Shown here: piece by piece, positions 1-64,000 of the stretch
Layout: the number at the start of each line of letters is the position of its first letter
Position numbering within the stretch: the stretch's first letter is position 1
NCBI RefSeq assembly: GCF_026344005.1
Contig: NZ_JAPKNH010000001.1
Span: 930,001-994,000 of the forward strand
DNA from: Kaistia terrae
Lineage (GTDB): Bacteria; Pseudomonadota; Alphaproteobacteria; Rhizobiales; Kaistiaceae
Direction: 5' to 3'
Length of the DNA stretch: 64,000 bases
Position numbers and translations under genes: made by a program
Notes under the pieces: generated by a model
The model's input: only the letters and a program-made list of their open reading frames with translations
Told to the model about the DNA's origin: nothing
Database searches by the model: none

Positions 1-1296
1 CTGGAGTTCAACCTCGCGCCCCCGGCCAATCCGGACACCGTGATGCTCGGCGGGGCGGGTAACGACACCTTCGCCGCGCGGATCAACTTCGGCCTGATCG
101 ACGGTGGCGACGGCTTCGACACCGTGGCCATCACCGCCGTCGACTCCGACGGTCCCGTCAGCCTCGATATCCGGCCCTGGACTACGCTCGGCAGCAAGAT
201 CGTCAATGTCGAGAGCTTTGATGTCTCTGGCGCCTCCGGCAACGACGTTCTGTTTGGTGGCAATGGCGACGACACCTTCCGTGGCAATGGCGGCGACGAC
301 GTGCTGCGCGGCGGCAAGGGCAATGACTGGCTGATGGGCGGCGACGGCAACGATGTGCTCGATGGCGGCGCTGGTGCCGACCGCCTGGAGGGCGGCGAGG
401 GGAAGGATCGTGTCGACTACGGCAACTCGACCGCCGGCATCGACGTCAATCTCGACCGTGCCAGCCAAATCGGCGGCTTCGCCCATGGCGACGTGCTGGT
501 TGGGATCGAGGATGTTTGGGGCAGCAACTACAACGACGTACTCGTCGGCAATGCGGGCGCGAATGTCATCCACGGCGGCGCCGGCGACGACCAGATCAAC
601 GGCCGGGGCGGCTTTGATCGGATCAATGGCGGTGACGGCAACGACACCATCTACATGAGCGACATGGGCGCCGACTGGATCGACGGTGGCGACGGTGTCG
701 ACATGCTGCAGATCAAGTCGCCATCCACCGGCTCGTACTGGATCGACATGCAGAACGGCGAGACCTCGACCGGCTCGTCCTTCCAGAACATCGAGAAGCT
801 GACCCTGTTCGGTCCCGATTACGGCCCGAACGGCTACACGCCGCCGGTCGCTTTCGACGTCATCGGCGGTAGCGGCGACGACTATGTCCAGATGCTGACG
901 ACCAGCGGCCTCGTCACGTTCCATGGCGGCACCGGCAACGATGTCGCCCACGGTGGCAAGGCCAACGACCTGTTGTTCGGGGACGATGGCGACGACCGCC
1001 TGCGCGGCTTTCGCGGTGACGACACCCTGACCGGCGGCGCCGGCGCCGATACCTTCATCTTCGACGGCCAATACAATGAAGGCTTCGACACCATCACCGA
1101 TTTCAGCGCCGCCGAGGGTGACCAGCTCTATTTCCAGCCGGTCACCGGCCGTGCCTTCGCCAACTACGCCGGCTTCCAGGCGCATGCGTACGACACGCCG
1201 GAGGGCGTGCATGTCGATTTTGGCGGCGGCAGCGGCTTCCTGATCGCCAATGTCACGCTGGCCGAGATCGGTCCGGATCAGATGAGCTTTTACTGA
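1..1296 (+). CDS. RTX (hemolysin-type calcium-binding repeat) protein, 5' end outside window
   Basis: The reading frame is open from the first base, so the N-terminus lies upstream; about 431 residues are visible. They are dominated by glycine-aspartate nonapeptides of the form GGxGxDxxx in at least four blocks (for example near bases 250-400, 560-640, 860-1000), which in this family fold into calcium-bound parallel beta-rolls. Between blocks are longer spacers without repeats. The C-terminus has the typical last repeat GGAGADTFIF followed by a hydrophobic tail, where type I secretion signals sit. This suggests a protein exported by an ABC/MFP/TolC system that folds outside the cell on binding calcium. 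No secretion genes are visible. The catalytic or adhesive domain, if any, is not in the window, so the function is unknown. Confidence 0.9.
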   Translation: MEFNLAPPANPDTVMLGGAGNDTFAARINFGLIDGGDGFDTVAITAVDSDGPVSLDIRPWTTLGSKIVNVESFDVSGASGNDVLFGGNGDDTFRGNGGDDVLRGGKGNDWLMGGDGNDVLDGGAGADRLEGGEGKDRVDYGNSTAGIDVNLDRASQIGGFAHGDVLVGIEDVWGSNYNDVLVGNAGANVIHGGAGDDQINGRGGFDRINGGDGNDTIYMSDMGADWIDGGDGVDMLQIKSPSTGSYWIDMQNGETSTGSSFQNIEKLTLFGPDYGPNGYTPPVAFDVIGGSGDDYVQMLTTSGLVTFHGGTGNDVAHGGKANDLLFGDDGDDRLRGFRGDDTLTGGAGADTFIFDGQYNEGFDTITDFSAAEGDQLYFQPVTGRAFANYAGFQAHAYDTPEGVHVDFGGGSGFLIANVTLAEIGPDQMSFY

Positions 1297-1330
1297 CAAC
1301 AAACCTCCAGCCAAACAGCAGGAACACGCA

Positions 1331-2374
1331 ATGACCGTTCTCGTCACAGGTGGCGCAGGCTATATCGGCAGCCACATGGTGCTGGCGCTCGCCGATGCCG
1401 GGCGCGACACCATCGTCCTCGACGATCTCTCGACAGGCTTCGCCGACCAGATTCCGGCCGGCGTGCGGCTGATCCAGGGTGATTGCGGCGACGAGGCGCT
1501 GGTGCAGCGGTTGATCCGCGAATACGGCGTCACGGCCATCGTTCATTTCGCCGGTTCGATCGTGGTACCGGATTCGGTCACGGATCCGCTCGGCTATTAT
1601 TTCAACAACACCGCCAAATCGCGCGCGTTGATCGCCGCCGCCGTCGCCGGCGGCGTGCGAAATTTCATCTTCTCCTCGACCGCGGCCGTCTATGGCGAGC
1701 CGGATATCAGCCCAATCTCGGAAAGTTCCGCGATGCAGCCGATTTCGCCCTATGGCGCGTCCAAGCTGATGACGGAGTGGATGCTGCGCGACACCGTGGC
1801 GGCGCATGACATCCGTTCCGTCGTGCTCCGCTATTTCAATGTTGCCGGCGCCGATCCCGAGGGCCGCTCGGGTCAGTCGTTCCCGCGCGCCACGCATCTG
1901 ATCAAGCTCGCCTGCCAGGCAGCGCTCGGCCAACGCAGCCATCTAGACGTGTTCGGGCAGGACTATGCGACACCGGACGGCACCTGCGTGCGCGACTACA
2001 TCCATGTCAGCGATCTGGCCCGTGCGCATGTCCTTGCGCTCGACCATCTGCAGAAGGGCGGCGAGAGCCTGACGATGAATTGCGGCTATGGGCGCGGCTT
2101 CTCTGTCCTGGAAGTGATCGAGGCGGTGAAGCGCGTTTCCGGTGTCGATTTCGCAGTCCGCCTCGCCCCGCGTCGCGCCGGCGATCCGCCGTCGCTGGTG
2201 GCGGCGACCGATCGGATTCGCGAGCGTCTTGCCTTCCGTCCGGAGCGGGACGAACTCGACCTGATCGTCGCCGACGCCCTCGGTTGGGAAGTATCGCTGC
2301 AGCAGCGTGTTCAGGAACGGCGCGCCCCAAGGGCGAACTCGGCCACGCAGGGCGCACCAGCCTTCGCGGTTTGA
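1331..2374 (+). CDS. galE: UDP-glucose 4-epimerase
   Basis: Extended short-chain dehydrogenase of 347 residues that interconverts UDP-glucose and UDP-galactose with bound NAD, supplying galactose for exopolysaccharide or LPS. The Rossmann motif GGAGYIGSH is at residues 7-15. The catalytic triad is S116 (in FSST), Y141 and K145 (YGASK), and a GalE-like C-terminal substrate domain follows. The ATG follows a weak GGAA and lies 34 bp after the RTX gene, so the two may share a transcript. Length is normal for the family. A 4-epimerase for another UDP-sugar cannot be excluded on motifs alone. Confidence 0.93.
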   Translation: MTVLVTGGAGYIGSHMVLALADAGRDTIVLDDLSTGFADQIPAGVRLIQGDCGDEALVQRLIREYGVTAIVHFAGSIVVPDSVTDPLGYYFNNTAKSRALIAAAVAGGVRNFIFSSTAAVYGEPDISPISESSAMQPISPYGASKLMTEWMLRDTVAAHDIRSVVLRYFNVAGADPEGRSGQSFPRATHLIKLACQAALGQRSHLDVFGQDYATPDGTCVRDYIHVSDLARAHVLALDHLQKGGESLTMNCGYGRGFSVLEVIEAVKRVSGVDFAVRLAPRRAGDPPSLVAATDRIRERLAFRPERDELDLIVADALGWEVSLQQRVQERRAPRANSATQGAPAFAV

Positions 2375-2542
2375 TATCTGCCGCAGCGGGCGACGCGAGA
2401 CGGGCTGCTGGATGTCCGCCTGCATGAAACGTGCGAACAGGCGTTTTGGCGCCCGGTTCGCACGACGCGGATTGGCCAAACCGGGCGAAGATCGCATATA
2501 GAAGGGACAAATGGCACACGTTCCCCGGCAAGACCTATAAAT

Positions 2543-3592
2543 ATGCAGCAATATCAAAGACATAAACTGTCCGTCGCTCCAATGATGGATTGGACCGACC
2601 GTCATTGCCGCTATTTTCACCGTCTGCTTTCGGCGGAAACGCTGCTCTACACTGAGATGGTCGTGGCCGATGCGATCCTGCATGGCGACCGGCAAAAGCT
2701 GCTGGGCTTTGACCCGGCCGAGCAGCCGCTGGCATTGCAGATTGGTGGCTCGGATCCGGAGAAGTTGGCCAAGGCGGCCCGGATTGGCGCTGATTTCGGC
2801 TATAGCGAGATCAACCTGAATGTCGGTTGCCCGTCCGACCGCGTGCAGTCGGGTACGTTTGGTGCCTGCCTGATGCGCGAGCCACAACTCGTCGCGGAAT
2901 GCGTCTCCGCAATGAAGGCCACGGTCTCGATCCCGGTGACGGTGAAGTGTCGGATCGGCGTTGACGAACAGGATGTCGAAGTCGCCCTCGACACCTTCGC
3001 CGACGCAATGGTAGCCGCCGGCGTCGACGCGCTGTGGGTTCATGCGCGAAAGGCCTGGTTGCAGGGCCTGTCGCCGAAGGAAAACCGCGATATTCCGCCG
3101 CTCGATTATGATCGCGTCTATCGCCTGAAGGCGCGTATGCCGGACGTCTATGTCGGCATCAATGGCGGCATCAAGAGCCTCGACGAGGCCGAAGCGCATC
3201 TCGCCCATGTCGATGGCGTCATGATCGGCCGCGCCGCCTATCATGAGCCGGAACTGCTCGCCGCCGCTGACCGTCGTCTTTATGGCGCCGACCGGCCGGA
3301 TGCGGATCCGCGCGAGATCATAGAGGCGATGCTGCCTTACATTGCCAAGCAGCTGGCCGCCGGGACCCCCGTCAGTCACATGGCGCGCCATATGCTCGGG
3401 CTCTATCACGGTCGGCCCGGCGCGCGTCGTTTCCGCCAGATCCTGACGGTCGAGGGCGCGGGTCGGCAGGCCGGTATCGACGTGTTCCACCGCGCCATGG
3501 ACGCCGTCGACGCGATCACGGCAACGGTCGCAGCGAGCGCGGCCGAAAGCGAGGCCTATGCCTTAGCGCATGGCAACATCGCCGCCGCCTGA
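2543..3592 (+). CDS. dusA: tRNA-dihydrouridine(20/20a) synthase DusA
   Basis: FMN-dependent enzyme of 349 residues that reduces U20 and U20a in the tRNA D-loop. The TIM-barrel start VAPMMDWTDRHCR (residues 11-23) and the active-site block NLNVGCPSDRVQ with catalytic C96 are both diagnostic; the SGTFGACLM segment and the late GRAAYHEPELL segment are DusA-type rather than DusB or DusC. It is preceded by 168 bp with no other gene and followed by about 110 bp. Expressed singly as far as can be seen. Confidence 0.95.
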   Translation: MQQYQRHKLSVAPMMDWTDRHCRYFHRLLSAETLLYTEMVVADAILHGDRQKLLGFDPAEQPLALQIGGSDPEKLAKAARIGADFGYSEINLNVGCPSDRVQSGTFGACLMREPQLVAECVSAMKATVSIPVTVKCRIGVDEQDVEVALDTFADAMVAAGVDALWVHARKAWLQGLSPKENRDIPPLDYDRVYRLKARMPDVYVGINGGIKSLDEAEAHLAHVDGVMIGRAAYHEPELLAAADRRLYGADRPDADPREIIEAMLPYIAKQLAAGTPVSHMARHMLGLYHGRPGARRFRQILTVEGAGRQAGIDVFHRAMDAVDAITATVAASAAESEAYALAHGNIAAA

Positions 3593-3701
3593 GACAAGGT
3601 GCTGTGCCGGGAAGTCGCTTTCTCGTGACCGTGCGGGCCGGTATGGATGATGGCACAACCGATTCCGGCCCTAGCAAGCCCGTAGCGAAAGCATTCCCGA
3701 C

Positions 3702-4694
3702 ATGACGATTCGCGGTTTCACGATCGACGGTTTCCTGATCGCGCTGGTGCTCGTGGTTATCGCAGCCATTGCGTTTCCGGGGCCGGGCGAGAGCGGCGGC
3801 GTCCTGCATATGGATCTCATCGCCACCTATGGCGTCGCGGTGATCTTCTTCCTGTACGGCCTGACGCTGGCGCCCGAGCGCATGCATGCCGGCATTCGGC
3901 ATTGGCGCGTCCATATCGCCGTTCAGCTCTGCACCTTCGTGCTGTTCCCCATCGTCGTTCTTACCTTGGGCACGCCGTTCAAGAGCTTCATCCCGGAAGA
4001 GGTCTGGATCGGCTTCTTCTTTCTGGCGGCATTGCCCTCGACGGTGTCTTCCTCTGTCGCCATGACCTCGCTGGCACGCGGCAACGTGCCGGTCGCGATC
4101 TTCAACGCGACCCTGTCGAGCCTGATCGGCGTCTTCGCGACGCCGCTGCTGATGGCGTGGTTCCTGTCGGCGTCGGGTGTCGGCATGGCGCTGCTACCGG
4201 TCATCGGCAAGATCGTTCTGCTGGTCCTGCTGCCGATCATCGTCGGTCAGATCGCGCGTCATTGGCTCTATGCCTGGGCGACGCGCCACATCAAGTCGAT
4301 CCGTCTGGCGGACCGGGCGATCATCCTGGCGATCGTCTACAACTCGTTTGCCGACTCAATCGCCGAGGGCGTCTGGGCCGGGCATGACGTCAGCCTGATC
4401 GCCTCGATTATCGTCGGCGTGATCGCGTTGTTCTTCATCATCTACGGCCTGATGCTGATCCCGTGCCGTCTGATGGGGCTGAACCGGGCCGATACGATCG
4501 CCTGTTTGTTCTGTGCTTCGAAGAAGTCGCTGGCGACCGGCGTGCCGATGGCCAAGCTGATGTTCTCCGGCTCGCCGGCCCTCGGCCTGATCATCGCGCC
4601 GATCATGCTCTACCATTTCTTCCAGTTGCTGATCGTCAGCGTCATCGCGAACAAGGCGGGCCGTCGCGCAGAGGCCGAGGCAGCTACCGCCTGA
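3702..4694 (+). CDS. bile acid:sodium symporter-like (SBF-like, YfeH-type) membrane protein
   Basis: Inner-membrane protein of 330 residues with about ten hydrophobic segments, starting LIALVLVVIAAIAFPG and ending near LIVSVIANKAG. It resembles the SBF-like branch to which E. coli YfeH belongs (332 residues), including the conserved LYGLTLAPE, LPSTVSSSVAMTSLARGNVP and FCASKKSLATGVPMAKLMF segments that line the binding site in this fold. Sodium-coupled uptake of an organic anion is the family expectation; the substrate is not known. A strong terminator follows at 4742-4767. Confidence 0.8.
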   Translation: MTIRGFTIDGFLIALVLVVIAAIAFPGPGESGGVLHMDLIATYGVAVIFFLYGLTLAPERMHAGIRHWRVHIAVQLCTFVLFPIVVLTLGTPFKSFIPEEVWIGFFFLAALPSTVSSSVAMTSLARGNVPVAIFNATLSSLIGVFATPLLMAWFLSASGVGMALLPVIGKIVLLVLLPIIVGQIARHWLYAWATRHIKSIRLADRAIILAIVYNSFADSIAEGVWAGHDVSLIASIIVGVIALFFIIYGLMLIPCRLMGLNRADTIACLFCASKKSLATGVPMAKLMFSGSPALGLIIAPIMLYHFFQLLIVSVIANKAGRRAEAEAATA

Positions 4695-4740
4695 AGCCAG
4701 ACGTTCTCAAGAGGGCGCTGGCCGTTTCCGCCAGCAACAG

Positions 4741-4767
4741 AACGGCCGCCTTGGGCGGCCGTTTTTT
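4741..4767 (+). terminator. Rho-independent terminator after the SBF-like transporter
   Basis: A 9-bp perfect stem (ACGGCCGCC / GGCGGCCGT) with a 3-nt loop is followed by six Ts. It lies 47 bp after the transporter stop codon. Confidence 0.9.
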
Positions 4768-4947
4768 GTCGGTATCGATCGTCGTGAGATTGGCGCTGTG
4801 CGTCAGTCCTGCCGCAGAAGCTTCGTTTGGGGCTCGTGGGCCACTTGCTTTCCCGTATGACCGCTGTCACACGCCTTTGACCGGTATAGCGACGAACGGC
4901 AGGCGTATTTCTTGGTAATTGAAGAATTTGGTCCGGTCGCCCATGCG

Positions 4948-5124
4948 TCAGGCGTCAACCTTCGCAAGTCCTTCGAGGCGGATGGCCAACGTGTTCATCA
5001 CGACTTGGCGTTGCTCGTCGCTCATTCGCGACCAGTGGCTGATCTCGTCCAGCGACCGGCCGCATCCCTCGCAGAGTTCCGTCTCGGGATCGAGAATGCA
5101 GAGGCTGATGCAGGGCGAGATCAT
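4948..5124 (-). CDS. DUF1289 family small Cys-rich protein
   Basis: A 58-residue protein with C5, C9, C18 and C21 in the arrangement PCISLC...ELCEGCGRSLDEI, the DUF1289 signature; four cysteines this close suggest a small zinc knuckle, which is inference. The family has no firmly assigned function. The ATG chosen (5122-5124) overlaps the cobS stop in an ATGA junction, so translation is probably coupled to cobS. The rest of the protein (ISHWSRMSDEQRQVVMNTL) matches the usual helical tail of the family. Confidence 0.85.
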   Translation of the reverse strand: MISPCISLCILDPETELCEGCGRSLDEISHWSRMSDEQRQVVMNTLAIRLEGLAKVDA

Positions 5125-5924
5125 GACGAGGCGACGATGGCCATCAAATAGGTGATCAGCGTGATCTGCTGCACGGCGCCGAGCGTGTCGCCGGTCTGGC
5201 CGGCAATCTGCCATGCACAGAGCTTCTGGAAGGCATAGCCCGCTACTCCCGCCACGGCGAGCGCCACGACTGCCGGGAAAATGCCGGTGCCGATCGCCCC
5301 GCAGATCAGCGCGGCAAGGATCGCGATGCCGATGGCCGTCAGGCCGGTATCGCGTGACGGGCGGCCGGTCGCGCTGGCCAATCCCTCGAAGCGAGCGGGG
5401 GGCAACGCTGCCCAGAGCTGGACGATCGCGGCGCGGCTGACGATCTCGGCGCCAATCAACGCGGTGGCGACGGGCCAGGCGCCGTAGGGCAGCAGAGCGG
5501 CCAGCAGGCTTGCCCGCAACAGCAGGGAGAGCACCAGCGCAACGCCGCCAAACGTGCCGATCCGGCTGTCGCGCATGATCTCCAGCTTGCGCGTCGCCGT
5601 GGTGCCGCCGCCGAAACCGTCGGCGGTGTCGGCCAGTCCGTCCTCATGCAGCGCACCGGTCAGCGCGATGGTCGCCGCCAGCGAAAGCGCGGCGGCGGCG
5701 ATCGTCGGCAAGCCGAGGGCGGAAGCGATCAACAGGGCGAGGGCGCCGACAATGCCGACGATCAGGCCAACGCCCGGAAAGGCGCGGGCGGCAATGGTGA
5801 AATCGGGCCGACGTTCGGCTGCGACGCCGAGCCGGGCAGCCGGTAGCCGGGTCAGGAAGGCCGTCGCCGCCGCGAGCTCGGACAACGAGGTGCGAATGGC
5901 GGTCCGGTACGAGTCGTCGGTCAT
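5121..5924 (-). CDS. cobS: adenosylcobinamide-GDP ribazoletransferase (cobalamin synthase)
   Basis: Integral membrane enzyme of 267 residues catalysing the last cobalamin assembly step, joining adenosylcobinamide-GDP to alpha-ribazole. The catalytic acidic motif HEDGLADTADGFGGG with following EIMRDSRIGTFG is clear, and several hydrophobic stretches surround it. In rhizobial naming this activity is often called CobV. It is divergent from cobT with 182 bp between the two starts, and overlaps the DUF1289 gene by 4 bp. No recognisable cobalamin riboswitch was found in the divergent interval. Confidence 0.95.
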   Translation of the reverse strand: MTDDSYRTAIRTSLSELAAATAFLTRLPAARLGVAAERRPDFTIAARAFPGVGLIVGIVGALALLIASALGLPTIAAAALSLAATIALTGALHEDGLADTADGFGGGTTATRKLEIMRDSRIGTFGGVALVLSLLLRASLLAALLPYGAWPVATALIGAEIVSRAAIVQLWAALPPARFEGLASATGRPSRDTGLTAIGIAILAALICGAIGTGIFPAVVALAVAGVAGYAFQKLCAWQIAGQTGDTLGAVQQITLITYLMAIVASS

Positions 5925-6106
5925 CGGAATTGCCCCCGGTCGGCGGATAGTCGCACCGAGTCGCCGTCATCGGCGCTTGCGGTACGCTGAGGGACCGTTA
6001 TAGATCGCCTCGCGGCCGGCCGCCAAGCGTCGTGAATCACAGCAAGTGTCGTGTAACACGGCCCGGCGCGCCGCTTCCATCCACCCCGCATCAAGCCGAG
6101 ATACAT

Positions 6107-7135
6107 ATGGCCCGCTCCGCTTCCGGACTTCCCTTCGACGACATTCGCGCCCTTTTCGACGCGTTGCCGGGACCCGACGAGGCGGCGGTTCTCGCCATCC
6201 GGGCGCGCGACGCCCAGTTGACCAAGCCGGCCGGCTCGCTTGGCCGTCTTGAGGACTTGGCCGAATGGCTCGGCGCGTGGCAGGGCAGGGCTCGTCCCGC
6301 CGTCACCCGTCCGCTGGTCGCGATTTTCGCTGGCAATCACGGCGTCGCGGCGCGTGGCGTCTCCGCTTTCCCTTCCAGCGTCACCCAGCAGATGGTCGAG
6401 AATTTTGCCGCCGGCGGCGCCGCGATCAACCAGATCTGCATCGTCTACGATCTCGGGCTGAAGGTGTTTGACCTCGCTCTCGATATTCCGACCGGCGATA
6501 TCACCGTCGAAGCCGCGCTGGATGAAGCGGGCTGTGCCGCCACCATGGCCTTCGGCATGGAAGCAACCGCTGGCGGCATCGACCTCCTGGCGATTGGCGA
6601 AATGGGCATCGGCAACACGACGATCGCCGCCGCGGTCGCGGCCGGCCTGTTTGGTGGCACCGGCAGCGAGTGGGTCGGCCCTGGCACCGGCGTCGATGCC
6701 GAGGGATTGGCGCGAAAGGTGGTGGCAATCGACACGGCGCTGGAGTTGCATTCGGCCCATCTCGGCGATCCGCTCGAAGTGCTGCGCCGTCTCGGTGGCC
6801 GCGAACTCGCCGCCATCGCCGGCGCGATCCTCGCCGCCCGCATGAGCCGCATCCCGGTCATCGTCGACGGTTATGTCGCAACGGCTGCCGCTGCTGTCCT
6901 CTACAAGATGGATCCGACATCGCTCGATCATTGCCAGTTTGGTCATGTCTCGGCCGAGCCGGCTCACGCCAAACTGCTGGCGGCGATGGGCAAGACGGCC
7001 CTGCTCGATCTCGGAATGCGCCTTGGCGAAGGCACGGGCGCGGCTATGGCCGCAGGCCTCGTCAAGGCTGCGGCCGAGATCCACACCGGCATGGCGACGT
7101 TCACGCAGGCCGGCGTTTCGGGTAAGGCCGACTGA
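6107..7135 (+). CDS. cobT: nicotinate-nucleotide--dimethylbenzimidazole phosphoribosyltransferase
   Basis: Makes alpha-ribazole 5'-phosphate from nicotinate mononucleotide and dimethylbenzimidazole, the lower-ligand donor that CobS uses after dephosphorylation. Diagnostic blocks are TKPAGSLGRLEDLAEWLGAW near the N-terminus, FAGNHGVAARGVSAFP, GEMGIGNTTIAAA with the GTG substrate loop after it, and the C-terminal GMRLGEGTGAAMA. I chose the ATG at 6107 (342 residues), which gives the usual family start; an in-frame start at 6032 adds 25 residues that do not look like the family. The name CobU is used in some alphaproteobacteria. Confidence 0.94.
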   Translation: MARSASGLPFDDIRALFDALPGPDEAAVLAIRARDAQLTKPAGSLGRLEDLAEWLGAWQGRARPAVTRPLVAIFAGNHGVAARGVSAFPSSVTQQMVENFAAGGAAINQICIVYDLGLKVFDLALDIPTGDITVEAALDEAGCAATMAFGMEATAGGIDLLAIGEMGIGNTTIAAAVAAGLFGGTGSEWVGPGTGVDAEGLARKVVAIDTALELHSAHLGDPLEVLRRLGGRELAAIAGAILAARMSRIPVIVDGYVATAAAAVLYKMDPTSLDHCQFGHVSAEPAHAKLLAAMGKTALLDLGMRLGEGTGAAMAAGLVKAAAEIHTGMATFTQAGVSGKAD

Positions 7136-7137
7136 GG

Positions 7138-8337
7138 TCAGCCGGCCGCGCGCCAGAGGATCTCGGTCTCTTCCGCCAGTGGCGTCTCTATCGCTGGAGA
7201 TTCCGTCTCGATGACGCGGGAGCGGGGGAAGCAGGCGAGGGCTTCCGTGCCGTCGCCAACGCTTGAGCGCAGTTCGAAGGTGCCGCCATGAAGCCGGGTG
7301 ATCGCCTCGACAATCGGCAGGCCCATGCCGGCGCCGGGTTCGGCCATCCGGATCGTGCTTTCACCCTGCCCGAACGGTGACATCACGGTCGCGATTTCCG
7401 CGACCGCGATGCCGGGGCCATTGTCGCGGATCGATATGTACTGGCCGCCCCCCGCCGTCCACCCGGCGCGGATGAAAATCTCGCCGCCCGTTGGTGTGAA
7501 TTTGACAGCGTTGGACAGCAGATTGAGCGCGATTTGCCGGATACCGCCCGGATCGGCGCGAAGTTTTGGCAGAGCGGGTTCGATCTCCACCAGGATTTGT
7601 AACCCGCGATTTCGGGCGCGCGGGCCGACGAGAGCCTCGCAGGCAATCAGGACCTCGGCCAGGTCCACAGCCCCTTCGTTCAGTGCATAGCGTCCGGCTT
7701 CGAGACCCGACAGGTCGAGGATCTCGTTGATCAAGCCAAGCAAATGGCGACCGCTGGCATGGATATCACCGGCATAGTCGCGGTAGGCCGGGTTATGCAT
7801 CGGTCCCAGTACTTCGCTCATCATCACTTCGGAGAAGCCCAGAATGGCGTTGAGCGGCGTGCGGAGCTCGTGGTTCATCGTTGCCAGGAAGCGCGTACGC
7901 GCCAGATTGGCCTCATCCGCAATCCGCAGGGAATGCTTCGAAGTCGCCTGCGCCGCTGCCAGCTCGAACGCAAGACGAGCCTGTTCAGCCTGATGCACAC
8001 GCTCGCTGCGGATGCATCGAAGCGCGCTGAGCAGAGCACAGGCGCTGAGCGCGACGCCGGTCCCCATAACCACTGGAACCGAGGCTGATGGGAGCCAGAC
8101 TGGTGCCAGGGCTGCGGCCGCCAGAATGAGTGCTGGCACAGTGAGGCAAGCGGCCAATCGCACCGGCGCAGTGTTCGCGCGTAGAGGGCGTCCGGCTTCG
8201 GCATTTTGGAAAGGGGCAGGGCCGGCTTCAGTCAGAGGGTCGCGAAAGAGCCTGGTCCCCGCGCGACGCCGTTCAAGGTCGTCGTCGGGCCGGGGAGGGT
8301 ATTCGCCAATGACCGTCTCTGCCGACAGGCGCTGCAT
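7138..8337 (-). CDS. sensor histidine kinase (HisKA/HATPase)
   Basis: Membrane sensor kinase of 399 residues. Two hydrophobic segments (about 61-81 and 88-107) anchor it with almost no periplasmic loop. A short coiled region leads to the HisKA box with H156 in NHELRTPLNAILGFSEVM. The ATPase domain has the N box NLLSNAVKF, G1 DNGPGI and a slightly unusual G2, GAGMGLPIV. With so small an outside part it may sense the membrane or the cytoplasm. No response regulator is adjacent. The ATG at 8335-8337 has CTGGAAG upstream; longer starts would run into the divergent UDG gene. Confidence 0.88.
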   Translation of the reverse strand: MQRLSAETVIGEYPPRPDDDLERRRAGTRLFRDPLTEAGPAPFQNAEAGRPLRANTAPVRLAACLTVPALILAAAALAPVWLPSASVPVVMGTGVALSACALLSALRCIRSERVHQAEQARLAFELAAAQATSKHSLRIADEANLARTRFLATMNHELRTPLNAILGFSEVMMSEVLGPMHNPAYRDYAGDIHASGRHLLGLINEILDLSGLEAGRYALNEGAVDLAEVLIACEALVGPRARNRGLQILVEIEPALPKLRADPGGIRQIALNLLSNAVKFTPTGGEIFIRAGWTAGGGQYISIRDNGPGIAVAEIATVMSPFGQGESTIRMAEPGAGMGLPIVEAITRLHGGTFELRSSVGDGTEALACFPRSRVIETESPAIETPLAEETEILWRAAG

Positions 8338-8410
8338 CTCACAACTTCCAGGAAGGAAGTAATCTAGGGTTGTCCTTGAATTTGCGTTTCGAACGCTTAA
8401 TACCGACTTG

Positions 8411-9076
8411 ATGAGCATGGTTAAGTCATTGCTAAATCCCGCAGCGCCGCCGACTTCCGGGCTGGACAGGATGCTCGCCGACATTCGTGCTTGCCGCATC
8501 TGCGTGGAGCACCCCATCGGCCGCCGCTTGCCGCACGAGCCGCGCCCGGTTGTCTGGGGCTCCGCCACCGCACGAATTCTGATCGCGGGCCAGGCGCCGG
8601 GGACGCGCGTGCACGCTTCCGGCAAACCGTTCACGGACCCCTCCGGTGACCGGCTTCGCGCATGGATGGGGATCGACGAGGCTGACTTCTACGACGAGAC
8701 GCGGATCGCCATCGTGCCGATGGGCTTTTGCTTTCCGGGCCTCGACGCCAAGGGCGGCGACCTGCCGCCACGCCGCGAATGTGCGCCTGCATGGCGCCAC
8801 GAGCTTTTGGCGCGGATGCCGGCGGTCGATTTGGTCCTCGCCGTCGGGCTCTATGCGCAGCAATACCATCTGGGCAAGCGCGCCAAGGGAAGCCTCACGG
8901 AAACCGTCGCGGACTGGCGACAATTGCTCGAAGACACGGCGCCTGTGCCGGTCCTGCCATTGCCCCATCCGTCCTGGCGCAACTCCGGGTGGATCAAGCG
9001 GAATCCGTGGTTCGAAGCGGAGCTGATCCCGACGCTGCAAGGCCTCGTTAGCGCACGGCTTGCGGGTCAGAGTTGA
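8411..9076 (+). CDS. uracil-DNA glycosylase family protein, Fe-S type
   Basis: DNA repair enzyme of 221 residues. Motif 1 is GQAPGTRVHASGKPFTD (residues 60-76) and motif 2 is PHPSWRNSGW near the C-terminus, both characteristic of the UDG superfamily. Four cysteines, C28 and C31 (CRIC) with C107 and C124, have the spacing seen for the [4Fe-4S] cluster in family 4/5 glycosylases. The usual family 4 GEAPG is GQAPG here, so the exact subfamily and base preference are uncertain; the UdgX KRRIH insertion is absent. It is divergent from the kinase with only 73 bp between them. TTG (8408) and ATG (8417) are alternative starts. Confidence 0.83.
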   Translation: MSMVKSLLNPAAPPTSGLDRMLADIRACRICVEHPIGRRLPHEPRPVVWGSATARILIAGQAPGTRVHASGKPFTDPSGDRLRAWMGIDEADFYDETRIAIVPMGFCFPGLDAKGGDLPPRRECAPAWRHELLARMPAVDLVLAVGLYAQQYHLGKRAKGSLTETVADWRQLLEDTAPVPVLPLPHPSWRNSGWIKRNPWFEAELIPTLQGLVSARLAGQS

Positions 9077-9193
9077 CAACTTCCTGCGATTTGAGCATTT
9101 ATCGAAGAATAATTTTCCCCATTCAGTGATATCGATAGCCTTCATTGGAAAATGATACTCGATTCACCGGAGTTTTAGGCAGAGGGTTTCTGA

Positions 9194-9682
9194 ATGATCG
9201 ACCGGCTCGACCGAAAAATCCTGCAAATCCTGCAGGAAGACGCAACCATCCCCGTCGCGGAAATTGGTCGCCGAGTCGGCCTTTCGACGACTCCGTGCTG
9301 GCGGCGCATCCAGAAGCTGGAAGAAGACCGCGTTATCACCAAGCGCGTCGCCGTCCTCGATCCGAAGAAGGTCAACGCCAAGGTCACGGTGTTCGTCTCG
9401 ATCACCACCAGCCAGCACAATGAAGAATGGCTGAAACGCTTCGCGGAAGTGATCCGCGACGTTCCGGAGGTGGTCGAGTTCTATCGCATGAGCGGTCAGG
9501 TGGACTATCTGCTGCGCGTCGTCGTGCCGGACATCGAGGCCTACGACCTGTTCTACAAGCGGCTGATCTCGCGGATCGATATCGCCGACGTTTCGTCGGC
9601 CTTCGCGATGGAGCAGATCAAATATGCGACGGCGCTGCCGCTGAACTACATCCCGCTCGAAAAAGACAAGGGCATGGCATAG
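9194..9682 (+). CDS. Lrp/AsnC family transcriptional regulator
   Basis: A 162-residue regulator: N-terminal helix-turn-helix (LDRKILQILQEDATIPVAEIGRRVGLS, roughly residues 4-30, then TTPCWRRIQKLEEDRVI) and a C-terminal RAM/AsnC ligand domain with the GQVDYLLRVVVPD segment that lines the amino-acid pocket. Proteins of this kind form octamers and respond to leucine or another amino acid. The 117-bp upstream region is unusually AT-rich for this window and could hold its own binding sites. Targets are unknown; the amino-acid importer just downstream on the opposite strand is one possibility, inferred from position only. Confidence 0.9.
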   Translation: MIDRLDRKILQILQEDATIPVAEIGRRVGLSTTPCWRRIQKLEEDRVITKRVAVLDPKKVNAKVTVFVSITTSQHNEEWLKRFAEVIRDVPEVVEFYRMSGQVDYLLRVVVPDIEAYDLFYKRLISRIDIADVSSAFAMEQIKYATALPLNYIPLEKDKGMA

Positions 9683-9730
9683 AGCGTTTTCGAGCGAAGT
9701 GCGCTGCGGTTCGCGTGACGAAAACGCGGC
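9682..9730. repeat. GAGCGTTTTCGAGCGAAGTG-type rhizobial intergenic repeat
   Basis: Starts right after the Lrp stop. The ends GCGTTTTCG and CGAAAACGC pair, with the motif GAGCGAAGTG...CGGTTCGCGTGA between them. A longer, related copy lies between nrdR and ribD (62206-62345). It may double as a transcript 3' structure. Confidence 0.6.
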
Positions 9731-9803
9731 CAAGCATCTCTACGCGCACAGGCCTTGGGCTGCGGTTGAACCATGTCCGGCGGTGATCCGCCGGACATGG
9801 CGA

Positions 9804-10490
9804 TCAGGCGGAGCGGAGGTGCCGGGTGAGACGATGTTCGAGCTTGTCCCACACGCGCCGAATGATCTCGACAACGACCAGATAGAGCACGGCCGCCCAG
9901 AGATAGACCTGGAAGTCGAAGGTGCGCGAATAGGCGAGGCGGGTAACACCCATCAGGTCGAACACAGTGACGATCGCCGCCACCGAAGACCCCTTCACCA
10001 TCAGGATCACTTCATTGCCGAGCGGGCGCAGCGCGATCAGGATCGCCTGCGGCATGACGATCTTGCGGAAGATCTGGCGTGGCTTCAGGCCAAGCGACAT
10101 CGCTGCCTCGCGCTGGCCGGCCGGCACGGCGCGGATGGCGCCGCGCAGGATTTCGGCCTGATAAGCGCCGGTGTTCAGCGTGAAGGTGAGCACGCAGCAG
10201 AAGAACGCATCCTTGAACAGCCACCACAGACCGATTGAGTCGAGCTGTGTCCTGAACTGGCCGGCGCCGTAATAGACGAGGAAGACCTGCGCCAGCAGCG
10301 GCGTCCCCCGGAAGAAATACATGTAGCCAAACGAGATGGCCCGCAGGATGCGGCTCCGGCTCATCCGCGCCAGCGCAACGGGGATGGAAAGCAGCGCGCC
10401 GAGCGTGATCGAGATGGCGACCAGTTGCAGCGTGACGACGAGGCCCTGCAGCATGCGCGGGCCATAGGTGGCGAGGGCGTCCCAATTCAT
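9804..10490 (-). CDS. polar amino acid ABC transporter permease (HisM/OccM type)
   Basis: Inner-membrane permease of 228 residues with about five membrane segments. The cytoplasmic EAA loop EAAMSLGLKPRQIFRKIVMPQA couples to an ATPase. FRGTPLLAQVFLVYYG and NTGAYQAEILRGAIRAVP are hallmarks of the His/Glu/Arg/opine permease family. The ATG overlaps the stop of the preceding permease by 4 bp (ATGA), so the two halves of the channel should be made in equal amounts. No ATP-binding subunit follows; the next gene downstream on this strand is the histidine kinase, over 1.4 kb away. Confidence 0.92.
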   Translation of the reverse strand: MNWDALATYGPRMLQGLVVTLQLVAISITLGALLSIPVALARMSRSRILRAISFGYMYFFRGTPLLAQVFLVYYGAGQFRTQLDSIGLWWLFKDAFFCCVLTFTLNTGAYQAEILRGAIRAVPAGQREAAMSLGLKPRQIFRKIVMPQAILIALRPLGNEVILMVKGSSVAAIVTVFDLMGVTRLAYSRTFDFQVYLWAAVLYLVVVEIIRRVWDKLEHRLTRHLRSA

Positions 10491-11197
10491 GACGCTCTCC
10501 TCAGCCCGCGATTGGCCCAGCGCTCTATGGCGACGATGCCGATCGACGAGATCATCGACAGCGCCAGATAGATCAGGCAGGCGACGCCGAAGAACAGGAA
10601 CGGCTCCTTGGTCACTCGCACGGCAAGGCCCGTCTTGCGCAGAAGGTCGTCCAGCGCGATCACCGAGACAAGCGAGGTATCCTTGAGCAGGATCAGCCAG
10701 AGATTGGCGAGGCCGGGCAGCGCGAGGCGCACCAGTTGCGGCACGATGACGAGGCGCAGCGTCGTGGCGGGCCGAAGCCCGAGCGCGTAGGCCGCTTCAT
10801 ACTGACCGCGCGTGATATTGTTGAAAGCGCCGAGAAAAACCTCTGACGCGTAGGCCGAGAAAACAACGCCGAGCGCCACCATGCCGGCGATGAAACCGTT
10901 GACCTCGACCGTGGCGTCGCTGAACAGTCCGACGATGCGTTGCAGCGCGATCTGGCCGCCGAAATAGACGATGAAGATCGTCAGCAATTCCGGCAGGCCG
11001 CGAAACACGGTCGTATAGGCGTTGCCGAAGGCGCGGAGATAGCGGTTGGGGCTGCGTTTGGCCAGGGCGATCAGAAAGCCCAGCGCCAGGCCGAAGGGAA
11101 CCGTCGCCAGGGCGAGTCGGATCGTGAGCCAGGTGCCCTGAAGCAGTTCGTCGCCCCAGCCATCCGGCCCAAAACTCAGCAGTCTCAGTAGATCCAC
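10487..11197 (-). CDS. polar amino acid ABC transporter permease (HisQ/OccQ type)
   Basis: Partner permease of 236 residues. It shows LQGTWLTIRLALATVPFGLALG at the first membrane segment, FRGLPELLTIFIVYFGG, an AYASEVFLGAFNNI segment and the EAA loop EAAYALGLRPATTLRLVIVPQ. KDTSLVSVIALDDLLR is typical of HisQ-like subunits. It follows the binding-protein gene after a 71-bp gap that contains a perfect hairpin (11233-11262), and overlaps the second permease. Confidence 0.92.
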   Translation of the reverse strand: MDLLRLLSFGPDGWGDELLQGTWLTIRLALATVPFGLALGFLIALAKRSPNRYLRAFGNAYTTVFRGLPELLTIFIVYFGGQIALQRIVGLFSDATVEVNGFIAGMVALGVVFSAYASEVFLGAFNNITRGQYEAAYALGLRPATTLRLVIVPQLVRLALPGLANLWLILLKDTSLVSVIALDDLLRKTGLAVRVTKEPFLFFGVACLIYLALSMISSIGIVAIERWANRGLRRAS

Positions 11198-11232
11198 GCC
11201 GCCCGTCCCCCCACGGTCCTTTCATGCGGAAC

Positions 11233-11262
11233 CGCGAGGCAGGGTGGGTGCCCTGCCTCGCG
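11233..11262 (-). promoter_or_regulatory. intercistronic hairpin between binding protein and permease genes
   Basis: A perfect 12-bp inverted repeat (CGCGAGGCAGGG / CCCTGCCTCGCG) with a 6-nt loop sits 6 bp after the binding-protein stop codon. No run of Ts follows on the transcribed strand. This fits an mRNA 3'-end stabiliser that lets the binding protein be made in excess over the permeases, as in other ABC importer operons; that role is inference. Confidence 0.7.
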
Positions 11263-11268
11263 AAATCC

Positions 11269-12033
11269 TTATTCCTTCCAGATCGAGAAGGGGAAGTACT
11301 TGGCGTTGATCTTGTCGTAGGTGCCGTCGGCCTTGATCGCCTCGATCGCCGCCGAGATCTGGTCGCGCAGGTCGGTATCTTCCTTGCGCACGGCGGCGCC
11401 GACGCCATCCGTCGGCAGATCGGTGCCGACGAACTCGTAGTTGGCGCCATCCGCGGTCTTCAGCCAGTCGAGACCGGGCAGCTTGTCGACGAAGAGCAGG
11501 TCGATACGTCCGGCTACTAGGTCGAGGTTGACCTCATCCTGCGTCGGATAAAGCTTGATCACGGAATCCTTGTACTTTTCCTCGAGCTCGGTCGCCTGGA
11601 CGGTCGAGGATTGCGCGCCGATCGTCTTGCCCTTCAGGCCTTCCGGCGAGGTGTCCTTGATGCCGGAGGTCTTCGGCGCGACGAAGGAGGACGGAGACTG
11701 ATAGTACGGACGGGAGAAGTCGACGACCTTCTTGCGCTCGTCCGTGATCGACATCGACGAGATGATGGCGTCGAACTTGCTGGCTTGCAGCGCGGGGATC
11801 AGGCCATCCCAATCCTGCACGGTGAAGGTGCACTCGGCCTTCAGATTCTCGCAAATCGCCTTGGCAATGTCGACGTCGAAGCCGCCGATCTGGTTGTCGG
11901 CGCTGACGAAGTTGAACGGCGGGAAGGCGCCCTCGACGGCGACCCGGATGTTCTTCCATTCCTTTGCCTGAACGGCGCCGGTGACAGCCATCAAGGCCAG
12001 GGCCGCGATGGCGGCCTGCTTAACGATACGCAT
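11269..12033 (-). CDS. amino acid ABC transporter substrate-binding protein
   Basis: Periplasmic binding protein of 254 residues, SBP family 3. The signal peptide is about 23 residues (hydrophobic AAIAALALMAVTGAVQA), so mature protein begins near KEWKNIRVAVEGAFPPFNF. The conserved GFDVDIAKAICENL, DGLIPALQASKFDAIISSMSIT and DFSRPYY segments are those of the Lys/Arg/Ornithine/His and opine binders. I prefer the ATG at 12031-12033, since AAAGGGA then has proper spacing; the ATG two codons upstream is too close to it. It heads the importer operon. Confidence 0.93.
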   Translation of the reverse strand: MRIVKQAAIAALALMAVTGAVQAKEWKNIRVAVEGAFPPFNFVSADNQIGGFDVDIAKAICENLKAECTFTVQDWDGLIPALQASKFDAIISSMSITDERKKVVDFSRPYYQSPSSFVAPKTSGIKDTSPEGLKGKTIGAQSSTVQATELEEKYKDSVIKLYPTQDEVNLDLVAGRIDLLFVDKLPGLDWLKTADGANYEFVGTDLPTDGVGAAVRKEDTDLRDQISAAIEAIKADGTYDKINAKYFPFSIWKE

Positions 12034-12171
12034 TTGCATTCCCTTTGACGCGCGTTTCTACATTTTTCGGAGTGCGCCACGCCCTCCGCTTCTTCCCAGG
12101 CCGGCGCTCTCTTGCTGTATCTTCCCACCTTTTTCAGGCGGGCCGCAACTCTCCAGGAATTCGAACCAGAT

Positions 12172-12786
12172 TCAGGAGGAATGAGCGTTGGAAAGCCAGG
12201 CGTCCGCCTCGTCGCGCTCTTCCGGCGTATTCAGATTGAGGAAAGGGTCAGGGCCCTTGAGTGGCAGTTCGAAGGTGATGACGGTAAAGCCACAGGAAGC
12301 AAGGAAGGCCCGCACGCCCTGGCTTCTAGCCGTCTGACGCCACTCCTGCAACGTGTCCGCGAGGGCTACTGGCCAAAGGCCGACGACAGGATGGTCGCGC
12401 TCGCCGGATGCCGCGATGGCGATGCGCGGTTGGCCGCTTCGGCCGGCGTCGAGGCGCGCGACCAGATCAGCCGGGAAAAAGGGCGTGTCGATCGGGATGG
12501 TGGCGACGAATTCCGGCCGCGTGGGCAGCGTCTCGGCCCAGCGCAAGCCGGCAAGGACGCCCGCCAACGGTCCGGTATCCGCCCGGTCGTCGGCGAGAAC
12601 CGGCACGCGATAGGCATCGAATCGGGCCGGGTTACCATTGGCGTTGATGGCCAGCGCATCGACCTGCGGGGCTAGCCGTTCGATCGCGTGTTCGATGAGA
12701 GGTCGGCCGCCAAGGCGAACAAATGCCTTCTCGCTGCCCATGCGTTGCGAATTACCTCCGGCGAGGATCAGTCCAGCGATCGTCAT
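12172..12786 (-). CDS. mobA: molybdenum cofactor guanylyltransferase
   Basis: Joins GMP from GTP to molybdopterin to give the bis-MGD or MGD cofactor. The 204-residue protein starts with the nucleotidyltransferase signature LILAGGNSQRMGSEKAF, and later has DDRADTGPLAGVLAGLRWAE and IPIDTPFFPADLV (the metal-binding aspartate). The ATG at 12784-12786 overlaps the benE stop (ATGA), which gives the normal family N-terminus. Coupling to a benzoate-type transporter is odd functionally and may only be positional. Confidence 0.93.
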   Translation of the reverse strand: MTIAGLILAGGNSQRMGSEKAFVRLGGRPLIEHAIERLAPQVDALAINANGNPARFDAYRVPVLADDRADTGPLAGVLAGLRWAETLPTRPEFVATIPIDTPFFPADLVARLDAGRSGQPRIAIAASGERDHPVVGLWPVALADTLQEWRQTARSQGVRAFLASCGFTVITFELPLKGPDPFLNLNTPEERDEADAWLSNAHSS

Positions 12787-14018
12787 CGGCTCCATTTTCG
12801 GTTGAGGAGCATGAAGGCCCCGCCTGCGACTATCCCCCAGAATGCCGCGCCGACACCGAAAAAGGAAAGGCCGGAAGCTGCCGTAACAAACGTCACGATT
12901 GCCGCATCTCTGTGCGCTGCGACGGCGATGGCGCCTGCCAGCGCGCCGCCAAAGGCGCCAAACAGCGCCAGTCCGGTCGCTGCCTGGATCAGAACCGGCG
13001 GCGCGACGGTAACCAGGGCAGCGGCAAGCGTCGCGCCGAGGCCAAGGAACAGATAGGCGATGCCTCCGGTAAACGAGGCAATCCAACGCCGCGCGGGATC
13101 GGGATGCGCATCCGGCCCGGCGCACATCGCCGCCGTGATCGCCGCGAAGTTGAGCGTGTGGCCGCCAAACGGCGCGGCGAGAATGCTGACGATGCCCGTA
13201 CCGACAAACACCGGCCCGACCGGCGGCTCATAGCCATTGGCTCGCATGACCGCGATGCCGGGCAGGTTCTGGGACGCCATGGTGACGATGAAGAGAGGGA
13301 TGGCCAGTGAGATCAGGCCCTGCAAGGTAAAGCTCGGCATGACGAAGACGACGTCGGGCATGGCGTGGTCGATTGCCAGGCCGCCGGGCGGCAGCGTCCA
13401 GATGATCAGCGCTACCGCGGTGGCGACCGCGGCCGGAACGGCCCAGATCCGCCGGATCCGGCCGACAAATGCCCATACCAGAACGACGGGGAGGGCGAGT
13501 TCCGGTTCCAGACCGACCGCCTTGGCCGGCGCAAGGCAGAGGCTGAGCAGGATGCCGGCCAGCATGGCGCTTGCCAGCACAGGCGGGATCGCCGAGACGA
13601 TGCGGCCGAATGGCTTGATCAGGCCGGCCGCGATGATCAGAACACCGGTGAGGATGAAGGCGCCGACCGCCGCTGGAAAGCCGCCCTGGATCAGGCCAGT
13701 GGCGGCAAACAGTACCGAGCCGGGCGTCGACCAGGCGATGGTGATCGGGATGCGGTAGCGCCAGCTCATGACGATCGCCAACAAGCCCTGCGCGATGCAG
13801 ATTGCCAGCAGGCCGGAGGCGGCTTGCGCCTGGGTTGCACCGACGGCAACAAACCCTTGCAGAACAACGGTAAACACGCCCGCGAACCCGACAAAGGCTG
13901 CGATGATGCCGGCGATGATCGGCTGCACTAGCCCAGCCGGGCGGCTCGAGAACTCAACGTCGCCGGCGCGTTTCGCCGCGTCGAGAGTAGAGGTCCGCGC
14001 CTCGGTTGGCATGTTCAT
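12783..14018 (-). CDS. benE: benzoate/H+ symporter BenE family transporter
   Basis: Inner-membrane transporter of 411 residues with about twelve hydrophobic segments. TIAWSTPGSVLFAATG, FIVTMASQNLPGIAVMRANGYEPP and AAPFGGHTLNFAAITAAMCAGPDAHPDP are characteristic BenE segments; the last is the motif shared with the xanthine/uracil-like fold. I chose the ATG at 14016-14018; 14010-14012 is an alternative. It is divergent from a GntR regulator, with a palindrome between them (14058-14069) that suggests regulation by that protein. No benzoate catabolic genes lie nearby, so the substrate remains open. Confidence 0.9.
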   Translation of the reverse strand: MNMPTEARTSTLDAAKRAGDVEFSSRPAGLVQPIIAGIIAAFVGFAGVFTVVLQGFVAVGATQAQAASGLLAICIAQGLLAIVMSWRYRIPITIAWSTPGSVLFAATGLIQGGFPAAVGAFILTGVLIIAAGLIKPFGRIVSAIPPVLASAMLAGILLSLCLAPAKAVGLEPELALPVVLVWAFVGRIRRIWAVPAAVATAVALIIWTLPPGGLAIDHAMPDVVFVMPSFTLQGLISLAIPLFIVTMASQNLPGIAVMRANGYEPPVGPVFVGTGIVSILAAPFGGHTLNFAAITAAMCAGPDAHPDPARRWIASFTGGIAYLFLGLGATLAAALVTVAPPVLIQAATGLALFGAFGGALAGAIAVAAHRDAAIVTFVTAASGLSFFGVGAAFWGIVAGGAFMLLNRKWSR

Positions 14019-14057
14019 GGTCGGGATCCAGATTGCGTTTGTGGGTCGAATTGTTAA

Positions 14058-14069
14058 ATTGGATCCAAT
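14058..14069. promoter_or_regulatory. candidate GntR operator in the benE/GntR divergent interval
   Basis: ATTGGATCCAAT is a perfect 12-bp palindrome roughly midway between the two divergent starts (40 bp from benE, 48 bp from the regulator). GntR/FadR regulators usually bind short palindromes here. It lies within a possible benE promoter spacer (TTGCCT upstream of it on the minus strand). Confidence 0.5.
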
Positions 14070-14116
14070 CGACAGGCAAGAGCAGCGCTTCGGCTTTTCG
14101 CGCGGGGGAATCGAAT

Positions 14117-14794
14117 ATGACGGATAGGTTGCTGCAATTGGTCGAAGCCGCCGCGCCGCGTTTTCGCACGGCGACCGAATATGTCGAGGCGACGCTTCGC
14201 CAGGCAATCCTTTCGGGGACCATCGCGCCGGGCACGCCCTTGCGACAGGAGGAACTGGCCGCGACCTTCAAGGTCAGTCGAATGCCGATTCGTGAGGCTT
14301 TACGGCAGCTTGAGGCGCAGGCGCTGGTCGACTTCGAGCCGCATCGCGGTGCTGTCGTCGTGCAGATCACCTGGCTCGACGCGATGGACAATTACGTCAT
14401 CCGCGCCGCCCTCGAACCGCAAACGCTGCGCCATTCCATCCCGAACCTGACCGAGGACGACTTTGTCATTGCCGAGGAGATCCTGGCAGAGATCGATCAG
14501 GAGCAAGACCCCGGCCGGATGGGCGAATTGAACCGACGCTTCCACATGACACTTTATGCCCAAGCCGGCCTGCCACGCTTGATTGCGCTGACGGAGCAAC
14601 ATCTTGCGACAGCCGATCGCTACCTCCGCTTTCACCTGGCGGCAGTCGGCGACATGGGGCAGGACGAGCATCGCGAGATGTTGGCCGCCTGCCGCGCTCG
14701 CGACGAAAACCGCGCTGTCGAGGCGCTGGCGCGCCATCACAACCGCGCCAGCGCGGCGATGAAAGCCTTTTTCGAGGGGCGAAAGTCCGGATAG
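14117..14794 (+). CDS. GntR family transcriptional regulator (FadR/FCD subfamily)
   Basis: Regulator of 225 residues. The N-terminal winged helix shows LRQAILSGTIAPGTPLRQEELAATFKVSRMPIREALRQLEAQALV (in two adjoining halves, residues about 25-70). The C-terminal FCD domain of helices has conserved N/D/H residues such as NRRFHMTLYAQAG and an HREMLAACRARD segment, suited to a metal and a small carboxylate ligand. The ATG follows GGGGGAA at the right distance. Its position suggests control of benE and mobA with an aromatic or organic acid as effector. Confidence 0.88.
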   Translation: MTDRLLQLVEAAAPRFRTATEYVEATLRQAILSGTIAPGTPLRQEELAATFKVSRMPIREALRQLEAQALVDFEPHRGAVVVQITWLDAMDNYVIRAALEPQTLRHSIPNLTEDDFVIAEEILAEIDQEQDPGRMGELNRRFHMTLYAQAGLPRLIALTEQHLATADRYLRFHLAAVGDMGQDEHREMLAACRARDENRAVEALARHHNRASAAMKAFFEGRKSG

Positions 14795-14857
14795 AGCCGT
14801 AAGAGTTCCAGCCACCTCGATGCAAGTTTGGCTGCGGAACTAACGGGTCGAGCTCAC

Positions 14858-15763
14858 CTATCCCTTGAAGCAATGCTCGCGGTGCCATTGCAGGAAATGA
14901 GGGTGAGGCCGCTCGCGTTTATGCATGAACGGGGGCGTACAGGCTCGTCCGGTCGGATTGATGAACGCTCTCACACTATCGATATCGTTGACCTGGCGCG
15001 AAATGAGGACTTCTAGATCGTCGCTGAGGCTGATGAGCCCGCGGTCAAACATCCAATGCGCCGTGCCGGAAAGGGCAATCCCGTTGCTGACGATGTCGGG
15101 GCCATTTGCTTCAACCGGTCGGATATGCGCCGCATCCACTTCCGCCCGACCTCCACCATTTATCAGCTTCAGCCCGGTGATCGCGCAGCGTTTGTCATAG
15201 GCTCCAAGGATCAGCCGCCGGAATGCTCTATCTCGAGCGATGCGGGAAGTGACAAGTGTCACGCGTTCGCGCGTTTCGTCGAATATAAAGGGTGCCTGAC
15301 CGCTGTGAATGTCCGAGAATTCCAGCGCATTCCCAATGCGCGGCAATTCAGCCTCGCTGTCGTCGAGCCCCAACATAACGATGCGGTTGAAATCGGTCGC
15401 CGAGAGCGGCCGGACCGCAGATTGGGCACGACCCGATATGCGTCCCAGTTCGTTGAGCACACCAAGTTCGACGAGTCCGTCAGGGCCTTTGAAAGGTACC
15501 GGATTGACGAAATCGAGATAGCTGCCCGGCTCGATCATGGCGATATGCATGCCGGGCTGCGATATGTCGGGTATGACGGAATGGATCATTGCTACAGCAA
15601 AATAGCCGCGTGTTTCGCGAACTTTGCTGGGCTCATAATAAACAATCCAGTCACCGATACAGGCTTGAACACGCCGTAAATACTGCCCAGGGAACTGATA
15701 CCGCTCCGCTGGACTGTCATCGTAGATTGAATCTGAGCGATGAATGAAGACCCCGAATCCCAT
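14858..15763 (-). CDS. HNH endonuclease-domain protein (HNH_2 type)
   Basis: A 301-residue protein. The C-terminal part carries an HNH motif: KRCAITG, then VDAAHIRPVEANGPDIVSNGIALSGTAHWMFDRGLISL, with the histidines and asparagine of the PF13391-like fold. The N-terminal 180 residues (GFGVFIHRSDSIYDD...) form a separate domain I do not recognise; related proteins are often annotated simply as HNH endonuclease, some in defence or restriction contexts. No methylase or partner is adjacent. Codon use is less GC-skewed than in the flanking genes, hinting at recent arrival. Its target is unknown. Confidence 0.75.
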   Translation of the reverse strand: MGFGVFIHRSDSIYDDSPAERYQFPGQYLRRVQACIGDWIVYYEPSKVRETRGYFAVAMIHSVIPDISQPGMHIAMIEPGSYLDFVNPVPFKGPDGLVELGVLNELGRISGRAQSAVRPLSATDFNRIVMLGLDDSEAELPRIGNALEFSDIHSGQAPFIFDETRERVTLVTSRIARDRAFRRLILGAYDKRCAITGLKLINGGGRAEVDAAHIRPVEANGPDIVSNGIALSGTAHWMFDRGLISLSDDLEVLISRQVNDIDSVRAFINPTGRACTPPFMHKRERPHPHFLQWHREHCFKG

Positions 15764-16095
15764 ACACTCTGTATAGCGCGCTCCTTATCGCTGTACACGC
15801 GCTGATTCGCTCGACCCATGTTCAGTCGCCCCATCTCCATGGATGACCTTCTGTCGTAGTCACTCCGAGTTGGTCGCCTGCGGCTTCATCCGCGACTTCG
15901 CTGTCGCGGGATGGTATGAGCGAAACTCGTGTGCCACCCGTCATCCGCGCAGTCCTTTCAAGGGGCCAGTCTAGCAATGCCGTCCATGAACAAAGCCAGA
16001 GCGGTATGGGATCCTGCTGTTTGCTCTCAGTCCATTGGTGGTCTCCAAGGCATCAGCCCGCCCTGCGTCGTTCGCTCCAACCAGCGGATTGGTTC
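15764..16095. other. 332-bp interval between HNH gene and rsgA
   Basis: Divergent promoter region for both neighbours. The frame of rsgA stays open back to 15916, but the residues encoded there do not look like the RsgA family. No clear promoter, repeat or RNA gene was seen. Confidence 0.5.
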
Positions 16096-17103
16096 GTGAT
16101 CGATCCTGTTTCGACCTCCCTCGCGCTTGCCAACATGGGCTGGTCCGATTTCTTCGCCGACCAGGTCGAGGGCGACGATCTCGACCTCGTGCCGATGCGG
16201 ATCGCGACGGTGCATAGGGCGCGGATGAGTGCCTTCTCGGTCGATGGCCCCGTCCGGATGATGCTGCCGCCCCACACCAACACCGGCGACTACGCGGTGG
16301 GCGATTGGGTGCTGGTCGAGCGCGGGACAAACTGGCTCCGCCGCCGGCTCGAAAGACGCACGCTGTTGCAGCGCCGGGTCGAGGGCGGCACCGCACCGCA
16401 ATTGACCGCCGCGAATGTCGACACGCTGTTCATCGTCACCTCCTGCAATGCTGATTTCAACGTTGCCAGGCTGGAGCGCTATCTGGCGCTCGCCAACCAG
16501 GCCGGGACGCGCCCGGTGATCATCCTGACCAAGGCCGACACGGTCGAGGATTCGCAATCCTATGCGGCCCAGGTGGCGACGCTGCAGCGTGGGATCGATT
16601 GCGTGACGCTGGATGGGCGCAGCGGCGAGGCGGCGGCAGCGCTGGCGCCCTGGTGTGGGTCAGGGCAGACGGTGGCGCTGATCGGTTCTTCCGGCGTCGG
16701 CAAGTCGACGCTGCTGAACACGCTGGCCGGACCCGATCAGGACGCGCCGCAGGTCACCGGCGGTATTCGCGAGAGCGACGCCAAGGGCCGTCACACCACG
16801 ACCTCGCGCTCGCTGCACCGGATTGCCGGCGGTGGCTGGGTGATCGATACGCCCGGCATGCGGACGCTGCATGTCAGTGACTCGGCCGAGGGCATCGATC
16901 AGCTGTTCGCCGAAATCACCGAACTGGCGCCAAACTGCCGGTTTCGCGATTGTACGCATGAGCACGAGCCCGGTTGCGCGGTTCAGGCAGCGGTCAAGGC
17001 CGGGACGCTCGATCCGGAGCGCCTAAACCGCTGGCGAAAACTGCAGGACGAAAACCGCGCCAAGACGCCGGTTCTGAAAGGGCCGAGGGGCAACAAGCGG
17101 TGA
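16096..17103 (+). CDS. rsgA: ribosome small-subunit-dependent GTPase A
   Basis: Circularly permuted GTPase that helps late 30S maturation. Order seen: OB-fold (GDYAVGDWVLVER), then G4-like TKAD, P-loop GSSGVGKSTLLN, switch DAKGRHTTTSRSLH, G3 DTPGMR, and a C-terminal zinc knuckle CRFRDCTHEHEPGCAV. The permuted G4-G1-G3 order identifies YjeQ/RsgA. The start is uncertain: GTG at 16096 (335 residues) and ATG at 16135 (322) both give a plausible OB-fold entry beginning near MGWSDFFADQ; neither has a strong ribosome-binding site. Confidence 0.9.
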   Translation: MIDPVSTSLALANMGWSDFFADQVEGDDLDLVPMRIATVHRARMSAFSVDGPVRMMLPPHTNTGDYAVGDWVLVERGTNWLRRRLERRTLLQRRVEGGTAPQLTAANVDTLFIVTSCNADFNVARLERYLALANQAGTRPVIILTKADTVEDSQSYAAQVATLQRGIDCVTLDGRSGEAAAALAPWCGSGQTVALIGSSGVGKSTLLNTLAGPDQDAPQVTGGIRESDAKGRHTTTSRSLHRIAGGGWVIDTPGMRTLHVSDSAEGIDQLFAEITELAPNCRFRDCTHEHEPGCAVQAAVKAGTLDPERLNRWRKLQDENRAKTPVLKGPRGNKR

Positions 17104-17369
17104 TCCGGAAGACAGGGGCGCTCGCCTTCGTCATCCCGGCAAGCGGATTGGATCTCTGCCGCAAGTAGCCGGCCGGTCTCGTTGTTGTAACGAACTTTTG
17201 TGAGAACGATGCGGCCGAGCGTTTGAGCTTGGCATCGAGGTCTAGTATCGTCCGCGCGTCGTGCGAAAAGCTACTCCTGCAGTAGTCCGAATATTTCATA
17301 CGTCTGCCATATCGAATTTCAAGGCTGATTTGTCGTCGCAGTGATGTTTTCGCTTTGCGGAGTCACGTC

Positions 17370-19823
17370 ATGATTTCACGAAAACTGTTTTCACTCCTTA
17401 TGATTTCGTCCGGCCTTTGTATTGCCTCGGCCCATGCGCAGACGATCAACGGAACGCCGGGAGCGCCGAGCGCGACACAGACCATCGACGGGCGCTATAT
17501 TCCGAGCCCGCCGCTGCCGTTCGGCGGCGTCATCAATCTCGACGCGGCGAACTCGAAGCCGTTCTGGCCGCCGACCGTGGTGCCGCCGGCAGGCGCGCCC
17601 AATGTTCTGCTGATCATGACCGATGATGCCGGCTATGGCGTCTCCGGCACGTTTGGCGGCGTTATTCCGACGCCGGCTCTCGACCGGGTCGCCAATGCCG
17701 GCCTTCGCTATACGACGTTCAACTCGACGGCGCTGTGCTCGCCGACGCGCGCAGCCCTGATCACCGGCCGCAACCATCACTCGGTCGGCTTCGGCGTCAT
17801 CACCGAGCAATCGACCGGCTTCCCCGGCTACGATTCCGTCATAGGGCCGGAAAACGCCACTGTCGGCGAAATCCTCAAGGAAAACGGCTTTGCGACGTCC
17901 TGGTTCGGCAAGGAGCACAATACGCCGAGCTTCCAGTACAGCCTCTCCGGTCCGTTCAACCAATGGCCGGTCGGCATGGGCTTCGAATATTTCTACGGCT
18001 TCATGGGCGGCGAGACCAACCAGTGGACGCCCTATCTCTTCCAGAACACCACCCAGGTTTTCCCGTGGATCGGCAAGCCCGGTTACAATCTGACGACCGA
18101 CCTCGCCGACAACGCGATCGACTATCTGCGGCAGACCAATGCCGGGGCGCCGGACAAGCCCTTCTTCCTCTATTTCGTGCCGGGCGGCACCCACGCGCCG
18201 CACCAGCCGACGCCCGAATGGATTGCGAAGTTCAAGGGCAAGTTCGACATGGGCTGGAACGCCATGCGCGACCAGATCTTCGCCAATCAGAAGCGGCTTG
18301 GCGTGATCCCGGCCAATACGGCGCTGACGCCCTGGCCGGACAGCCTGCCGAAATGGGACACGCTCGCGCCCGACGACAAGAAGATGTTCGCCCGCCAGGC
18401 CGAGGTCTACGCCGCCTATGTCGCTTACACCGATCACGAGATCGGCCGCGTCATCCAGGAGGTGGAGGACCAGGGCAAGCTCGATAACACGCTGATCATC
18501 TACATCGAGGGCGACAATGGCACGAGCGCCGAGGGTTCGACCCTCGGAACGCCGTTCGATCTCGCCGCCATCCAGGGCATCGACATTCCGGTCAAGGACC
18601 AGTTGCCGTTCTATGATGTCTGGGGCTCCGACAAGACGACGCCGCACATGTCTGTCGCATGGTCCTGGGCTTTCGATACGCCGTTCAAATGGACCAAGCA
18701 GATCGCCTCGCATTTCGGCGGCACGCGGCAGGGCATGGCGATGGCCTGGCCGGCGCGCATCAAGGATGCCGGCGGGATCCGCCATCAGTTCCACCACATG
18801 ATCGACATCGTGCCGACAATCCTGGAAGCGACGGGTATCCAGGCGCCGGTATCCGTCAATGGCATCCAGCAGCGGCCGATCGAGGGCGTCAGCATGGCCT
18901 ATAGCTGGGACAAGGCGAACACCGACGCGCCCTCCGCCCGGACGACGCAGTATTTCGAGATGTTCGGCGATCGCGCCATCTATCACGATGGCTGGATCGC
19001 CTCGACCAGGCCGCCGCAGCCGCCTTGGCTGCTGGGCCTGGCGAAAATGCCGGACGTGATCGGCGGCTATGATTGGGAGCTTTACAACCTCGCCGAGGAC
19101 TATTCGCAAAACAACGATCTCGCCGCTGCCAACCCGCAGAAGCTGCAGGAACTCAAGGATCTGTTCCTCGTCGAGGCTGCGAAATACAACGTCTTCCCGC
19201 TCGACAACTCGATCGTTCAGAGGTTGCTGGCGCCGCGCCCGTCCGCGACGGCGGGGCGGAACAGCTTTGTGTACGCCAGTCGTTTCTCCGGCCTTCCGGC
19301 CAGCGCCTCGCCCGATCTGCTGACCCGGTCCTACACCATCGAGGCGGATGTCGAGATCCCCGATGCCGGAGCGGAGGGCATGCTCGCCACGCTGGGCGGT
19401 CACTTCGGTGGTTATGGCCTCTATCTGCTCAAGGGCAAGCCGGTGTTCGCCTACAACCTGCTGGCGCTCGATCACTTCCGCTGGGAAGGCAAGGATGCGC
19501 TGACGCCCGGCAAGCATAGGATCGGGTTCGAATTCACCTATGACGGCCCCGGGCCGGGCAAGGGCGGGACGGGTGTCCTGAAGGTCGACGACAACGAGGT
19601 CGACCGCCAGCAGATCCCGCATACCACGCCGTTCCTGATGACGATCGACGAGACCTTCGATGTCGGCGTCGACACGCGCACCTCCGTGAACGAGGCGGAC
19701 TATCAGGTCCCCTTCGCCTTCACCGGCAAGCTGGACAAGATCACCTTCAAGCTGGGCCCGACGCAGTTGAGTGCCAACGAACAGGCCGCGTCGCGAACCA
19801 AGCTGGCGCGGGCGAGAGACTAG
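17370..19823 (+). CDS. periplasmic type I sulfatase (arylsulfatase family)
   Basis: Secreted hydrolase of 817 residues with a signal peptide ending about AHA|Q (residues 21-24). The sulfatase core starts at NVLLIMTDDAGYG, with metal ligands D85 and D86, and has the modification motif C123-S-P-T-R, where the cysteine must become formylglycine. It continues through GTHAPHQPTPEW and GDNGTSAEGS. The last 180 residues form a beta-rich domain resembling concanavalin-type folds. The activating enzyme for Cys-type sulfatases (FGE or anSME) is not in the window. It hydrolyses an organic sulfate ester, substrate unknown. The ATG at 17370 is preferred over the TTG at 17355. Confidence 0.9.
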   Translation: MISRKLFSLLMISSGLCIASAHAQTINGTPGAPSATQTIDGRYIPSPPLPFGGVINLDAANSKPFWPPTVVPPAGAPNVLLIMTDDAGYGVSGTFGGVIPTPALDRVANAGLRYTTFNSTALCSPTRAALITGRNHHSVGFGVITEQSTGFPGYDSVIGPENATVGEILKENGFATSWFGKEHNTPSFQYSLSGPFNQWPVGMGFEYFYGFMGGETNQWTPYLFQNTTQVFPWIGKPGYNLTTDLADNAIDYLRQTNAGAPDKPFFLYFVPGGTHAPHQPTPEWIAKFKGKFDMGWNAMRDQIFANQKRLGVIPANTALTPWPDSLPKWDTLAPDDKKMFARQAEVYAAYVAYTDHEIGRVIQEVEDQGKLDNTLIIYIEGDNGTSAEGSTLGTPFDLAAIQGIDIPVKDQLPFYDVWGSDKTTPHMSVAWSWAFDTPFKWTKQIASHFGGTRQGMAMAWPARIKDAGGIRHQFHHMIDIVPTILEATGIQAPVSVNGIQQRPIEGVSMAYSWDKANTDAPSARTTQYFEMFGDRAIYHDGWIASTRPPQPPWLLGLAKMPDVIGGYDWELYNLAEDYSQNNDLAAANPQKLQELKDLFLVEAAKYNVFPLDNSIVQRLLAPRPSATAGRNSFVYASRFSGLPASASPDLLTRSYTIEADVEIPDAGAEGMLATLGGHFGGYGLYLLKGKPVFAYNLLALDHFRWEGKDALTPGKHRIGFEFTYDGPGPGKGGTGVLKVDDNEVDRQQIPHTTPFLMTIDETFDVGVDTRTSVNEADYQVPFAFTGKLDKITFKLGPTQLSANEQAASRTKLARARD

Positions 19824-19960
19824 GCGAGGGGCGGGCGTACATGCTCGCCCCCGGGCACCTCGACCTCTGACACAATTGTGGGTGGGGACCGCAAGCCACA
19901 TAGGAGTGTCAAATGGGCCGACGCACGGAGAATGCGCCGGCCACCCTGCTCGACATCGCT

Positions 19961-20368
19961 TTAAGCCCGTTTGGCTTGCTTCGCCTCGTTGAGCGCGATT
20001 GCTGCCTTGACCAGCGCTTTGAAGGCGGCGGCGTCGATCGTTTCGCCTTCACGAATGTCTATGGCCCGACGTGTGCCGCCGCCAAAGCCGGCGTTGAACA
20101 GCCCTGTGGGATCGTCAAGCGCGGCACCGTGCGCGAAAGTCAGTTTGACGTAGGTCTTGTAGACCTCGCCCGTACAGAGGATCCCGGCATGCTCCCAGGT
20201 CGGCACGCCTGAGGGGTTCGTTGGCTTGACCCACTTCACCGCCTCGACCACGTCGGGATCTGCCGCACGGATCAGTTCGCGCATCCGCGCCAGCACCTCG
20301 CCGCGCCAGTCGCCAAGAGAAGCGAGCTTCGCGTCGATCCGGCTGGACGGCAAATCTGGATCGCTCAT
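19961..20368 (-). CDS. DUF1801 domain protein
   Basis: Small protein of 135 residues with the DUF1801/YdhG-like pattern: WRGEVLARMRELIRAADPDVVEAVKW followed by GVPTWEHAGILCTGEVYKTYVKLTFAHGAAL and a C-terminal helical tail rich in Ala and Lys. The family is of unknown biochemical function, with a fold that resembles small ligand-binding proteins. The ATG at 20366-20368 has an excellent GGGGAGGA ribosome-binding site. It lies 218 bp after the VOC gene on the same strand. Confidence 0.85.
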   Translation of the reverse strand: MSDPDLPSSRIDAKLASLGDWRGEVLARMRELIRAADPDVVEAVKWVKPTNPSGVPTWEHAGILCTGEVYKTYVKLTFAHGAALDDPTGLFNAGFGGGTRRAIDIREGETIDAAAFKALVKAAIALNEAKQAKRA

Positions 20369-20586
20369 GCATCCTCCCCGATGATCTTCCTGCCGATCCC
20401 CAAAGGATCGCGGAATTCCTTGGTACGCAGAAGTAGGCGCAGCAAAATTTGCCCTCAGGCCGTGCTTCCTTCGAGACGGCTCGCTGCGCAAGCCTCCTCA
20501 GGATGTTGGAAATCGAGACCTGCACTACCGACATTCGGGTTGTGCGCAGGTCTCCCATGAGCGGCGCATCAGGGCGTGCCGGCGCG

Positions 20587-21066
20587 TCAGCCGCGCCGCG
20601 CGGCCTCGATGGCGGCGACGTCGATCTTCTTCATCTCCATCATGGCTTCAAATGCGCGCTTGGCCTCGGCGCCGCCGGCTGCCATCGCCTCGGTCAGCAC
20701 GCGCGGCGTGATCTGCCAGGAGATGCCCCACTTGTCCTTGCACCAGCCGCACATGCTTTCCTGGCCGCCATTGCCGACGATGGCGTTCCAGTAGCGATCG
20801 GTCTCCTGCTGATCGTCTGTCGCGATCTGGAACGAGAAGGCTTCACTGTGCTGGAATGCCGTCCCGCCATTGAGGCCGAGGCAGGGGATGCCGGCGACCG
20901 TGAAGTCAACCGTCAGGACGTCGCCAGCCTTGCCGGAAGGATAATCGCTGGGAGCCTTGTGAACGGCATGGACCGCGCTGTCTGGAAATGTCTCGGCATA
21001 GAAGCGGGCGGCCGCTTCGGCATCCTTGTCGTACCACACGCAGATCGTGTTCTTGGCGATCACCAT
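20587..21066 (-). CDS. VOC family protein (PhnB-like, 3-demethylubiquinone methyltransferase-like fold)
   Basis: A 159-residue vicinal-oxygen-chelate protein. It has the PhnB-like pattern NTICVWYDKDAEAAARFYAETFPDS, GIPCLGLNGGTAFQHSEAFSF and CKDKWGISWQITP. These proteins are commonly mislabelled as methyltransferases; no methyltransferase motif is present, so only the fold is claimed. The ATG at 21064-21066 follows GAAAGGACAA. Expression is separated from the hydrolase upstream by a terminator (21163-21194). Confidence 0.87.
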   Translation of the reverse strand: MVIAKNTICVWYDKDAEAAARFYAETFPDSAVHAVHKAPSDYPSGKAGDVLTVDFTVAGIPCLGLNGGTAFQHSEAFSFQIATDDQQETDRYWNAIVGNGGQESMCGWCKDKWGISWQITPRVLTEAMAAGGAEAKRAFEAMMEMKKIDVAAIEAARRG

Positions 21067-21162
21067 GGCTTGTCCTTTCGCATCTGAAGGCCAATTCCGG
21101 TTCAACTTCGCAACAAGGCTAGAATGCGCGCTTGCCGTGTGGCGTTCCGCTGGCTGCGCTCG

Positions 21163-21194
21163 AAAAAATATAGCGGGCAGGGGGCTGCCCGCTA
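21163..21194 (-). terminator. Rho-independent terminator after the dienelactone hydrolase gene
   Basis: A 10-bp perfect stem (TAGCGGGCAG / CTGCCCGCTA, loop of four) is followed on the minus strand by TATTTTTTCG, 54 bp downstream of the hydrolase stop. Confidence 0.85.
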
Positions 21195-21247
21195 ATTGGC
21201 CAGATCTGGCGCTGGTTCAAGGCTGCGTCATGCGCCGGCGCGAAGCC

Positions 21248-22135
21248 TCACGCCAGATACTCCTTGAACCAGTCGATCGTGCGCTGCCAGGCGAGGTCGG
21301 CGGCTTCCTTGTCGTAGCGGGGCGTCGAGTCGTTGTGAAAGCCGTGGTTGGCGCCGGGATAGATGTAGCCCGCATAGGTCTTGCCATTGGCTTTCAGCGC
21401 GGCCTCATAGGCCGGCCAGCCCTCGTTGATGCGGGTGTCCAGTTCGCCATATTGCAGCAGGATCGGCGCCTGGATCTTCGGCACGTCCTCGACCTTGGGC
21501 TGGCGGCCATAGAAGCCGACGGCGGCGCCGAGTTCGGGATAGGCGACCGCCGCCGCGCTGGCGACGCCGCCGCCATAGCAGAAGCCGACAATGCCGACCT
21601 TGCCGGTCGTGCGCTCGTCCTTCATCAGGAACTCGATGGCCGCGAAGAAGTCGTTCATCAGCTTCGTCGGGTCGACCTGTTGTTGCAGCTCGCGGCCCTT
21701 TTCATCATTGCCGGGATAGCCGCCTTTCGAGGTCAAGCCGTCCGGCGCCAGTGCGATGAAGCCGGCCTTGGCGACGCGGCGCGCGACATCCTCGATATAG
21801 GGATTGAGGCCACGGTTCTCGTGCACGACGACGACGGCCGGCAATTTGCCCTCGACCTTGGCAGGACGAACGAGATAGCCGCGCACTTCGCCATGGCCGT
21901 TGGGCGACGGGTAGGTGATGTATTCGGCGACGATGTCCGGATCGGTGAACTGTACCTGCTGGGCCAGCGCGTAATCAGGCGACATCGAGCTCAGCAGCGC
22001 CGCGGCTGTGACGCCGGCAACGGCGAACTTTGCCGCACGGTCGAGGAACTCGCGCTTCGTGATCCGTCCATGTGCGTAATAGTCGTAGAGTTCGAGCAGT
22101 TCCTGCGGGAAGTCCTTGGCGGTCAGGCGGGTCAT
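21248..22135 (-). CDS. dienelactone hydrolase family protein, exported
   Basis: Alpha/beta hydrolase of 295 residues. The nucleophile is Cys in GFCYGGG, with the Asp in GELDTR and His in ANHGFHND completing the triad, which is the DLH pattern rather than the Ser esterase pattern. The first 60 residues contain [24 protein letters not shown], a signal resembling Tat leaders but with KR in place of RR, then ALAQQ as a likely cleavage site. Several relatives are described as carboxymethylenebutenolidases, but the true substrate is unknown. The ATG at 22133-22135 is chosen over one six codons upstream. Confidence 0.88.
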
Positions 22136-22473
22136 GGCGCGTCTTTCTTCCAACTTGAATGGGTCTTACCGATCGCGGATGGCGGGGATGATAGTGGCTG
22201 ACGAGCCGCTGTCGACCGTCAATCCTGCGCGAAGCCCTCAAGGTTGCGCGGAGCGGTTGTACAGGGGGTGTTGGGGGCGCAATCGCGGGCGCGGCGGAGA
22301 GCCGCTCCCGTCACGCGATGTTTTCCTTGGCGGACCGGCGCTAGCGCTCTATCTCGAGGCTGCCTCGCGAACGCCGGATGTTCGCGTTTCGGCCGCCGTG
22401 CCGGCGGGACGGAGGCGAAGTCGGGCGGCCAAGCAGATGGGGTTGGTGTGAGAGCAAGGACCAGAGGCGCGGC
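22136..22473. other. 338-bp divergent interval
   Basis: Lies between the hydrolase and the DUF454 gene, so both promoters should be here. I found no convincing operator, hairpin or RNA gene in it. Confidence 0.5.
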
Positions 22474-22911
22474 ATGACGCAGGATCCGCGAAGCGGAACG
22501 CGCATGCGCGCCGTTCTGCATGCCAGTCGCCGCGCCGGCTACGTCGCGCTCGGCTTTGCCTTCGTGGCGCTCGGCATCATCGGGGCGTTCCTGCCGGTCA
22601 TGCCGACGACCGTGTTTCTCATCCTCGCCGCCTGGAGCTTTGGCCGGTCCTCGCCCCGGCTGGAGGCGTGGATGCTGAACCATCCCAAATTTGGCGGCGT
22701 GATCCGCGATTGGCGCGAGCATGGCGCGGTGCCGCGCCGGGTGAAATACCTGGCCTGCGGCGGCATGGCGTTCGGCTATGCGGTATTCTGGTTGTCGGCC
22801 CATCCGTCCTGGTGGCTGGGGGCGCTGGTCGCCCTCGGAATGCTCGCCTGCGCCATCTGGATTTCGACGCGGCCGGAACGGGAAGCAAGCCCGCCAGCCC
22901 TGCCCGAATAG
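22474..22911 (+). CDS. DUF454 (YbaN-like) inner-membrane protein
   Basis: A 145-residue protein with the family signature GFAFVALGIIGAFLPVMPTTVFLILAAWSFGRSSPRLEAWMLNHP (split across residues about 23-68), then two further hydrophobic segments (about 92-107 and 111-128). E. coli YbaN belongs here; no function is established. Start at 22474 with AAGGA some distance upstream. It converges with the ABC exporter gene, 50 bp away. Confidence 0.85.
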   Translation: MTQDPRSGTRMRAVLHASRRAGYVALGFAFVALGIIGAFLPVMPTTVFLILAAWSFGRSSPRLEAWMLNHPKFGGVIRDWREHGAVPRRVKYLACGGMAFGYAVFWLSAHPSWWLGALVALGMLACAIWISTRPEREASPPALPE

Positions 22912-22961
22912 GATTTTGTATCAGCCATGGGGCAGCGCGGGGCCGCCCCATGGCGCGTTCG

Positions 22962-24782
22962 TCAGGCCGCGAGGCCTCGGGTCAGATCCATCGCCTGCCG
23001 TTCGAACAGCCTGCGATAGATGCCGTCCTCGGTGCGGACGAGCTCTTCATGCGTGCCTTCTTCCGCGATGCGGCCACGGTCGAAGACCAGCAGGCGGTCG
23101 AGCGCGCGCACCGTCGACAGGCGGTGGGCGATGACGATCGCCGTGCGGCCTTCCATCAGCCGCTCCATCGCCTCCTGGATCAACGCCTCGGATTCCGAAT
23201 CGAGGCTCGATGTCGCCTCGTCGAGGATCAGGATCGGCGCGTCGGCCAGGAAGGCGCGGGCCAGCGCCACGCGCTGGCGCTCGCCACCCGACAGCTTGAC
23301 GCCGCGCTCACCGACCAGCGTGGCATAGCCCTGCGGCAGGCGCTGGACAAAGTCATGCGCGTTGGCAAGCTTCGCCGCCTCGATGATCTCGGCCATGGAT
23401 GCGCCGGGGCGGGCATAGGCGATGTTGTCCGCCAGCGAGCGGTGGAACAGGATCGGCTCCTGCTGGACGATCGCGATCTCGCCGCGCAGCGAGGACTGCG
23501 TGACATGGGCGATGTCCTGCCCGTCGATGACGATGCGGCCATCCGTGACGTCGTAGAGACGCTGGATCAGCTTGACGAACGTCGTCTTGCCGGAACCGGA
23601 ATGGCCGACCAGGCCGATCTTCTCGCCCGCCTTAATGGTGACGTCGAAATCCTTGTAGAGCGGCGTTTCGTGGCCGGCATAATGGAAGGTGACGTCGTCG
23701 AAGCGGATTTCGCCAGCGCCGACGACCATCGGCACGGCATTAGCCTTGTCCTCGATGCCAAGCGGCTGGGCATGCAGGGCGACCAGTTCCTCCATGTCGT
23801 TGACCGAGCGCTGCAGGTTGCGGATATGCACGCCGACATCGCGCAGATAACCCTGCAGCAGGAAGAAGGCCGTCAGCACGAAGGTGACGTCGCCCGGCGT
23901 CGCCTGGCCATGCCACCAGAGCAGCAGCACGGTGCCGATGATCGCGCCGCGCAGCAGAACGAGCAGAATGCCCTGCGCCGTGCCGTTATTGGTGCCGCGG
24001 ATCCAGGTACGCGAGGTGCGGGCGCGCCATTTGGCGACGACGCGCGACAGGCGGTTGTCCTCGCGCTTCTCCGCGCCGAACGCTTTCACGACGGCATTGC
24101 AGGAGACCGCATCGGCGAGCGCGCCGCCGAGCTTGGTGTCCCACTGGTTGGCGAGGCTGGCGGCCGGCGCGACGTAGAACAGCGACAGCGACACGGCAAT
24201 GGCAATGTAGAGCACCGAGCCGACAGCCACGATCAGGCCCATCACCGGCCAGTAGGAGCCGAGCAGGATGGTCGAGCCGATCAGCATCACCACCGAGGGC
24301 AGCAGGGCCAGCAGCAGCGTGTCGTTCAGCAGGTCGAGCGCCCACATGCCGCGCGTGATCTTGCGCACGGTCGAGCCGGCAAACGCATTGGCGTGCCAGT
24401 TGGTCGAGAAGCGCTGGACGCGGTGGAAGGCTTCGCCGGCGATATCCGTCATCATGTTCAGCGTCAGCCGGATGATGGCGAGGAAGGCGCAATGGCGCAG
24501 CGCCATCATGCCGACGCCGAGCGCCATCAGCGCGCCAAACGCATGCAGCGCCGCCGAGAGGGCCTCGTCGCGGTTCGTGATGCCACCGGCGATGGCGTCA
24601 ACGAGGCGGCCGGCATAGAGCGGCAGCAGCACGTCGGCCATGGTGGAGACCAGCACGGTCAACGCGATGCCGACGATCAGCAGCGGCTGCTTGCGCCAAT
24701 GGGCGAAGGTGAAGCCCAGCACGTTGGAAAAGGCGTCGGCCCGCCATCGGATACGAAAGCGGGGGAATTTGAATCGAGTCAT
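22962..24782 (-). CDS. MsbA-like ABC exporter (fused membrane and ATPase domains)
   Basis: Half-transporter of 606 residues, working as a homodimer or with a partner. About six membrane segments (roughly residues 30-320) precede the nucleotide-binding domain: Walker A GHSGSGKTT, Q-loop VQQEPILFH, signature LSGGERQR, Walker B ILILDEATS, H-loop AHRLST. This fits lipid, peptide or multidrug export; the substrate cannot be read. It is preceded by a 280-bp leader holding a promoter, a 20-codon ORF and three hairpins, the last overlapping its poor ribosome-binding region (GGATTGTCACC before ATG). It ends 50 bp from the DUF454 gene. Confidence 0.9.
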   Translation of the reverse strand: MTRFKFPRFRIRWRADAFSNVLGFTFAHWRKQPLLIVGIALTVLVSTMADVLLPLYAGRLVDAIAGGITNRDEALSAALHAFGALMALGVGMMALRHCAFLAIIRLTLNMMTDIAGEAFHRVQRFSTNWHANAFAGSTVRKITRGMWALDLLNDTLLLALLPSVVMLIGSTILLGSYWPVMGLIVAVGSVLYIAIAVSLSLFYVAPAASLANQWDTKLGGALADAVSCNAVVKAFGAEKREDNRLSRVVAKWRARTSRTWIRGTNNGTAQGILLVLLRGAIIGTVLLLWWHGQATPGDVTFVLTAFFLLQGYLRDVGVHIRNLQRSVNDMEELVALHAQPLGIEDKANAVPMVVGAGEIRFDDVTFHYAGHETPLYKDFDVTIKAGEKIGLVGHSGSGKTTFVKLIQRLYDVTDGRIVIDGQDIAHVTQSSLRGEIAIVQQEPILFHRSLADNIAYARPGASMAEIIEAAKLANAHDFVQRLPQGYATLVGERGVKLSGGERQRVALARAFLADAPILILDEATSSLDSESEALIQEAMERLMEGRTAIVIAHRLSTVRALDRLLVFDRGRIAEEGTHEELVRTEDGIYRRLFERQAMDLTRGLAA

Positions 24783-24791
24783 GGTGACAAT

Positions 24792-24818
24792 CCGGATGCG
24801 TCAATGACGCCGATCCGG
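24792..24818 (-). promoter_or_regulatory. hairpin masking the ABC exporter ribosome-binding region
   Basis: A 12-bp stem interrupted by a 2-nt bulge: CCGGAT-GCGTCA on one side, TGACGC-CG-ATCCGG on the other, 1-nt loop (plus-strand view). On the transcript its 3' side contains the GGA that would serve the exporter ATG ten bases later, so folding should lower translation. Two further stems lie upstream: 24844-24878 (GCGAGCC/GGCTCGC with an inner CGCGC/GCGCG) and 24920-24950 (CCGCGG/CCGCGG). Confidence 0.6.
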
Positions 24819-24960
24819 TCCCTGAAAAAGGAGAAATAGGACTGCGAGCCGACGCGCAATCGGGGCGCGGAGGCTCGCGGCTAAACAGGTTGTTGTCGAA
24901 AGGGCGGGTTCTCAGAGAGCCGCGGAATGGAACCGGGGCGATGCCCGCGGAACGTCCGAA

Positions 24961-25023
24961 TTAGCTGCGGGGAAAACCCGAAACCGGCTTTACCGGGGCG
25001 ACGATCATATGCAGCGATGCCAT
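24961..25023 (-). CDS. candidate 20-codon leader peptide of the ABC exporter
   Basis: A short ORF, ATG to TAA, encoding 20 residues that end in VAPVKPVSGFPRS. It has a good ribosome-binding site (GGGGGA, 5 nt before the ATG) and begins roughly 30 nt after the start predicted from the promoter at 25059-25086. The exporter ATG lies about 180 nt beyond its stop. A short, well-initiated, Pro/Val-rich ORF followed by hairpins is the layout of attenuation leaders that respond to ribosome stalling. Conservation has not been tested; an inner ATG at 25008 would give 15 residues. Confidence 0.5.
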   Translation of the reverse strand: MASLHMIVAPVKPVSGFPRS

Positions 25024-25058
25024 GCAAATCCCCCGTGCTCGGAGTTGAAGAGGCGTTT

Positions 25059-25086
25059 TTTATAGCTGCGACGTCATGGATTGCAA
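25059..25086 (-). promoter_or_regulatory. sigma-70-like promoter for the ABC exporter leader
   Basis: On the minus strand TTGCAA (-35), 16-nt spacer, TATAAA (-10). Matches are 4/6 and 5/6 to consensus. The transcript start would fall near 25052, giving an mRNA leader of about 270 nt before the exporter. Confidence 0.55.
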
Positions 25087-25172
25087 GTGCGGCCCGCGCA
25101 GTTTGCGCGCCGCGTGTCGTCGCCGCAACAGGGGAACGGACGTGTTTTGCGCGAAAAGGGACGCCAAAATGC

Positions 25173-25200
25173 GATCGGCCCGGGCAAAGCCGGGCCGATC
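25173..25200 (-). terminator. terminator after the DUF1254 gene
   Basis: An 11-bp perfect stem (GATCGGCCCGG / CCGGGCCGATC, 6-nt loop) lies 49 bp after the gene's stop, followed on the minus strand by GCATTTTGG. The T-run is short, but the stem is strong. Confidence 0.75.
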
Positions 25201-25249
25201 TGAGGTGTTTTCGTCGATTTCTGAGCGATCCGCTGATTGGCGACGAAGC

Positions 25250-26284
25250 TCAGTTCACCGGCTTCACTTCGGGGAAGGCCCATTCGCCGCTCAGGATGAC
25301 CTGCTCCGGGCGATAGAGCCGGGCGGTGTAGTTCCAGCCGTCGACGATCGGCAGGCAGTTCGCGATCTTGCCGTCACAGCCGCCGAACTGGATCGTCACC
25401 GAACCATCCGCATTCTTGTCCGCGGTGATGTTGTTGACCGAATAGGCGTTGTGGTCGTTCTTCTCGAAGAAGCCCTGCTTGTTGTAAACGCTGACCGACC
25501 AGAAGGCCTGCACCGGCACGTCCTTCGGCAGGGTGACGGTATAGACCGTCTTGCCGTCGTTATTCGCGGGCGCGAAGCTCTGGTAATTAGCCTCGCTGTC
25601 CGGCAGGCCGCCCCAGCCGGCTGCCGTGCCGATCAGGTGCTTGATGGGATCGACCTGCTCGCGTGTTCCGAAGGCGCCGCTAAACGACGTCTGGTGCTTT
25701 GCCAGCGTGAGCAGCCCATTGCGGATATCGGTGAGGCTGTCCTGATCCCAGTCGGGGAGCTCGAGCTTGCCCGCGTCCGCCTGGCTGACGACGATAGCAT
25801 CCTGCAGCTTGTGGACCGCCTCGACATCCTTGGGGTCGTTGGGATCGACGAGGGTTCGGATGGCGGCGAAGGCATATCGGGTACCGAGCGATTCCTGCGT
25901 CAGCGTAACCGACTCCTTTCCGTGCGCGACGGTCGGGATATAGTGGTCCTGGTCGACGATCATCATCGACATGTAGCGCTCGCCAGAATCCGGCAGCGAA
26001 ATCGTGGCCGGACCAGCGGCAAGATCAAACACGGCAAAAGAATAGAGCGTATCGCGGTTCATGCGAATGACGGTCTGGTCGTCGATCGAGGCTGGTTCCC
26101 GCGAGTGCTGGAACTTGCCCAGGGCGCCCACGACCTTCGCATTCGTCGCGAGGTAATTGTCGGTCTCGGCGCGGACGAAGTTGTCCGTGGTGACCAGAGA
26201 TTTGCCGTCTGATGCCTGGGCGAATGCACCGCCCGTCAGGGCGACTGACGCGAGGAAAAGACCCAATCCAACCGAGCGAAACAT
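25250..26284 (-). CDS. DUF1254/DUF1214 exported protein
   Basis: Exported protein of 344 residues with signal peptide MFRSVGLGLFLASVALTGGAFA|Q. The N-terminal half (VRAETDNYLATNAKVVGALGKFQHSREP, TVIRMNRDTLYSFAVFDL) is DUF1254; the C-terminal half (PVQAFWSVSVYNKQGFFEKND... then GWNYTARLYRPE) is DUF1214. Such pairs are usually fused, as here, and have no confirmed activity. The ATG at 26282-26284 is favoured because AAGGGG is 7 nt upstream; the ATG at 26290 sits nearly on top of it. A strong terminator follows. Confidence 0.88.
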   Translation of the reverse strand: MFRSVGLGLFLASVALTGGAFAQASDGKSLVTTDNFVRAETDNYLATNAKVVGALGKFQHSREPASIDDQTVIRMNRDTLYSFAVFDLAAGPATISLPDSGERYMSMMIVDQDHYIPTVAHGKESVTLTQESLGTRYAFAAIRTLVDPNDPKDVEAVHKLQDAIVVSQADAGKLELPDWDQDSLTDIRNGLLTLAKHQTSFSGAFGTREQVDPIKHLIGTAAGWGGLPDSEANYQSFAPANNDGKTVYTVTLPKDVPVQAFWSVSVYNKQGFFEKNDHNAYSVNNITADKNADGSVTIQFGGCDGKIANCLPIVDGWNYTARLYRPEQVILSGEWAFPEVKPVN

Positions 26285-26640
26285 AGACATACCCCTTGAT
26301 TCCAGACTGCGCTGCGTAACCGCGCGGACGATTTCACAAGGCTCGGCCGTGTGCAACTCAAATGGCACCCAGGGCCGGACCATCCACTAGGGGTAGGTCC
26401 GGAAAATGACCGGCATAAAACAACCCGGCGCAATTCCATGCGCTCCGAGGGGACGTCGTGGTGGGGCGGACATAGAGTCTTGAGCGGGCAGACCGTGAGC
26501 CTCCACTCTCCAAAATCGGCTACTTTTGACGGGGCCTACCGCATGCGCAAAATGGCCTTGGCCGCAGGGATGCCGTGGCTCCAAAACGCACTCGGCCCGG
26601 ACATGCCGGGCCGAGGCTTCTGTTCGAACGGGTGTCGAGA
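26285..26640. other. 356-bp interval upstream of the DUF1254 gene
   Basis: Holds the DUF1254 promoter region and, at its upstream end, the thuB terminator. The middle part (about 26300-26580) shows no gene or repeat that I can support. Confidence 0.5.
26591..26615 (-). terminator. terminator after thuB-like gene
   Basis: A 10-bp perfect stem (CTCGGCCCGG / CCGGGCCGAG, loop ACATG) lies 25 bp after the stop; TGCGTTTTGG follows on the minus strand. Confidence 0.75.
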
Positions 26641-27687
26641 TCAGCCGATCTTCTTGCCGCGCGCGATGTCCTGATCGAAGCAGAGGTCCAGGATGCGCTG
26701 GATCTCGGCGGCGCGGCGGAAGCTCGGATCGCCGTTGACGCCCGAGTTGCAGGCTTTGACGAAGCGCTCGTAGGTCGTGACGACAGGCGGGCACTCGACC
26801 GGCTTCCAGGTCTGCGTCTCGATATCCGGGCCGGTGCAGATCTTCAGCGACGAAGCCTTGCCGTCGGTCTTCACCTGAAGCGCGCCTTCGGTGCCGAACA
26901 GGAGCAGGGTGAGGTCGTTGGCATGGCCGGTGGCGAAGCGGGTCGCCGTGATCGTGCCGATCGCGCCATTGGCGAATTCGGCCATCATGACGGCCGAGTC
27001 ATTGGCGTCGAGCTTGTATTCGCCGATCTGGTCGCCATCCGCCTTGTGGAAGGTCTTCAGGCGGCTTTCTACCGTGGTAACGTCGCTATCGGCGCCGAAC
27101 GAGGCGAAGTCGACGATGTGCACGCCGATGTCGCCCAGCACGCCCTTGGAGCCGTGCTCTTCCGACAGACGCCAGAGCCAGCGCGATTCCGTGCGCCAGT
27201 CGCCCCACTGCTTGCCGACCAGCCAGCTCTGCAGATAGGACGCCTCGACGTGGCGGATCCCACCGATCTTGCCAGCCGCTACCAGCTCGCGTGCCTTCTG
27301 CAGCGCGGGCGAATTGCGGTAGGTGAGGTTCACCATGTTGATGACGCCCTTCGCCTCGGCCGTTTCGGCCATTTCGAGGGCGTGCGGGTAGTCGGTCGCC
27401 AGCGGCTTCTCGCAGAAGACATGCTTGCCGGCGGCGAGCAGCTTCATCGTCGTGGCGTAGTGGACGGCGTCCGGCGTCACGTTGGCGGCGGCGTCGAACT
27501 GCCCCCAGGCGATCGCGGCGTCGAGATCAGCGAACAGGTTGGTGATGCCGTGCTTCTTGCCGAAGGCGGCGCGACGCTCGGCATCGGTCTCGACAGCGGC
27601 GACGACGGTTGCGCCCGGCGCTGCCTTGAAGGCGACGGCGTGGCTTTCGGCCATGCTGCCGGTTCCGAGGATGAGGATCTTGACCAT
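26641..27687 (-). CDS. thuB: Gfo/Idh/MocA family oxidoreductase, ThuB-like
   Basis: NAD(P)-dependent sugar dehydrogenase of 348 residues. The N-terminal Rossmann fold has ILGTGSMAESHAVAF, and the substrate-side motif is EKPLATDYPHA with the conserved Lys; later GVLGDIGVHIVDFASF carries the active-site Asp and His. In Sinorhizobium the pair ThuA/ThuB acts on trehalose and related disaccharides through 3-keto sugars, and this pair matches in order and type. The thuEFGK importer is not nearby, so the substrate could differ. A 225-bp gap with a hairpin repeat separates it from thuA. Confidence 0.82.
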   Translation of the reverse strand: MVKILILGTGSMAESHAVAFKAAPGATVVAAVETDAERRAAFGKKHGITNLFADLDAAIAWGQFDAAANVTPDAVHYATTMKLLAAGKHVFCEKPLATDYPHALEMAETAEAKGVINMVNLTYRNSPALQKARELVAAGKIGGIRHVEASYLQSWLVGKQWGDWRTESRWLWRLSEEHGSKGVLGDIGVHIVDFASFGADSDVTTVESRLKTFHKADGDQIGEYKLDANDSAVMMAEFANGAIGTITATRFATGHANDLTLLLFGTEGALQVKTDGKASSLKICTGPDIETQTWKPVECPPVVTTYERFVKACNSGVNGDPSFRRAAEIQRILDLCFDQDIARGKKIG

Positions 27688-27760
27688 GGATATCGCTCTT
27701 GGCTGACGGGAGGCTCTTGGCGGACGGGAGCGGATCCCGAGGGGGGCAACGGTAAGATTT

Positions 27761-27878
27761 CATCTCCCGCCGCGCGGGAGAGGTCGACAGCGAAAATGGC
27801 GGGGCGGGCGTAAATCGGCCGGGTGAGGGCGCAAACCCTCATCCGGCCTTGAGCCTCTCCCTTCCTGGAAGAGAGAGG
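27761..27878. repeat. hairpin-rich intergenic repeat inside the thuA-thuB interval
   Basis: Order of parts: a CTCCCGCCGCGCGGGAG stem-loop, AGGTCG, a central CGGGTGAGGG...CCCTCATCCGG stem, and a CCTCTCCC...GAGAGAGG stem. The same parts in the same order occur after parC (49484-49606), so the two are divergent copies of one family. Confidence 0.7.
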
Positions 27879-27912
27879 CAAACGCGACGCCCGCCAGGCA
27901 GGCCTGCTCCGA

Positions 27913-28701
27913 CTAGTGGAAGCCTTCTTCGCCGCGCTTGTGCAGCGTCTCACCCTTGATGGTGAGCGGGCCGTTCGGAGCCTTGTCGGCCGGGGTGTTC
28001 GGCGCCTTCTCGATGCCGGCCCAGGCCGGAGCGGGGTTGTAGGCCCACTTCACGGCGTTCTTCAGCACCTGCTTGACGTCGGGGTTGTAATAGATCGGGT
28101 AGGTCTCGTGGCCGGGCGAGAAGTAGAACACCTTGCCGCCGCCACGACGCCAGGTCAGGCCCGAACGGAACACTTCGCCGCCTTCGTACCAGGTGACGAA
28201 AACCGTCTCGTCGGGCTCCGGAACCGTGAAGGGTTCGCCGTACATCTCGGTCTGCTCGAACTCGAAATAATCGGACAGGCCCTGGGCGATCTGGTGATTG
28301 CGGTTGATCACCCAGACGCGCTCGAGTTCACCGGCTTCGCGCCACTTGAGCGAGCAGGGGGTGCCCATCAGGCGCTTGAAGATCTTCGAGAAGTGGCCCG
28401 AATGCAGGACGATCAGGCCCATGCCTTCCCAGACGCGCTTGGCAACGCGCTCGACGACGGCGTCGGAAACTTCGCCATGCGACTTGTGTCCCCACCAGAT
28501 CAGCACGTCGGTATCGGCCAGGCGCTGCTCGGTCAGGCCGTGCTCGGGCTCCTGCAGCGTCGCGGTCGACACTTCGATGACGGGATCCTCGTCGAGGCCC
28601 TTGGCGATGGTGGTGTGCATGCCTTCCGGATAGATCTTCCGGACGACTTCATTTTCTTGCTCGTGGACGTTTTCGCCCCAGACAACAACGCGGATCGTCA
28701 T
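27913..28701 (-). CDS. thuA: ThuA domain protein (trehalose utilisation family)
   Basis: A 262-residue protein of the ThuA/glutamine-amidotransferase-like fold. Recognisable segments are [18 protein letters not shown] at the start, [49 protein letters not shown] and [16 protein letters not shown]. With a ThuB-like dehydrogenase downstream this forms a two-gene catabolic unit for a disaccharide or its 3-keto form. ATG at 28699-28701 has AGGGAG 9 nt upstream; the ATG at 28707 is too close. A LacI-type operator and promoter lie upstream (28815-28870). Confidence 0.88.
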
Positions 28702-28814
28702 GACCATGGTCTCCCTAGACGCTTCCTTGAGCGCGATCTTGCCGATCGCGCTATTGCGATGATGATTGCCCTGGTGGACCCGCGGTGGGAAAGCCGGGAG
28801 GGGCTGGGTCCATC

Positions 28815-28826
28815 CAAAGCGCTTTG
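28815..28826 (-). promoter_or_regulatory. LacI-family-type operator upstream of thuA
   Basis: CAAAGCGCTTTG is a perfect 12-bp palindrome with the central CG step and AAAGCGCTTT core typical of LacI-family sites for sugar genes. It lies just downstream of the promoter candidate at 28843-28870, about where a repressor would block it. No LacI gene is in the window. Confidence 0.65.
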
Positions 28827-28842
28827 AATCGTAAACCAGCCC

Positions 28843-28870
28843 ACCATAACCTGCATCCCCGTTGACGCAA
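28843..28870 (-). promoter_or_regulatory. candidate thuA promoter
   Basis: On the minus strand TTGCGT, 16-nt spacer, TATGGT, 142 bp before the thuA ATG. The -10 match is only moderate; the position just before the palindromic operator supports it. Confidence 0.45.
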
Positions 28871-28924
28871 TATCCCCTGTTCTTGGCCAATCTGTCGCAG
28901 AGGCGAGCGCGGGCTGAAAACCCC

Positions 28925-30385
28925 TCAGGACCCTTTTGCGGGCTCGGCGATTGCCGGGCCCCGGCCGGTCAGGTCGTCGCCCGCGGTTCGCGGCAGGCGC
29001 GCACAGACAAAGGCCGCGAGCAGCGAAATGCTGGTGACAGTCAGGAAGGCGGCCGAAAAATCGGCCATGACCGGCTGCGTCCGCCCCGAAACGGCGACGG
29101 CGACATGCAGCACGGAAGCCGAGACGCAGATGCCGAGCGACAGCATCATCTGCTGCATCGTCGTGTAGAAGCCCGTCGCCGCGCTCATGCGGTCCCGCTC
29201 GACCTCGGCATAGGCGATGGTGTTGTAGGCCGTGAACTGCAGCGACTGCGAGAAGCCGCCGATCAGCAGCACGAGATAGATGGCGGCGAGCGGCCAGTCC
29301 GGCCGGAAGGTCGCATAAATCGCCAGGAAGGCGCTGGCGATGACGCTGTTCCAGATCAGCGTGTTGCGGAAGCCGAAGCGGCGCAGGATCGGCGCGGCCG
29401 AGGCTTTCATCGCCATCGCGCCGGCGGCCGAAACGAAGGTGACGAGGCCGCTATGCAGCGCGGACATGCCGAAGCCGAGTTGCATCATCATCGGCAGCAG
29501 GAAGGGCATGGCGCCCGCCGTGATCCGCGCGAGGCCGCCGGCGATGACCGAAAGGCGGAACGTCTTCAGCCGCATCAGCGTCAGATCGAGGATCGGCGCG
29601 GCGTGGCGACGGGCATGGGCGATGTAGAGCGCGCCGGTAACAAGCCCGACAACCAGCAGCAGCAGGGCGGTGCGCGGCGACGCCTCGCCGCGTCCGCCTG
29701 TCTCGAAGGCGAAGAGAAGTGAGGCGAGCGATGTGCCGGACAGCAGCAGCCCGAGCACGTCGAATGGCCGGCGGATTTCTTCGCAGACATTGTCGATGTA
29801 CCGGCTGGCGAGCGCGATGCCGACGACGCCGAGCGGCAGGTTCACATAGAAGATCCAGCGCCAGTCGAGATAGGTAACGATGACGCCGCCGACCATCGGG
29901 CCGATCACCGGGCCGATCAGGGCCGGCACCATCACCCACGCCATGGCCGAGACGAAATCGGCTCGCGATACGGTTTTCAGGATCACCAATCGGCCGACCG
30001 GCACCATCATCGCGCCGCCGAGCCCCTGCAGCACGCGGGCAAACACCAGGAAGGGCAGGCTATGCGCCTGGGCGCATAGCAGCGATCCCGCCATGAAAAT
30101 CGCGATCGCGGCGCAGAACACATTCCGCGCGCCAAAACGATCGGCGATCCAGCCGCTGGCCGGAATGAACACAGCCAGGCTGAGCAGATATCCCGTCAGC
30201 GCGACGCTCATGTCGAGCGGCGATACGCCAAAGCTGCGCGCCATGGTGGGAAGCGCCGTCGAAAGCACGGTCGAATCCAGCTGCTCCATGAACAGAGCGC
30301 TGGCGACGATGAGGGCGGTGATGCGGTAGGTGGGGGCAGGGGCGGCGGGCGAGACGCCTGCGCCGAGGACAGTGTCGCTGGGCAT
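28925..30385 (-). CDS. MFS multidrug exporter (DHA2-like)
   Basis: Major facilitator of 486 residues with 12-14 hydrophobic segments. The first segment block ([28 protein letters not shown]) has the motif D1 residues of drug:H+ antiporters; [13 protein letters not shown] is the loop 2-3 motif [18 protein letters not shown] and [28 protein letters not shown] are motif C-like and later DHA2 signatures. EmrB/MdtD-type proton-coupled export is likely. ATG at 30383-30385 gives the family N-terminus. No partner membrane-fusion gene is adjacent. Confidence 0.88.
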
Positions 30386-30544
30386 AAAGGCTGCATTTCG
30401 TAAGGTGGGCTGTCTATCTGACTGATAGGCCCGCAAGGCGCAATTCACAATCCCGTGGTATAAGGTGGCGGCCCGGCTTGACTTGATCGGCCACGGCAAT
30501 CTATATCCGGCCACCTTCCCCGGAACGCTTTCTCCGGTCGGCAA

Positions 30545-30619
30545 GGGCGGTTAGCTCAGCGGGAGAGCATTCGCTTCACACGCGAAGGGTCACTGGTTCA
30601 ATCCCAGTACCGCCCACCA
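30545..30619 (+). tRNA. tRNA-Val, anticodon CAC
   Basis: Complete cloverleaf: acceptor GGGCGGT/ACCGCCC, D stem GCTC/GAGC, anticodon stem TTCGC/GCGAA with loop TTCACAC (anticodon CAC, reading GUG), T stem ACTGG/CCAGT with loop TTCAATC. The CCA end is encoded (30617-30619). No integrase or repeated 3' end is nearby. Confidence 0.97.
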
Positions 30620-30957
30620 TTTTCCTTTCTTCATCGGCAGCGATTGAGTTGGCTCGCATCACCCTTTCCAGGTGATTTGCGGGCAGCGATCGGGCTTGGA
30701 CGCGATGGCGGGTCGGCCCGCTGCCGGGTGCGGCTGCTTGATGGTTGCGTCATCCCAAACGCTCGTCTCAGGAAATGTCCCGCGATCGCCCCACTGCTTC
30801 TCGACGAGGGCAGACAGGGATGGTGTCCCGGCGACAGGCTTGCTGCGCCTCATTGGCTGTTTCTGGCTGGGGTAGGGCGTCAGAGGGGGCTCTGCCCGTT
30901 GGGACAGCCGCGCCGCGCGCGACGGACTGTCCGATAGGTTCTCAAAGGGTGGGGCGC
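30620..30957. other. 338-bp stretch after tRNA-Val
   Basis: No recognised gene. A minus-strand open frame of 64 codons (30659-30853) is not recognisable and has no clear ribosome-binding site, so it is not called. No attachment-site repeat of the tRNA 3' end was found. Confidence 0.5.
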
Positions 30958-31158
30958 TCAGGCCTGTTCCAGCATCAGGTGGAGCTGGCTTTGCTCGGCG
31001 ACGCGTTCGTGTTTTTCGAGTTCGCTCTTGATGCGGTACTGCAGCCGGCCGCCGGATTCGGGGAGGGCTGCGATGATGAGATAGGTGCCGGGAGCCGAGC
31101 TGAAAATCTTGCTCCTGTCCATGGTGACCCGTTGTCCAACTTTAAATGTATGTGCCAT
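30958..31158 (-). CDS. conserved hypothetical small protein
   Basis: A 66-residue protein, MAHTFKVGQRVTMDRSK... to the C-terminus, with a basic KVGQRVTM start and a YRIKSE segment that look like a small beta-rich fold. I believe similar short proteins occur in rhizobia, but I can assign no role. The upstream 120 bp are AT-rich, as expected for a promoter. An in-frame start 22 codons upstream exists; the shorter form is preferred because the extension is low in similarity to anything familiar. Confidence 0.65.
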   Translation of the reverse strand: MAHTFKVGQRVTMDRSKIFSSAPGTYLIIAALPESGGRLQYRIKSELEKHERVAEQSQLHLMLEQA

Positions 31159-31583
31159 GCTAAATTTATAGCAGAAAAATGCTTTAAAGAGTCGGTCTTT
31201 TATGATGCGTTTTTTATCGCTCATCGATCCGGCAGCATGGGAAGATCAGCCGGCCACATTGGCTCGTCCAAAAATGACTTGAAGAATAATTTGCATTTAC
31301 CGTTTCATTCGTCTAGGGTCTCTCATCCCAGCCGAACAGAGCGGGAGTTCGACAGGCGCATTCGTCAATGCAGCGGTCGTCCACGTTTGAAGCGGACGGA
31401 TGTACTCCGTTTCTGGTTTTCCCTGATCGTTTGACGATTGATCAGATGCTCTGGTTGGGTTTGCGAACTTGATCGGTGAATGTTGCCGCGCGCCTTATGG
31501 GCTGCCGGTGGTGCTCCCGGTCCGGTTCGCTTCGAAGGCGCGCTGGCATGGTGCTGGCGTGAATGACTAAGGTAGTTTTCTAA
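31159..31583. promoter_or_regulatory. divergent promoter region with a probable long csp leader
   Basis: The 425 bp between the small gene and the cold-shock gene are the most AT-rich stretch of the region (31180-31320). A long structured 5' UTR before the csp gene would fit cold-shock regulation; only AAGGT, 9 nt before the csp ATG, is clear. Confidence 0.45.
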
Positions 31584-31790
31584 ATGGCCGATATTGGCAC
31601 CGTTAAGTTCTTCGATTCCACGCGCGGCTTCGGCTTCATCGCGCCTGACGCCGGTGGTCCGGACGTCTTCGTGCATGTGACCGCTCTTGAAGCAGCCGGC
31701 ATGCGTTCGCTCAATGAAGGCCAGAAGGTTTCCTTCGACGTCATCAGCGATCGCGGCAAGACCAAGGCTTCGAATCTCGCTGCTGTCTGA
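31584..31790 (+). CDS. cold-shock protein (CSD fold)
   Basis: Single-domain cold-shock protein of 68 residues. It contains [15 protein letters not shown] with an RNP1 variant RGFGFI (usual KGFGFI) and RNP2 DVFVHVTAL, which bind single-stranded RNA or DNA as an RNA chaperone. A strong terminator follows 28 bp downstream, so it is monocistronic. The long upstream region hints at post-transcriptional control of the kind known for csp genes. Confidence 0.95.
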
Positions 31791-31818
31791 GCCTTAAGGC
31801 CCAGACTTGAAATCGAAG

Positions 31819-31844
31819 AGCCCGGCTTAGCGCCGGGCTTTTTT
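31819..31844 (+). terminator. terminator of the cold-shock gene
   Basis: An 8-bp stem (AGCCCGGC / GCCGGGCT, loop TTAGC) is followed by six Ts. Confidence 0.92.
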
Positions 31845-31875
31845 GTGTCTGGATTTCTGCGGGGCGGAAGCTAGG

Positions 31876-32082
31876 CCCTCACCCCAGCCCTCTCCCGCAA
31901 GCGGTAGAGGGGGTGGGTCGTGTCCCGTTGCGGGGGCCAGCCACCAGGACCCAGCAGAGCCAATTCGACACACGGCGAGCAAATTGGACCCACGGCGAAC
32001 CGGTCCGCCCAAGGGGGCTCGATCCCACCAAAGCGCCGGCGGAAAAGCCCTCTACCGCCTGCGGGCGAGGGTTGGGTGAGGG
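31876..32082. repeat. 207-bp element bounded by ~35-bp imperfect inverted repeats
   Basis: Left end CCCTCACCCCAGCCCTCTCC continuing to GCGGTAGAGGG at 31911; the right end (32048-32082) is its imperfect reverse complement. The interior (31912-32047) holds a partial direct repeat around CACGGCGA, seen twice about 22 bp apart. No transposase is encoded. Looks like a non-autonomous mobile or palindromic repeat element. Confidence 0.65.
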
Positions 32083-32128
32083 CTTCCTTCGTTTGTGCAA
32101 CGACGTGCTGCACCGGAACGAGAGCCTT

Positions 32129-32710
32129 TCAGAGCGGGATCGCCAGTTGTCCGTCGCCGCCGACGCGCGGCACGATGCGGACGTTCATCGCCTTGATTTC
32201 CTCATAGCGCTTCATCTCGCGCGAATAGGGGCGCCAGTCGTAGAGCAGCAGCTCGGCCGGACGCCAGAGACCGACCCAGCCGGCGATGATAAAGCCCTCG
32301 CCGAACAGGCGACCGACCGCATTGCCCTTGAAGATCAGCTCTTCGAACAGCAGCGACAGCGCCAGGCAGATGCCCCAGAACACGAGGCCGATGCGCAGCG
32401 CCTTTCGCCCCTCGAGCCAGATCTCGCGCTTCTTCTGCACGGCGAGGCGGATCTGCGCGTTGCAGTAGTTGGTGATGGCGATGCTCACCTTGGCCGGCAG
32501 GCCGGGTTCGATCATCGCTTCCGGCAAGTGGATGACGATACTGCTGATGCCCTTTTTGCCGCCGGGGCGGGCATTCATCGTGTCGATCAGCTGATCGATA
32601 CCCGACGCCTCGATATTCTCGCCGAGGAACGGATCGACTTCCGGTGTCTGGAAGAAGTTATGGATATCGCTCAGATAAAGATCGACGGTGTCGTCAGCCG
32701 GGCTGGTCAT
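32129..32710 (-). CDS. conserved hypothetical membrane protein
   Basis: A 193-residue protein with a soluble N-terminal half (DDTVDLYLSDIHNFFQTPEVDPF, SSIVIHLPEAM), then two hydrophobic segments around RIGLVFWGICLALSLLFEELIF and GFIIAGWVGLWRPAELLLY. A short basic cytoplasmic tail (DWRPYSREMKRYEEIKAM) follows. I do not recognise the family. ATG at 32708-32710 with no strong ribosome-binding site. It lies between maeB and the 31876-32082 repeat. Confidence 0.7.
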   Translation of the reverse strand: MTSPADDTVDLYLSDIHNFFQTPEVDPFLGENIEASGIDQLIDTMNARPGGKKGISSIVIHLPEAMIEPGLPAKVSIAITNYCNAQIRLAVQKKREIWLEGRKALRIGLVFWGICLALSLLFEELIFKGNAVGRLFGEGFIIAGWVGLWRPAELLLYDWRPYSREMKRYEEIKAMNVRIVPRVGGDGQLAIPL

Positions 32711-32802
32711 TCTGACTGGACTCGTTTCGAGAGAGATATCCGACAAACATGAATGGCCGGCCCAATCTGGACCGGCCATGATTTAGATCACGTTGCTGCC
32801 CA

Positions 32803-32828
32803 TCGAACCATCCGCGCGGATGGTTCGA
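32803..32828 (-). terminator. palindrome 3' of maeB, possible terminator or stabiliser
   Basis: TCGAACCATCCG and its complement form a 12-bp stem with a 2-nt centre, 10 bp after the maeB stop. A second stem lies at 32753-32779 (ATGGCCGG/CCGGCCAT). Neither has a long T-run, so the role is uncertain. Confidence 0.4.
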
Positions 32829-32838
32829 ACCGGATCGA

Positions 32839-35124
32839 TCAGACGCTTTGCGCTTCGACCGCCGCGAGCGCCGTCATGTTGACGATGCCGCGCGAGGTGA
32901 CGGACGGCGTCAGGATATGGGCGGGCTTGGCGGCGCCGAGCAGGATCGGGCCGACATGCAGCGCGTCGGTCATCACCTTGACGACGTTCATCGTGATGTT
33001 GGCGGCGTCGAGGTTCGGGAACACCAGCAGGTTAGCCTCGCCTGTCAGCTTGGACTTCGGCATGACGCGGGCGCGCAGCGTTTCCGAAAGTGCGGAGTCG
33101 CCATGCATTTCGCCGTCGACTTCGAGGTCCGGCGCCGTCTCCCAGAGCAATTCGGTCGCCCGGCGCATCTTGGCGCTCGAAGCATTATCGCGAGAGCCAA
33201 AATTCGAATGCGACAGCAGCGCCGCCTTTGGAGTGATGCCGAAGCGGCGAATGTGGTCGGCGGCAAGCCGCGTCACTTCGGCGATCTCTTCCGCTGTCGG
33301 GTTCTCGTTGACATAGGTGTCGGTCAGGAACGTCGTCGCGCCGGACGAGATCAGCAGGCTCATGGCCGAATAGGCATGGCTGCCCGGCCGCAGGCCGACG
33401 ATGTCGCGGATGACCCGGAAATTGGTCCGGAACTGACCTTCGAGGCCGCAAAGCAGCGCGTCGGCGTCGCCGCGGATCAGCGCCAGCGCGCCAATGACGG
33501 TCGCATTGGTGCGGACGATGGTGCGCGCCGCATCCGGGGTGATGCCGTGCCGGCCCATCTTGTCGAGGTAGAGATCGACATAGTCGCGATAGCGCTTGTC
33601 GTCCTCTGGGTTGATGATCTCGCAATCGACGCCCGGCTTGAACCGCAACCCGAAGCGCTTGACGCGCACCTCGATCACAGAGGGGCGGCCGATCAGGATC
33701 GGCTGCGCCATTCCATCTTCCAGCGCCACCTGGGCGGCGCGCAGAACGCGCTCGTCCTCGCCATCGGCGTAGATGACGCGCTTCACGTCCTGCTTGGCGG
33801 CAGCGACCATCGGCTTCATCAGCAGGCCGGACTTGAAGACGAAGCGCGTCAGCCGGTCCATATAGGCGTCGAAATCGGTGATCGGCCGGGTTGCAACGCC
33901 GGAGTCCATCGCCGCCTTCGCCACGGCCGGCGCGATCCGCAGGATCAGGCGCTGATCGAAGGGCGAGGGGATCAGGTAGTCCGGCCCGAACGAGAGCTGC
34001 ACGCCGCCATAGGCCTGGGCCACGACATCGGACGGCTCTTCATGCGCGAGCGCCGCGATGGCATGCACCGCCGCCTGCTTCATTTCCTCGTTGATCGTCG
34101 TCGCGCCGACATCGAGCGCGCCGCGGAAAATGTGAGGAAAGCAGAGTACGTTATTGACCTGATTGGGAAAATCCGACCGGCCGGTGCAGATCATCACGTC
34201 CGGGCGCACGGCGCGGGCGTCGTCCGGCATGATTTCCGGCTTGGGGTTGGCCAGCGCCAGGATCAGCGGCCGCTCAGCCATGCGGGCGACCATGTCGGGC
34301 TTCAGCACGCCGGCGGCCGAGAGGCCGAGGAACACGTCGGCGCCGTCGATGATCTCTGCCAGCGTCCGCTTGTCGGTCTTCTGCGCGAAGACGGACTTCC
34401 ATTGGTCCATCAGGACTTCGCGGCCCTCATAGACAACGCCTTCCAGGTCGGCGACCCAGATGTTTTCGAGCTTGGCGCCAAGCGCCACCATCTGGTTGAG
34501 ACAGGCAAGCGCCGCGGCGCCCGCGCCCGAACAGACGATCTTCGCCTCAGCGATTGGCTTCGCCTTCAGCCTCAGGCCGTTGATGACGGCGGCGCCGACG
34601 ATGATCGCCGTGCCGTGCTGGTCGTCATGGAAGACGGGGATCTTCATGCGGGCGCGCAGCTTGCGCTCGATCTCGAAGCATTCCGGCGCCTTGATGTCTT
34701 CGAGGTTGATGCCGCCGAAGGTCGGCTCCAGCGCGGCGACCACATCGACGAACCGGTCGATGTCGCGTTCCTCGACCTCGATGTCGAACACGTCGATGCC
34801 GGCGAATTTCTTGAAGAGGACGGCCTTGCCTTCCATCACCGGCTTCGAGGCCAATGCGCCGATCGCGCCGAGGCCGAGCACGGCGGTGCCGTTCGAGATG
34901 ACGGCGACGAGGTTGCCACGGGCGGTATAGTCGAAGGCCTTGGCAGGGTCGGCCGCGATGGCGAGGCAGGGTGCCGCGACGCCAGGCGAATAGGCCAGCG
35001 CCAGATCGCGCTGATTGCCGAGCGGCTTGGTAGCCCGGATCTCAAGCTTTCCCGGCTGCGGGAAGCGGTGATAGAAGAGCGCGCTCTCGTCGAGATCGGC
35101 GCCCGCCGGGCTTTTTTCGGTCAT
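32839..35124 (-). CDS. maeB: NADP-dependent malic enzyme with phosphotransacetylase-like domain
   Basis: A 761-residue two-domain protein that decarboxylates malate to pyruvate with NADPH formation, linking the TCA cycle to acetyl-CoA and reducing power. The N-terminal half has the malic-enzyme motifs [19 protein letters not shown] and [15 protein letters not shown], plus [11 protein letters not shown] Rossmann contacts. The C-terminal third is a PTA-like domain ([19 protein letters not shown]) thought to be regulatory and to bind acetyl-CoA in this family. Full length and intact. The ATG is at 35122-35124. Confidence 0.96.
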
Positions 35125-35217
35125 TTAATCTTGCCTGCGAACGATACGGATGGATGGCAGTTACCCTGCCGGTTTCCGTCCTAGCCGATCAGGGCAAGCG
35201 AGGCGAGCGAATGAGTG

Positions 35218-35403
35218 TCAGAAAGCCGCGAAGTTCGAACGAGTCGCAGCACCGCAAGCAATACCCTTGGTCATGCACATGCTGATGGCCGAGGTACGCG
35301 GATCGCGGAGGTCGGAATGCGAGGGGCGCTGGACGAGTTCGGCCAGGCCGATACCGACCAAGGTTGCAAAAAGGGTGACGGCGAAGAACGAACGGGTGGC
35401 CAT
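35218..35403 (-). CDS. small predicted exported protein, unknown
   Basis: A 61-residue ORF starting MATRSFFAVTLFATLVGIGLA, a signal-peptide-like stretch, then a polar tail with two Cys near CMTKGIACGAATRS. CTGGAG stands 8 nt before the ATG. Position is 93 bp before maeB on the same strand. I recognise no family. Codon use is ordinary, so it may be real but is not certain. Confidence 0.45.
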   Translation of the reverse strand: MATRSFFAVTLFATLVGIGLAELVQRPSHSDLRDPRTSAISMCMTKGIACGAATRSNFAAF

Positions 35404-35754
35404 ACGCGATACTCCAGAAGCCTTAGGTCGATCGTCGGATCCTGCGCCCCCGCAACTGAACCCAACCTGAAACCTGCGTTTAGATTGCGTTCGGAATGAT
35501 TGCGATTTGATTAAAATTGTCCCGATCTTAGGGTTTTGGTGACGTTGATGGCGGGACTGTGGATGGCTTGCGTCTTGACGCTACGGGCGAATTCCTGCAT
35601 CACGCTGGCATGACGGCTTTTCCGCGTTTCAACGGCATTACCTGCTGCGGGATTATTACCGGCTAGCTCACGCTGGCTGAGGCCGTTCCTCTGTTCCATT
35701 CCGATAGAGACGAACGCCAAGGCCGGCGCGCTTTTGTTCATTCGGGATCGTTCA
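35404..35754. other. 351-bp interval upstream of cysS
   Basis: An AT-rich patch around 35500-35530 (TTTGATTAAAATTGTC) may hold the cysS promoter. A 76-codon minus-strand frame here has no ribosome-binding site and no recognised product; it is not called. No repeat or RNA gene seen. Confidence 0.45.
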
Positions 35755-37284
<1,530 letters not shown>

Positions 37285-37310
37285 GCGCGGCCCCGTCCCA
37301 CACACAGTCC

Positions 37311-37437
37311 GTCATCCCCGCGAAGGCGGGGATCCATGCAGCCGGGTTCGTCGTGGTCCGTAAGATCGCAGTTTCAATTCCAAGAGCTTTAACGCCAGGC
37401 GCTTCAGCGGAATGGATCCCCGCCTTCGCGGGGATGA
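37311..37437. repeat. perfect 27-bp inverted repeats, each with its own hairpin
   Basis: Arms at 37311-37337 and 37411-37437 are exact reverse complements; each contains CCCCGCGAAGGCGGGG, itself a stem-loop. The 73-bp centre has no ORF. This TCATCCCCGCGAAGGCGGGG motif is common in alphaproteobacterial intergenic DNA. It lies between cysS and the CysS-like small gene. Confidence 0.85.
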
Positions 37438-37530
37438 CGGCGAATGGGCTGCCGTTGACTGCGCTCGCCCCGACGTCCGGCCAAAGAATTCACGCGCGCT
37501 GAACCGCGCGCCAACCAGAAAGACAAACCA

Positions 37531-37743
37531 ATGACCAAGATTCCGCTCGACGAAGCCCTGATCGACCAGCTCATTGCTGACCGTATTGCAGCGCGTGCCG
37601 ACAAGGATTTTGCCAAGGCCGACACCATCCGCAAGCAGCTCGACGCCATGGGCCTCGTCATCATCGACGGCAAGGACGAAGCAACCGGCGAGTTCTGGAC
37701 CACGTGGGATCGCAAGGCGACACCAGAAGAAGAATCCGAATGA
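37531..37743 (+). CDS. free-standing CysS C-terminal-like domain protein
   Basis: A 70-residue protein. Its sequence from [20 protein letters not shown] through [18 protein letters not shown] to [12 protein letters not shown] lines up with the last 60 residues of the cysS product encoded 250 bp upstream ([50 protein letters not shown]); roughly half the positions are identical by eye. It therefore looks like a duplicated CysS tail, the anticodon-side domain. The stop overlaps the cimA start (ATGA), so cimA translation is probably coupled to it. A role in tRNA binding or in setting cimA expression is inference. Confidence 0.75.
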
Positions 37744-39344
37744 CGAAAGAGCGCCTTTATCTTTTTGATACGACGCTGCGCGACGGTGCGCAGACGAATG
37801 GTGTCGACTTCTCGGTCGAGGACAAGGTCTTGATCGCCGGCATGCTCGACGCGCTCGGCGTCGATTATGTCGAGGGCGGCTATCCCGGCGCCAATCCGAC
37901 CGATACCCGCTTCTTCACCGAGAAGCGGACGAACCGGGCGAAGTTCACCGCCTTTGGCATGACCAAGCGGGCAGGGGTCAGCCTCTCCAACGATCCCGGC
38001 ATCAACACGCTGCTCGCGGCTTCTTCGGACGCGATCTGCTTCGTTGCCAAGACCTGGGACTATCAGGTCAAGATCGCGCTCGGCGCCACCGAGGAAGAGA
38101 ACCTCGAAGGCATCCGCCAGTCGGTCGAGGCGGCCGTCGCAGCCGGCAAGGAAGCGCTCGTCGATTGCGAGCATTTCTTCGATGGCTACAAGGCCAACCC
38201 GACCTATACGCTGGCCTGCGCCAAGACCGCCTATGACGCCGGGGCGCGCTGGATCGTGCTTTGCGAGACCAATGGCGGCACGCAGCCGGATGAGGTCGAG
38301 CGGATCGTGCGCGAGGTGGCCAAGGTCATTCCGGGCGATCATCTCGGCGTTCATGCGCATAACGACACCGAGCAGGCGGTTGCCAATTCGCTGGCGGCCA
38401 TCCGTGGTGGCGCACGCCATATCCAGGGCACGCTGAACGGCATCGGCGAGCGCTGCGGCAACGCCAATCTGACCTCGATCATTCCGACCCTGATGCTGAA
38501 GCCGGTCTATGCCGACCAGTTCGAGATCGGCGTGACGATGGAAGGCTTGCAGGGTCTGACGGCGCTGTCGCACCGCTTCGACGAAATCGTCAACCGCGCG
38601 CCAAATCGCCAGGCTCCCTATGTCGGCGCGTCGGCCTTTGCCACGAAGGCCGGCATTCATGCCTCGGCCATCGTCAAGGATCCGAGCACCTATGAGCATG
38701 TGAAGCCGGAATCGGTCGGCAATCATCGCCGCGTGCTGGTTTCCGATCAGGCGGGCCGCTCGAACCTGCTCGCAGAGCTGTCACGGCTCGGCATCACCGT
38801 CGACAAGGGCGACCGTCGTCTCGACGCGCTGCTTTCCGAGGTGAAGGAGCGCGAGGCGGTCGGCTATTCCTACGAGGGCGCCGACGCTTCGTTCGAGCTT
38901 CTGGCTCGCCGCACGCTCGGTCATGTGCCGGATTACTTCACGGTCGAGAGCTTCCACGTCACCGTCGAGCGCCGCTTCAACGCGGTCGGCAAGCAGATTT
39001 CCGTCTCGGAGGCCGTGGTCAAGCTGATCGTCGGCGGCGAGCGTCTGCTGACGGTGGAAGAGGGCAACGGCCCGGTCAACGCACTCGACCGGGCGCTGCG
39101 CAAGGATCTCGGCGTCTACCAGGACATCATCTCGGATCTCGAGCTGATCGACTACAAGGTCCGCATCCTGAACGGCGGCACCGAAGCGGTGACGCGTGTG
39201 CTGATCGAGACGCGCGACGAAACCGGCGATAGCTGGATGACGATCGGCGTGTCGGAAAACGTCGTCGACGCCTCGTTCGAGGCGCTGCTCGACTCGATCA
39301 TCTACAAGCTGGTGCGTTCCGGCGCGAAGCCGGCCAAGGGGTAG
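37740..39344 (+). CDS. cimA: (R)-citramalate synthase
   Basis: Condenses pyruvate and acetyl-CoA to (R)-citramalate, the first step of the threonine-independent route to 2-oxobutanoate and isoleucine. The 534-residue protein starts [20 protein letters not shown] (metal and substrate loop), and has [35 protein letters not shown] and a C-terminal leucine-type regulatory domain ending near residue 530. The HN-type HAHND metal ligands are present. Length and loops favour CimA (TIGR00977 type) over isopropylmalate synthase. Start at ATG 37740, overlapping the small CysS-like gene. Confidence 0.92.
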
Positions 39345-39364
39345 GCTGGCCCCGTCATAAACAA

Positions 39365-39390
39365 ACGGCCAGGGCGAAAGCTCTGGCCGT
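39365..39390. terminator. bidirectional terminator between cimA and the LOG-family gene
   Basis: A stem of eight perfect pairs (ACGGCCAG / CTGGCCGT) extended by a GU and a GC pair around CGAAAG. On the minus strand it is followed by TTTGTTT; on the plus strand the T-run is weak. Confidence 0.7.
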
Positions 39391-39397
39391 TGGCGTT

Positions 39398-40000
39398 TCA
39401 GAGGTCGGAAATCGGGATCGCCTCGGCAGCCATGCGCTGGGCCGGGGCATGGCGCGCGGCCAACAGCTTCGGCACGATTTCCTCGGCCGTATTGGCGACG
39501 ATGTAGTTCACCTCGAAGCCATTCCGGATGAAGCCGGCATCGGCCATATGGCGCAGAAGGACGATCAGCGGATCCCAGAAGCCGTTGATGTTGGCGATCA
39601 GGACCGGCTTCTTGTGCTGGCCGAGCTGGGCCCAGGTCATCATCTCGACCAGTTCCTCCAGCGTGCCAATGCCGCCGGGAAGCGCCACGAAGGCATCCGA
39701 ACGCTCGAACATGATGCGCTTGCGTTCATGCATATCCTCGGTGACGACGAGGTCGTGCGCCGTCTCCAGCATCACTTCGCGTTCCTTGAGGAACTGCGGG
39801 ATGATGCCGGTCACATGGCCGCCGGCGGCCATGACGGAGCGGGCCGTGATGCCCATCAGGCCGATGGCGCCACCGCCATAGACGAGGCCGAGGCCGGCAT
39901 TGCCCATGGCCGTGCCGAGCTGTTGCGCGGATTCGGCATAGATCGGATCGTCGCCTGCGGAAGAACCGCAGTAGACGCAAATCGAGGAGAGCTGTGTCAT
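39398..40000 (-). CDS. LOG family protein (putative cytokinin riboside 5'-monophosphate phosphoribohydrolase)
   Basis: A 200-residue protein with the LOG signature: SICVYCGSSAG at the start, LVYGGGAIGLMGITARSV, then MHERKRIMFERSDAFVALPGGIGTLEELVEMMTWAQLG, which holds the PGGxGTxxE catalytic motif. The family cleaves N6-substituted AMP to base and ribose phosphate; bacterial members often act on AMP as well. Convergent with cimA. Expression appears single. Confidence 0.9.
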   Translation of the reverse strand: MTQLSSICVYCGSSAGDDPIYAESAQQLGTAMGNAGLGLVYGGGAIGLMGITARSVMAAGGHVTGIIPQFLKEREVMLETAHDLVVTEDMHERKRIMFERSDAFVALPGGIGTLEELVEMMTWAQLGQHKKPVLIANINGFWDPLIVLLRHMADAGFIRNGFEVNYIVANTAEEIVPKLLAARHAPAQRMAAEAIPISDL

Positions 40001-40229
40001 GAGGGCTTCGTCGCATCGAAAGGGGCAAGCGTCAAGCCGCTGGCAATTGCATCACAGCGCCCGAAAACTGCGGTTTCGCTGCCTTGTCGCGCTGCGGAAA
40101 GCAGGTATAACAGAACCATGAGATGCCGGGAAAACAGCCAAGAATCGGCGGATTCCGGCAGGGGAAATTGAGCCCGCCGGGCGCGGAACCCGAGAGCCGT
40201 TCCGTTTTGAGCGACAGGTTTGTGCATCG

Positions 40230-41813
40230 ATGGCTGAGAAGACACCTCCCGGACCGAAGACTTCCGGCCGCGTTGCCGGCGTAGCGGCGGCCGCCGCTAT
40301 CCTGGTCGGGGGCTATTACGGCCTCGTCGTCAGGCCGGCTTCGACGCCTGCGCCCGAAGCGACGAGCGCCGGCGCAACCAAGGCGCCCGATGCCGCGCCA
40401 GTTGCTTCCGACGCGAAGCCCGCCGACAGCAAGCCCACGGAGGCGGCAGCCGCCGCCGCTGCGAAGCCTGCCGAGAAGGCCGAGGCCGCGAAGGACGAAG
40501 CCGCGATTCCGACCGAAGGCTCCGTGCCGAGCTTCGATATCGTCCGCGTAGAACCGACCGGCGAAACCGTGGTGGCCGGCCTTGCCGCGCCGAAATCCAA
40601 GGTCGAACTGATGGACGGTTCCGCGCCGATCGCCACCGCCGAAGCGAATGAGCGCGGCGAGTGGGCGATGGCAATCGAGAAGCCGCTCAGCCCCGGCACG
40701 CATGATCTCTCGATCCGCACGACGTCGGCCGACAAGAAGACCGAAAGCCTTTCCGAGCAAAGCGTCGCCGTGCAGGTGCAGGAGCCCGGCAAGGGCGAAG
40801 CGCTCGTCGTGCTGAACACGCCGGACGCCGCCAGCAAGATCCTGCAAAAGCCCGAAGTCGCGGGCGAAACCCAGGTTGCCGCCGCCGCGACTCCTTCGGC
40901 GCCCGCCGGGACAGAAACACCGGCCACGCCAGAAAACGCCGCCGCGGCCCCGGCTGCTCCGGACGCCGCGGCCAGGCCTGACACCGCGGTCAAGCCTGAC
41001 GCAGTTGCCACCGCGTCTAAGTCTGACGCAGCTGCCACGCCTGAAGCAGCATCCCAGCCCGACACGGCGGCCAAGCCTGACGCAGTTGCCAAGACGGATG
41101 CGCCCGCGACGCCAGACGCGCCTGCGAACGCGGATACGCTGGCCGAGGCCGACAAGGCTGCCAATCCCGACACCAAGCCTGGTGTCGCCCCCGCGGTTCA
41201 AACCCATGCGATGACGGCCGAACAGCCGGCCTCGATGCCGGATACCAAGTCGCCGGATACCAAGACGGCCGAGGTTACGCCGCCCGCCGCGGCGCCACAG
41301 GTTACCGTTGATGCGGTCGAGGTCGAGGACGGCAAGACCTTCGTCGCCGGCTCCGCCAAGACGAGCGCGCCGGTTCGCGTCTATGTCGACGAGAAGCCGA
41401 TCGGCGAGGCCAAGCCGGGCGAGGGTGGCCGCTGGCTGCTCGAGACGCCGACGGCAATCGAGCCCGGCCGCCGCGTTGTCCGCGCCGATCAGGTTGAGCC
41501 GGATTCCGGCAAGGTCGTTTCCCGCGCTGAGGTGCCGTTCGAGCGCACCGCCGATGTGGCTGCGCTCTCGCCGGTCGTGGCGGGTGGCGGCGGTGCCGGT
41601 GGCGCGAGCGCCGATGGCAATGTGCCGGCCCCGCAGAACGTCATCATCCGTCGCGGCGACAATCTCTGGAGCATTTCCCGCCGCCTTTATGGCCGCGGCA
41701 TTCGCTTCTCGACGATCTACGCGGCGAACGACGATCAGATCCGCAATCCGAACCTGATCTATCCAGGCCAGACCTTCGTGTTGCCGACTGGCGACGCGAA
41801 CTGGACGAACTGA
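40230..41813 (+). CDS. LysM peptidoglycan-binding protein with Ala/Pro-rich linker
   Basis: Envelope protein of 527 residues. A single N-terminal hydrophobic anchor (VAGVAAAAAILVGGYYGLVV) is followed by about 60 residues rich in Ala, Pro and Lys. Then come two Ig-like repeats that begin VRVEPTGETVVAGLAAPKSKV (about 105) and VDAVEVEDGKTFVAGSAKTSA (about 365), separated by a long low-complexity stretch of PDA/AKPDA units (about 225-355). A C-terminal LysM domain closes the protein (IIRRGDNLWSISRRLYGRGI...NLIYPGQTFVLP). It probably bridges inner membrane and cell wall. Confidence 0.88.
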   Translation: MAEKTPPGPKTSGRVAGVAAAAAILVGGYYGLVVRPASTPAPEATSAGATKAPDAAPVASDAKPADSKPTEAAAAAAAKPAEKAEAAKDEAAIPTEGSVPSFDIVRVEPTGETVVAGLAAPKSKVELMDGSAPIATAEANERGEWAMAIEKPLSPGTHDLSIRTTSADKKTESLSEQSVAVQVQEPGKGEALVVLNTPDAASKILQKPEVAGETQVAAAATPSAPAGTETPATPENAAAAPAAPDAAARPDTAVKPDAVATASKSDAAATPEAASQPDTAAKPDAVAKTDAPATPDAPANADTLAEADKAANPDTKPGVAPAVQTHAMTAEQPASMPDTKSPDTKTAEVTPPAAAPQVTVDAVEVEDGKTFVAGSAKTSAPVRVYVDEKPIGEAKPGEGGRWLLETPTAIEPGRRVVRADQVEPDSGKVVSRAEVPFERTADVAALSPVVAGGGGAGGASADGNVPAPQNVIIRRGDNLWSISRRLYGRGIRFSTIYAANDDQIRNPNLIYPGQTFVLPTGDANWTN

Positions 41814-41833
41814 GTCAAAATCACCATGTGAGC

Positions 41834-41862
41834 GGAGCGCGCGGATGCGCGCTCCTTCTTTC
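41834..41862 (+). terminator. terminator after the LysM gene
   Basis: A 9-bp stem (GGAGCGCGC / GCGCGCTCC, loop GGAT) followed by TTCTTTCC, 20 bp after the stop. Confidence 0.7.
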
Positions 41863-41946
41863 CACCGCGCCCGGCCCGATGCCGAGGCGCGGTTTTGCCG
41901 TTGCGCCCGCGCGCGGCGACGCCTGCGATAATCTGGAGAGACGCCA

Positions 41947-43884
41947 ATGAGCGCGAACCAAAGCGCCAAGCCGCAGCCCGCCAAGGGCGTGCCGGACGAA
42001 GAAAAGGACGCGACCGCGTTCTCCACGATTGCGAGCCTCTGGCCCTACATCTGGCCGAAGGATCGCGCCGATCTCAAAATGCGCGTGGCGGGCGCTCTCG
42101 TCATCCTGGTGCTCGCCAAGGTCCTGACGGTCTGCATTCCATTCCTCTACAAATGGGCGACCGACGCGCTCGTCTCGCCCGCCAACGCCGCCGGCGACAA
42201 GGCAGGCGTGGCGATGATCATCACCGTGCCGATCATGCTGGTGGTCGCCTATGGCGTCGGTCGAATCCTGCTCAACGCCTTCAACCAGATGCGCGACGCG
42301 CTGTTTGCCCGCGTCAGCGAGAACGCGATCCGCAAGCTCGGCCGTCGCGCCTTCGTCCACATGCACCGCCTGTCGCTGCGTTTCCATCTGCAACGGCGCA
42401 CCGGCGGCCTGTCGCGGACGATGGACCACGGCATGAAGGGCATCGACTCGATCGTCGATCACATCATCCTCAACACCTTCCCGACGCTGCTCGAGTTCCT
42501 GCTCGCAGCCGTCGTCATCGCCTGGCAGTTCAACCTGACCTATGTCGCGGTGATCGCCGTGACCATCGTCGCCTATGTCTGGTTCACCATCGTCGCCTCG
42601 AACTGGCGCATTTCGATCCGCCGCGAGATGAACGCTTCGGACACGGACGCCAACGCCAAGGCCGTCGACTCGCTGCTCAACTATGAGACGGTGAAGTATT
42701 TCGGCAATGAGGCGATGGAGGCCGACCGCTACGACAAGTCGCTGGAGCGCTATGAGGCCGCCTCGATCAAGACCTGGACGTCGCTTGCCTGGCTCAATTT
42801 CGGCCAGACGGTGATCTTCACGACCGGCATGACCATCTGCATGGCCCTGTCGGGTGCTGCGATCATGCGTGGCGAGCAGACCATCGGCGACTTCGTCATG
42901 ATCAACGCGCTGCTGGTCCAGCTTTCCTTCCCGCTGAATTTCATCGGCACGGTCTATCGCGAGCTGAAGCAGGGCCTGGCTGACGTCGAGGCGATGTTCC
43001 GCCTGCTCGACATGCCGGAAGAGGTTCAGGACAAGCCGAACGCCCCGGCGCTCGTGGTCAAGGAAGGCACGGTTCGCTTCGAGAACGTGTCATTCCACTA
43101 CGATCCGGCGCGCGAGATCCTGAAGGGCGTCGATTTCGAAGTTCCGGCCGGCAAGACGGTCGCCATCGTCGGCCCGTCCGGCGCCGGCAAATCGACCATC
43201 TCGCGTCTGATGTTCCGCTTCTATGACGTCACCGCCGGACGCATCACCATCGACGGCGTCGATATCCGCGACGTGCAGCAGACCAGCGTGCGCGCCGTCA
43301 TCGGCATGGTTCCGCAGGATACGGTGCTGTTCAACGACACCATCGCCTACAATATCGGCTATGGCCGTCCGAGCGCGTCGATGGACGAAGTGCGCGAAGC
43401 GGCGCAGATGGCGCAGATCGCCGGCTTTATCGAGATGCTGCCGGATGGGTTCGATTCGGAAGTGGGCGAGCGCGGGCTGAAGCTCTCCGGCGGCGAGAAG
43501 CAGCGCGTGGCGATTGCCCGCACCATCCTGAAGGCGCCGCCGATCCTCGTTCTCGACGAGGCGACCTCGGCGCTCGACACCCACACGGAGCGCGAGATCC
43601 AGGGCGCGCTCGACCGTGTCTCCGCCGGACGCACGACGCTGGTGATCGCGCATCGCCTTTCCACAGTTGTGACAGCCGATGAAATCATCGTGCTGGAGGC
43701 GGGGCGGATCATCGAGCGCGGACGCCATAGCGATTTGATGCTGACGGGCGGTCTTTATGCTTCGATGTGGGATCGGCAGCGCGAAGCGGACGAGGCTGCG
43801 GAGCGTCTGCGCCGGGTCCAGGAGACGGATACGCTCGGAATCGTGGTGCGCGGACCGAAGGCAGAAATGGAAACCGTAAGCTAG
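41947..43884 (+). CDS. atm1: Atm1/HMT1-type ABC exporter (ABCB7 family)
   Basis: Half-transporter of 645 residues. About six membrane segments (60-350) include NYETVKYFGNE and LQRRTGGLSRTMDHGMKGID, typical of the mitochondrial Atm1/ABCB7 and bacterial HMT1 group. The ATPase has GPSGAGKST, LSGGEKQR, ILVLDEATSALD and HRLST. Bacterial relatives export glutathione-linked metals or polysulfide conjugates, and are tied to Fe-S and metal homeostasis. It stands alone between a terminator and a repeat. Confidence 0.93.
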   Translation: MSANQSAKPQPAKGVPDEEKDATAFSTIASLWPYIWPKDRADLKMRVAGALVILVLAKVLTVCIPFLYKWATDALVSPANAAGDKAGVAMIITVPIMLVVAYGVGRILLNAFNQMRDALFARVSENAIRKLGRRAFVHMHRLSLRFHLQRRTGGLSRTMDHGMKGIDSIVDHIILNTFPTLLEFLLAAVVIAWQFNLTYVAVIAVTIVAYVWFTIVASNWRISIRREMNASDTDANAKAVDSLLNYETVKYFGNEAMEADRYDKSLERYEAASIKTWTSLAWLNFGQTVIFTTGMTICMALSGAAIMRGEQTIGDFVMINALLVQLSFPLNFIGTVYRELKQGLADVEAMFRLLDMPEEVQDKPNAPALVVKEGTVRFENVSFHYDPAREILKGVDFEVPAGKTVAIVGPSGAGKSTISRLMFRFYDVTAGRITIDGVDIRDVQQTSVRAVIGMVPQDTVLFNDTIAYNIGYGRPSASMDEVREAAQMAQIAGFIEMLPDGFDSEVGERGLKLSGGEKQRVAIARTILKAPPILVLDEATSALDTHTEREIQGALDRVSAGRTTLVIAHRLSTVVTADEIIVLEAGRIIERGRHSDLMLTGGLYASMWDRQREADEAAERLRRVQETDTLGIVVRGPKAEMETVS

Positions 43885-43940
43885 GATCGCTTGGTTCGGG
43901 CTTTTCTCATGCCCTGTGCCACGCCTCATCCGCTCCGCCC

Positions 43941-44090
43941 TCATCCTGAGGTGCTTCGCGCAGCGAAGCCTCGGAGGAGGATTCAGCGGGCGTCCGGATG
44001 CGACACGACTGGGAGATTTGGCTGCCATCTACCTTGGGGGATCGCTGGAACCTCCTTCGAGGCCCGGCTTTGCCGGGCACCTCAGGATGA
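43941..44090. repeat. 150-bp imperfect inverted repeat (CCTCATCCTGAGGTGC family)
   Basis: Left arm 43941-43980 begins TCATCCTGAGGTGC and ends GCCTCGGAGGAGG; right arm 44051-44090 is CCTCCTTCGAGGC...GCACCTCAGGATGA. The outer 14 bp pair perfectly; each arm also has an inner stem (CTTCGCGCAGCGAAG; CCCGGCTTTGCCGGG). Non-coding, 127 bp before psd. The motif is frequent in rhizobial genomes. Confidence 0.8.
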
Positions 44091-44216
44091 TGGTCGAGCG
44101 TTGCAGGGATTTACGCGTGCGCTCCCCGCGAGGGGAGGAAACGGGACAGGGCGGCTTCACACCCCGGCCTATCCGTGATTTACCGGACGCGACTTATTCA
44201 GGAGACAGGGCAAAGC

Positions 44217-44924
44217 ATGGATTCTGTGCTGAAATCGATCCGGGCGAATTTCGTGCCGATCCACCGCGAAGGTTATCCCTTCATCGCGATCCTCGCCTTT
44301 GTCACGCTCTTCCTGGGCTGGCTCTGGGGGCCGTTGTTCTGGCTCGGCCTGATCGTGACGGCGTGGTGCGTCTATTTCTTCCGCGATCCCTCTCGCGTGA
44401 CGCCGCTCGATCCCGATCTGGTGATCAGCCCGGCAGATGGCCGCGTCTCGGCCGTGGGGCCCTGCGTCCCGCCGCCAGAACTCGAACTTGGCACAGCGCC
44501 GCGCGTTCGGATTTCGGTTTTCATGAACGTGTTCAATTGCCATGTGAACCGCGCACCCGTCGCCGGTCGCATCCATCGCATCGCCTACAAGCCCGGCAAG
44601 TTCCTGAATGCCGAGCTGGATAAGGCGAGCGAGGACAATGAGCGCAACGGTCTGGTGATCGATAGCGCGCACGGCCAGCTGGGCGTTGTCCAGATTGCCG
44701 GCCTCGTTGCCCGCCGCATCGTCTGCTTCACCCGCGAGGGCGTGCAGCTCTCCGCTGGTGAACGTTTCGGCCTGATCCGTTTCGGTTCGCGCCTCGACGT
44801 CTACCTGCCCGAGGGCGCCGTTCCGCTGGTGGCCGAAGGCCAGACGGCGATTGCCGGCGAGACGGTTCTGGCTCGTTTCGGCACGGCCAGCAGCGGTGCT
44901 GCTTCCGGCGTGCGGATCGACTGA
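44217..44924 (+). CDS. psd: phosphatidylserine decarboxylase (Psd type II, pyruvoyl)
   Basis: Decarboxylates phosphatidylserine to phosphatidylethanolamine in the membrane. It is 235 residues with two or so hydrophobic segments near residues 20-55, then [12 protein letters not shown] and [23 protein letters not shown]. The self-cleavage site is G190-S191 in [12 protein letters not shown], giving the pyruvoyl group on the small subunit, as in the short rhizobial enzymes. Stop is 1 bp before the pssA start, so the pair is coupled. ATG at 44217 has AGGAG further upstream. Confidence 0.95.
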
Positions 44925-44925
44925 C

Positions 44926-45759
44926 ATGGAAACGATTTTCCCGCCGTTCGATCCCGACGACGAGGAAGGCCAGCGGCGGGAGCCGCGACAGGTTCGCCAG
45001 ATTCCGATCCGGATGATCCTGCCCAATCTGGTGACGCTGCTGGCGCTCTGCGCCGGTTTGACCGCGATCCGCATGGCGATCGAGGCGCGCTATGGCGAGG
45101 CGATCGCGATGATCGTCGTCGCCGCCGTGCTGGATGGCATCGACGGCCGCGTCGCGCGCTTCCTGCGCTCGACCTCGCGCTTCGGCGCAGAGCTGGATTC
45201 CTTGACCGACTTCGTCAATTTCGGCGTTGCACCGGCGATCCTGCTCTACGCCTGGGCGCTGGACGAGGTTCGTTCGCTCGGCTGGATCGCGGCCCTCGTC
45301 TTCGCAATCTGCGCAGCGCTCCGGCTTGCGCGCTTCAATGTTGCGATCGACAACCCGAACAAGCCCGAATGGCAGGCGAATTTCTTCGTTGGCGTTCCGG
45401 CACCGGCGGGTGCCCTGATCGTGCTGCTGCCGGTCTATCTCGAATATCTGGACCTGCCGCATGGGCGCTTCACCGCGCCTGTGGTGCTGATCTACACGGT
45501 GGCGTGCGGCCTGCTGATGGTGAGCCGTCTGCCGACATGGTCGGGCAAGAAGTTCGGCACCCGCGTTTCGCGCGAAGTCGTGCTGCCGCTGTTCGTGTTT
45601 GTCGTCGTGCTGGCGGCCATGCTGTTCAGCTATCCGTGGCATGTGCTGGCAGCGGGCGCGCTCGTCTATCTGGCGGCGTTGCCGTTCGGCTGGCAGGCCT
45701 GGCGCAAGCATCTGCGCGAAGAGCCGGCCCCCACTGCCGTGGACACGGACGCCAAATAG
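44926..45759 (+). CDS. pssA: CDP-diacylglycerol--serine O-phosphatidyltransferase
   Basis: Makes phosphatidylserine from CDP-diacylglycerol and serine, the step before Psd. The 277-residue membrane protein has the CDP-alcohol motif DGIDGRVARFLRSTSRFGAE, followed by LDSLTDFVNFGVAPA with the last Asp residues of the D-x2-DG-x2-AR-x8-G-x3-D-x3-D consensus, and six or more hydrophobic segments. The start ATG (44926) is 1 bp after the psd stop. A 17-bp terminator follows immediately. Confidence 0.95.
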   Translation: METIFPPFDPDDEEGQRREPRQVRQIPIRMILPNLVTLLALCAGLTAIRMAIEARYGEAIAMIVVAAVLDGIDGRVARFLRSTSRFGAELDSLTDFVNFGVAPAILLYAWALDEVRSLGWIAALVFAICAALRLARFNVAIDNPNKPEWQANFFVGVPAPAGALIVLLPVYLEYLDLPHGRFTAPVVLIYTVACGLLMVSRLPTWSGKKFGTRVSREVVLPLFVFVVVLAAMLFSYPWHVLAAGALVYLAALPFGWQAWRKHLREEPAPTAVDTDAK

Positions 45760-45760
45760 C

Positions 45761-45797
45761 AAAAAGCCCGAAAAGTCGCGGACTTTTCGGGCTTTTT
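45761..45797. terminator. 17-bp perfect-stem bidirectional terminator after pssA
   Basis: Arms 45761-45777 and 45781-45797 pair perfectly with loop GCG, T-rich on both strands (GCTTTTTG / GCTTTTTGC). It starts 1 bp after the pssA stop codon, and can also serve the small gene on the other side. Confidence 0.95.
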
Positions 45798-45819
45798 GTC
45801 TGTTCGAAAATCTGGATAG

Positions 45820-45850
45820 GGCCCGATCGTCGCGTGAAGCGGATCGGGCC
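45820..45850 (+). terminator. second hairpin after pssA
   Basis: GGCCCGATC / GATCGGGCC, nine pairs with a 13-nt loop, followed by TTTTCTTG. Lies 8 bp beyond the end of the convergent small gene, so it would also end read-through from pssA. Confidence 0.65.
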
Positions 45851-45858
45851 TTTTCTTG

Positions 45859-46050
45859 TCAGCCGTGGCTGGCGACGGCCTGCATGCGCTCGTCGAACGG
45901 CACATGGCCGAAGGCGGTGTTGGCCGTACCCGGCGCCATCAATTCGAGGACGCGACGCATCTGGGCGATCTGGAGATCGAGCGCTGCCATGAAACGGGGA
46001 TCGTCGGCGGGAAGGCTGGTTGCCTGAAACTGCGTGTGCGCGGACTGCAT
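45859..46050 (-). CDS. conserved hypothetical small protein
   Basis: A 63-residue protein of predicted helical nature (ALDLQIAQMRRVLELMAPG in the middle) ending PFDERMQAVASHG. It has a very good ribosome-binding site, AAGGAGGG, 4-5 nt before the ATG, which is better than that of most genes here and supports it as a real gene. It is followed by two hairpins. Function unknown. Confidence 0.7.
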   Translation of the reverse strand: MQSAHTQFQATSLPADDPRFMAALDLQIAQMRRVLELMAPGTANTAFGHVPFDERMQAVASHG

Positions 46051-46232
46051 TCTGCCCTCCTTGGGGACGGTGGCAGCAGGCGGTCGCTACCAATTATTTA
46101 GATTTTGAGCCATGTAGGTTAACGCCGCGTGAATCAGCGAGGCCCGTTAACGCTGTAATTGCAGGCTTGCCGCGAGGCGGAGCCTTCGAAGCGACGACGA
46201 CGATAACCATTCTGCGAGAGACCGGGATCAGC

Positions 46233-47144
46233 ATGACGACGACCTACCCACGTGACCTCATCGGTTATGGCCGCAATACACCCGATCCGAAGTGGCCGGG
46301 CGGGGCGAATGTGGCCGTGCAGTTCGTCGTCAATTACGAGGAAGGCGGCGAGAGCAGCATTCTGGATGGCGACAAGTCGTCTGAGTCGCTGCTGTCGGAG
46401 ATCGTCGGTGCGCAGCCCTGGGTCGGCCAGCGCAACCTCAACATGGAATCGATCTACGAGTACGGCTCGCGCGCCGGCTTCTGGCGCCTGTGGCGGATGT
46501 TCTCCAGCCGGCAGGTCCCGGTTACCTGCTATGGCGTGACGCAGGCCATGGCCCGCAATCCGGAAGCCGTCGCGGCGATGAAGGAAGCGGACTGGGAGCT
46601 TGCCAGCCACGGCCTGCGCTGGCTCGAATACAAGGACTTCTCCGAAGAGGAGGAGCGCCGCCATATCCACGAGGCGATCCGCCTTCATACGGAAGTCGCG
46701 GGTTCGCGGCCGCTCGGCTTCTACCAGGGCAAACCCTCCGACCACACGCTGAAGATCCTGATGGAGGAGGGTGGTTTCCTTTATTCCTCCGACAGTTACG
46801 CCGACGACCTGCCCTATTGGGTGGCGGGACCGAATGGTCCGCATCTGATCATCCCCTACACGCTCGAAACCAACGACATGCGCTTTGCGACGCCGCAGGG
46901 TTTCAACTCGGGCGACCAGTTCTTCACCTACCTCAAGGACGCGTTCGACGTGCTCTATGAGGAGGGCGAGCAGGGCGCGCCGAAGATGATGAGCGTTGGA
47001 CTGCACTGCCGTCTTGTCGGCCGGCCGGGACGCGCTGCGGCGCTCGCCCGCTTCATCGACTACGTCGCCTCCAAGGAGAAGGTCTGGATCCCGCGCCGGA
47101 TCGACATCGCCTGGCACTGGCACGCGCACCACAGGCCGGCATAA
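46233..47144 (+). CDS. puuE: PuuE-type allantoinase / polysaccharide deacetylase-fold protein
   Basis: A 303-residue NodB-like carbohydrate-esterase fold. IGYGRNTPDPKWPGGANVAVQFVVNYEEGGE is the N-terminal signature (in two parts), and FYQGKPSDHTLKILMEEGGF and PYTLETNDMRFATPQGFNSG follow. These are features of the cofactor-independent allantoinase PuuE, which opens allantoin in purine breakdown. No other purine-catabolic gene is nearby, so another amide or N-acyl substrate is possible. ATG at 46233 follows GGGATCA, a weak site. Confidence 0.82.
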   Translation: MTTTYPRDLIGYGRNTPDPKWPGGANVAVQFVVNYEEGGESSILDGDKSSESLLSEIVGAQPWVGQRNLNMESIYEYGSRAGFWRLWRMFSSRQVPVTCYGVTQAMARNPEAVAAMKEADWELASHGLRWLEYKDFSEEEERRHIHEAIRLHTEVAGSRPLGFYQGKPSDHTLKILMEEGGFLYSSDSYADDLPYWVAGPNGPHLIIPYTLETNDMRFATPQGFNSGDQFFTYLKDAFDVLYEEGEQGAPKMMSVGLHCRLVGRPGRAAALARFIDYVASKEKVWIPRRIDIAWHWHAHHRPA

Positions 47145-47205
47145 ACGGCAGGCTCCTGCGGCTTTTGCTTGAATTGGCTGGGTTCAGCGGATACTCCCAT
47201 CAGGC

Positions 47206-49464
47206 ATGGGAAAAGCGCTGATTCCGCCGGATGGCGGCCATGTCGAAAGCATCAATCTTCGGGACGCTCTTGAAGAGCGTTATCTCGCCTACGCGCTCTC
47301 GACCATCATGGGTCGAGCGCTGCCGGACGCGCGAGACGGGCTGAAGCCTGTCCACCGCCGCATCCTGTACGGCATGCACCTGCTGCGGCTCAGCCCGGAT
47401 TCGGCCTTCAAGAAGTCCGCGAAGATCGTCGGCGACGTGATGGGCTCGTTCCATCCGCATGGCGACCAGTCGATCTATGACGCGCTCGTGCGATTGGCGC
47501 AGGACTTCTCCTCGCGCTATCCGCTGGTCGACGGCCAGGGCAATTTCGGCAACATCGACGGCGACGGCGCAGCGGCATACCGCTACACCGAAGCGCGCAT
47601 GACCGCCGTCGCGCAGATGCTGCTCGAAGGGATCGACGAGGATTCGATCGATTTCCGCGAGAATTACTCCGGCGATCTGAAGGAGCCGGTCGTCCTGCCG
47701 GCGAGCATCCCGAACCTGCTCGCCAACGGCACCTCCGGCATCGCCGTCGGCATGGCCACGTCCGTGCCGCCGCACAACATCGCCGAGCTTTGCGACGCTT
47801 CGCTGGTCCTGATCCAGAACCCGGACGCGACGACCGAGGAACTGGTCCAGCACGTTCAGGGCCCGGATCTGCCGACCGGCGGCATCATCGTCGACAACCG
47901 GGCGCAGATCACCGAGGCCTATCGCACCGGCAAGGGCGGCTTCCGCGTTCGCGCGCGCTGGCATGTCGAGGATCAGGGTCGCGGCACCTATCTGATCGTC
48001 ATCACCGAGATCCCCTATCAGGTGCAGAAGTCGCGCCTGATCGAGAAGATCGCCGAACTGATCCAGACGCGAAAAGTGCCGCTGCTGGCGGACGTCCGCG
48101 ACGAGTCTGCCGAAGACATCCGCGTCGTGCTGGAGCCGCGCGCCCGCACCGTCGACGCGGCGCTGCTGATGGAGTCACTCTTCAAGCTCACCGAGCTGGA
48201 GAGCCGCATCTCTCTCAACATGAATGTCCTTTCGAAGGGCATCGTGCCGAAGGTGATGAACCTCGGCGAGGTTCTGCGCGAATGGCTGGAGCACCGCCGT
48301 GAGGTGCTGGTAAGGCGCTCGGCGTTCCGCCTGGCCCAGATCAAGCATCGCCTCGAAGTGCTGGAAGGCTATCTCGTCGCCTACCTGAACCTCGATGAGG
48401 TGATCCGGATCATCCGCTATGAGGATGAGCCGAAACAGGAGTTGATGAAGACCTTCTCGCTGACCGATTTGCAGGCCGAGTCGATCCTCAACATGCGCCT
48501 GCGCTCTTTGCGCAAGCTTGAGGAATTCGAGATCCGCAGCGAGCACGAAAAGCTCTCGGCCGAGATGGCCGAGATCGAGGCGCTGCTCGGGTCCGAGGAC
48601 AAGCAGTGGAAGACGGTGGCCTGGCAGATCAAGGAGGTCCGCAAGACCTTTGGCCCGGAAACCGAACTGGGCAAGCGACGCACCGGCTTTGCCGACGCAC
48701 CGTCGCATGATGTCGAGGATATCCAGCAGTCGATGATCGAGCGCGAGCCGGTCACCGTCGTCGTTTCCGAAAAGGGCTGGATCCGCGCGCTGAAGGGCTA
48801 TGTCAGTGATTTCACGACGCTGACCTTCAAGACCGATGACAGCCTGAAGATGGCGTTCCACGCCGAGACGACGGACAAGCTGCTGGTGTTCTCCACCGGC
48901 GGCAAGTTCTACACGCTCGGCGCCGACAAGCTGCCGGGCGGTCGCGGCCATGGCGAGCCGATCCGCCTGATGGTCGATATGGACAACGCCCAGGACATCG
49001 TCACGGTCTTCGTCCACAAGCCCGGCCGCAAGCTGCTGATCGCCTCGACGGACGGGCGCGGCTTCGTCGTGCCGGAGAGCGAAGTCATCGCCAATACCCG
49101 CAAGGGCAAGCAGGTGCTGAATGTCGACGGCACCGAGGAAGCGCGGGTCTGTGTCGAGGCGGCGGGCGATCTCGTCGCCATCATCGGCCAGAACCGCAAG
49201 TTCCTGATCTTCCCGGCCGAGCAGATTCCGGAAATGACGCGCGGCAAGGGCGTTCGCCTGCAGCGCTACAAGGATGGCGGGCCTTCCGACGTCCGCTTCT
49301 TCTCGACGGCCGAGGGCCTGACCTGGATGGATTCATCCGGCCGGAGCTTTACCCGTACGATCGATGAGCTGCGGGCGTGGGTGGCGGAACGTGGCCAGGC
49401 CGGCCGGTTGCCGCCGGACAAGTTCCCCAAGACGAATAGTTTTGGAACGCCGCCGCTGAAGTAG
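47206..49464 (+). CDS. parC: DNA topoisomerase IV subunit A
   Basis: Type IIA topoisomerase subunit of 752 residues that separates replicated chromosomes with ParE. Catalytic Y127 is in [10 protein letters not shown]. The early block [28 protein letters not shown] is classical, and the C-terminal part has six-bladed beta-pinwheel-like repeats ([31 protein letters not shown]). At the quinolone-contact helix the sequence is [11 protein letters not shown]88 and D92 replace the Ser80 and Glu84 of E. coli ParC. Single gene with a repeat after it. Confidence 0.97.
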
Positions 49465-49483
49465 GGGCGACCCTGCCATTCTT

Positions 49484-49606
49484 CACCTCTCCCTAAGGGA
49501 GAGGTCGGAGCGAAGCTCCGGGTGAGGGTTTAGGGAACTATCCGGTAAGGTCTTAAACCCTCACCCGCCGCCCTTCGGGCGTCGACCTCTCCCTCAGGGA
49601 GAGGTG
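49484..49606. repeat. hairpin repeat between parC and bpt
   Basis: Outer arms CACCTCTCCCTAAGGGAGAGG (49484-) and its complement up to 49606 pair almost perfectly; each arm is itself a stem-loop (CTCCCT..AGGGAG). Inside are a GGAGCGAAGCTCC stem and GGGTGAGGGTTT / AAACCCTCACCC. Related to the element in the thuA-thuB gap. Confidence 0.85.
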
Positions 49607-49630
49607 AGGGCCTTGCTTACCTGAAGGCGA

Positions 49631-50389
49631 TCACTCGCTGCCCTGGCCCGCTGGTTCCCAGCCGCGCGGGCCGAGATGCTGCTGGGGCTTGAAGCGGGCC
49701 TTGTAGGCCATCTTCTTCGAGCCATCGACCCAATAGCCCAGATAGACATAGGGCAGGCCCATCCGACGGGCGCGGCGGATGTGATCAAGGATCATCAGCG
49801 TTCCGAGCGACCGGTCGATGAAATCCGGCTCGTAGAACGAGTAGACCATCGACAGGCCATCCGAGAGCAGGTCGGTCAACGCGGTCGCGATCAGCGGGCC
49901 TTCGCCCACGCCGGTGATGCCGCTATCCGGCCCGCGAAACCGGTACTCAACCAGCATCGTGTCGACATGCGTGTCCTCGACCATCATCGCATAGTCGAGC
50001 ACGGTCATGTCGGCCATACCGCCCTGCGAATGGCGGGCGTCGAGATAGGCGCGGAAGAGCGAATATTGTTCTGAGGTCGGCGCCGCGTCGACGCGTGTCC
50101 CGATCAGATCGTTATTCTTTTCGAGCACACGCCGAAAACTGCGCGTCGTTTCGAACAGGTCGACGGGGACGCGGATGGAGACGCAGGCCTTGCAGGCCTC
50201 GCAGGCCGGCCGGTAGGCGATATTCTGGCTGCGCCGGAAACCACCCTGCGTCAGCACTTCGTTCAAGGCCGAGGCCTTGTCGCCGACGAGATGCGTAAAA
50301 ACCTTCCGCTCCATCTGGCCCGGCAGATAGGGGCAGGGCGATGGAGCGGTGAGGAAGAATTGCGGCGTTTCGGTCGAGTGATGGGTCAT
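49631..50389 (-). CDS. bpt: aspartate/glutamate leucyltransferase (Bpt) of the N-degron pathway
   Basis: Transfers Leu from leucyl-tRNA to proteins starting with Asp or Glu, marking them for ClpSAP. The 252-residue protein has [18 protein letters not shown] near the start, [22 protein letters not shown] with a Cys cluster, RFRRVLEKN-like [32 protein letters not shown] and [18 protein letters not shown]. All are typical of the bacterial Bpt/Ate group. Many databases call it arginyltransferase; the short bacterial form is normally leucyl-specific. Confidence 0.9.
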
Positions 50390-50465
50390 CGCACAACGGG
50401 CCCGGACGATTCAGGCATATACCAACGATAGTACGCCAACACCGGGAGCCAATAGCGAAATTTAA

Positions 50466-50966
50466 TCAGCGCCGGGTCCGCATCAGCGGGCCGGCGTTGA
50501 GAATGACCGTGCCGAGCAGCATGTCCTGCAGCAGGCGCTTGCGATTGGAGAACAGGCCAACCAGCAGCACCAGCGGCGTCAGCACCGAGATCGAGAACCA
50601 GAAGATCAGCGCATGCGCGGCGGCGATGATCACGCCGATGCGCTGCCCGTCGGTGCTGCGGATCGTTACGCCGGCCATGCGCATGCCCGGTGTCGCCGCC
50701 TTGGGGCCGCCCAGCGTCAAGCCGATATAGAGCAGGGCGACGATGGCGAACATCGGCAGGGCGAACAGGAACCACGCCAGCCCGAAGGTGAAAACGCCCA
50801 TTGCCAGGATGACCAGCGACGCCAGCAAGAGAAAGAAACCGATCAAAATCGCGTCGATGATGCACGCAAAAAAGCGCTTCGACAGCACGCCGTCAAAGAG
50901 TTCGGGTTCGCGCACGGGGTCGAAAACCATACCGTCGGAACGATAAGCGTCATCGTAGTGCGTCAT
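50466..50966 (-). CDS. RDD family membrane protein
   Basis: A 166-residue protein with about three hydrophobic segments. The RDD-type motif FFACIIDAILIGFFLL shows the Arg-Asp-Asp region degenerated to KRFFACIID, and GGPKAATPGMRMAGVTI is the second conserved part. The family is of unknown role, in some cases tied to Na+/H+ exchange. The ATG at 50964-50966 is preceded by AGGAAACGACC; a start 8 codons upstream is possible. Between bpt and the threonine ammonia-lyase gene. Confidence 0.82.
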   Translation of the reverse strand: MTHYDDAYRSDGMVFDPVREPELFDGVLSKRFFACIIDAILIGFFLLLASLVILAMGVFTFGLAWFLFALPMFAIVALLYIGLTLGGPKAATPGMRMAGVTIRSTDGQRIGVIIAAAHALIFWFSISVLTPLVLLVGLFSNRKRLLQDMLLGTVILNAGPLMRTRR

Positions 50967-51051
50967 GGTCGTTTCCTGCTCGAGTCTCATTGTTATCAAA
51001 TGGGAGGCACTGAACTCTCATACAAGAAGATCGACGTTCCGGCTGCCTGCC

Positions 51052-52314
51052 TCAGGGCGGATCCATGCGCTGTACAGAGTAATGGCGCGCTTCCAGGGCG
51101 GCAACGATCTCTCGCGCGTGGTCGGGGCCGTGCGTCTCGATCGTCACGTCCAGACTGGCGCCCTTCGCCGGCACCGAGAGCAGATGGCGATGATGCGATA
51201 CTTCCAGGATGTTGCCGCCGCAATTGCCGATCGTCTCGGCGATGTCGGCCAGCACGCCCGGGCGGTCGGGGATGGTCATGCGCACGGCGACAATGCGTTC
51301 CGAACGGGCCAGTTCGCGCACCATGATCGAGGCGGCGATGCGCGGATCGATATTTCCGCCGGTCAGGACCAGCCCGACCCGTTTGCCCCGGAAGCGGTCC
51401 GGGTCGGCCAGCATGGCGGCAAGCCCCGCCGCACCGGCCCCTTCGGCCATGGTTTTTTGCAGCGTCAGATAGGCGTTCACGGCGCGCTCAATGGTCGTCT
51501 CGGAGACCAGGACGACGTCGTCGACACATTGGCGGACGATTTCCAGCGTCAGGACGCCGACATTCTTGACGGCGATGCCCTCGGCGAGGGTGTTGCCGCC
51601 GCATTCGCTCTCGACGCCGTCCAGCGCCGCCCGGATCGACGGATAGAGTTCGGTCTCCACGCCGATCACCTGCGTGTGGGGCGCCAATGCCCGGGTCGCG
51701 ATGGCGATGCCGCTGATCAGTCCGCCGCCGCCGACCGGCACCAGGATGCAGTCGAGCTCCGGCCCATCTTCGATCATTTCGAGGCCGACCGTGCCCTGGC
51801 CGCGAATGACATGCGCATCGTCATAGGGATGGACCCAGATGGCGCCGGTTTCATTGGCGATCGTGGCGGCGATCAACTGGCAGGCCGCCAGCGTCTCGCC
51901 CTCGACGACCACCTTGGCGCCAAACGCTTGCGTCGCCTCGACCTTCACGAACGGCGTCGTCTTCGGCATGACGATGGTAGCCGGAATGCCGAGCCGCTGG
52001 GCGTGATAAGCGACCGCCTGGGCGTGGTTGCCGGCGGACATGGCGACGACGCCATTGGCGCGTTCTTCTGCTGTCAGCGACAGCAGCTTCACCAGCGCGC
52101 CGCGTTCCTTGAACGACGAAGTCACCTGCAGATTGTCGTATTTGACGTGGACCTCGGCCCCTGTCAGCCGCGACAGGCGAGGGGCGGGCAGGAAGGGAGT
52201 CCGGATCAGGACGCCGTCGATCTGCCGGGCAGCGTCGCGAATGTCCGCAAGCGTCGGGATCCCGGCCGTCAAAGGCGAGGTCGACGATGTCTCAGCCGGC
52301 GATCTTTTGGTCAT
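51052..52314 (-). CDS. threonine ammonia-lyase (TdcB/IlvA, with ACT domain)
   Basis: PLP enzyme of 420 residues converting threonine to 2-oxobutanoate and ammonia. The PLP lysine lies in SSFKERGALVKL; SAGNHAQAVAYHAQRLGIPATI, VPVGGGGLISG and LTGGNID are the phosphate and cofactor loops. The C-terminal ACT domain (RMTIPDRPGVLADIAETIGN) is single, fitting the short regulated form. ATG at 52312-52314 has a strong GGAGG; an upstream GTG overlaps the preceding stop. Together with cimA this gives two routes to 2-oxobutanoate. Confidence 0.9.
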   Translation of the reverse strand: MTKRSPAETSSTSPLTAGIPTLADIRDAARQIDGVLIRTPFLPAPRLSRLTGAEVHVKYDNLQVTSSFKERGALVKLLSLTAEERANGVVAMSAGNHAQAVAYHAQRLGIPATIVMPKTTPFVKVEATQAFGAKVVVEGETLAACQLIAATIANETGAIWVHPYDDAHVIRGQGTVGLEMIEDGPELDCILVPVGGGGLISGIAIATRALAPHTQVIGVETELYPSIRAALDGVESECGGNTLAEGIAVKNVGVLTLEIVRQCVDDVVLVSETTIERAVNAYLTLQKTMAEGAGAAGLAAMLADPDRFRGKRVGLVLTGGNIDPRIAASIMVRELARSERIVAVRMTIPDRPGVLADIAETIGNCGGNILEVSHHRHLLSVPAKGASLDVTIETHGPDHAREIVAALEARHYSVQRMDPP

Positions 52315-52328
52315 TGAGCCTCCAGACT

Positions 52329-53705
52329 TCACGATAGGCGCGTTCCACGTCCCTCTTCCAGCACTGCACTCCGGCCGAGCAGGCCGTCTGGACGCAACAG
52401 GAACAGCAGTGTGAGGGCCGAGAGTACGACGATGTCGCGCGAAGATGAGTCGAAATAGGCGGACCAGAGGGTTTCGAGCGTGGCGATCAGCAACCCGCCG
52501 AGCACCGCGCCCAGCAGCGACCCGGCCCCGCCGACCAGGCTTGCCAGCAGCGCCTTCAGCCCGACGATCAGGCCCATGGAAAAGTTGATCGTGCCATAGC
52601 TCAGGGCGAGGACGACGCCGCCGCCGGCGGCAAGTGCCGATGCGAGGACCAGCGTACCCGTCGTGACCAGCGCCGGGTTGATGCCTGACAGCCGCGCCAT
52701 CACCCCGTCATCCGCCACGGCCCGCCAGGCCCGGCCGAAGGGCGTGATCCGCATGAGGATCAGGACGGCAGCCAAGACGAGCGCGGAGACTGCGATGATC
52801 AGCAGGCGCATCTCGGTGATGACGACGGGAAAGGCGCCGCCGGTCAGGAGCACCGGCGTTTCCAGAATCGGGTCGATCCAGATTTCGCGGGCGCCCTGTG
52901 TCAGGCGGAGCATTTCGGAAAGTGCGACGCCGAGGCCGATCGTGGCGATGATGAAGGCGCGGTCCGGCCGGTTGATAAGCGGCAGGACGACAGTGCGCCC
53001 GACCAGCCAACCCCAGAGCGCCGCCAGCGCGACCGCGCAGGCAAGCGTCAGCCCGATGGTGGCGGCCAATCCAAGCGAGGGCATGGAAGCGGCTGCGACG
53101 ATGCCGAAGATCGCGCCATAGCCGCCGATCACGGCGATCTGGCCAAACGCCATGTTGATGCGCCGGATCAAGCCGTAAATCAGCGCAAAGGCCAGCGCCA
53201 GCGGCGAATAGAGCGCCGCGAGATTGAGGATGTTGGTGAGTTGCTGAAGCGCGAAGCCGACCGATTTCGCCGGGGCCCAGGAAAAGACCTGGAGGGTCGG
53301 CGGTTGCCAGTTCGTCTCGGCCACGGCCCGGTCAACCGCGGCATCCTGGGACAGGAACCAGCGATACATCGTCAAGAGTTGCCGCTCCGAGAGCACGCCG
53401 TCATAGCCGCGAACGCCGATGACGTCGCGCCGGCCAGTTTCCAGCGTGCCGCCGCCAAAAGCACAGTCGACATAGAGCGGCAACGGCATCTTGGGGACGC
53501 TGTAGTTCACCCGCACCGCGTGGCTGACACCGACGAGCGGGATCACCGACTGGATGGTGACCTTCTGATTTTCCGGGGCGACGGCCGTGGCGACCGCCAC
53601 GCAGATGCGAGCCTGCTGGCGGTCGACATCCGAGCATGCGGAAAGCAGCGCTGTCGCGCAGAACAGGAGCGCCACGACTATGGCCGTTCTGGCCGCCCCC
53701 ATCAT
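52329..53705 (-). CDS. LivH-type branched-chain amino acid permease with N-terminal lipobox domain
   Basis: A 458-residue protein. The C-terminal 300 residues are a LivH permease: LIYGLIRRINMAFGQIAVIGGYGAIFG, FIIATIGLGVALSEMLRL, GLKALLASLVGGAGSLLGAVLGG and LLFLLRPDGLLGR. Before it are 150 residues not found in ordinary LivH: a signal stretch with lipobox LSAC (C24) and a periplasmic-type domain (VPKMPLPLYVDCAFGGGTLE). No LivM, ATPase or binding protein is near. It lies 13 bp after hemB and 14 bp before the threonine ammonia-lyase gene. Confidence 0.8.
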   Translation of the reverse strand: MMGAARTAIVVALLFCATALLSACSDVDRQQARICVAVATAVAPENQKVTIQSVIPLVGVSHAVRVNYSVPKMPLPLYVDCAFGGGTLETGRRDVIGVRGYDGVLSERQLLTMYRWFLSQDAAVDRAVAETNWQPPTLQVFSWAPAKSVGFALQQLTNILNLAALYSPLALAFALIYGLIRRINMAFGQIAVIGGYGAIFGIVAAASMPSLGLAATIGLTLACAVALAALWGWLVGRTVVLPLINRPDRAFIIATIGLGVALSEMLRLTQGAREIWIDPILETPVLLTGGAFPVVITEMRLLIIAVSALVLAAVLILMRITPFGRAWRAVADDGVMARLSGINPALVTTGTLVLASALAAGGGVVLALSYGTINFSMGLIVGLKALLASLVGGAGSLLGAVLGGLLIATLETLWSAYFDSSSRDIVVLSALTLLFLLRPDGLLGRSAVLEEGRGTRLS

Positions 53706-53718
53706 CGGCGCGTCCCTA

Positions 53719-54771
<1,053 letters not shown>

Positions 54772-54834
54772 TTAGCACCGGGAACACCGGTCGCAAGCGC
54801 CGCGCTGTCGCGCCCTCGAATGGTATGGAGCGAC

Positions 54835-56121
54835 TTAGCTCTTTCGGACGAGAACCTTGTCGATCCGGCGGCCGTCGAGGTCAACTACCTCGAAGATCCA
54901 GTCCTCGTATGTGAAGAATTCGCCCGGCACGGGGATATGGCCGAGGTGGTGCAGCATGAAGCCGGCGACGGTGGCAAAGTCCTCGTCGCGGCCGAGGTCC
55001 TTGAGGCCAAGCGTGCGCTCGGCCGTATCGATCGGCGCGCTGCCGTCGATCAGCCACGAACCGTCGGCGCGCTGGATCGCGTCCGGCACGTCGTCGCCCT
55101 CGTGCTCCGGCATATCGCCGGCGATCGCTGTCAGGATGTCCATCGGCGTCACGACACCCTGGAAGCTGCCATACTCGTCCAGCACGACCGCCATATGGAC
55201 GCTCGACGTCTTGAAACGATCGAGCACCTTCAGGATCGGCATGCGCTCGTCGACATAGAGCGGCTCCCGGATTACCGGCGTCAGATCAACGGTCTGGCCC
55301 TTGTAGATCTGCTCCAGCAGGTCCTTGGCGTGGACGATGCCGATAACGGCATCGATCTCGCCACGGCTGACCGGGAAGCGCGAATGGCCGGATTCGATGA
55401 CCGCGTCGCGGATGTCGCCCGGGCTATCCTCGGAATCGAGCCAGACGACGTCGGGTCGCGCCACCATGATCGTGCGCACCGAACGGTCGGCGACGCGGAT
55501 CACCGCCTCGATCATTTCGCGCTCGGCCTGATGGAAGACACCGGCTTCGGTGCCTTCGGCGATCATGGTCTTGACCTCTTCCTCGGTCACGCCGCGCTCG
55601 TCATTCTCCTGTTTGCCGAGAATGCGCAGCACGGTGTTCGTCGAAAGGCGCAGGAACCAGACGACCGGCAGTGCGAATCGTGCGAGCAGGCCGACCGGCC
55701 GCGCGACGAAGCAGGCGAGCCGTTCGGGGTTGGTCAGCGCCAGGCGCTTGGGCACCAGCTCGCCGCAGATCAGCGAGAAATAGGCCAGCCCGACCACGAC
55801 GATGACGGTCGCGATCGTCGAAGCGCGTGCGCCGAGGCTCGGGAATTCATAGAGCAGGAATTCGGTCAGCGGCGTTGCCAGCGCGGCCTCGCCGAACGCG
55901 CCGGACAGGATGGCGACGAGCGTGATGCCGATCTGGACCGCCGACAGAAAGCCGGTCGGGTCCTCCGACAGCTTCAGGGCGGTCGAGGCGCCACGGACGC
56001 CTTCGCTGGCCATGAACTGCAGACGGGCGGGGCGGGATGAAACGACGGCGATCTCGGATAGAGCAAAGAAGCCGTTGAAAGCGATCAACACAGCGATGAT
56101 CAGAAGGTCTTGCCAGGGCAT
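54835..56121 (-). CDS. CNNM/CorC-type transporter with CBS domains (HlyC/CorC family)
   Basis: A 428-residue protein: DUF21 membrane domain of about four segments (residues 1-190, starting LLIIAVLIAFNGFFALSEIAVVSS), two CBS domains (about 205-335, with VRTIMVARPDVVWLDSED and MPILKVLDRF...VVLDEYGSFQGVVTPMDIL) and a C-terminal CorC_HlyC domain (GRDEDFATVAGFMLHHLGHIPVPGE). Family members handle Mg2+ or other divalent cation efflux; older labels of hemolysin are misleading. Starts 278 bp from the divergent enoyl-CoA hydratase gene. Confidence 0.9.
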   Translation of the reverse strand: MPWQDLLIIAVLIAFNGFFALSEIAVVSSRPARLQFMASEGVRGASTALKLSEDPTGFLSAVQIGITLVAILSGAFGEAALATPLTEFLLYEFPSLGARASTIATVIVVVGLAYFSLICGELVPKRLALTNPERLACFVARPVGLLARFALPVVWFLRLSTNTVLRILGKQENDERGVTEEEVKTMIAEGTEAGVFHQAEREMIEAVIRVADRSVRTIMVARPDVVWLDSEDSPGDIRDAVIESGHSRFPVSRGEIDAVIGIVHAKDLLEQIYKGQTVDLTPVIREPLYVDERMPILKVLDRFKTSSVHMAVVLDEYGSFQGVVTPMDILTAIAGDMPEHEGDDVPDAIQRADGSWLIDGSAPIDTAERTLGLKDLGRDEDFATVAGFMLHHLGHIPVPGEFFTYEDWIFEVVDLDGRRIDKVLVRKS

Positions 56122-56399
56122 GTGTCGTTTAGCGCGCGGCGATCATTGAGGAGGGCACCATGGGTTCCATTTGGCCGTAGAAAAAAGGCCGGCAAGCAGG
56201 GCCGAACGGCCGTGCTCCGGAGTATAACTTCGCATCATCTATCTCGACATGGCGCTGATCATATCGAACGCGGCTTGTTCTCGCCAGCGGACAGATGAAG
56301 CAATCGCGGGCGCTCGAATGAGGTGGGGACGGAGCCGATCCACCCTTGCCGCAAAGTCCTCTCCGTTTACCATCGGCGGCTTCGAGCGCCGGAGGCAGA

Positions 56400-57440
56400 A
56401 TGGCCGAGCCAGAGATACTTTTCGAACGCCAGGGACATGCGGGTCTCATCACGCTCAACCGGCCTGGCGCGCTCAACGCGCTGTCGCATGGGATGGTGAC
56501 GGCGCTGTCGGATGCCCTCCGGCAATGGCGCGACGACCCATCGATCCGTCTGGTGATCGTGCGGGCGGTCGGACGCGCCTTTTGCGCCGGTGGCGATGTC
56601 CGTACCGTTATCGAGGCAGGGCAGGGCGACCCGGTCCAGAAGTCGTTTTTCGAGGCCGAGTATCGCCTGAACGCTGCCATCAAGGCATTTCCAAAACCCT
56701 ATATCGCGCTTGTCGACGGCTATGTCATGGGCGGCGGCGCCGGTATTTCGGTGCATGGCTCGCATCGGGTCTTCGGGGAAAAAGCCGTCTTCTCGATGCC
56801 GGAGACCGGGATCGGCTTTTTCCCGGATGTCGGCTCCAGCTTCTTCCTTTCGCGCATGCCAAGCCAGATCGGACTCTATTGCGCGCTCGCGGCCGTCCGC
56901 CTGGCGCGGGGCGATGCCCTGCACGCCGGCATCGCGACCCATGCGGCGCCGGCGGCTGCGTTTGACGCCATCGTGGCGAGCCTTGCCGAAACGGACGACG
57001 TCGACGCGGTGCTTGCCGGGTTCATCGAGCCGGTGGCCCCGGAGACGCTGGGCACGCTCGATGCCGCCATCGAGGTGGTCTTCGCGACAGGATCGGTCGA
57101 ATCGATCCTGGCCCGGCTGGATGGGTTGGAAGGCGCGCTGGCGGAGTGGGGCGGCCGGACCGCGGCTGCGATCCGTACCAAATCGCCCACCAGCCTGCGG
57201 GTCGCCCTGCGGCAGATCCGCGCCGCGCGCGACCTCGAGTTCGAGGATTGCATCCGGCTCGACTGGCGGATCGCCTGCGCCATGCTTGATGGCCATGATT
57301 TTTACGAAGGGGTTCGCGCCGCCCTGATCGACAAGGATCAGTCGCCGCGCTGGAACCCGGGCACGCTGGACGCAGTTGACCCGAGGGCGATCGAAGGGCA
57401 CTTCGTGGCTCCCCTCGATGGAGACATTCCGCTGCCATGA
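56400..57440 (+). CDS. enoyl-CoA hydratase/3-hydroxyisobutyryl-CoA hydrolase family protein
   Basis: Crotonase-fold protein of 346 residues. Oxyanion-hole residues are in RAFCAGGDVRTVIEAGQGD and GYVMGGGAGISVHGSHRVF, and PETGIGFFPDVGSSFFLSR is the mark of the 3-hydroxyisobutyryl-CoA hydrolase branch, whose C-terminal half is longer than in plain hydratases, as here. This would place it in valine breakdown. ATG at 56400 has GGAGG 5 nt upstream. Its stop overlaps the DUF6163 start by 4 bp. Confidence 0.85.
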   Translation: MAEPEILFERQGHAGLITLNRPGALNALSHGMVTALSDALRQWRDDPSIRLVIVRAVGRAFCAGGDVRTVIEAGQGDPVQKSFFEAEYRLNAAIKAFPKPYIALVDGYVMGGGAGISVHGSHRVFGEKAVFSMPETGIGFFPDVGSSFFLSRMPSQIGLYCALAAVRLARGDALHAGIATHAAPAAAFDAIVASLAETDDVDAVLAGFIEPVAPETLGTLDAAIEVVFATGSVESILARLDGLEGALAEWGGRTAAAIRTKSPTSLRVALRQIRAARDLEFEDCIRLDWRIACAMLDGHDFYEGVRAALIDKDQSPRWNPGTLDAVDPRAIEGHFVAPLDGDIPLP

Positions 57441-57859
57441 TGGACAATGAAGTCACCCAGCTCCCGAGCGAGCCGGACAATCCCTATGATCTGGCGCTCG
57501 ATGTCTATCTGCGGGGCATCGCGGCCGTCCTGCTCCTGCTCGGACTGCGTCATTGGCTCTATATCGCCGGCGTGTTCCAGGATGATGGCTGGAGCCTGGA
57601 GACGATGTCGAACCATTGGCGGTTCGTCACCATCAACCTGGCCGTGGTCGACCTCGTCGCGGCCGTTGGGCTCTGGATGCGCGTCGCCTGGGGCAACGTG
57701 ATCTGGATCTATGTCGCGCTGTTCGAAGTGGCGATGCACACGGTGTTCGCGGACACGTTCGGTTTCGACTGGTTGATCGTCTCGTTCCACGTCATTTCGC
57801 TTCTGGTCTTCGTCGGCCTGCTGGTGATGAGCCGCCGCCACGAGGCGGCGGCCGGCTAA
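57437..57859 (+). CDS. DUF6163 family membrane protein
   Basis: A 140-residue protein with four hydrophobic segments (about 27-45, 63-81, 86-103, 112-130) and a conserved GLRHWLYIAGVF... and LWMRVAWGNVIWIYVALFEVAMHTVF pattern. To my knowledge such genes occur just upstream of ldtR in rhizobia, as here, but no function is known. It begins inside the previous gene's stop codon (ATGA), so the two are translationally coupled. Confidence 0.78.
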   Translation: MMDNEVTQLPSEPDNPYDLALDVYLRGIAAVLLLLGLRHWLYIAGVFQDDGWSLETMSNHWRFVTINLAVVDLVAAVGLWMRVAWGNVIWIYVALFEVAMHTVFADTFGFDWLIVSFHVISLLVFVGLLVMSRRHEAAAG

Positions 57860-58048
57860 AAGTCAGGCGGGGCCTAGGCTTGGCGGCGAGCATAGTAAGT
57901 TTTTAACGATAAGAACCGTTTCGGACGCCAAGCCACGAGGTAATCTGACGTTAAGCCTGATCCTTAAGATGATATTCAAATGATCACTCTAAGTTCCGTT
58001 GTCATGAGGTGAGAAGAATACTTGCCGCGGAAACAAGAGGCAGACAAG

Positions 58049-58561
58049 ATGATCAGCGCGAAGCGGGCAGTCGAAACAGCAGTTCAGCCCCAGTTTACTC
58101 CGGATCTCAAGCCGCTTTACATGGAAGCGTTGACGCTCGTTGAGCGTCTGCATCGTCGCCTGCTCGACGTCGTCAAGGACGAGTTCGACCGTTCGGGTCG
58201 CTCCGACGTCAACAGCATCCAGGCGCTGCTGCTTTTCAACATCGGCGACGCCGAGCTGACGGCCGGCGAGCTTCGCACCCGCGGCTATTATCTTGGCTCC
58301 AACGTCTCCTACAATCTGAAGAAGCTGGTCGAGATGGGCTACATCCATCACCAGCGTTCGCGGATGGATCGTCGCTCGGTCCGCGTCAGCCTGACAGACA
58401 AGGGCCAGGAAGTCGCCGCGATCGTCGGTGGTGTCTATGAGCGCCACATGAAGTCGATCGAGCAGGTCGGCGGCATCGCTGTCGATGATTTCCAGCAGCT
58501 CAACCGCTCGCTGCAGCGCCTCGAGCGCTTCTGGACCGACCAGATCCTGTATCGCCTCTGA
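58049..58561 (+). CDS. ldtR: MarR-family regulator LdtR
   Basis: A 170-residue regulator with a winged helix: LKPLYMEALTLVERLHRRLLDVVKDEF, then ALLLFNIGDAELTAGELRTRGYYLGSNVSYNLKKLVEMGYIHHQ and a beta-wing RMDRRSVRVSLTDKGQEVA. It closely fits LdtR of Liberibacter, a regulator of the L,D-transpeptidase gene ldtP and of stress tolerance. ATG at 58049 is chosen with AAGAGGCAG upstream; a TTG at 58022 would add nine residues. Terminator follows, then ldtP. Confidence 0.92.
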   Translation: MISAKRAVETAVQPQFTPDLKPLYMEALTLVERLHRRLLDVVKDEFDRSGRSDVNSIQALLLFNIGDAELTAGELRTRGYYLGSNVSYNLKKLVEMGYIHHQRSRMDRRSVRVSLTDKGQEVAAIVGGVYERHMKSIEQVGGIAVDDFQQLNRSLQRLERFWTDQILYRL

Positions 58562-58582
58562 AATCGGACTGTCTGACCTTCC

Positions 58583-58613
58583 AAAAGCCCCGGCCGCCCC
58601 TGCCGGGGCTTTT
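58583..58613 (+). terminator. ldtR terminator
   Basis: AAAAGCCCCGG / CCGGGGCTTTT, an 11-bp stem with a 9-nt loop, 21 bp after the stop; four Ts at its end. Confidence 0.9.
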
Positions 58614-58933
58614 GCACGTTTGGAGCCGGCCGTGAAGGATACGGTAACCATCCTCATGCAGCATGACGGAAGTGCTGCGGTGCAGCGCGGCGACATGAAA
58701 GCGCCATACTGACGTGACAGCCAAGGACAGGTGAGTTAAGTCGCGTCCTTCGGTCAATCGCCCTTGTGGCGAGGTCCGATGGCAGGCTGCTTGGCCTTTC
58801 GTTCAGGTTGCGACGTCGATGGGCAGTCGACGGTGTTTTCAGGGTTCGCGGCGCGTGCAAGCCGCAGTCGAAATCGGGGGCGGCGATCGGTTCGCGTAGC
58901 TCCCTGTACCAGCGGGCTACCAGAAGTATCGAC
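58614..58933. promoter_or_regulatory. ldtP upstream region
   Basis: About 320 bp between the ldtR terminator and ldtP; LdtR sites would be expected here by analogy with Liberibacter, but I cannot point to a specific one. No ORF or hairpin stands out. Confidence 0.4.
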
Positions 58934-60226
58934 ATGAGCGGATCAAAGAACATCACTCTCTTCCCGGCCACCGCGATGACCCGCCGTGGCGCATTGCGCT
59001 CCATGGCCGGTGCGCTGGCAGCCTCGGTTGCTATGCCGATCGCGGCGTTTGCCCAAGACATGGACCCGATCAATCAGGTTCTGCAGAGCGGCAGTAGCGA
59101 CTGGTCCGATGGTTTCGATGCCGCGTCGAGCGGTGCGGCCTCCGTGCGCACCTCGGCGCCGATCCTGTCGCCGGACACGGCGCAGGCCGTGGAATATGCA
59201 ATCCAGAATTACACCGACATCGTCGCGCGTGGCGGCTGGCCGATGGTTCCCGGCGACAAGAAGCTCAGCCTCGGCCTCAAGGATCCCAACGTCGTCATCC
59301 TGCGCCAGCGCCTGACCGTTTCCGGCGATCTGGCCGCCGGCGCCGGCAATTCGCAAACCTTCGATTCCTATGTCGACGCAGGTCTCCGCCGCTTCCAGGC
59401 ACGGCACGGACTGCCGGCTGACGGCGTCGCCGGTCAGTCGACCATCAACATGATGAACGTTACCGCCAACGTCCGTCTCGGCCAGTTGCAGACCAATCTG
59501 GTTCGCCTGCGCTCGATGTCGGGCTTCCTCGGCGAGCGCTATGTCATGATCAACATTCCGGCCGCGGCGATCGAGGTCGTTGAAGGCGGTCGCGTCGTGT
59601 CGCGCCATACCGCCGTCGTCGGCAAGGTCGATCGCCCGACGCCGGTCCTGGCCACCAAGATCTATCGCGTGAGCTTCAATCCGAACTGGACCGTGCCGGC
59701 GTCGATCATCCGCAAGGATCTGATCCCGCTCATGCGGAAGTCGCCGGATTACCTGACCAGCAAGCACATCCGCATCTATGATTCGGCCGGTGTCGAAGTT
59801 CCGCCGACCCAGATCGACTGGAATACCGACCAGGCGACCAAGGGCTACATGTTCCGGCAGGATCCGGGCGACTTCAATTCGCTCGGCAGCGTGCGCATAT
59901 CGTTCCACAATGACGAGCAGGTGTACATGCACGACACGCCGCAGAAGGACATTTTCGGCCGCGAGCAGCGCTTCGATTCGTCGGGCTGCATCCGCGTGCA
60001 GAACATCCGCCAGGTCATCGGCTGGCTGCTGCGCGATACGCCGGAATTCCCGCGCGAGCGCATCGATGCGATCTTCAAGTCTGGCGAGCAGGTCAACGTC
60101 AATCCGAAGCCTGAAATTCCGCTTTACCTGCAGTATGTCAGCGCCTGGGCGATGGCCGATGGCGTGACCCACTTCCGCGATGACATCTACAATATGGATG
60201 GCATCGGCCAGCTGGCGCTTCAATAG
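58934..60226 (+). CDS. ldtP: L,D-transpeptidase LdtP
   Basis: Exported enzyme of 430 residues that makes 3-3 cross-links or links proteins to peptidoglycan. The leader has a Tat-like TRRGALRSMAGALAAS (residues 16-31) and cleavage near AFA|Q (40-41). A peptidoglycan-binding domain (about 115-175, LRRFQARHGLPADGVAGQST) is followed by the YkuD catalytic domain (about 200-360) with H333 and C352 in MHDTPQKDIFGREQRFDSSGCIRVQ (two pieces of the HxxxxxxxF...SxGCxR motif). Preceded by ldtR, its known regulator in a relative. Confidence 0.93.
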   Translation: MSGSKNITLFPATAMTRRGALRSMAGALAASVAMPIAAFAQDMDPINQVLQSGSSDWSDGFDAASSGAASVRTSAPILSPDTAQAVEYAIQNYTDIVARGGWPMVPGDKKLSLGLKDPNVVILRQRLTVSGDLAAGAGNSQTFDSYVDAGLRRFQARHGLPADGVAGQSTINMMNVTANVRLGQLQTNLVRLRSMSGFLGERYVMINIPAAAIEVVEGGRVVSRHTAVVGKVDRPTPVLATKIYRVSFNPNWTVPASIIRKDLIPLMRKSPDYLTSKHIRIYDSAGVEVPPTQIDWNTDQATKGYMFRQDPGDFNSLGSVRISFHNDEQVYMHDTPQKDIFGREQRFDSSGCIRVQNIRQVIGWLLRDTPEFPRERIDAIFKSGEQVNVNPKPEIPLYLQYVSAWAMADGVTHFRDDIYNMDGIGQLALQ

Positions 60227-60290
60227 GTCGCTGCTAGCTCTTAAAATGGTTGTTCCGTGCCAAGTGCCCGGAACGACCCCCGTTAATTGA

Positions 60291-60312
60291 AGGGCCGATG
60301 AGGCCCTTTTTC
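60291..60312 (+). terminator. ldtP terminator
   Basis: AGGGCC / GGCCCT, six pairs with a 5-nt loop, then TTTTTC. A shorter stem precedes it at 60252-60273 (GTTCCG / CGGAAC). Confidence 0.7.
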
Positions 60313-60405
60313 TTGGCGTCTACCCCCACATATGGTACGCCGCGCGAGTCCCGGCCGTGCCGTCATTGGCACGAATCCGGTTCCGCCAACAGGATGGACC
60401 GCCCC

Positions 60406-61713
60406 ATGTCTCTGACGGATCGCGCTGATAGCCTTTCCTCGACCTCCGCTTTCTTCAACCGGACCCTGGCCCAGGCCGATCCGGAAATTGCCGATGCAAT
60501 CGGCAAGGAACTCGGTCGCCAGCAGCATGAAATCGAGCTGATTGCTTCGGAGAACATCGTCTCGCGCGCCGTTCTGGAAGCGCAGGGCTCGGTGCTCACG
60601 AACAAGTATGCCGAGGGTTATCCGGGCAAGCGCTATTACGGCGGTTGTGAATTCGTCGACATCGTCGAGACGCTCGCCATCGAGCGCGCCAAGAAGCTGT
60701 TCGACTGCCAGTTCGTCAACGTGCAGCCGAATTCCGGCAGCCAGATGAACCAGGCGGTGTTCCTGGCGCTGCTGGAGCCGGGCGATACCTTCATGGGCCT
60801 CGACCTGGCGGCCGGTGGACATCTGACGCACGGTTCGCAGGTCAATATGTCCGGCAAGTGGTTCAAGGTGGCGCCGTATGGCGTGCGCCGCGAGGACCAG
60901 CTGCTCGACTATGAAGAAATCCAGCGCATCGCCGAAGAGACCAAGCCGAAGCTGATCATCGCCGGCGGCACCGCCTATTCCCGCATCTGGGATTTCCAGC
61001 GCTTCCGCCAGATCGCCGATTCGGTCGGCGCTTACCTGATGGTCGACATGGCGCATTTCGCCGGTCTGGTCGCCGGCGGCGCCCATCCGTCGCCGCTGCC
61101 GCATGCGCATGTCGTCACCACGACGACGCACAAGTCGCTGCGCGGCCCGCGCGGCGGCATGATCCTGACCAATGACGAGACGATCGCGAAGAAGATCAAC
61201 TCGGCCGTGTTCCCCGGTCTGCAGGGCGGCCCGCTGATGCATGTGATCGCCGCCAAGGCTGTCGCCTTCGCCGAAGCGCTGCGTCCGGACTTCAAGGTCT
61301 ACGCGAACAGCGTCGTCGAAAATGCTCGTGCACTTGCAGAAACGCTCAAGGGCTCCGGCTTCGACATCGTTTCGGGCGGTACCGACAATCACCTGATGCT
61401 GGTCGATCTGCGGCCGAAGCGCGTGAAGGGCAACGTGTCCGAGAAGGCGCTCGTTCGCGCCGGCCTGACCTGCAACAAGAACGGCATCCCGTTCGATCCG
61501 GAGAAGTTCTTCATCACCTCCGGTATCCGCCTCGGCACGCCGGCAGCGACGACGCGCGGTTTCGGCGTTGCCGAGTTCCAGGAAGTCGGCCGTCTGATTG
61601 CCGAAGTTCTGGGCGCCGTATCGCAGTCGGAAGACGGTTCCGCTCCGCTCGTGGAAGCTTCGGTCAAGGAGCGTGTCCATGCTCTGACCGCTCGCTTCCC
61701 GATCTATTCCTGA
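60406..61713 (+). CDS. glyA: serine hydroxymethyltransferase
   Basis: PLP enzyme of 435 residues interconverting serine and glycine with tetrahydrofolate, the main one-carbon source. PLP lysine K243 is in [34 protein letters not shown] and [15 protein letters not shown] are family hallmarks. ATG at 60406 is preferred: AGGATGG stands 7-9 nt upstream. It is 12 bp before nrdR, and probably starts the glyA-nrdR-ribD-ribE transcript. Confidence 0.96.
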
Positions 61714-61725
61714 TCGGAAAAACCC

Positions 61726-62205
61726 ATGCGTTGTCCCTATTGCGGTAGCGACGACACGCAAGTGAAGGACTCCCGCCCGTCGGAGGACAATACGTCCATC
61801 CGGCGGCGGCGGGTCTGTGCGGATTGCGGCGGTCGTTTCACGACCTTCGAACGAATCCAGCTGCGTGAGCTGGTTGTTCTGAAGAAGAGCGGCCGGCGCG
61901 TTCCCTTTGATCGCGACAAGCTGATGCGTTCGGTCCAGGTGGCGCTGCGCAAGCGGCCGGTGGATCCCGATCGCGTTGAGCGCATGATCAATGGCGTCGT
62001 TCGCCAATTGGAAAGCAGCGGCGAGAGCGAGATCAACGCCGAGCAGATTGGCGTTTATGTCATGGAGGCGCTGAAAGGCCTCGATGACGTCGCCTATGTG
62101 CGGTTTGCCTCGGTCTATCGCAATTTCCGCGAAGCCAAGGACTTCTCCGCCGTACTCGACGAGCTCTCATCGCAGGACCTTGTGGATACCGAGGACCGCG
62201 ACTAG
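61726..62205 (+). CDS. nrdR: transcriptional repressor NrdR
   Basis: ATP/dATP-sensing repressor of ribonucleotide reductase genes, 159 residues. An N-terminal zinc ribbon uses C3, C6, C31, C34 (MRCPYCG and [11 protein letters not shown]), followed by the ATP-cone ([30 protein letters not shown]). The 12-bp spacing from glyA and the same order in other rhizobia support one operon. No NrdR-box is visible nearby; targets lie elsewhere. Confidence 0.96.
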
Positions 62206-62345
62206 GCCAGAATCTGGAGCCTTTCGCCGTTTCGATGAAGCGGGGAAGGGCTCCGGAGTGCTTTCAAGCGACGTGGATTCCGGTTCGCAAGAAGGCGCGA
62301 CACGACAAAGAGCTAGGCGCTTTCGAACGATCTGCGGGGTTTCGG
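62206..62345. repeat. rhizobial intergenic repeat between nrdR and ribD
   Basis: Contains the pieces CCGTTTCGATGAAGCGG (a stem-loop), GCTTTCAAGCGACGTGGATT, CCGGTTCGCAAGAAGG, GCGACACGACAAAGAGCTAG and GCGCTTTCGAACGATC. The same family, shorter, lies at 9682-9730. It fills the whole 140-bp gap, so any internal promoter or ribosome-binding site for ribD is inside it. Confidence 0.75.
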
Positions 62346-63485
62346 ATGACGACTGAGCGAACCGGCAATTTCGATGCCGAGATGGACCGCCGGCTGATGG
62401 CCGTCGCGCTTCGGTTCGGCCGTCGCAATCTCGGTTCCACGGCGCCCGCGCCCGCCGTCGGGGCGCTTGTCGTGGGTTCAGAGAGCGGCACGCCCATTAT
62501 CCTCGGTCGTGGCGTGACGGCGGCCGGTGGCGCCGCCCGCGCCGAAACAAGTGCGCTCGTCATGGCGGGCGATGCGGCGCGCGGCGCCACGCTCTACACC
62601 ACACTGGAGCCGTCGCCCGATCCTGTCGAAGGCGTTTCTGTCGTCCAGACGATGATCGCGGCGGGCGTTTCTCGCGTTGTCAGCGCGCTGGAAAATCCCG
62701 ATCCGCGCGTTGCCGGTCGCGGCCACGCACAATTGCGCGACGCCGGCATCGCCGTCACGACCGGGGTGCTTGGCGACGAGGCGCGGCGGCAGCATGCCGG
62801 AGTTATCTCCGTTCTGGCGGCGGGAAGGCCGCATGTCACCCTGAAGCTTGGCGTTTCCGCCGACGGCATGATCGGCCGCGTTTCGGGCGAGCGCATGCTG
62901 GTCTCGGGCCGCGAGGCATTCGCGCGGCTTCAGACCATGCGCATCGAGGCTGACGCGACGCTGATCGGCATCGGCACGGCGATGATCGACGATCCGAGCC
63001 TGACCGTCCGGGTTCCGGGCCTGCGCGCCCATTCTCCGATCCGCATTGTTCTGGACACGCAGGCGCGGCTTTCGCCTCATTCGTCGTTGGTGAAGGGCGC
63101 CGCCGACACCGCACTCTGGGTCGTTTGCAGCGCCGAGGCGCCACTCGTCAATCGGGTCGCATTGAGGGCGGCGGGCGTCGAGGTGCTGGAGGTTGGCACC
63201 GGTTCCGGCGGAGTCGATCTTGAGGCCGCCTTGCGCCTGCTGGCTGAGCGCGGCGTCACGCGCCTGCTGGCGGAGGGTGGCGCCAAGGTCGCTGCGTCCC
63301 TTTTGGCGCGCGGCATGTTGGACGAGGTCGTCTTGTTTCACGCGCCGGTGGTGGTCGGGCCGGATGGCGTGCGTGCGCTCGCCGGCGGCGCGCTCTCGGC
63401 AATCGAGCGCAGTCCGCGCTTCCGCCGCTTCGAAGAAGCGCGTCTCGGCGAAGACCGAATGGTTCGCTACGAAAGGGCAGTCTGA
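62346..63485 (+). CDS. ribD: RibD-like protein with degenerate deaminase and intact reductase domain
   Basis: A 379-residue homologue of the bifunctional riboflavin enzyme. The deaminase domain (about 1-150) keeps its frame but lacks all zinc ligands: the HAE motif reads R65-A-E67, and the usual PC...PPC reads S90 and V99 (in LEPSPDPVEGVSVVQ). The reductase domain (about 155-375) looks functional: LKLGVSADGMIGR, LIGIGTAMIDDPSLTVR and LLAEGGAKVAASLL. It should reduce the pyrimidinone step, but the deamination step needs another enzyme. ATG at 62346; stop is 2 bp before the ribE ATG. Confidence 0.92.
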   Translation: MTTERTGNFDAEMDRRLMAVALRFGRRNLGSTAPAPAVGALVVGSESGTPIILGRGVTAAGGAARAETSALVMAGDAARGATLYTTLEPSPDPVEGVSVVQTMIAAGVSRVVSALENPDPRVAGRGHAQLRDAGIAVTTGVLGDEARRQHAGVISVLAAGRPHVTLKLGVSADGMIGRVSGERMLVSGREAFARLQTMRIEADATLIGIGTAMIDDPSLTVRVPGLRAHSPIRIVLDTQARLSPHSSLVKGAADTALWVVCSAEAPLVNRVALRAAGVEVLEVGTGSGGVDLEAALRLLAERGVTRLLAEGGAKVAASLLARGMLDEVVLFHAPVVVGPDGVRALAGGALSAIERSPRFRRFEEARLGEDRMVRYERAV

Positions 63486-63487
63486 GT

Positions 63488-64000
63488 ATGTTTACGGGCA
63501 TCATTACCGACGTCGGCAAGGTCGCCGCCGTCGAGCGCCGCAACGACGTCAACAAGATCACCATCGACAGCCGCTATGACGGCGAGACGATCGCCATTGG
63601 CGCGTCGATCGCCTGCGCCGGCGTCTGCCTGACCGTGATCTCGATCGACAAGCAGCCGAATGGACGCACCTTCTTCGACGTCGAGGCAGCTCCCGAAACG
63701 CTGGCGCTGACGGAAGTCGGTCATTGGGAAGCCGGCCAGCCGCTCAATCTCGAGCGCGCCCTAAAGCTTGGCGATGAACTGGGCGGCCATATGGTCTCCG
63801 GCCATGTCGACGGCCTTGCCACCATCGTCAGCCGCGAGGATCTCGGCGAAACGACGCGATTTGTCTTCGAAGCGCCGGCTGATTTGGCGCGTTTCATCGC
63901 CACCAAGGGCTCCGTCGCGCTCGATGGAACATCGCTGACGGTGAACTGGGTCGAAGGCAACCGCTTCTCGGTGCTGCTCATCCCGCACACGCTGAGCCCC
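63488..64000 (+). CDS. ribE: riboflavin synthase alpha chain, 3' end outside window
   Basis: Converts two lumazines to riboflavin. The first 171 residues are visible and run off the end: MFTGIITDVGKVAAVERR at the start, the first lumazine-binding repeat with GGHMVSGHVDGLA, and the start of the second repeat. About 200 residues are expected in all. ATG is 2 bp after the ribD stop, so the two are coupled. Some genomes label it ribC. Confidence 0.95.
   Translation, partial: MFTGIITDVGKVAAVERRNDVNKITIDSRYDGETIAIGASIACAGVCLTVISIDKQPNGRTFFDVEAAPETLALTEVGHWEAGQPLNLERALKLGDELGGHMVSGHVDGLATIVSREDLGETTRFVFEAPADLARFIATKGSVALDGTSLTVNWVEGNRFSVLLIPHTLSP

Follow-up and report, generated by a model that had tools for sequence, protein, structure and literature searches.

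A conserved short-ORF leader with a probable hairpin-bridged ribosome-binding site ahead of an ABC exporter gene in Kaistia and related Alphaproteobacteria

The exporter gene and the elements of its leader

The DNA analysed here (the window) is a stretch of 64,000 nucleotides from Kaistia terrae, in which an ABC exporter gene on the minus strand is preceded by a promoter-like site, a short upstream open reading frame (uORF) and a leader with several putative helices. The features are listed in the direction of reading of the exporter, with Shine-Dalgarno sequences abbreviated as SD and the kind of support given in brackets.

25059..25086, minus strand: promoter-like site with -35 box TTGCAA (25086-25081), a spacing of 16 nt and -10 box TATAAA (25064-25059) (sequence)
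25029..25034, minus strand: SD of the uORF, GGGGGA, in many relatives of the GGGAGG type (sequence, relatives)
24996..25034, minus strand: helix P1, in which the uORF SD (25034-25028) pairs with the C-rich codons 8-10 (25002-24996) (covariation in Kaistia, enrichment across genera)
24961..25023, minus strand: uORF of 20 codons, MASLHMIVAPVKPVSGFPRS, with the stop TAA here and TAG in most relatives (list of open reading frames, comparison)
24920..24938, minus strand: helix P2, about 23 nt past the uORF stop (covariation in Kaistia)
24844..24878, minus strand: helix P3, followed by a pyrimidine-rich tract at 24843-24824 (covariation in Kaistia, sequence, composition in relatives)
24819..24823, minus strand: likely exporter SD AGGGA, directly 5' of P4 (sequence, relatives)
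24792..24818, minus strand: hairpin P4, a folded spacer between SD and ATG which ends 9 nt before the ATG (covariation, relatives, swap test)
22962..24782, minus strand: ABCB-type ABC exporter of 606 aa with the domains ABC_membrane and ABC_tran and its ATG at 24782 (domain search)

By sequence, the solved relatives of the exporter include ABCB19, P-glycoprotein, an ATM1-type exporter, Sav1866 and MsbA. An identity as the lipid A exporter MsbA was rejected on the score of 354.7 bits against NCBIfam TIGR02203, for which the cut-off is 602, and the protein likewise stays well under the curated cut-offs of the other 24 NCBIfam models listed. The exporter is present in all 14 Kaistia genomes, and matches at 1e-180 occur in 89 of 397 scanned genomes of the order, belonging to 23 of 141 genera. 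No common operon partner was seen among the next-downstream ORFs of nine other loci, four of which fall into four different Pfam families and five into none.

The boxes of the sigma-70-like promoter proposed in the initial, sequence-only reading of this DNA are present as claimed, with a transcript start predicted at about 25050-25054. From this position the uORF would begin after about 27-35 nt, with the promoter-like site itself lying ~35-40 nt ahead of the uORF. A strict consensus promoter scan did not pick up TTGCAA-16-TATAAA. For the relatives, a pattern of a TTGGC- or TTGNC-type box followed by a TATAA-type box was applied, which was chosen after some of the loci had been seen and which the site of the window does not fit. 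This pattern fits 34 of 81 relatives, all of them with the start of the box 62-69 nt before the uORF ATG, as opposed to 0.8% of mononucleotide shuffles, so that similar boxes recur at a fixed distance from the uORF.

Recurrence of the uORF and of a probable folded ribosome-binding site

The comparison was based on two sets of exporter loci. The first one combined 14 Kaistia genomes with the best 80 of 528 related loci, from which seven Kaistia duplicates were dropped (94 to 87), and Kaistia and 30 other loci had been inspected before uORF and promoter criteria were fixed. The later set started from 80 upstream stretches outside Kaistia, left out the partial match G384 and comprised 75 loci after removal of five stretches identical to earlier ones; the rules for the uORF and the loose hairpin were carried over unchanged, and the relatives are not independent. 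Exporter start codons were chosen by rule, some of which look wrong and will have led to lost matches, and L052, with 199 nt upstream only, was scored as a miss.

In all 14 Kaistia genomes, a short ORF lies 225-241 nt upstream of the exporter, sharing its start context and stop position among the genomes. Its length changes by only one codon, in frame, being shorter in two genomes; thus, the ORF loss or frameshift in relatives which the sequence-only reading had named as a refutation was not seen. The script found a uORF in 81 of the 87 distinct loci of the first set. By comparison, the script found one in 133 of 2790 Markov shuffles and before 25 of the 402 other genes in these loci (one of the 25 being the uORF of the L111 exporter itself, counted by mistake), or before 21 of 203 once genes with a same-strand ORF up to 250 nt away are set aside. 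By the same rules, 62 of the 75 later loci feature a uORF, compared with 5.5% of 1500 shuffles. Accordingly, the proposal of a conserved uORF leader with a promoter-like site ahead of the exporter was borne out. A control on the reverse complement gave 29 of 93, probably because the C-rich anti-SD element described below reads as an SD on the other strand.

Three of six re-inspected misses (the later set holds 13) turn out to have a uORF that begins with TTG behind a good SD, at -210 (L145), -207 (L153) and -201 (L155) from the exporter start, and that the ATG-only script had missed. L151 and L157 have a different upstream region with the inverted repeat GGTCCGTTCGTAACGGAYC, in which no such uORF was found and for which the start codons are uncertain. 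Four genomes hold two exporter copies, of which only one is preceded by a uORF according to the script (L132, L128, L188 and L177 with, the second copies L163, L164, L192 and L196 without), and the leader therefore seems to go with one paralogue. Within the genome of the window, a 541-base DNA search revealed no second copy of the leader. Another ABC exporter of this genome, 39% identical (L002, G000:C12:404892-406634, minus strand), is preceded by the short ORF MEMILLNIRPAICPRQATNAAL with a GGGAGG SD, its own start codon being uncertain; the exporters L003-L006 and L008 have no such uORF by the same script, and L007 is without an identifiable start.

The three hairpins noticed after the short ORF in the first reading were recovered, and the further helix P1 was found in addition. 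In the 14 Kaistia leaders all four helices covary: P1-P4 together contain 22 cells with changes on both sides compared with 8.5 in shuffles, none of 500 reaching 22, and standard pairs occupy 91.3% of cells, with the structure taken from the consensus fold of the same Kaistia alignment. Alone, the leader of the window folds little better than shuffles (z -1.7, 12 of 200 equally good), and the case for structure hence rests on comparison.

A GGA inside the last hairpin had been taken as the exporter SD, hidden there until ribosome stalling frees it. The likelier SD is AGGGA; by eye, the GGA is missing in several relatives, e.g., L039, L047, L050, and L093. According to a strict rule, 110 of 162 leaders have an SD directly next to a hairpin whose end lies 8-10 nt ahead of the ATG, compared with 8 of 366 control genes (L052, L098, and L111 excluded) and 49 of 3240 shuffles. 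The limits of this rule were chosen after the distances in both sets had been seen, and the starts of the control genes are the first ATGs of long ORFs, many of which may be wrong (97 of 366 with an ordinary SD), so that the comparison with control genes is favoured; the shuffle background is independent of such starts. Under the loose rule, a hairpin between SD and ATG was obtained for 68 of the 87 loci of the first set (8% of shuffles) and for 58 of the 75 later ones (9.7% of shuffles). An ordinary SD at 4-12 nt is found in only 22 of 162 exporter leaders.

The stem sequences of these P4-type hairpins differ among loci, and the arms pair with their own partners: 85 of 140 form full 6-bp helices, compared with 26.7 when arms are swapped between loci (maximum 43 in 500 trials; after removal of the 22 of 162 loci that have no SD in -45 to -22), and among the 5' arms without CCGG the values are 27 of 49 and 7.1. 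From own-partner pairing and fixed geometry it follows that the hairpin most likely loops out and thereby bridges SD and ATG at the right distance. Sequestration of the SD by the last hairpin, and with it the release by stalling proposed at the outset, was accordingly abandoned, as the SD stands outside the hairpin in these 110 of 162 leaders. Initiation helped by an mRNA structure between SD and start codon reportedly occurs at the ribosome-binding site of bacteriophage T4 gene 25, as Nivinskas et al. are said to have described in 1999; that is a single phage gene, whereas the hairpin studied here recurs before one exporter family together with a uORF.

The SD might still be controlled from further upstream. 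In a translational attenuation, two structures would compete according to the position of the ribosome on the uORF: local pairing of the P2 5' arm, or its pairing with the exporter SD together with the P4 5' arm, the latter being the OFF state. In Kaistia, CCGGUUCC (24936-24929, the 5' part of P2) can indeed pair with GGGACCGG (24822-24815), and this pairing holds in 85.7% of cells over the 14 genomes, a value reached by 4 of 500 shuffles, with a U-A to C-G change at one pair. Nevertheless, both-side changes amount to 5 cells compared with 3.8 in shuffles, 163 of 500 of which reach 5, and a universal anti-SD partner within the leader was not found among the loci with both uORF and hairpin, as 8 of 65 leaders at the 5% level do not point to a consistent partner in other genera. 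Translational attenuation of this type is therefore regarded as unlikely.

Alternatively, P4 could itself be the switch, which would provide a working ribosome-binding site in the folded state and, once opened, leave the SD ~36 nt from the ATG and the exporter off. Heat, a helicase, a small RNA or part of the leader could open the hairpin. In combination with the uORF, such a switch would amount to a reversed riboregulator, with structure as the ON state, before one exporter family in many Hyphomicrobiales and Azospirillum; such a role of P4 is considered a tentative and somewhat doubtful option. The bridged site may simply serve to start translation behind a pyrimidine tract, or regulation may act on the hairpin itself.

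Constraint on the uORF and composition of the leader

The peptide encoded by the uORF differs between genera. M-A-S is kept in 13 of 14 Kaistia peptides, with the remainder varying more. For 38 of 40 representatives (L095 and L107 left out), which also served for the stop-codon and composition analyses, pairwise pN/pS of the uORF was calculated by group: it is lowest, at 0.34, in four Aminobacter and highest, at 1.15, in Bosea, while Kaistia lies between with 0.56 (seven closest members) and 0.77 (12 members), as does Devosia with 0.87. Among the three frames, that of the uORF has the lowest pN/pS in the groups of Kaistia and Aminobacter and not in Bosea and Devosia, which means that the coding signal is not general. 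Judged from these comparisons, the peptide appears weakly held at best.

This variation bears on the possibility that the uORF encodes a drug- or metabolite-dependent arrest peptide of the ErmCL/TnaC kind. Arrest-peptide leaders are known before resistance genes such as that of MsrD, and by eye the short peptides of the exporter loci often place a Pro near codons 8-10 after hydrophobic residues and end in basic ones; however, the peptide is not kept between genera, the pN/pS values indicate weak constraint in most groups, and the frequent Pro near codon 9 may come from the C-rich anti-SD element. The sequence-specific arrest peptide implied by the first reading thus found no support, peptide-specific arrest was rejected as the main model since the peptide varies, and an arrest of this kind is viewed as very unlikely. 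ErmC/Cat-type attenuators, with their leader uORF before a resistance-type gene, are recognised by two traits, an arrest peptide and sequestration of the SD. The exporter shares the leader uORF ahead of the main gene but shows neither trait; accordingly, an Erm/Cat-type translation attenuator was discarded on the lack of a conserved arrest peptide and of sequestration of the main-gene SD, although Kaistia has a candidate anti-SD partner.

Other features of the uORF recur. UAG serves as the stop codon in 29 of 38 representatives and 46 of 62 later loci, compared with 86 of 331 background genes; the window itself uses UAA. Termination at the kept UAG may be slow. Moreover, a complement of the SD hexamer, with at most one G-U allowed, occurs within uORF codons 4-15 in 17 of 40 representatives, compared with 6.6 expected and with none of 400 shuffles reaching 17; in the stretch beyond these codons there is no enrichment (9 compared with 10.1 expected). 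As the element is carried by under half of the representatives, it does not apply to every locus. The duplex energy of the whole SD segment is slightly better than in composition-matched shuffles (mean z -0.6, 5 of 81 at 5%).

Between uORF and exporter, C exceeds G in all 38 representative leaders. In a stretch of fixed extent, this holds for 37 of 38 leaders and 119 of 213 background upstream regions, and a difference C-G of at least 0.08 is reached by 27 of 38 and 45 of 213, respectively. An excess of C over G is a weak sign of a rut site. A scan for terminators placed one weak terminator-like site, 24861-24840, in the leader of the window (5 sites in 4 kb, 2.7 expected). An amino-acid operon attenuator of the trpL type was ruled out, as the peptide is without a single-codon run and the leader has this one weak site only.

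These features also relate to a further reading, in which uORF and hairpin set a constant low translation of the exporter or protect the mRNA without any signal. Conserved structure can serve such constitutive tuning, yet a separate uORF ~130-180 nt ahead, the UAG preference and the recurring bias of C over G would look costly for a constant setting, which renders this reading distinctly improbable.

A proposed translation-sensing leader and its known counterparts

The closest described system found is the leader of duf1127_1 in Sinorhizobium meliloti, which belongs to the same order. According to the available part of that report, the uORF starts from nt 31 of a 279-nt leader, the uORF SD can pair with the first ten codons, and synonymous changes in the C-rich codons 3, 5, 9, and 10 relieve the attenuation (Kothe et al., 2025, PMC12218461). 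The RNA and not the peptide matters, a C-rich stretch past the uORF is needed, and the one candidate intrinsic terminator was inactive; Rho is considered by the authors, and induction occurs with tetracycline or chloramphenicol (PMC12218461). In terms of these described features, the exporter leader resembles duf1127_1 in an SD pairable with C-rich early codons and in a C-rich leader of about 270-280 nt without a clear intrinsic terminator; a distance of ~30 nt from the transcript start to the uORF, mapped there, is predicted here, and by sequence comparison the RNA rather than the peptide may matter here too. Unlike the exporter leader, that of duf1127_1 precedes a DUF1127 gene, a hairpin-bridged ribosome-binding site is not among the features described in the available part, and its induction was measured, whereas that of the exporter leader is predicted (PMC12218461). 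The initial statement that no described counterpart with this peptide is known stands, as far as searched, but in mechanism duf1127_1 comes close. Among the five DUF1127 genes of the genome studied here, no clear uORF of this kind was found, with one weak candidate and four without.

Given the shared geometry and sequence features, the same logic is proposed for the exporter: a cis-acting leader which would sense the translation status and control the ABC exporter, combining a duf1127_1-like leader with a ribosome-binding site on a folded spacer. We rate this combined model, built on sequence comparison and analogy, as roughly evenly balanced between right and wrong. Fast translation of the uORF would leave its C-rich codons and the C-rich leader exposed, and most transcripts would end early, probably via Rho. 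A ribosome slowed in the first codons, as under tetracycline- or chloramphenicol-like stress, would mask the C-rich element, and a shortage of ribosomes would allow the uORF SD to pair with the C-rich codons with the same effect. Once the element is masked, transcription would reach the exporter gene and translation would start from the hairpin-bridged site. The leader plausibly responds to translation inhibitors, and a removal of ribosome-targeting compounds by the exporter may be guessed.

Further systems share parts of this logic. As far as the accessible text of the respective report goes, the uORF of toiL-topAI in Escherichia coli answers several classes of ribosome-targeting antibiotics, with Rho-dependent termination, although its downstream ribosome-binding site is occluded by structure, whereas the exporter SD is bridged and apparently free (PMC12121999). 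Similarly, translation of the uORF bp2923 (CruR) in Bordetella decides on Rho-dependent termination before a transporter gene; according to the part of the source at hand, the product of this uORF is conserved, senses metal and has an arrest motif at its C-terminus, unlike that of the exporter uORF (PMC9426467).

With regard to novelty, a search of Rfam with 24700-25150 gave no family match up to E 5, and across the window as a whole Rfam recognises only a tRNA at 30545-30616. The same search on 13 relatives gave two sub-threshold matches, both in L183. One of them, a SorX match near the leader (L183:375-459, 26.2 bits, cut-off 46.6), may reflect chance or a shared CU-rich stem-loop. Among the literature matches listed, judged by title or opening of the abstract, none describes this leader ahead of this exporter, by which an absence from print is weakly supported. 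Attenuators with a uORF and structured spacers behind an SD are each known; their combination before one exporter family looks new.

Such a recurrent RNA leader, which is not listed so far, may enable soil- and plant-associated alphaproteobacteria to raise an exporter when translation is disturbed. This would extend a mechanism described, as far as the available part of the report goes, for one gene of S. meliloti. Besides, the hairpin-bridged ribosome-binding sites offer many natural examples on which the control of initiation by structure between SD and start codon could be tested.
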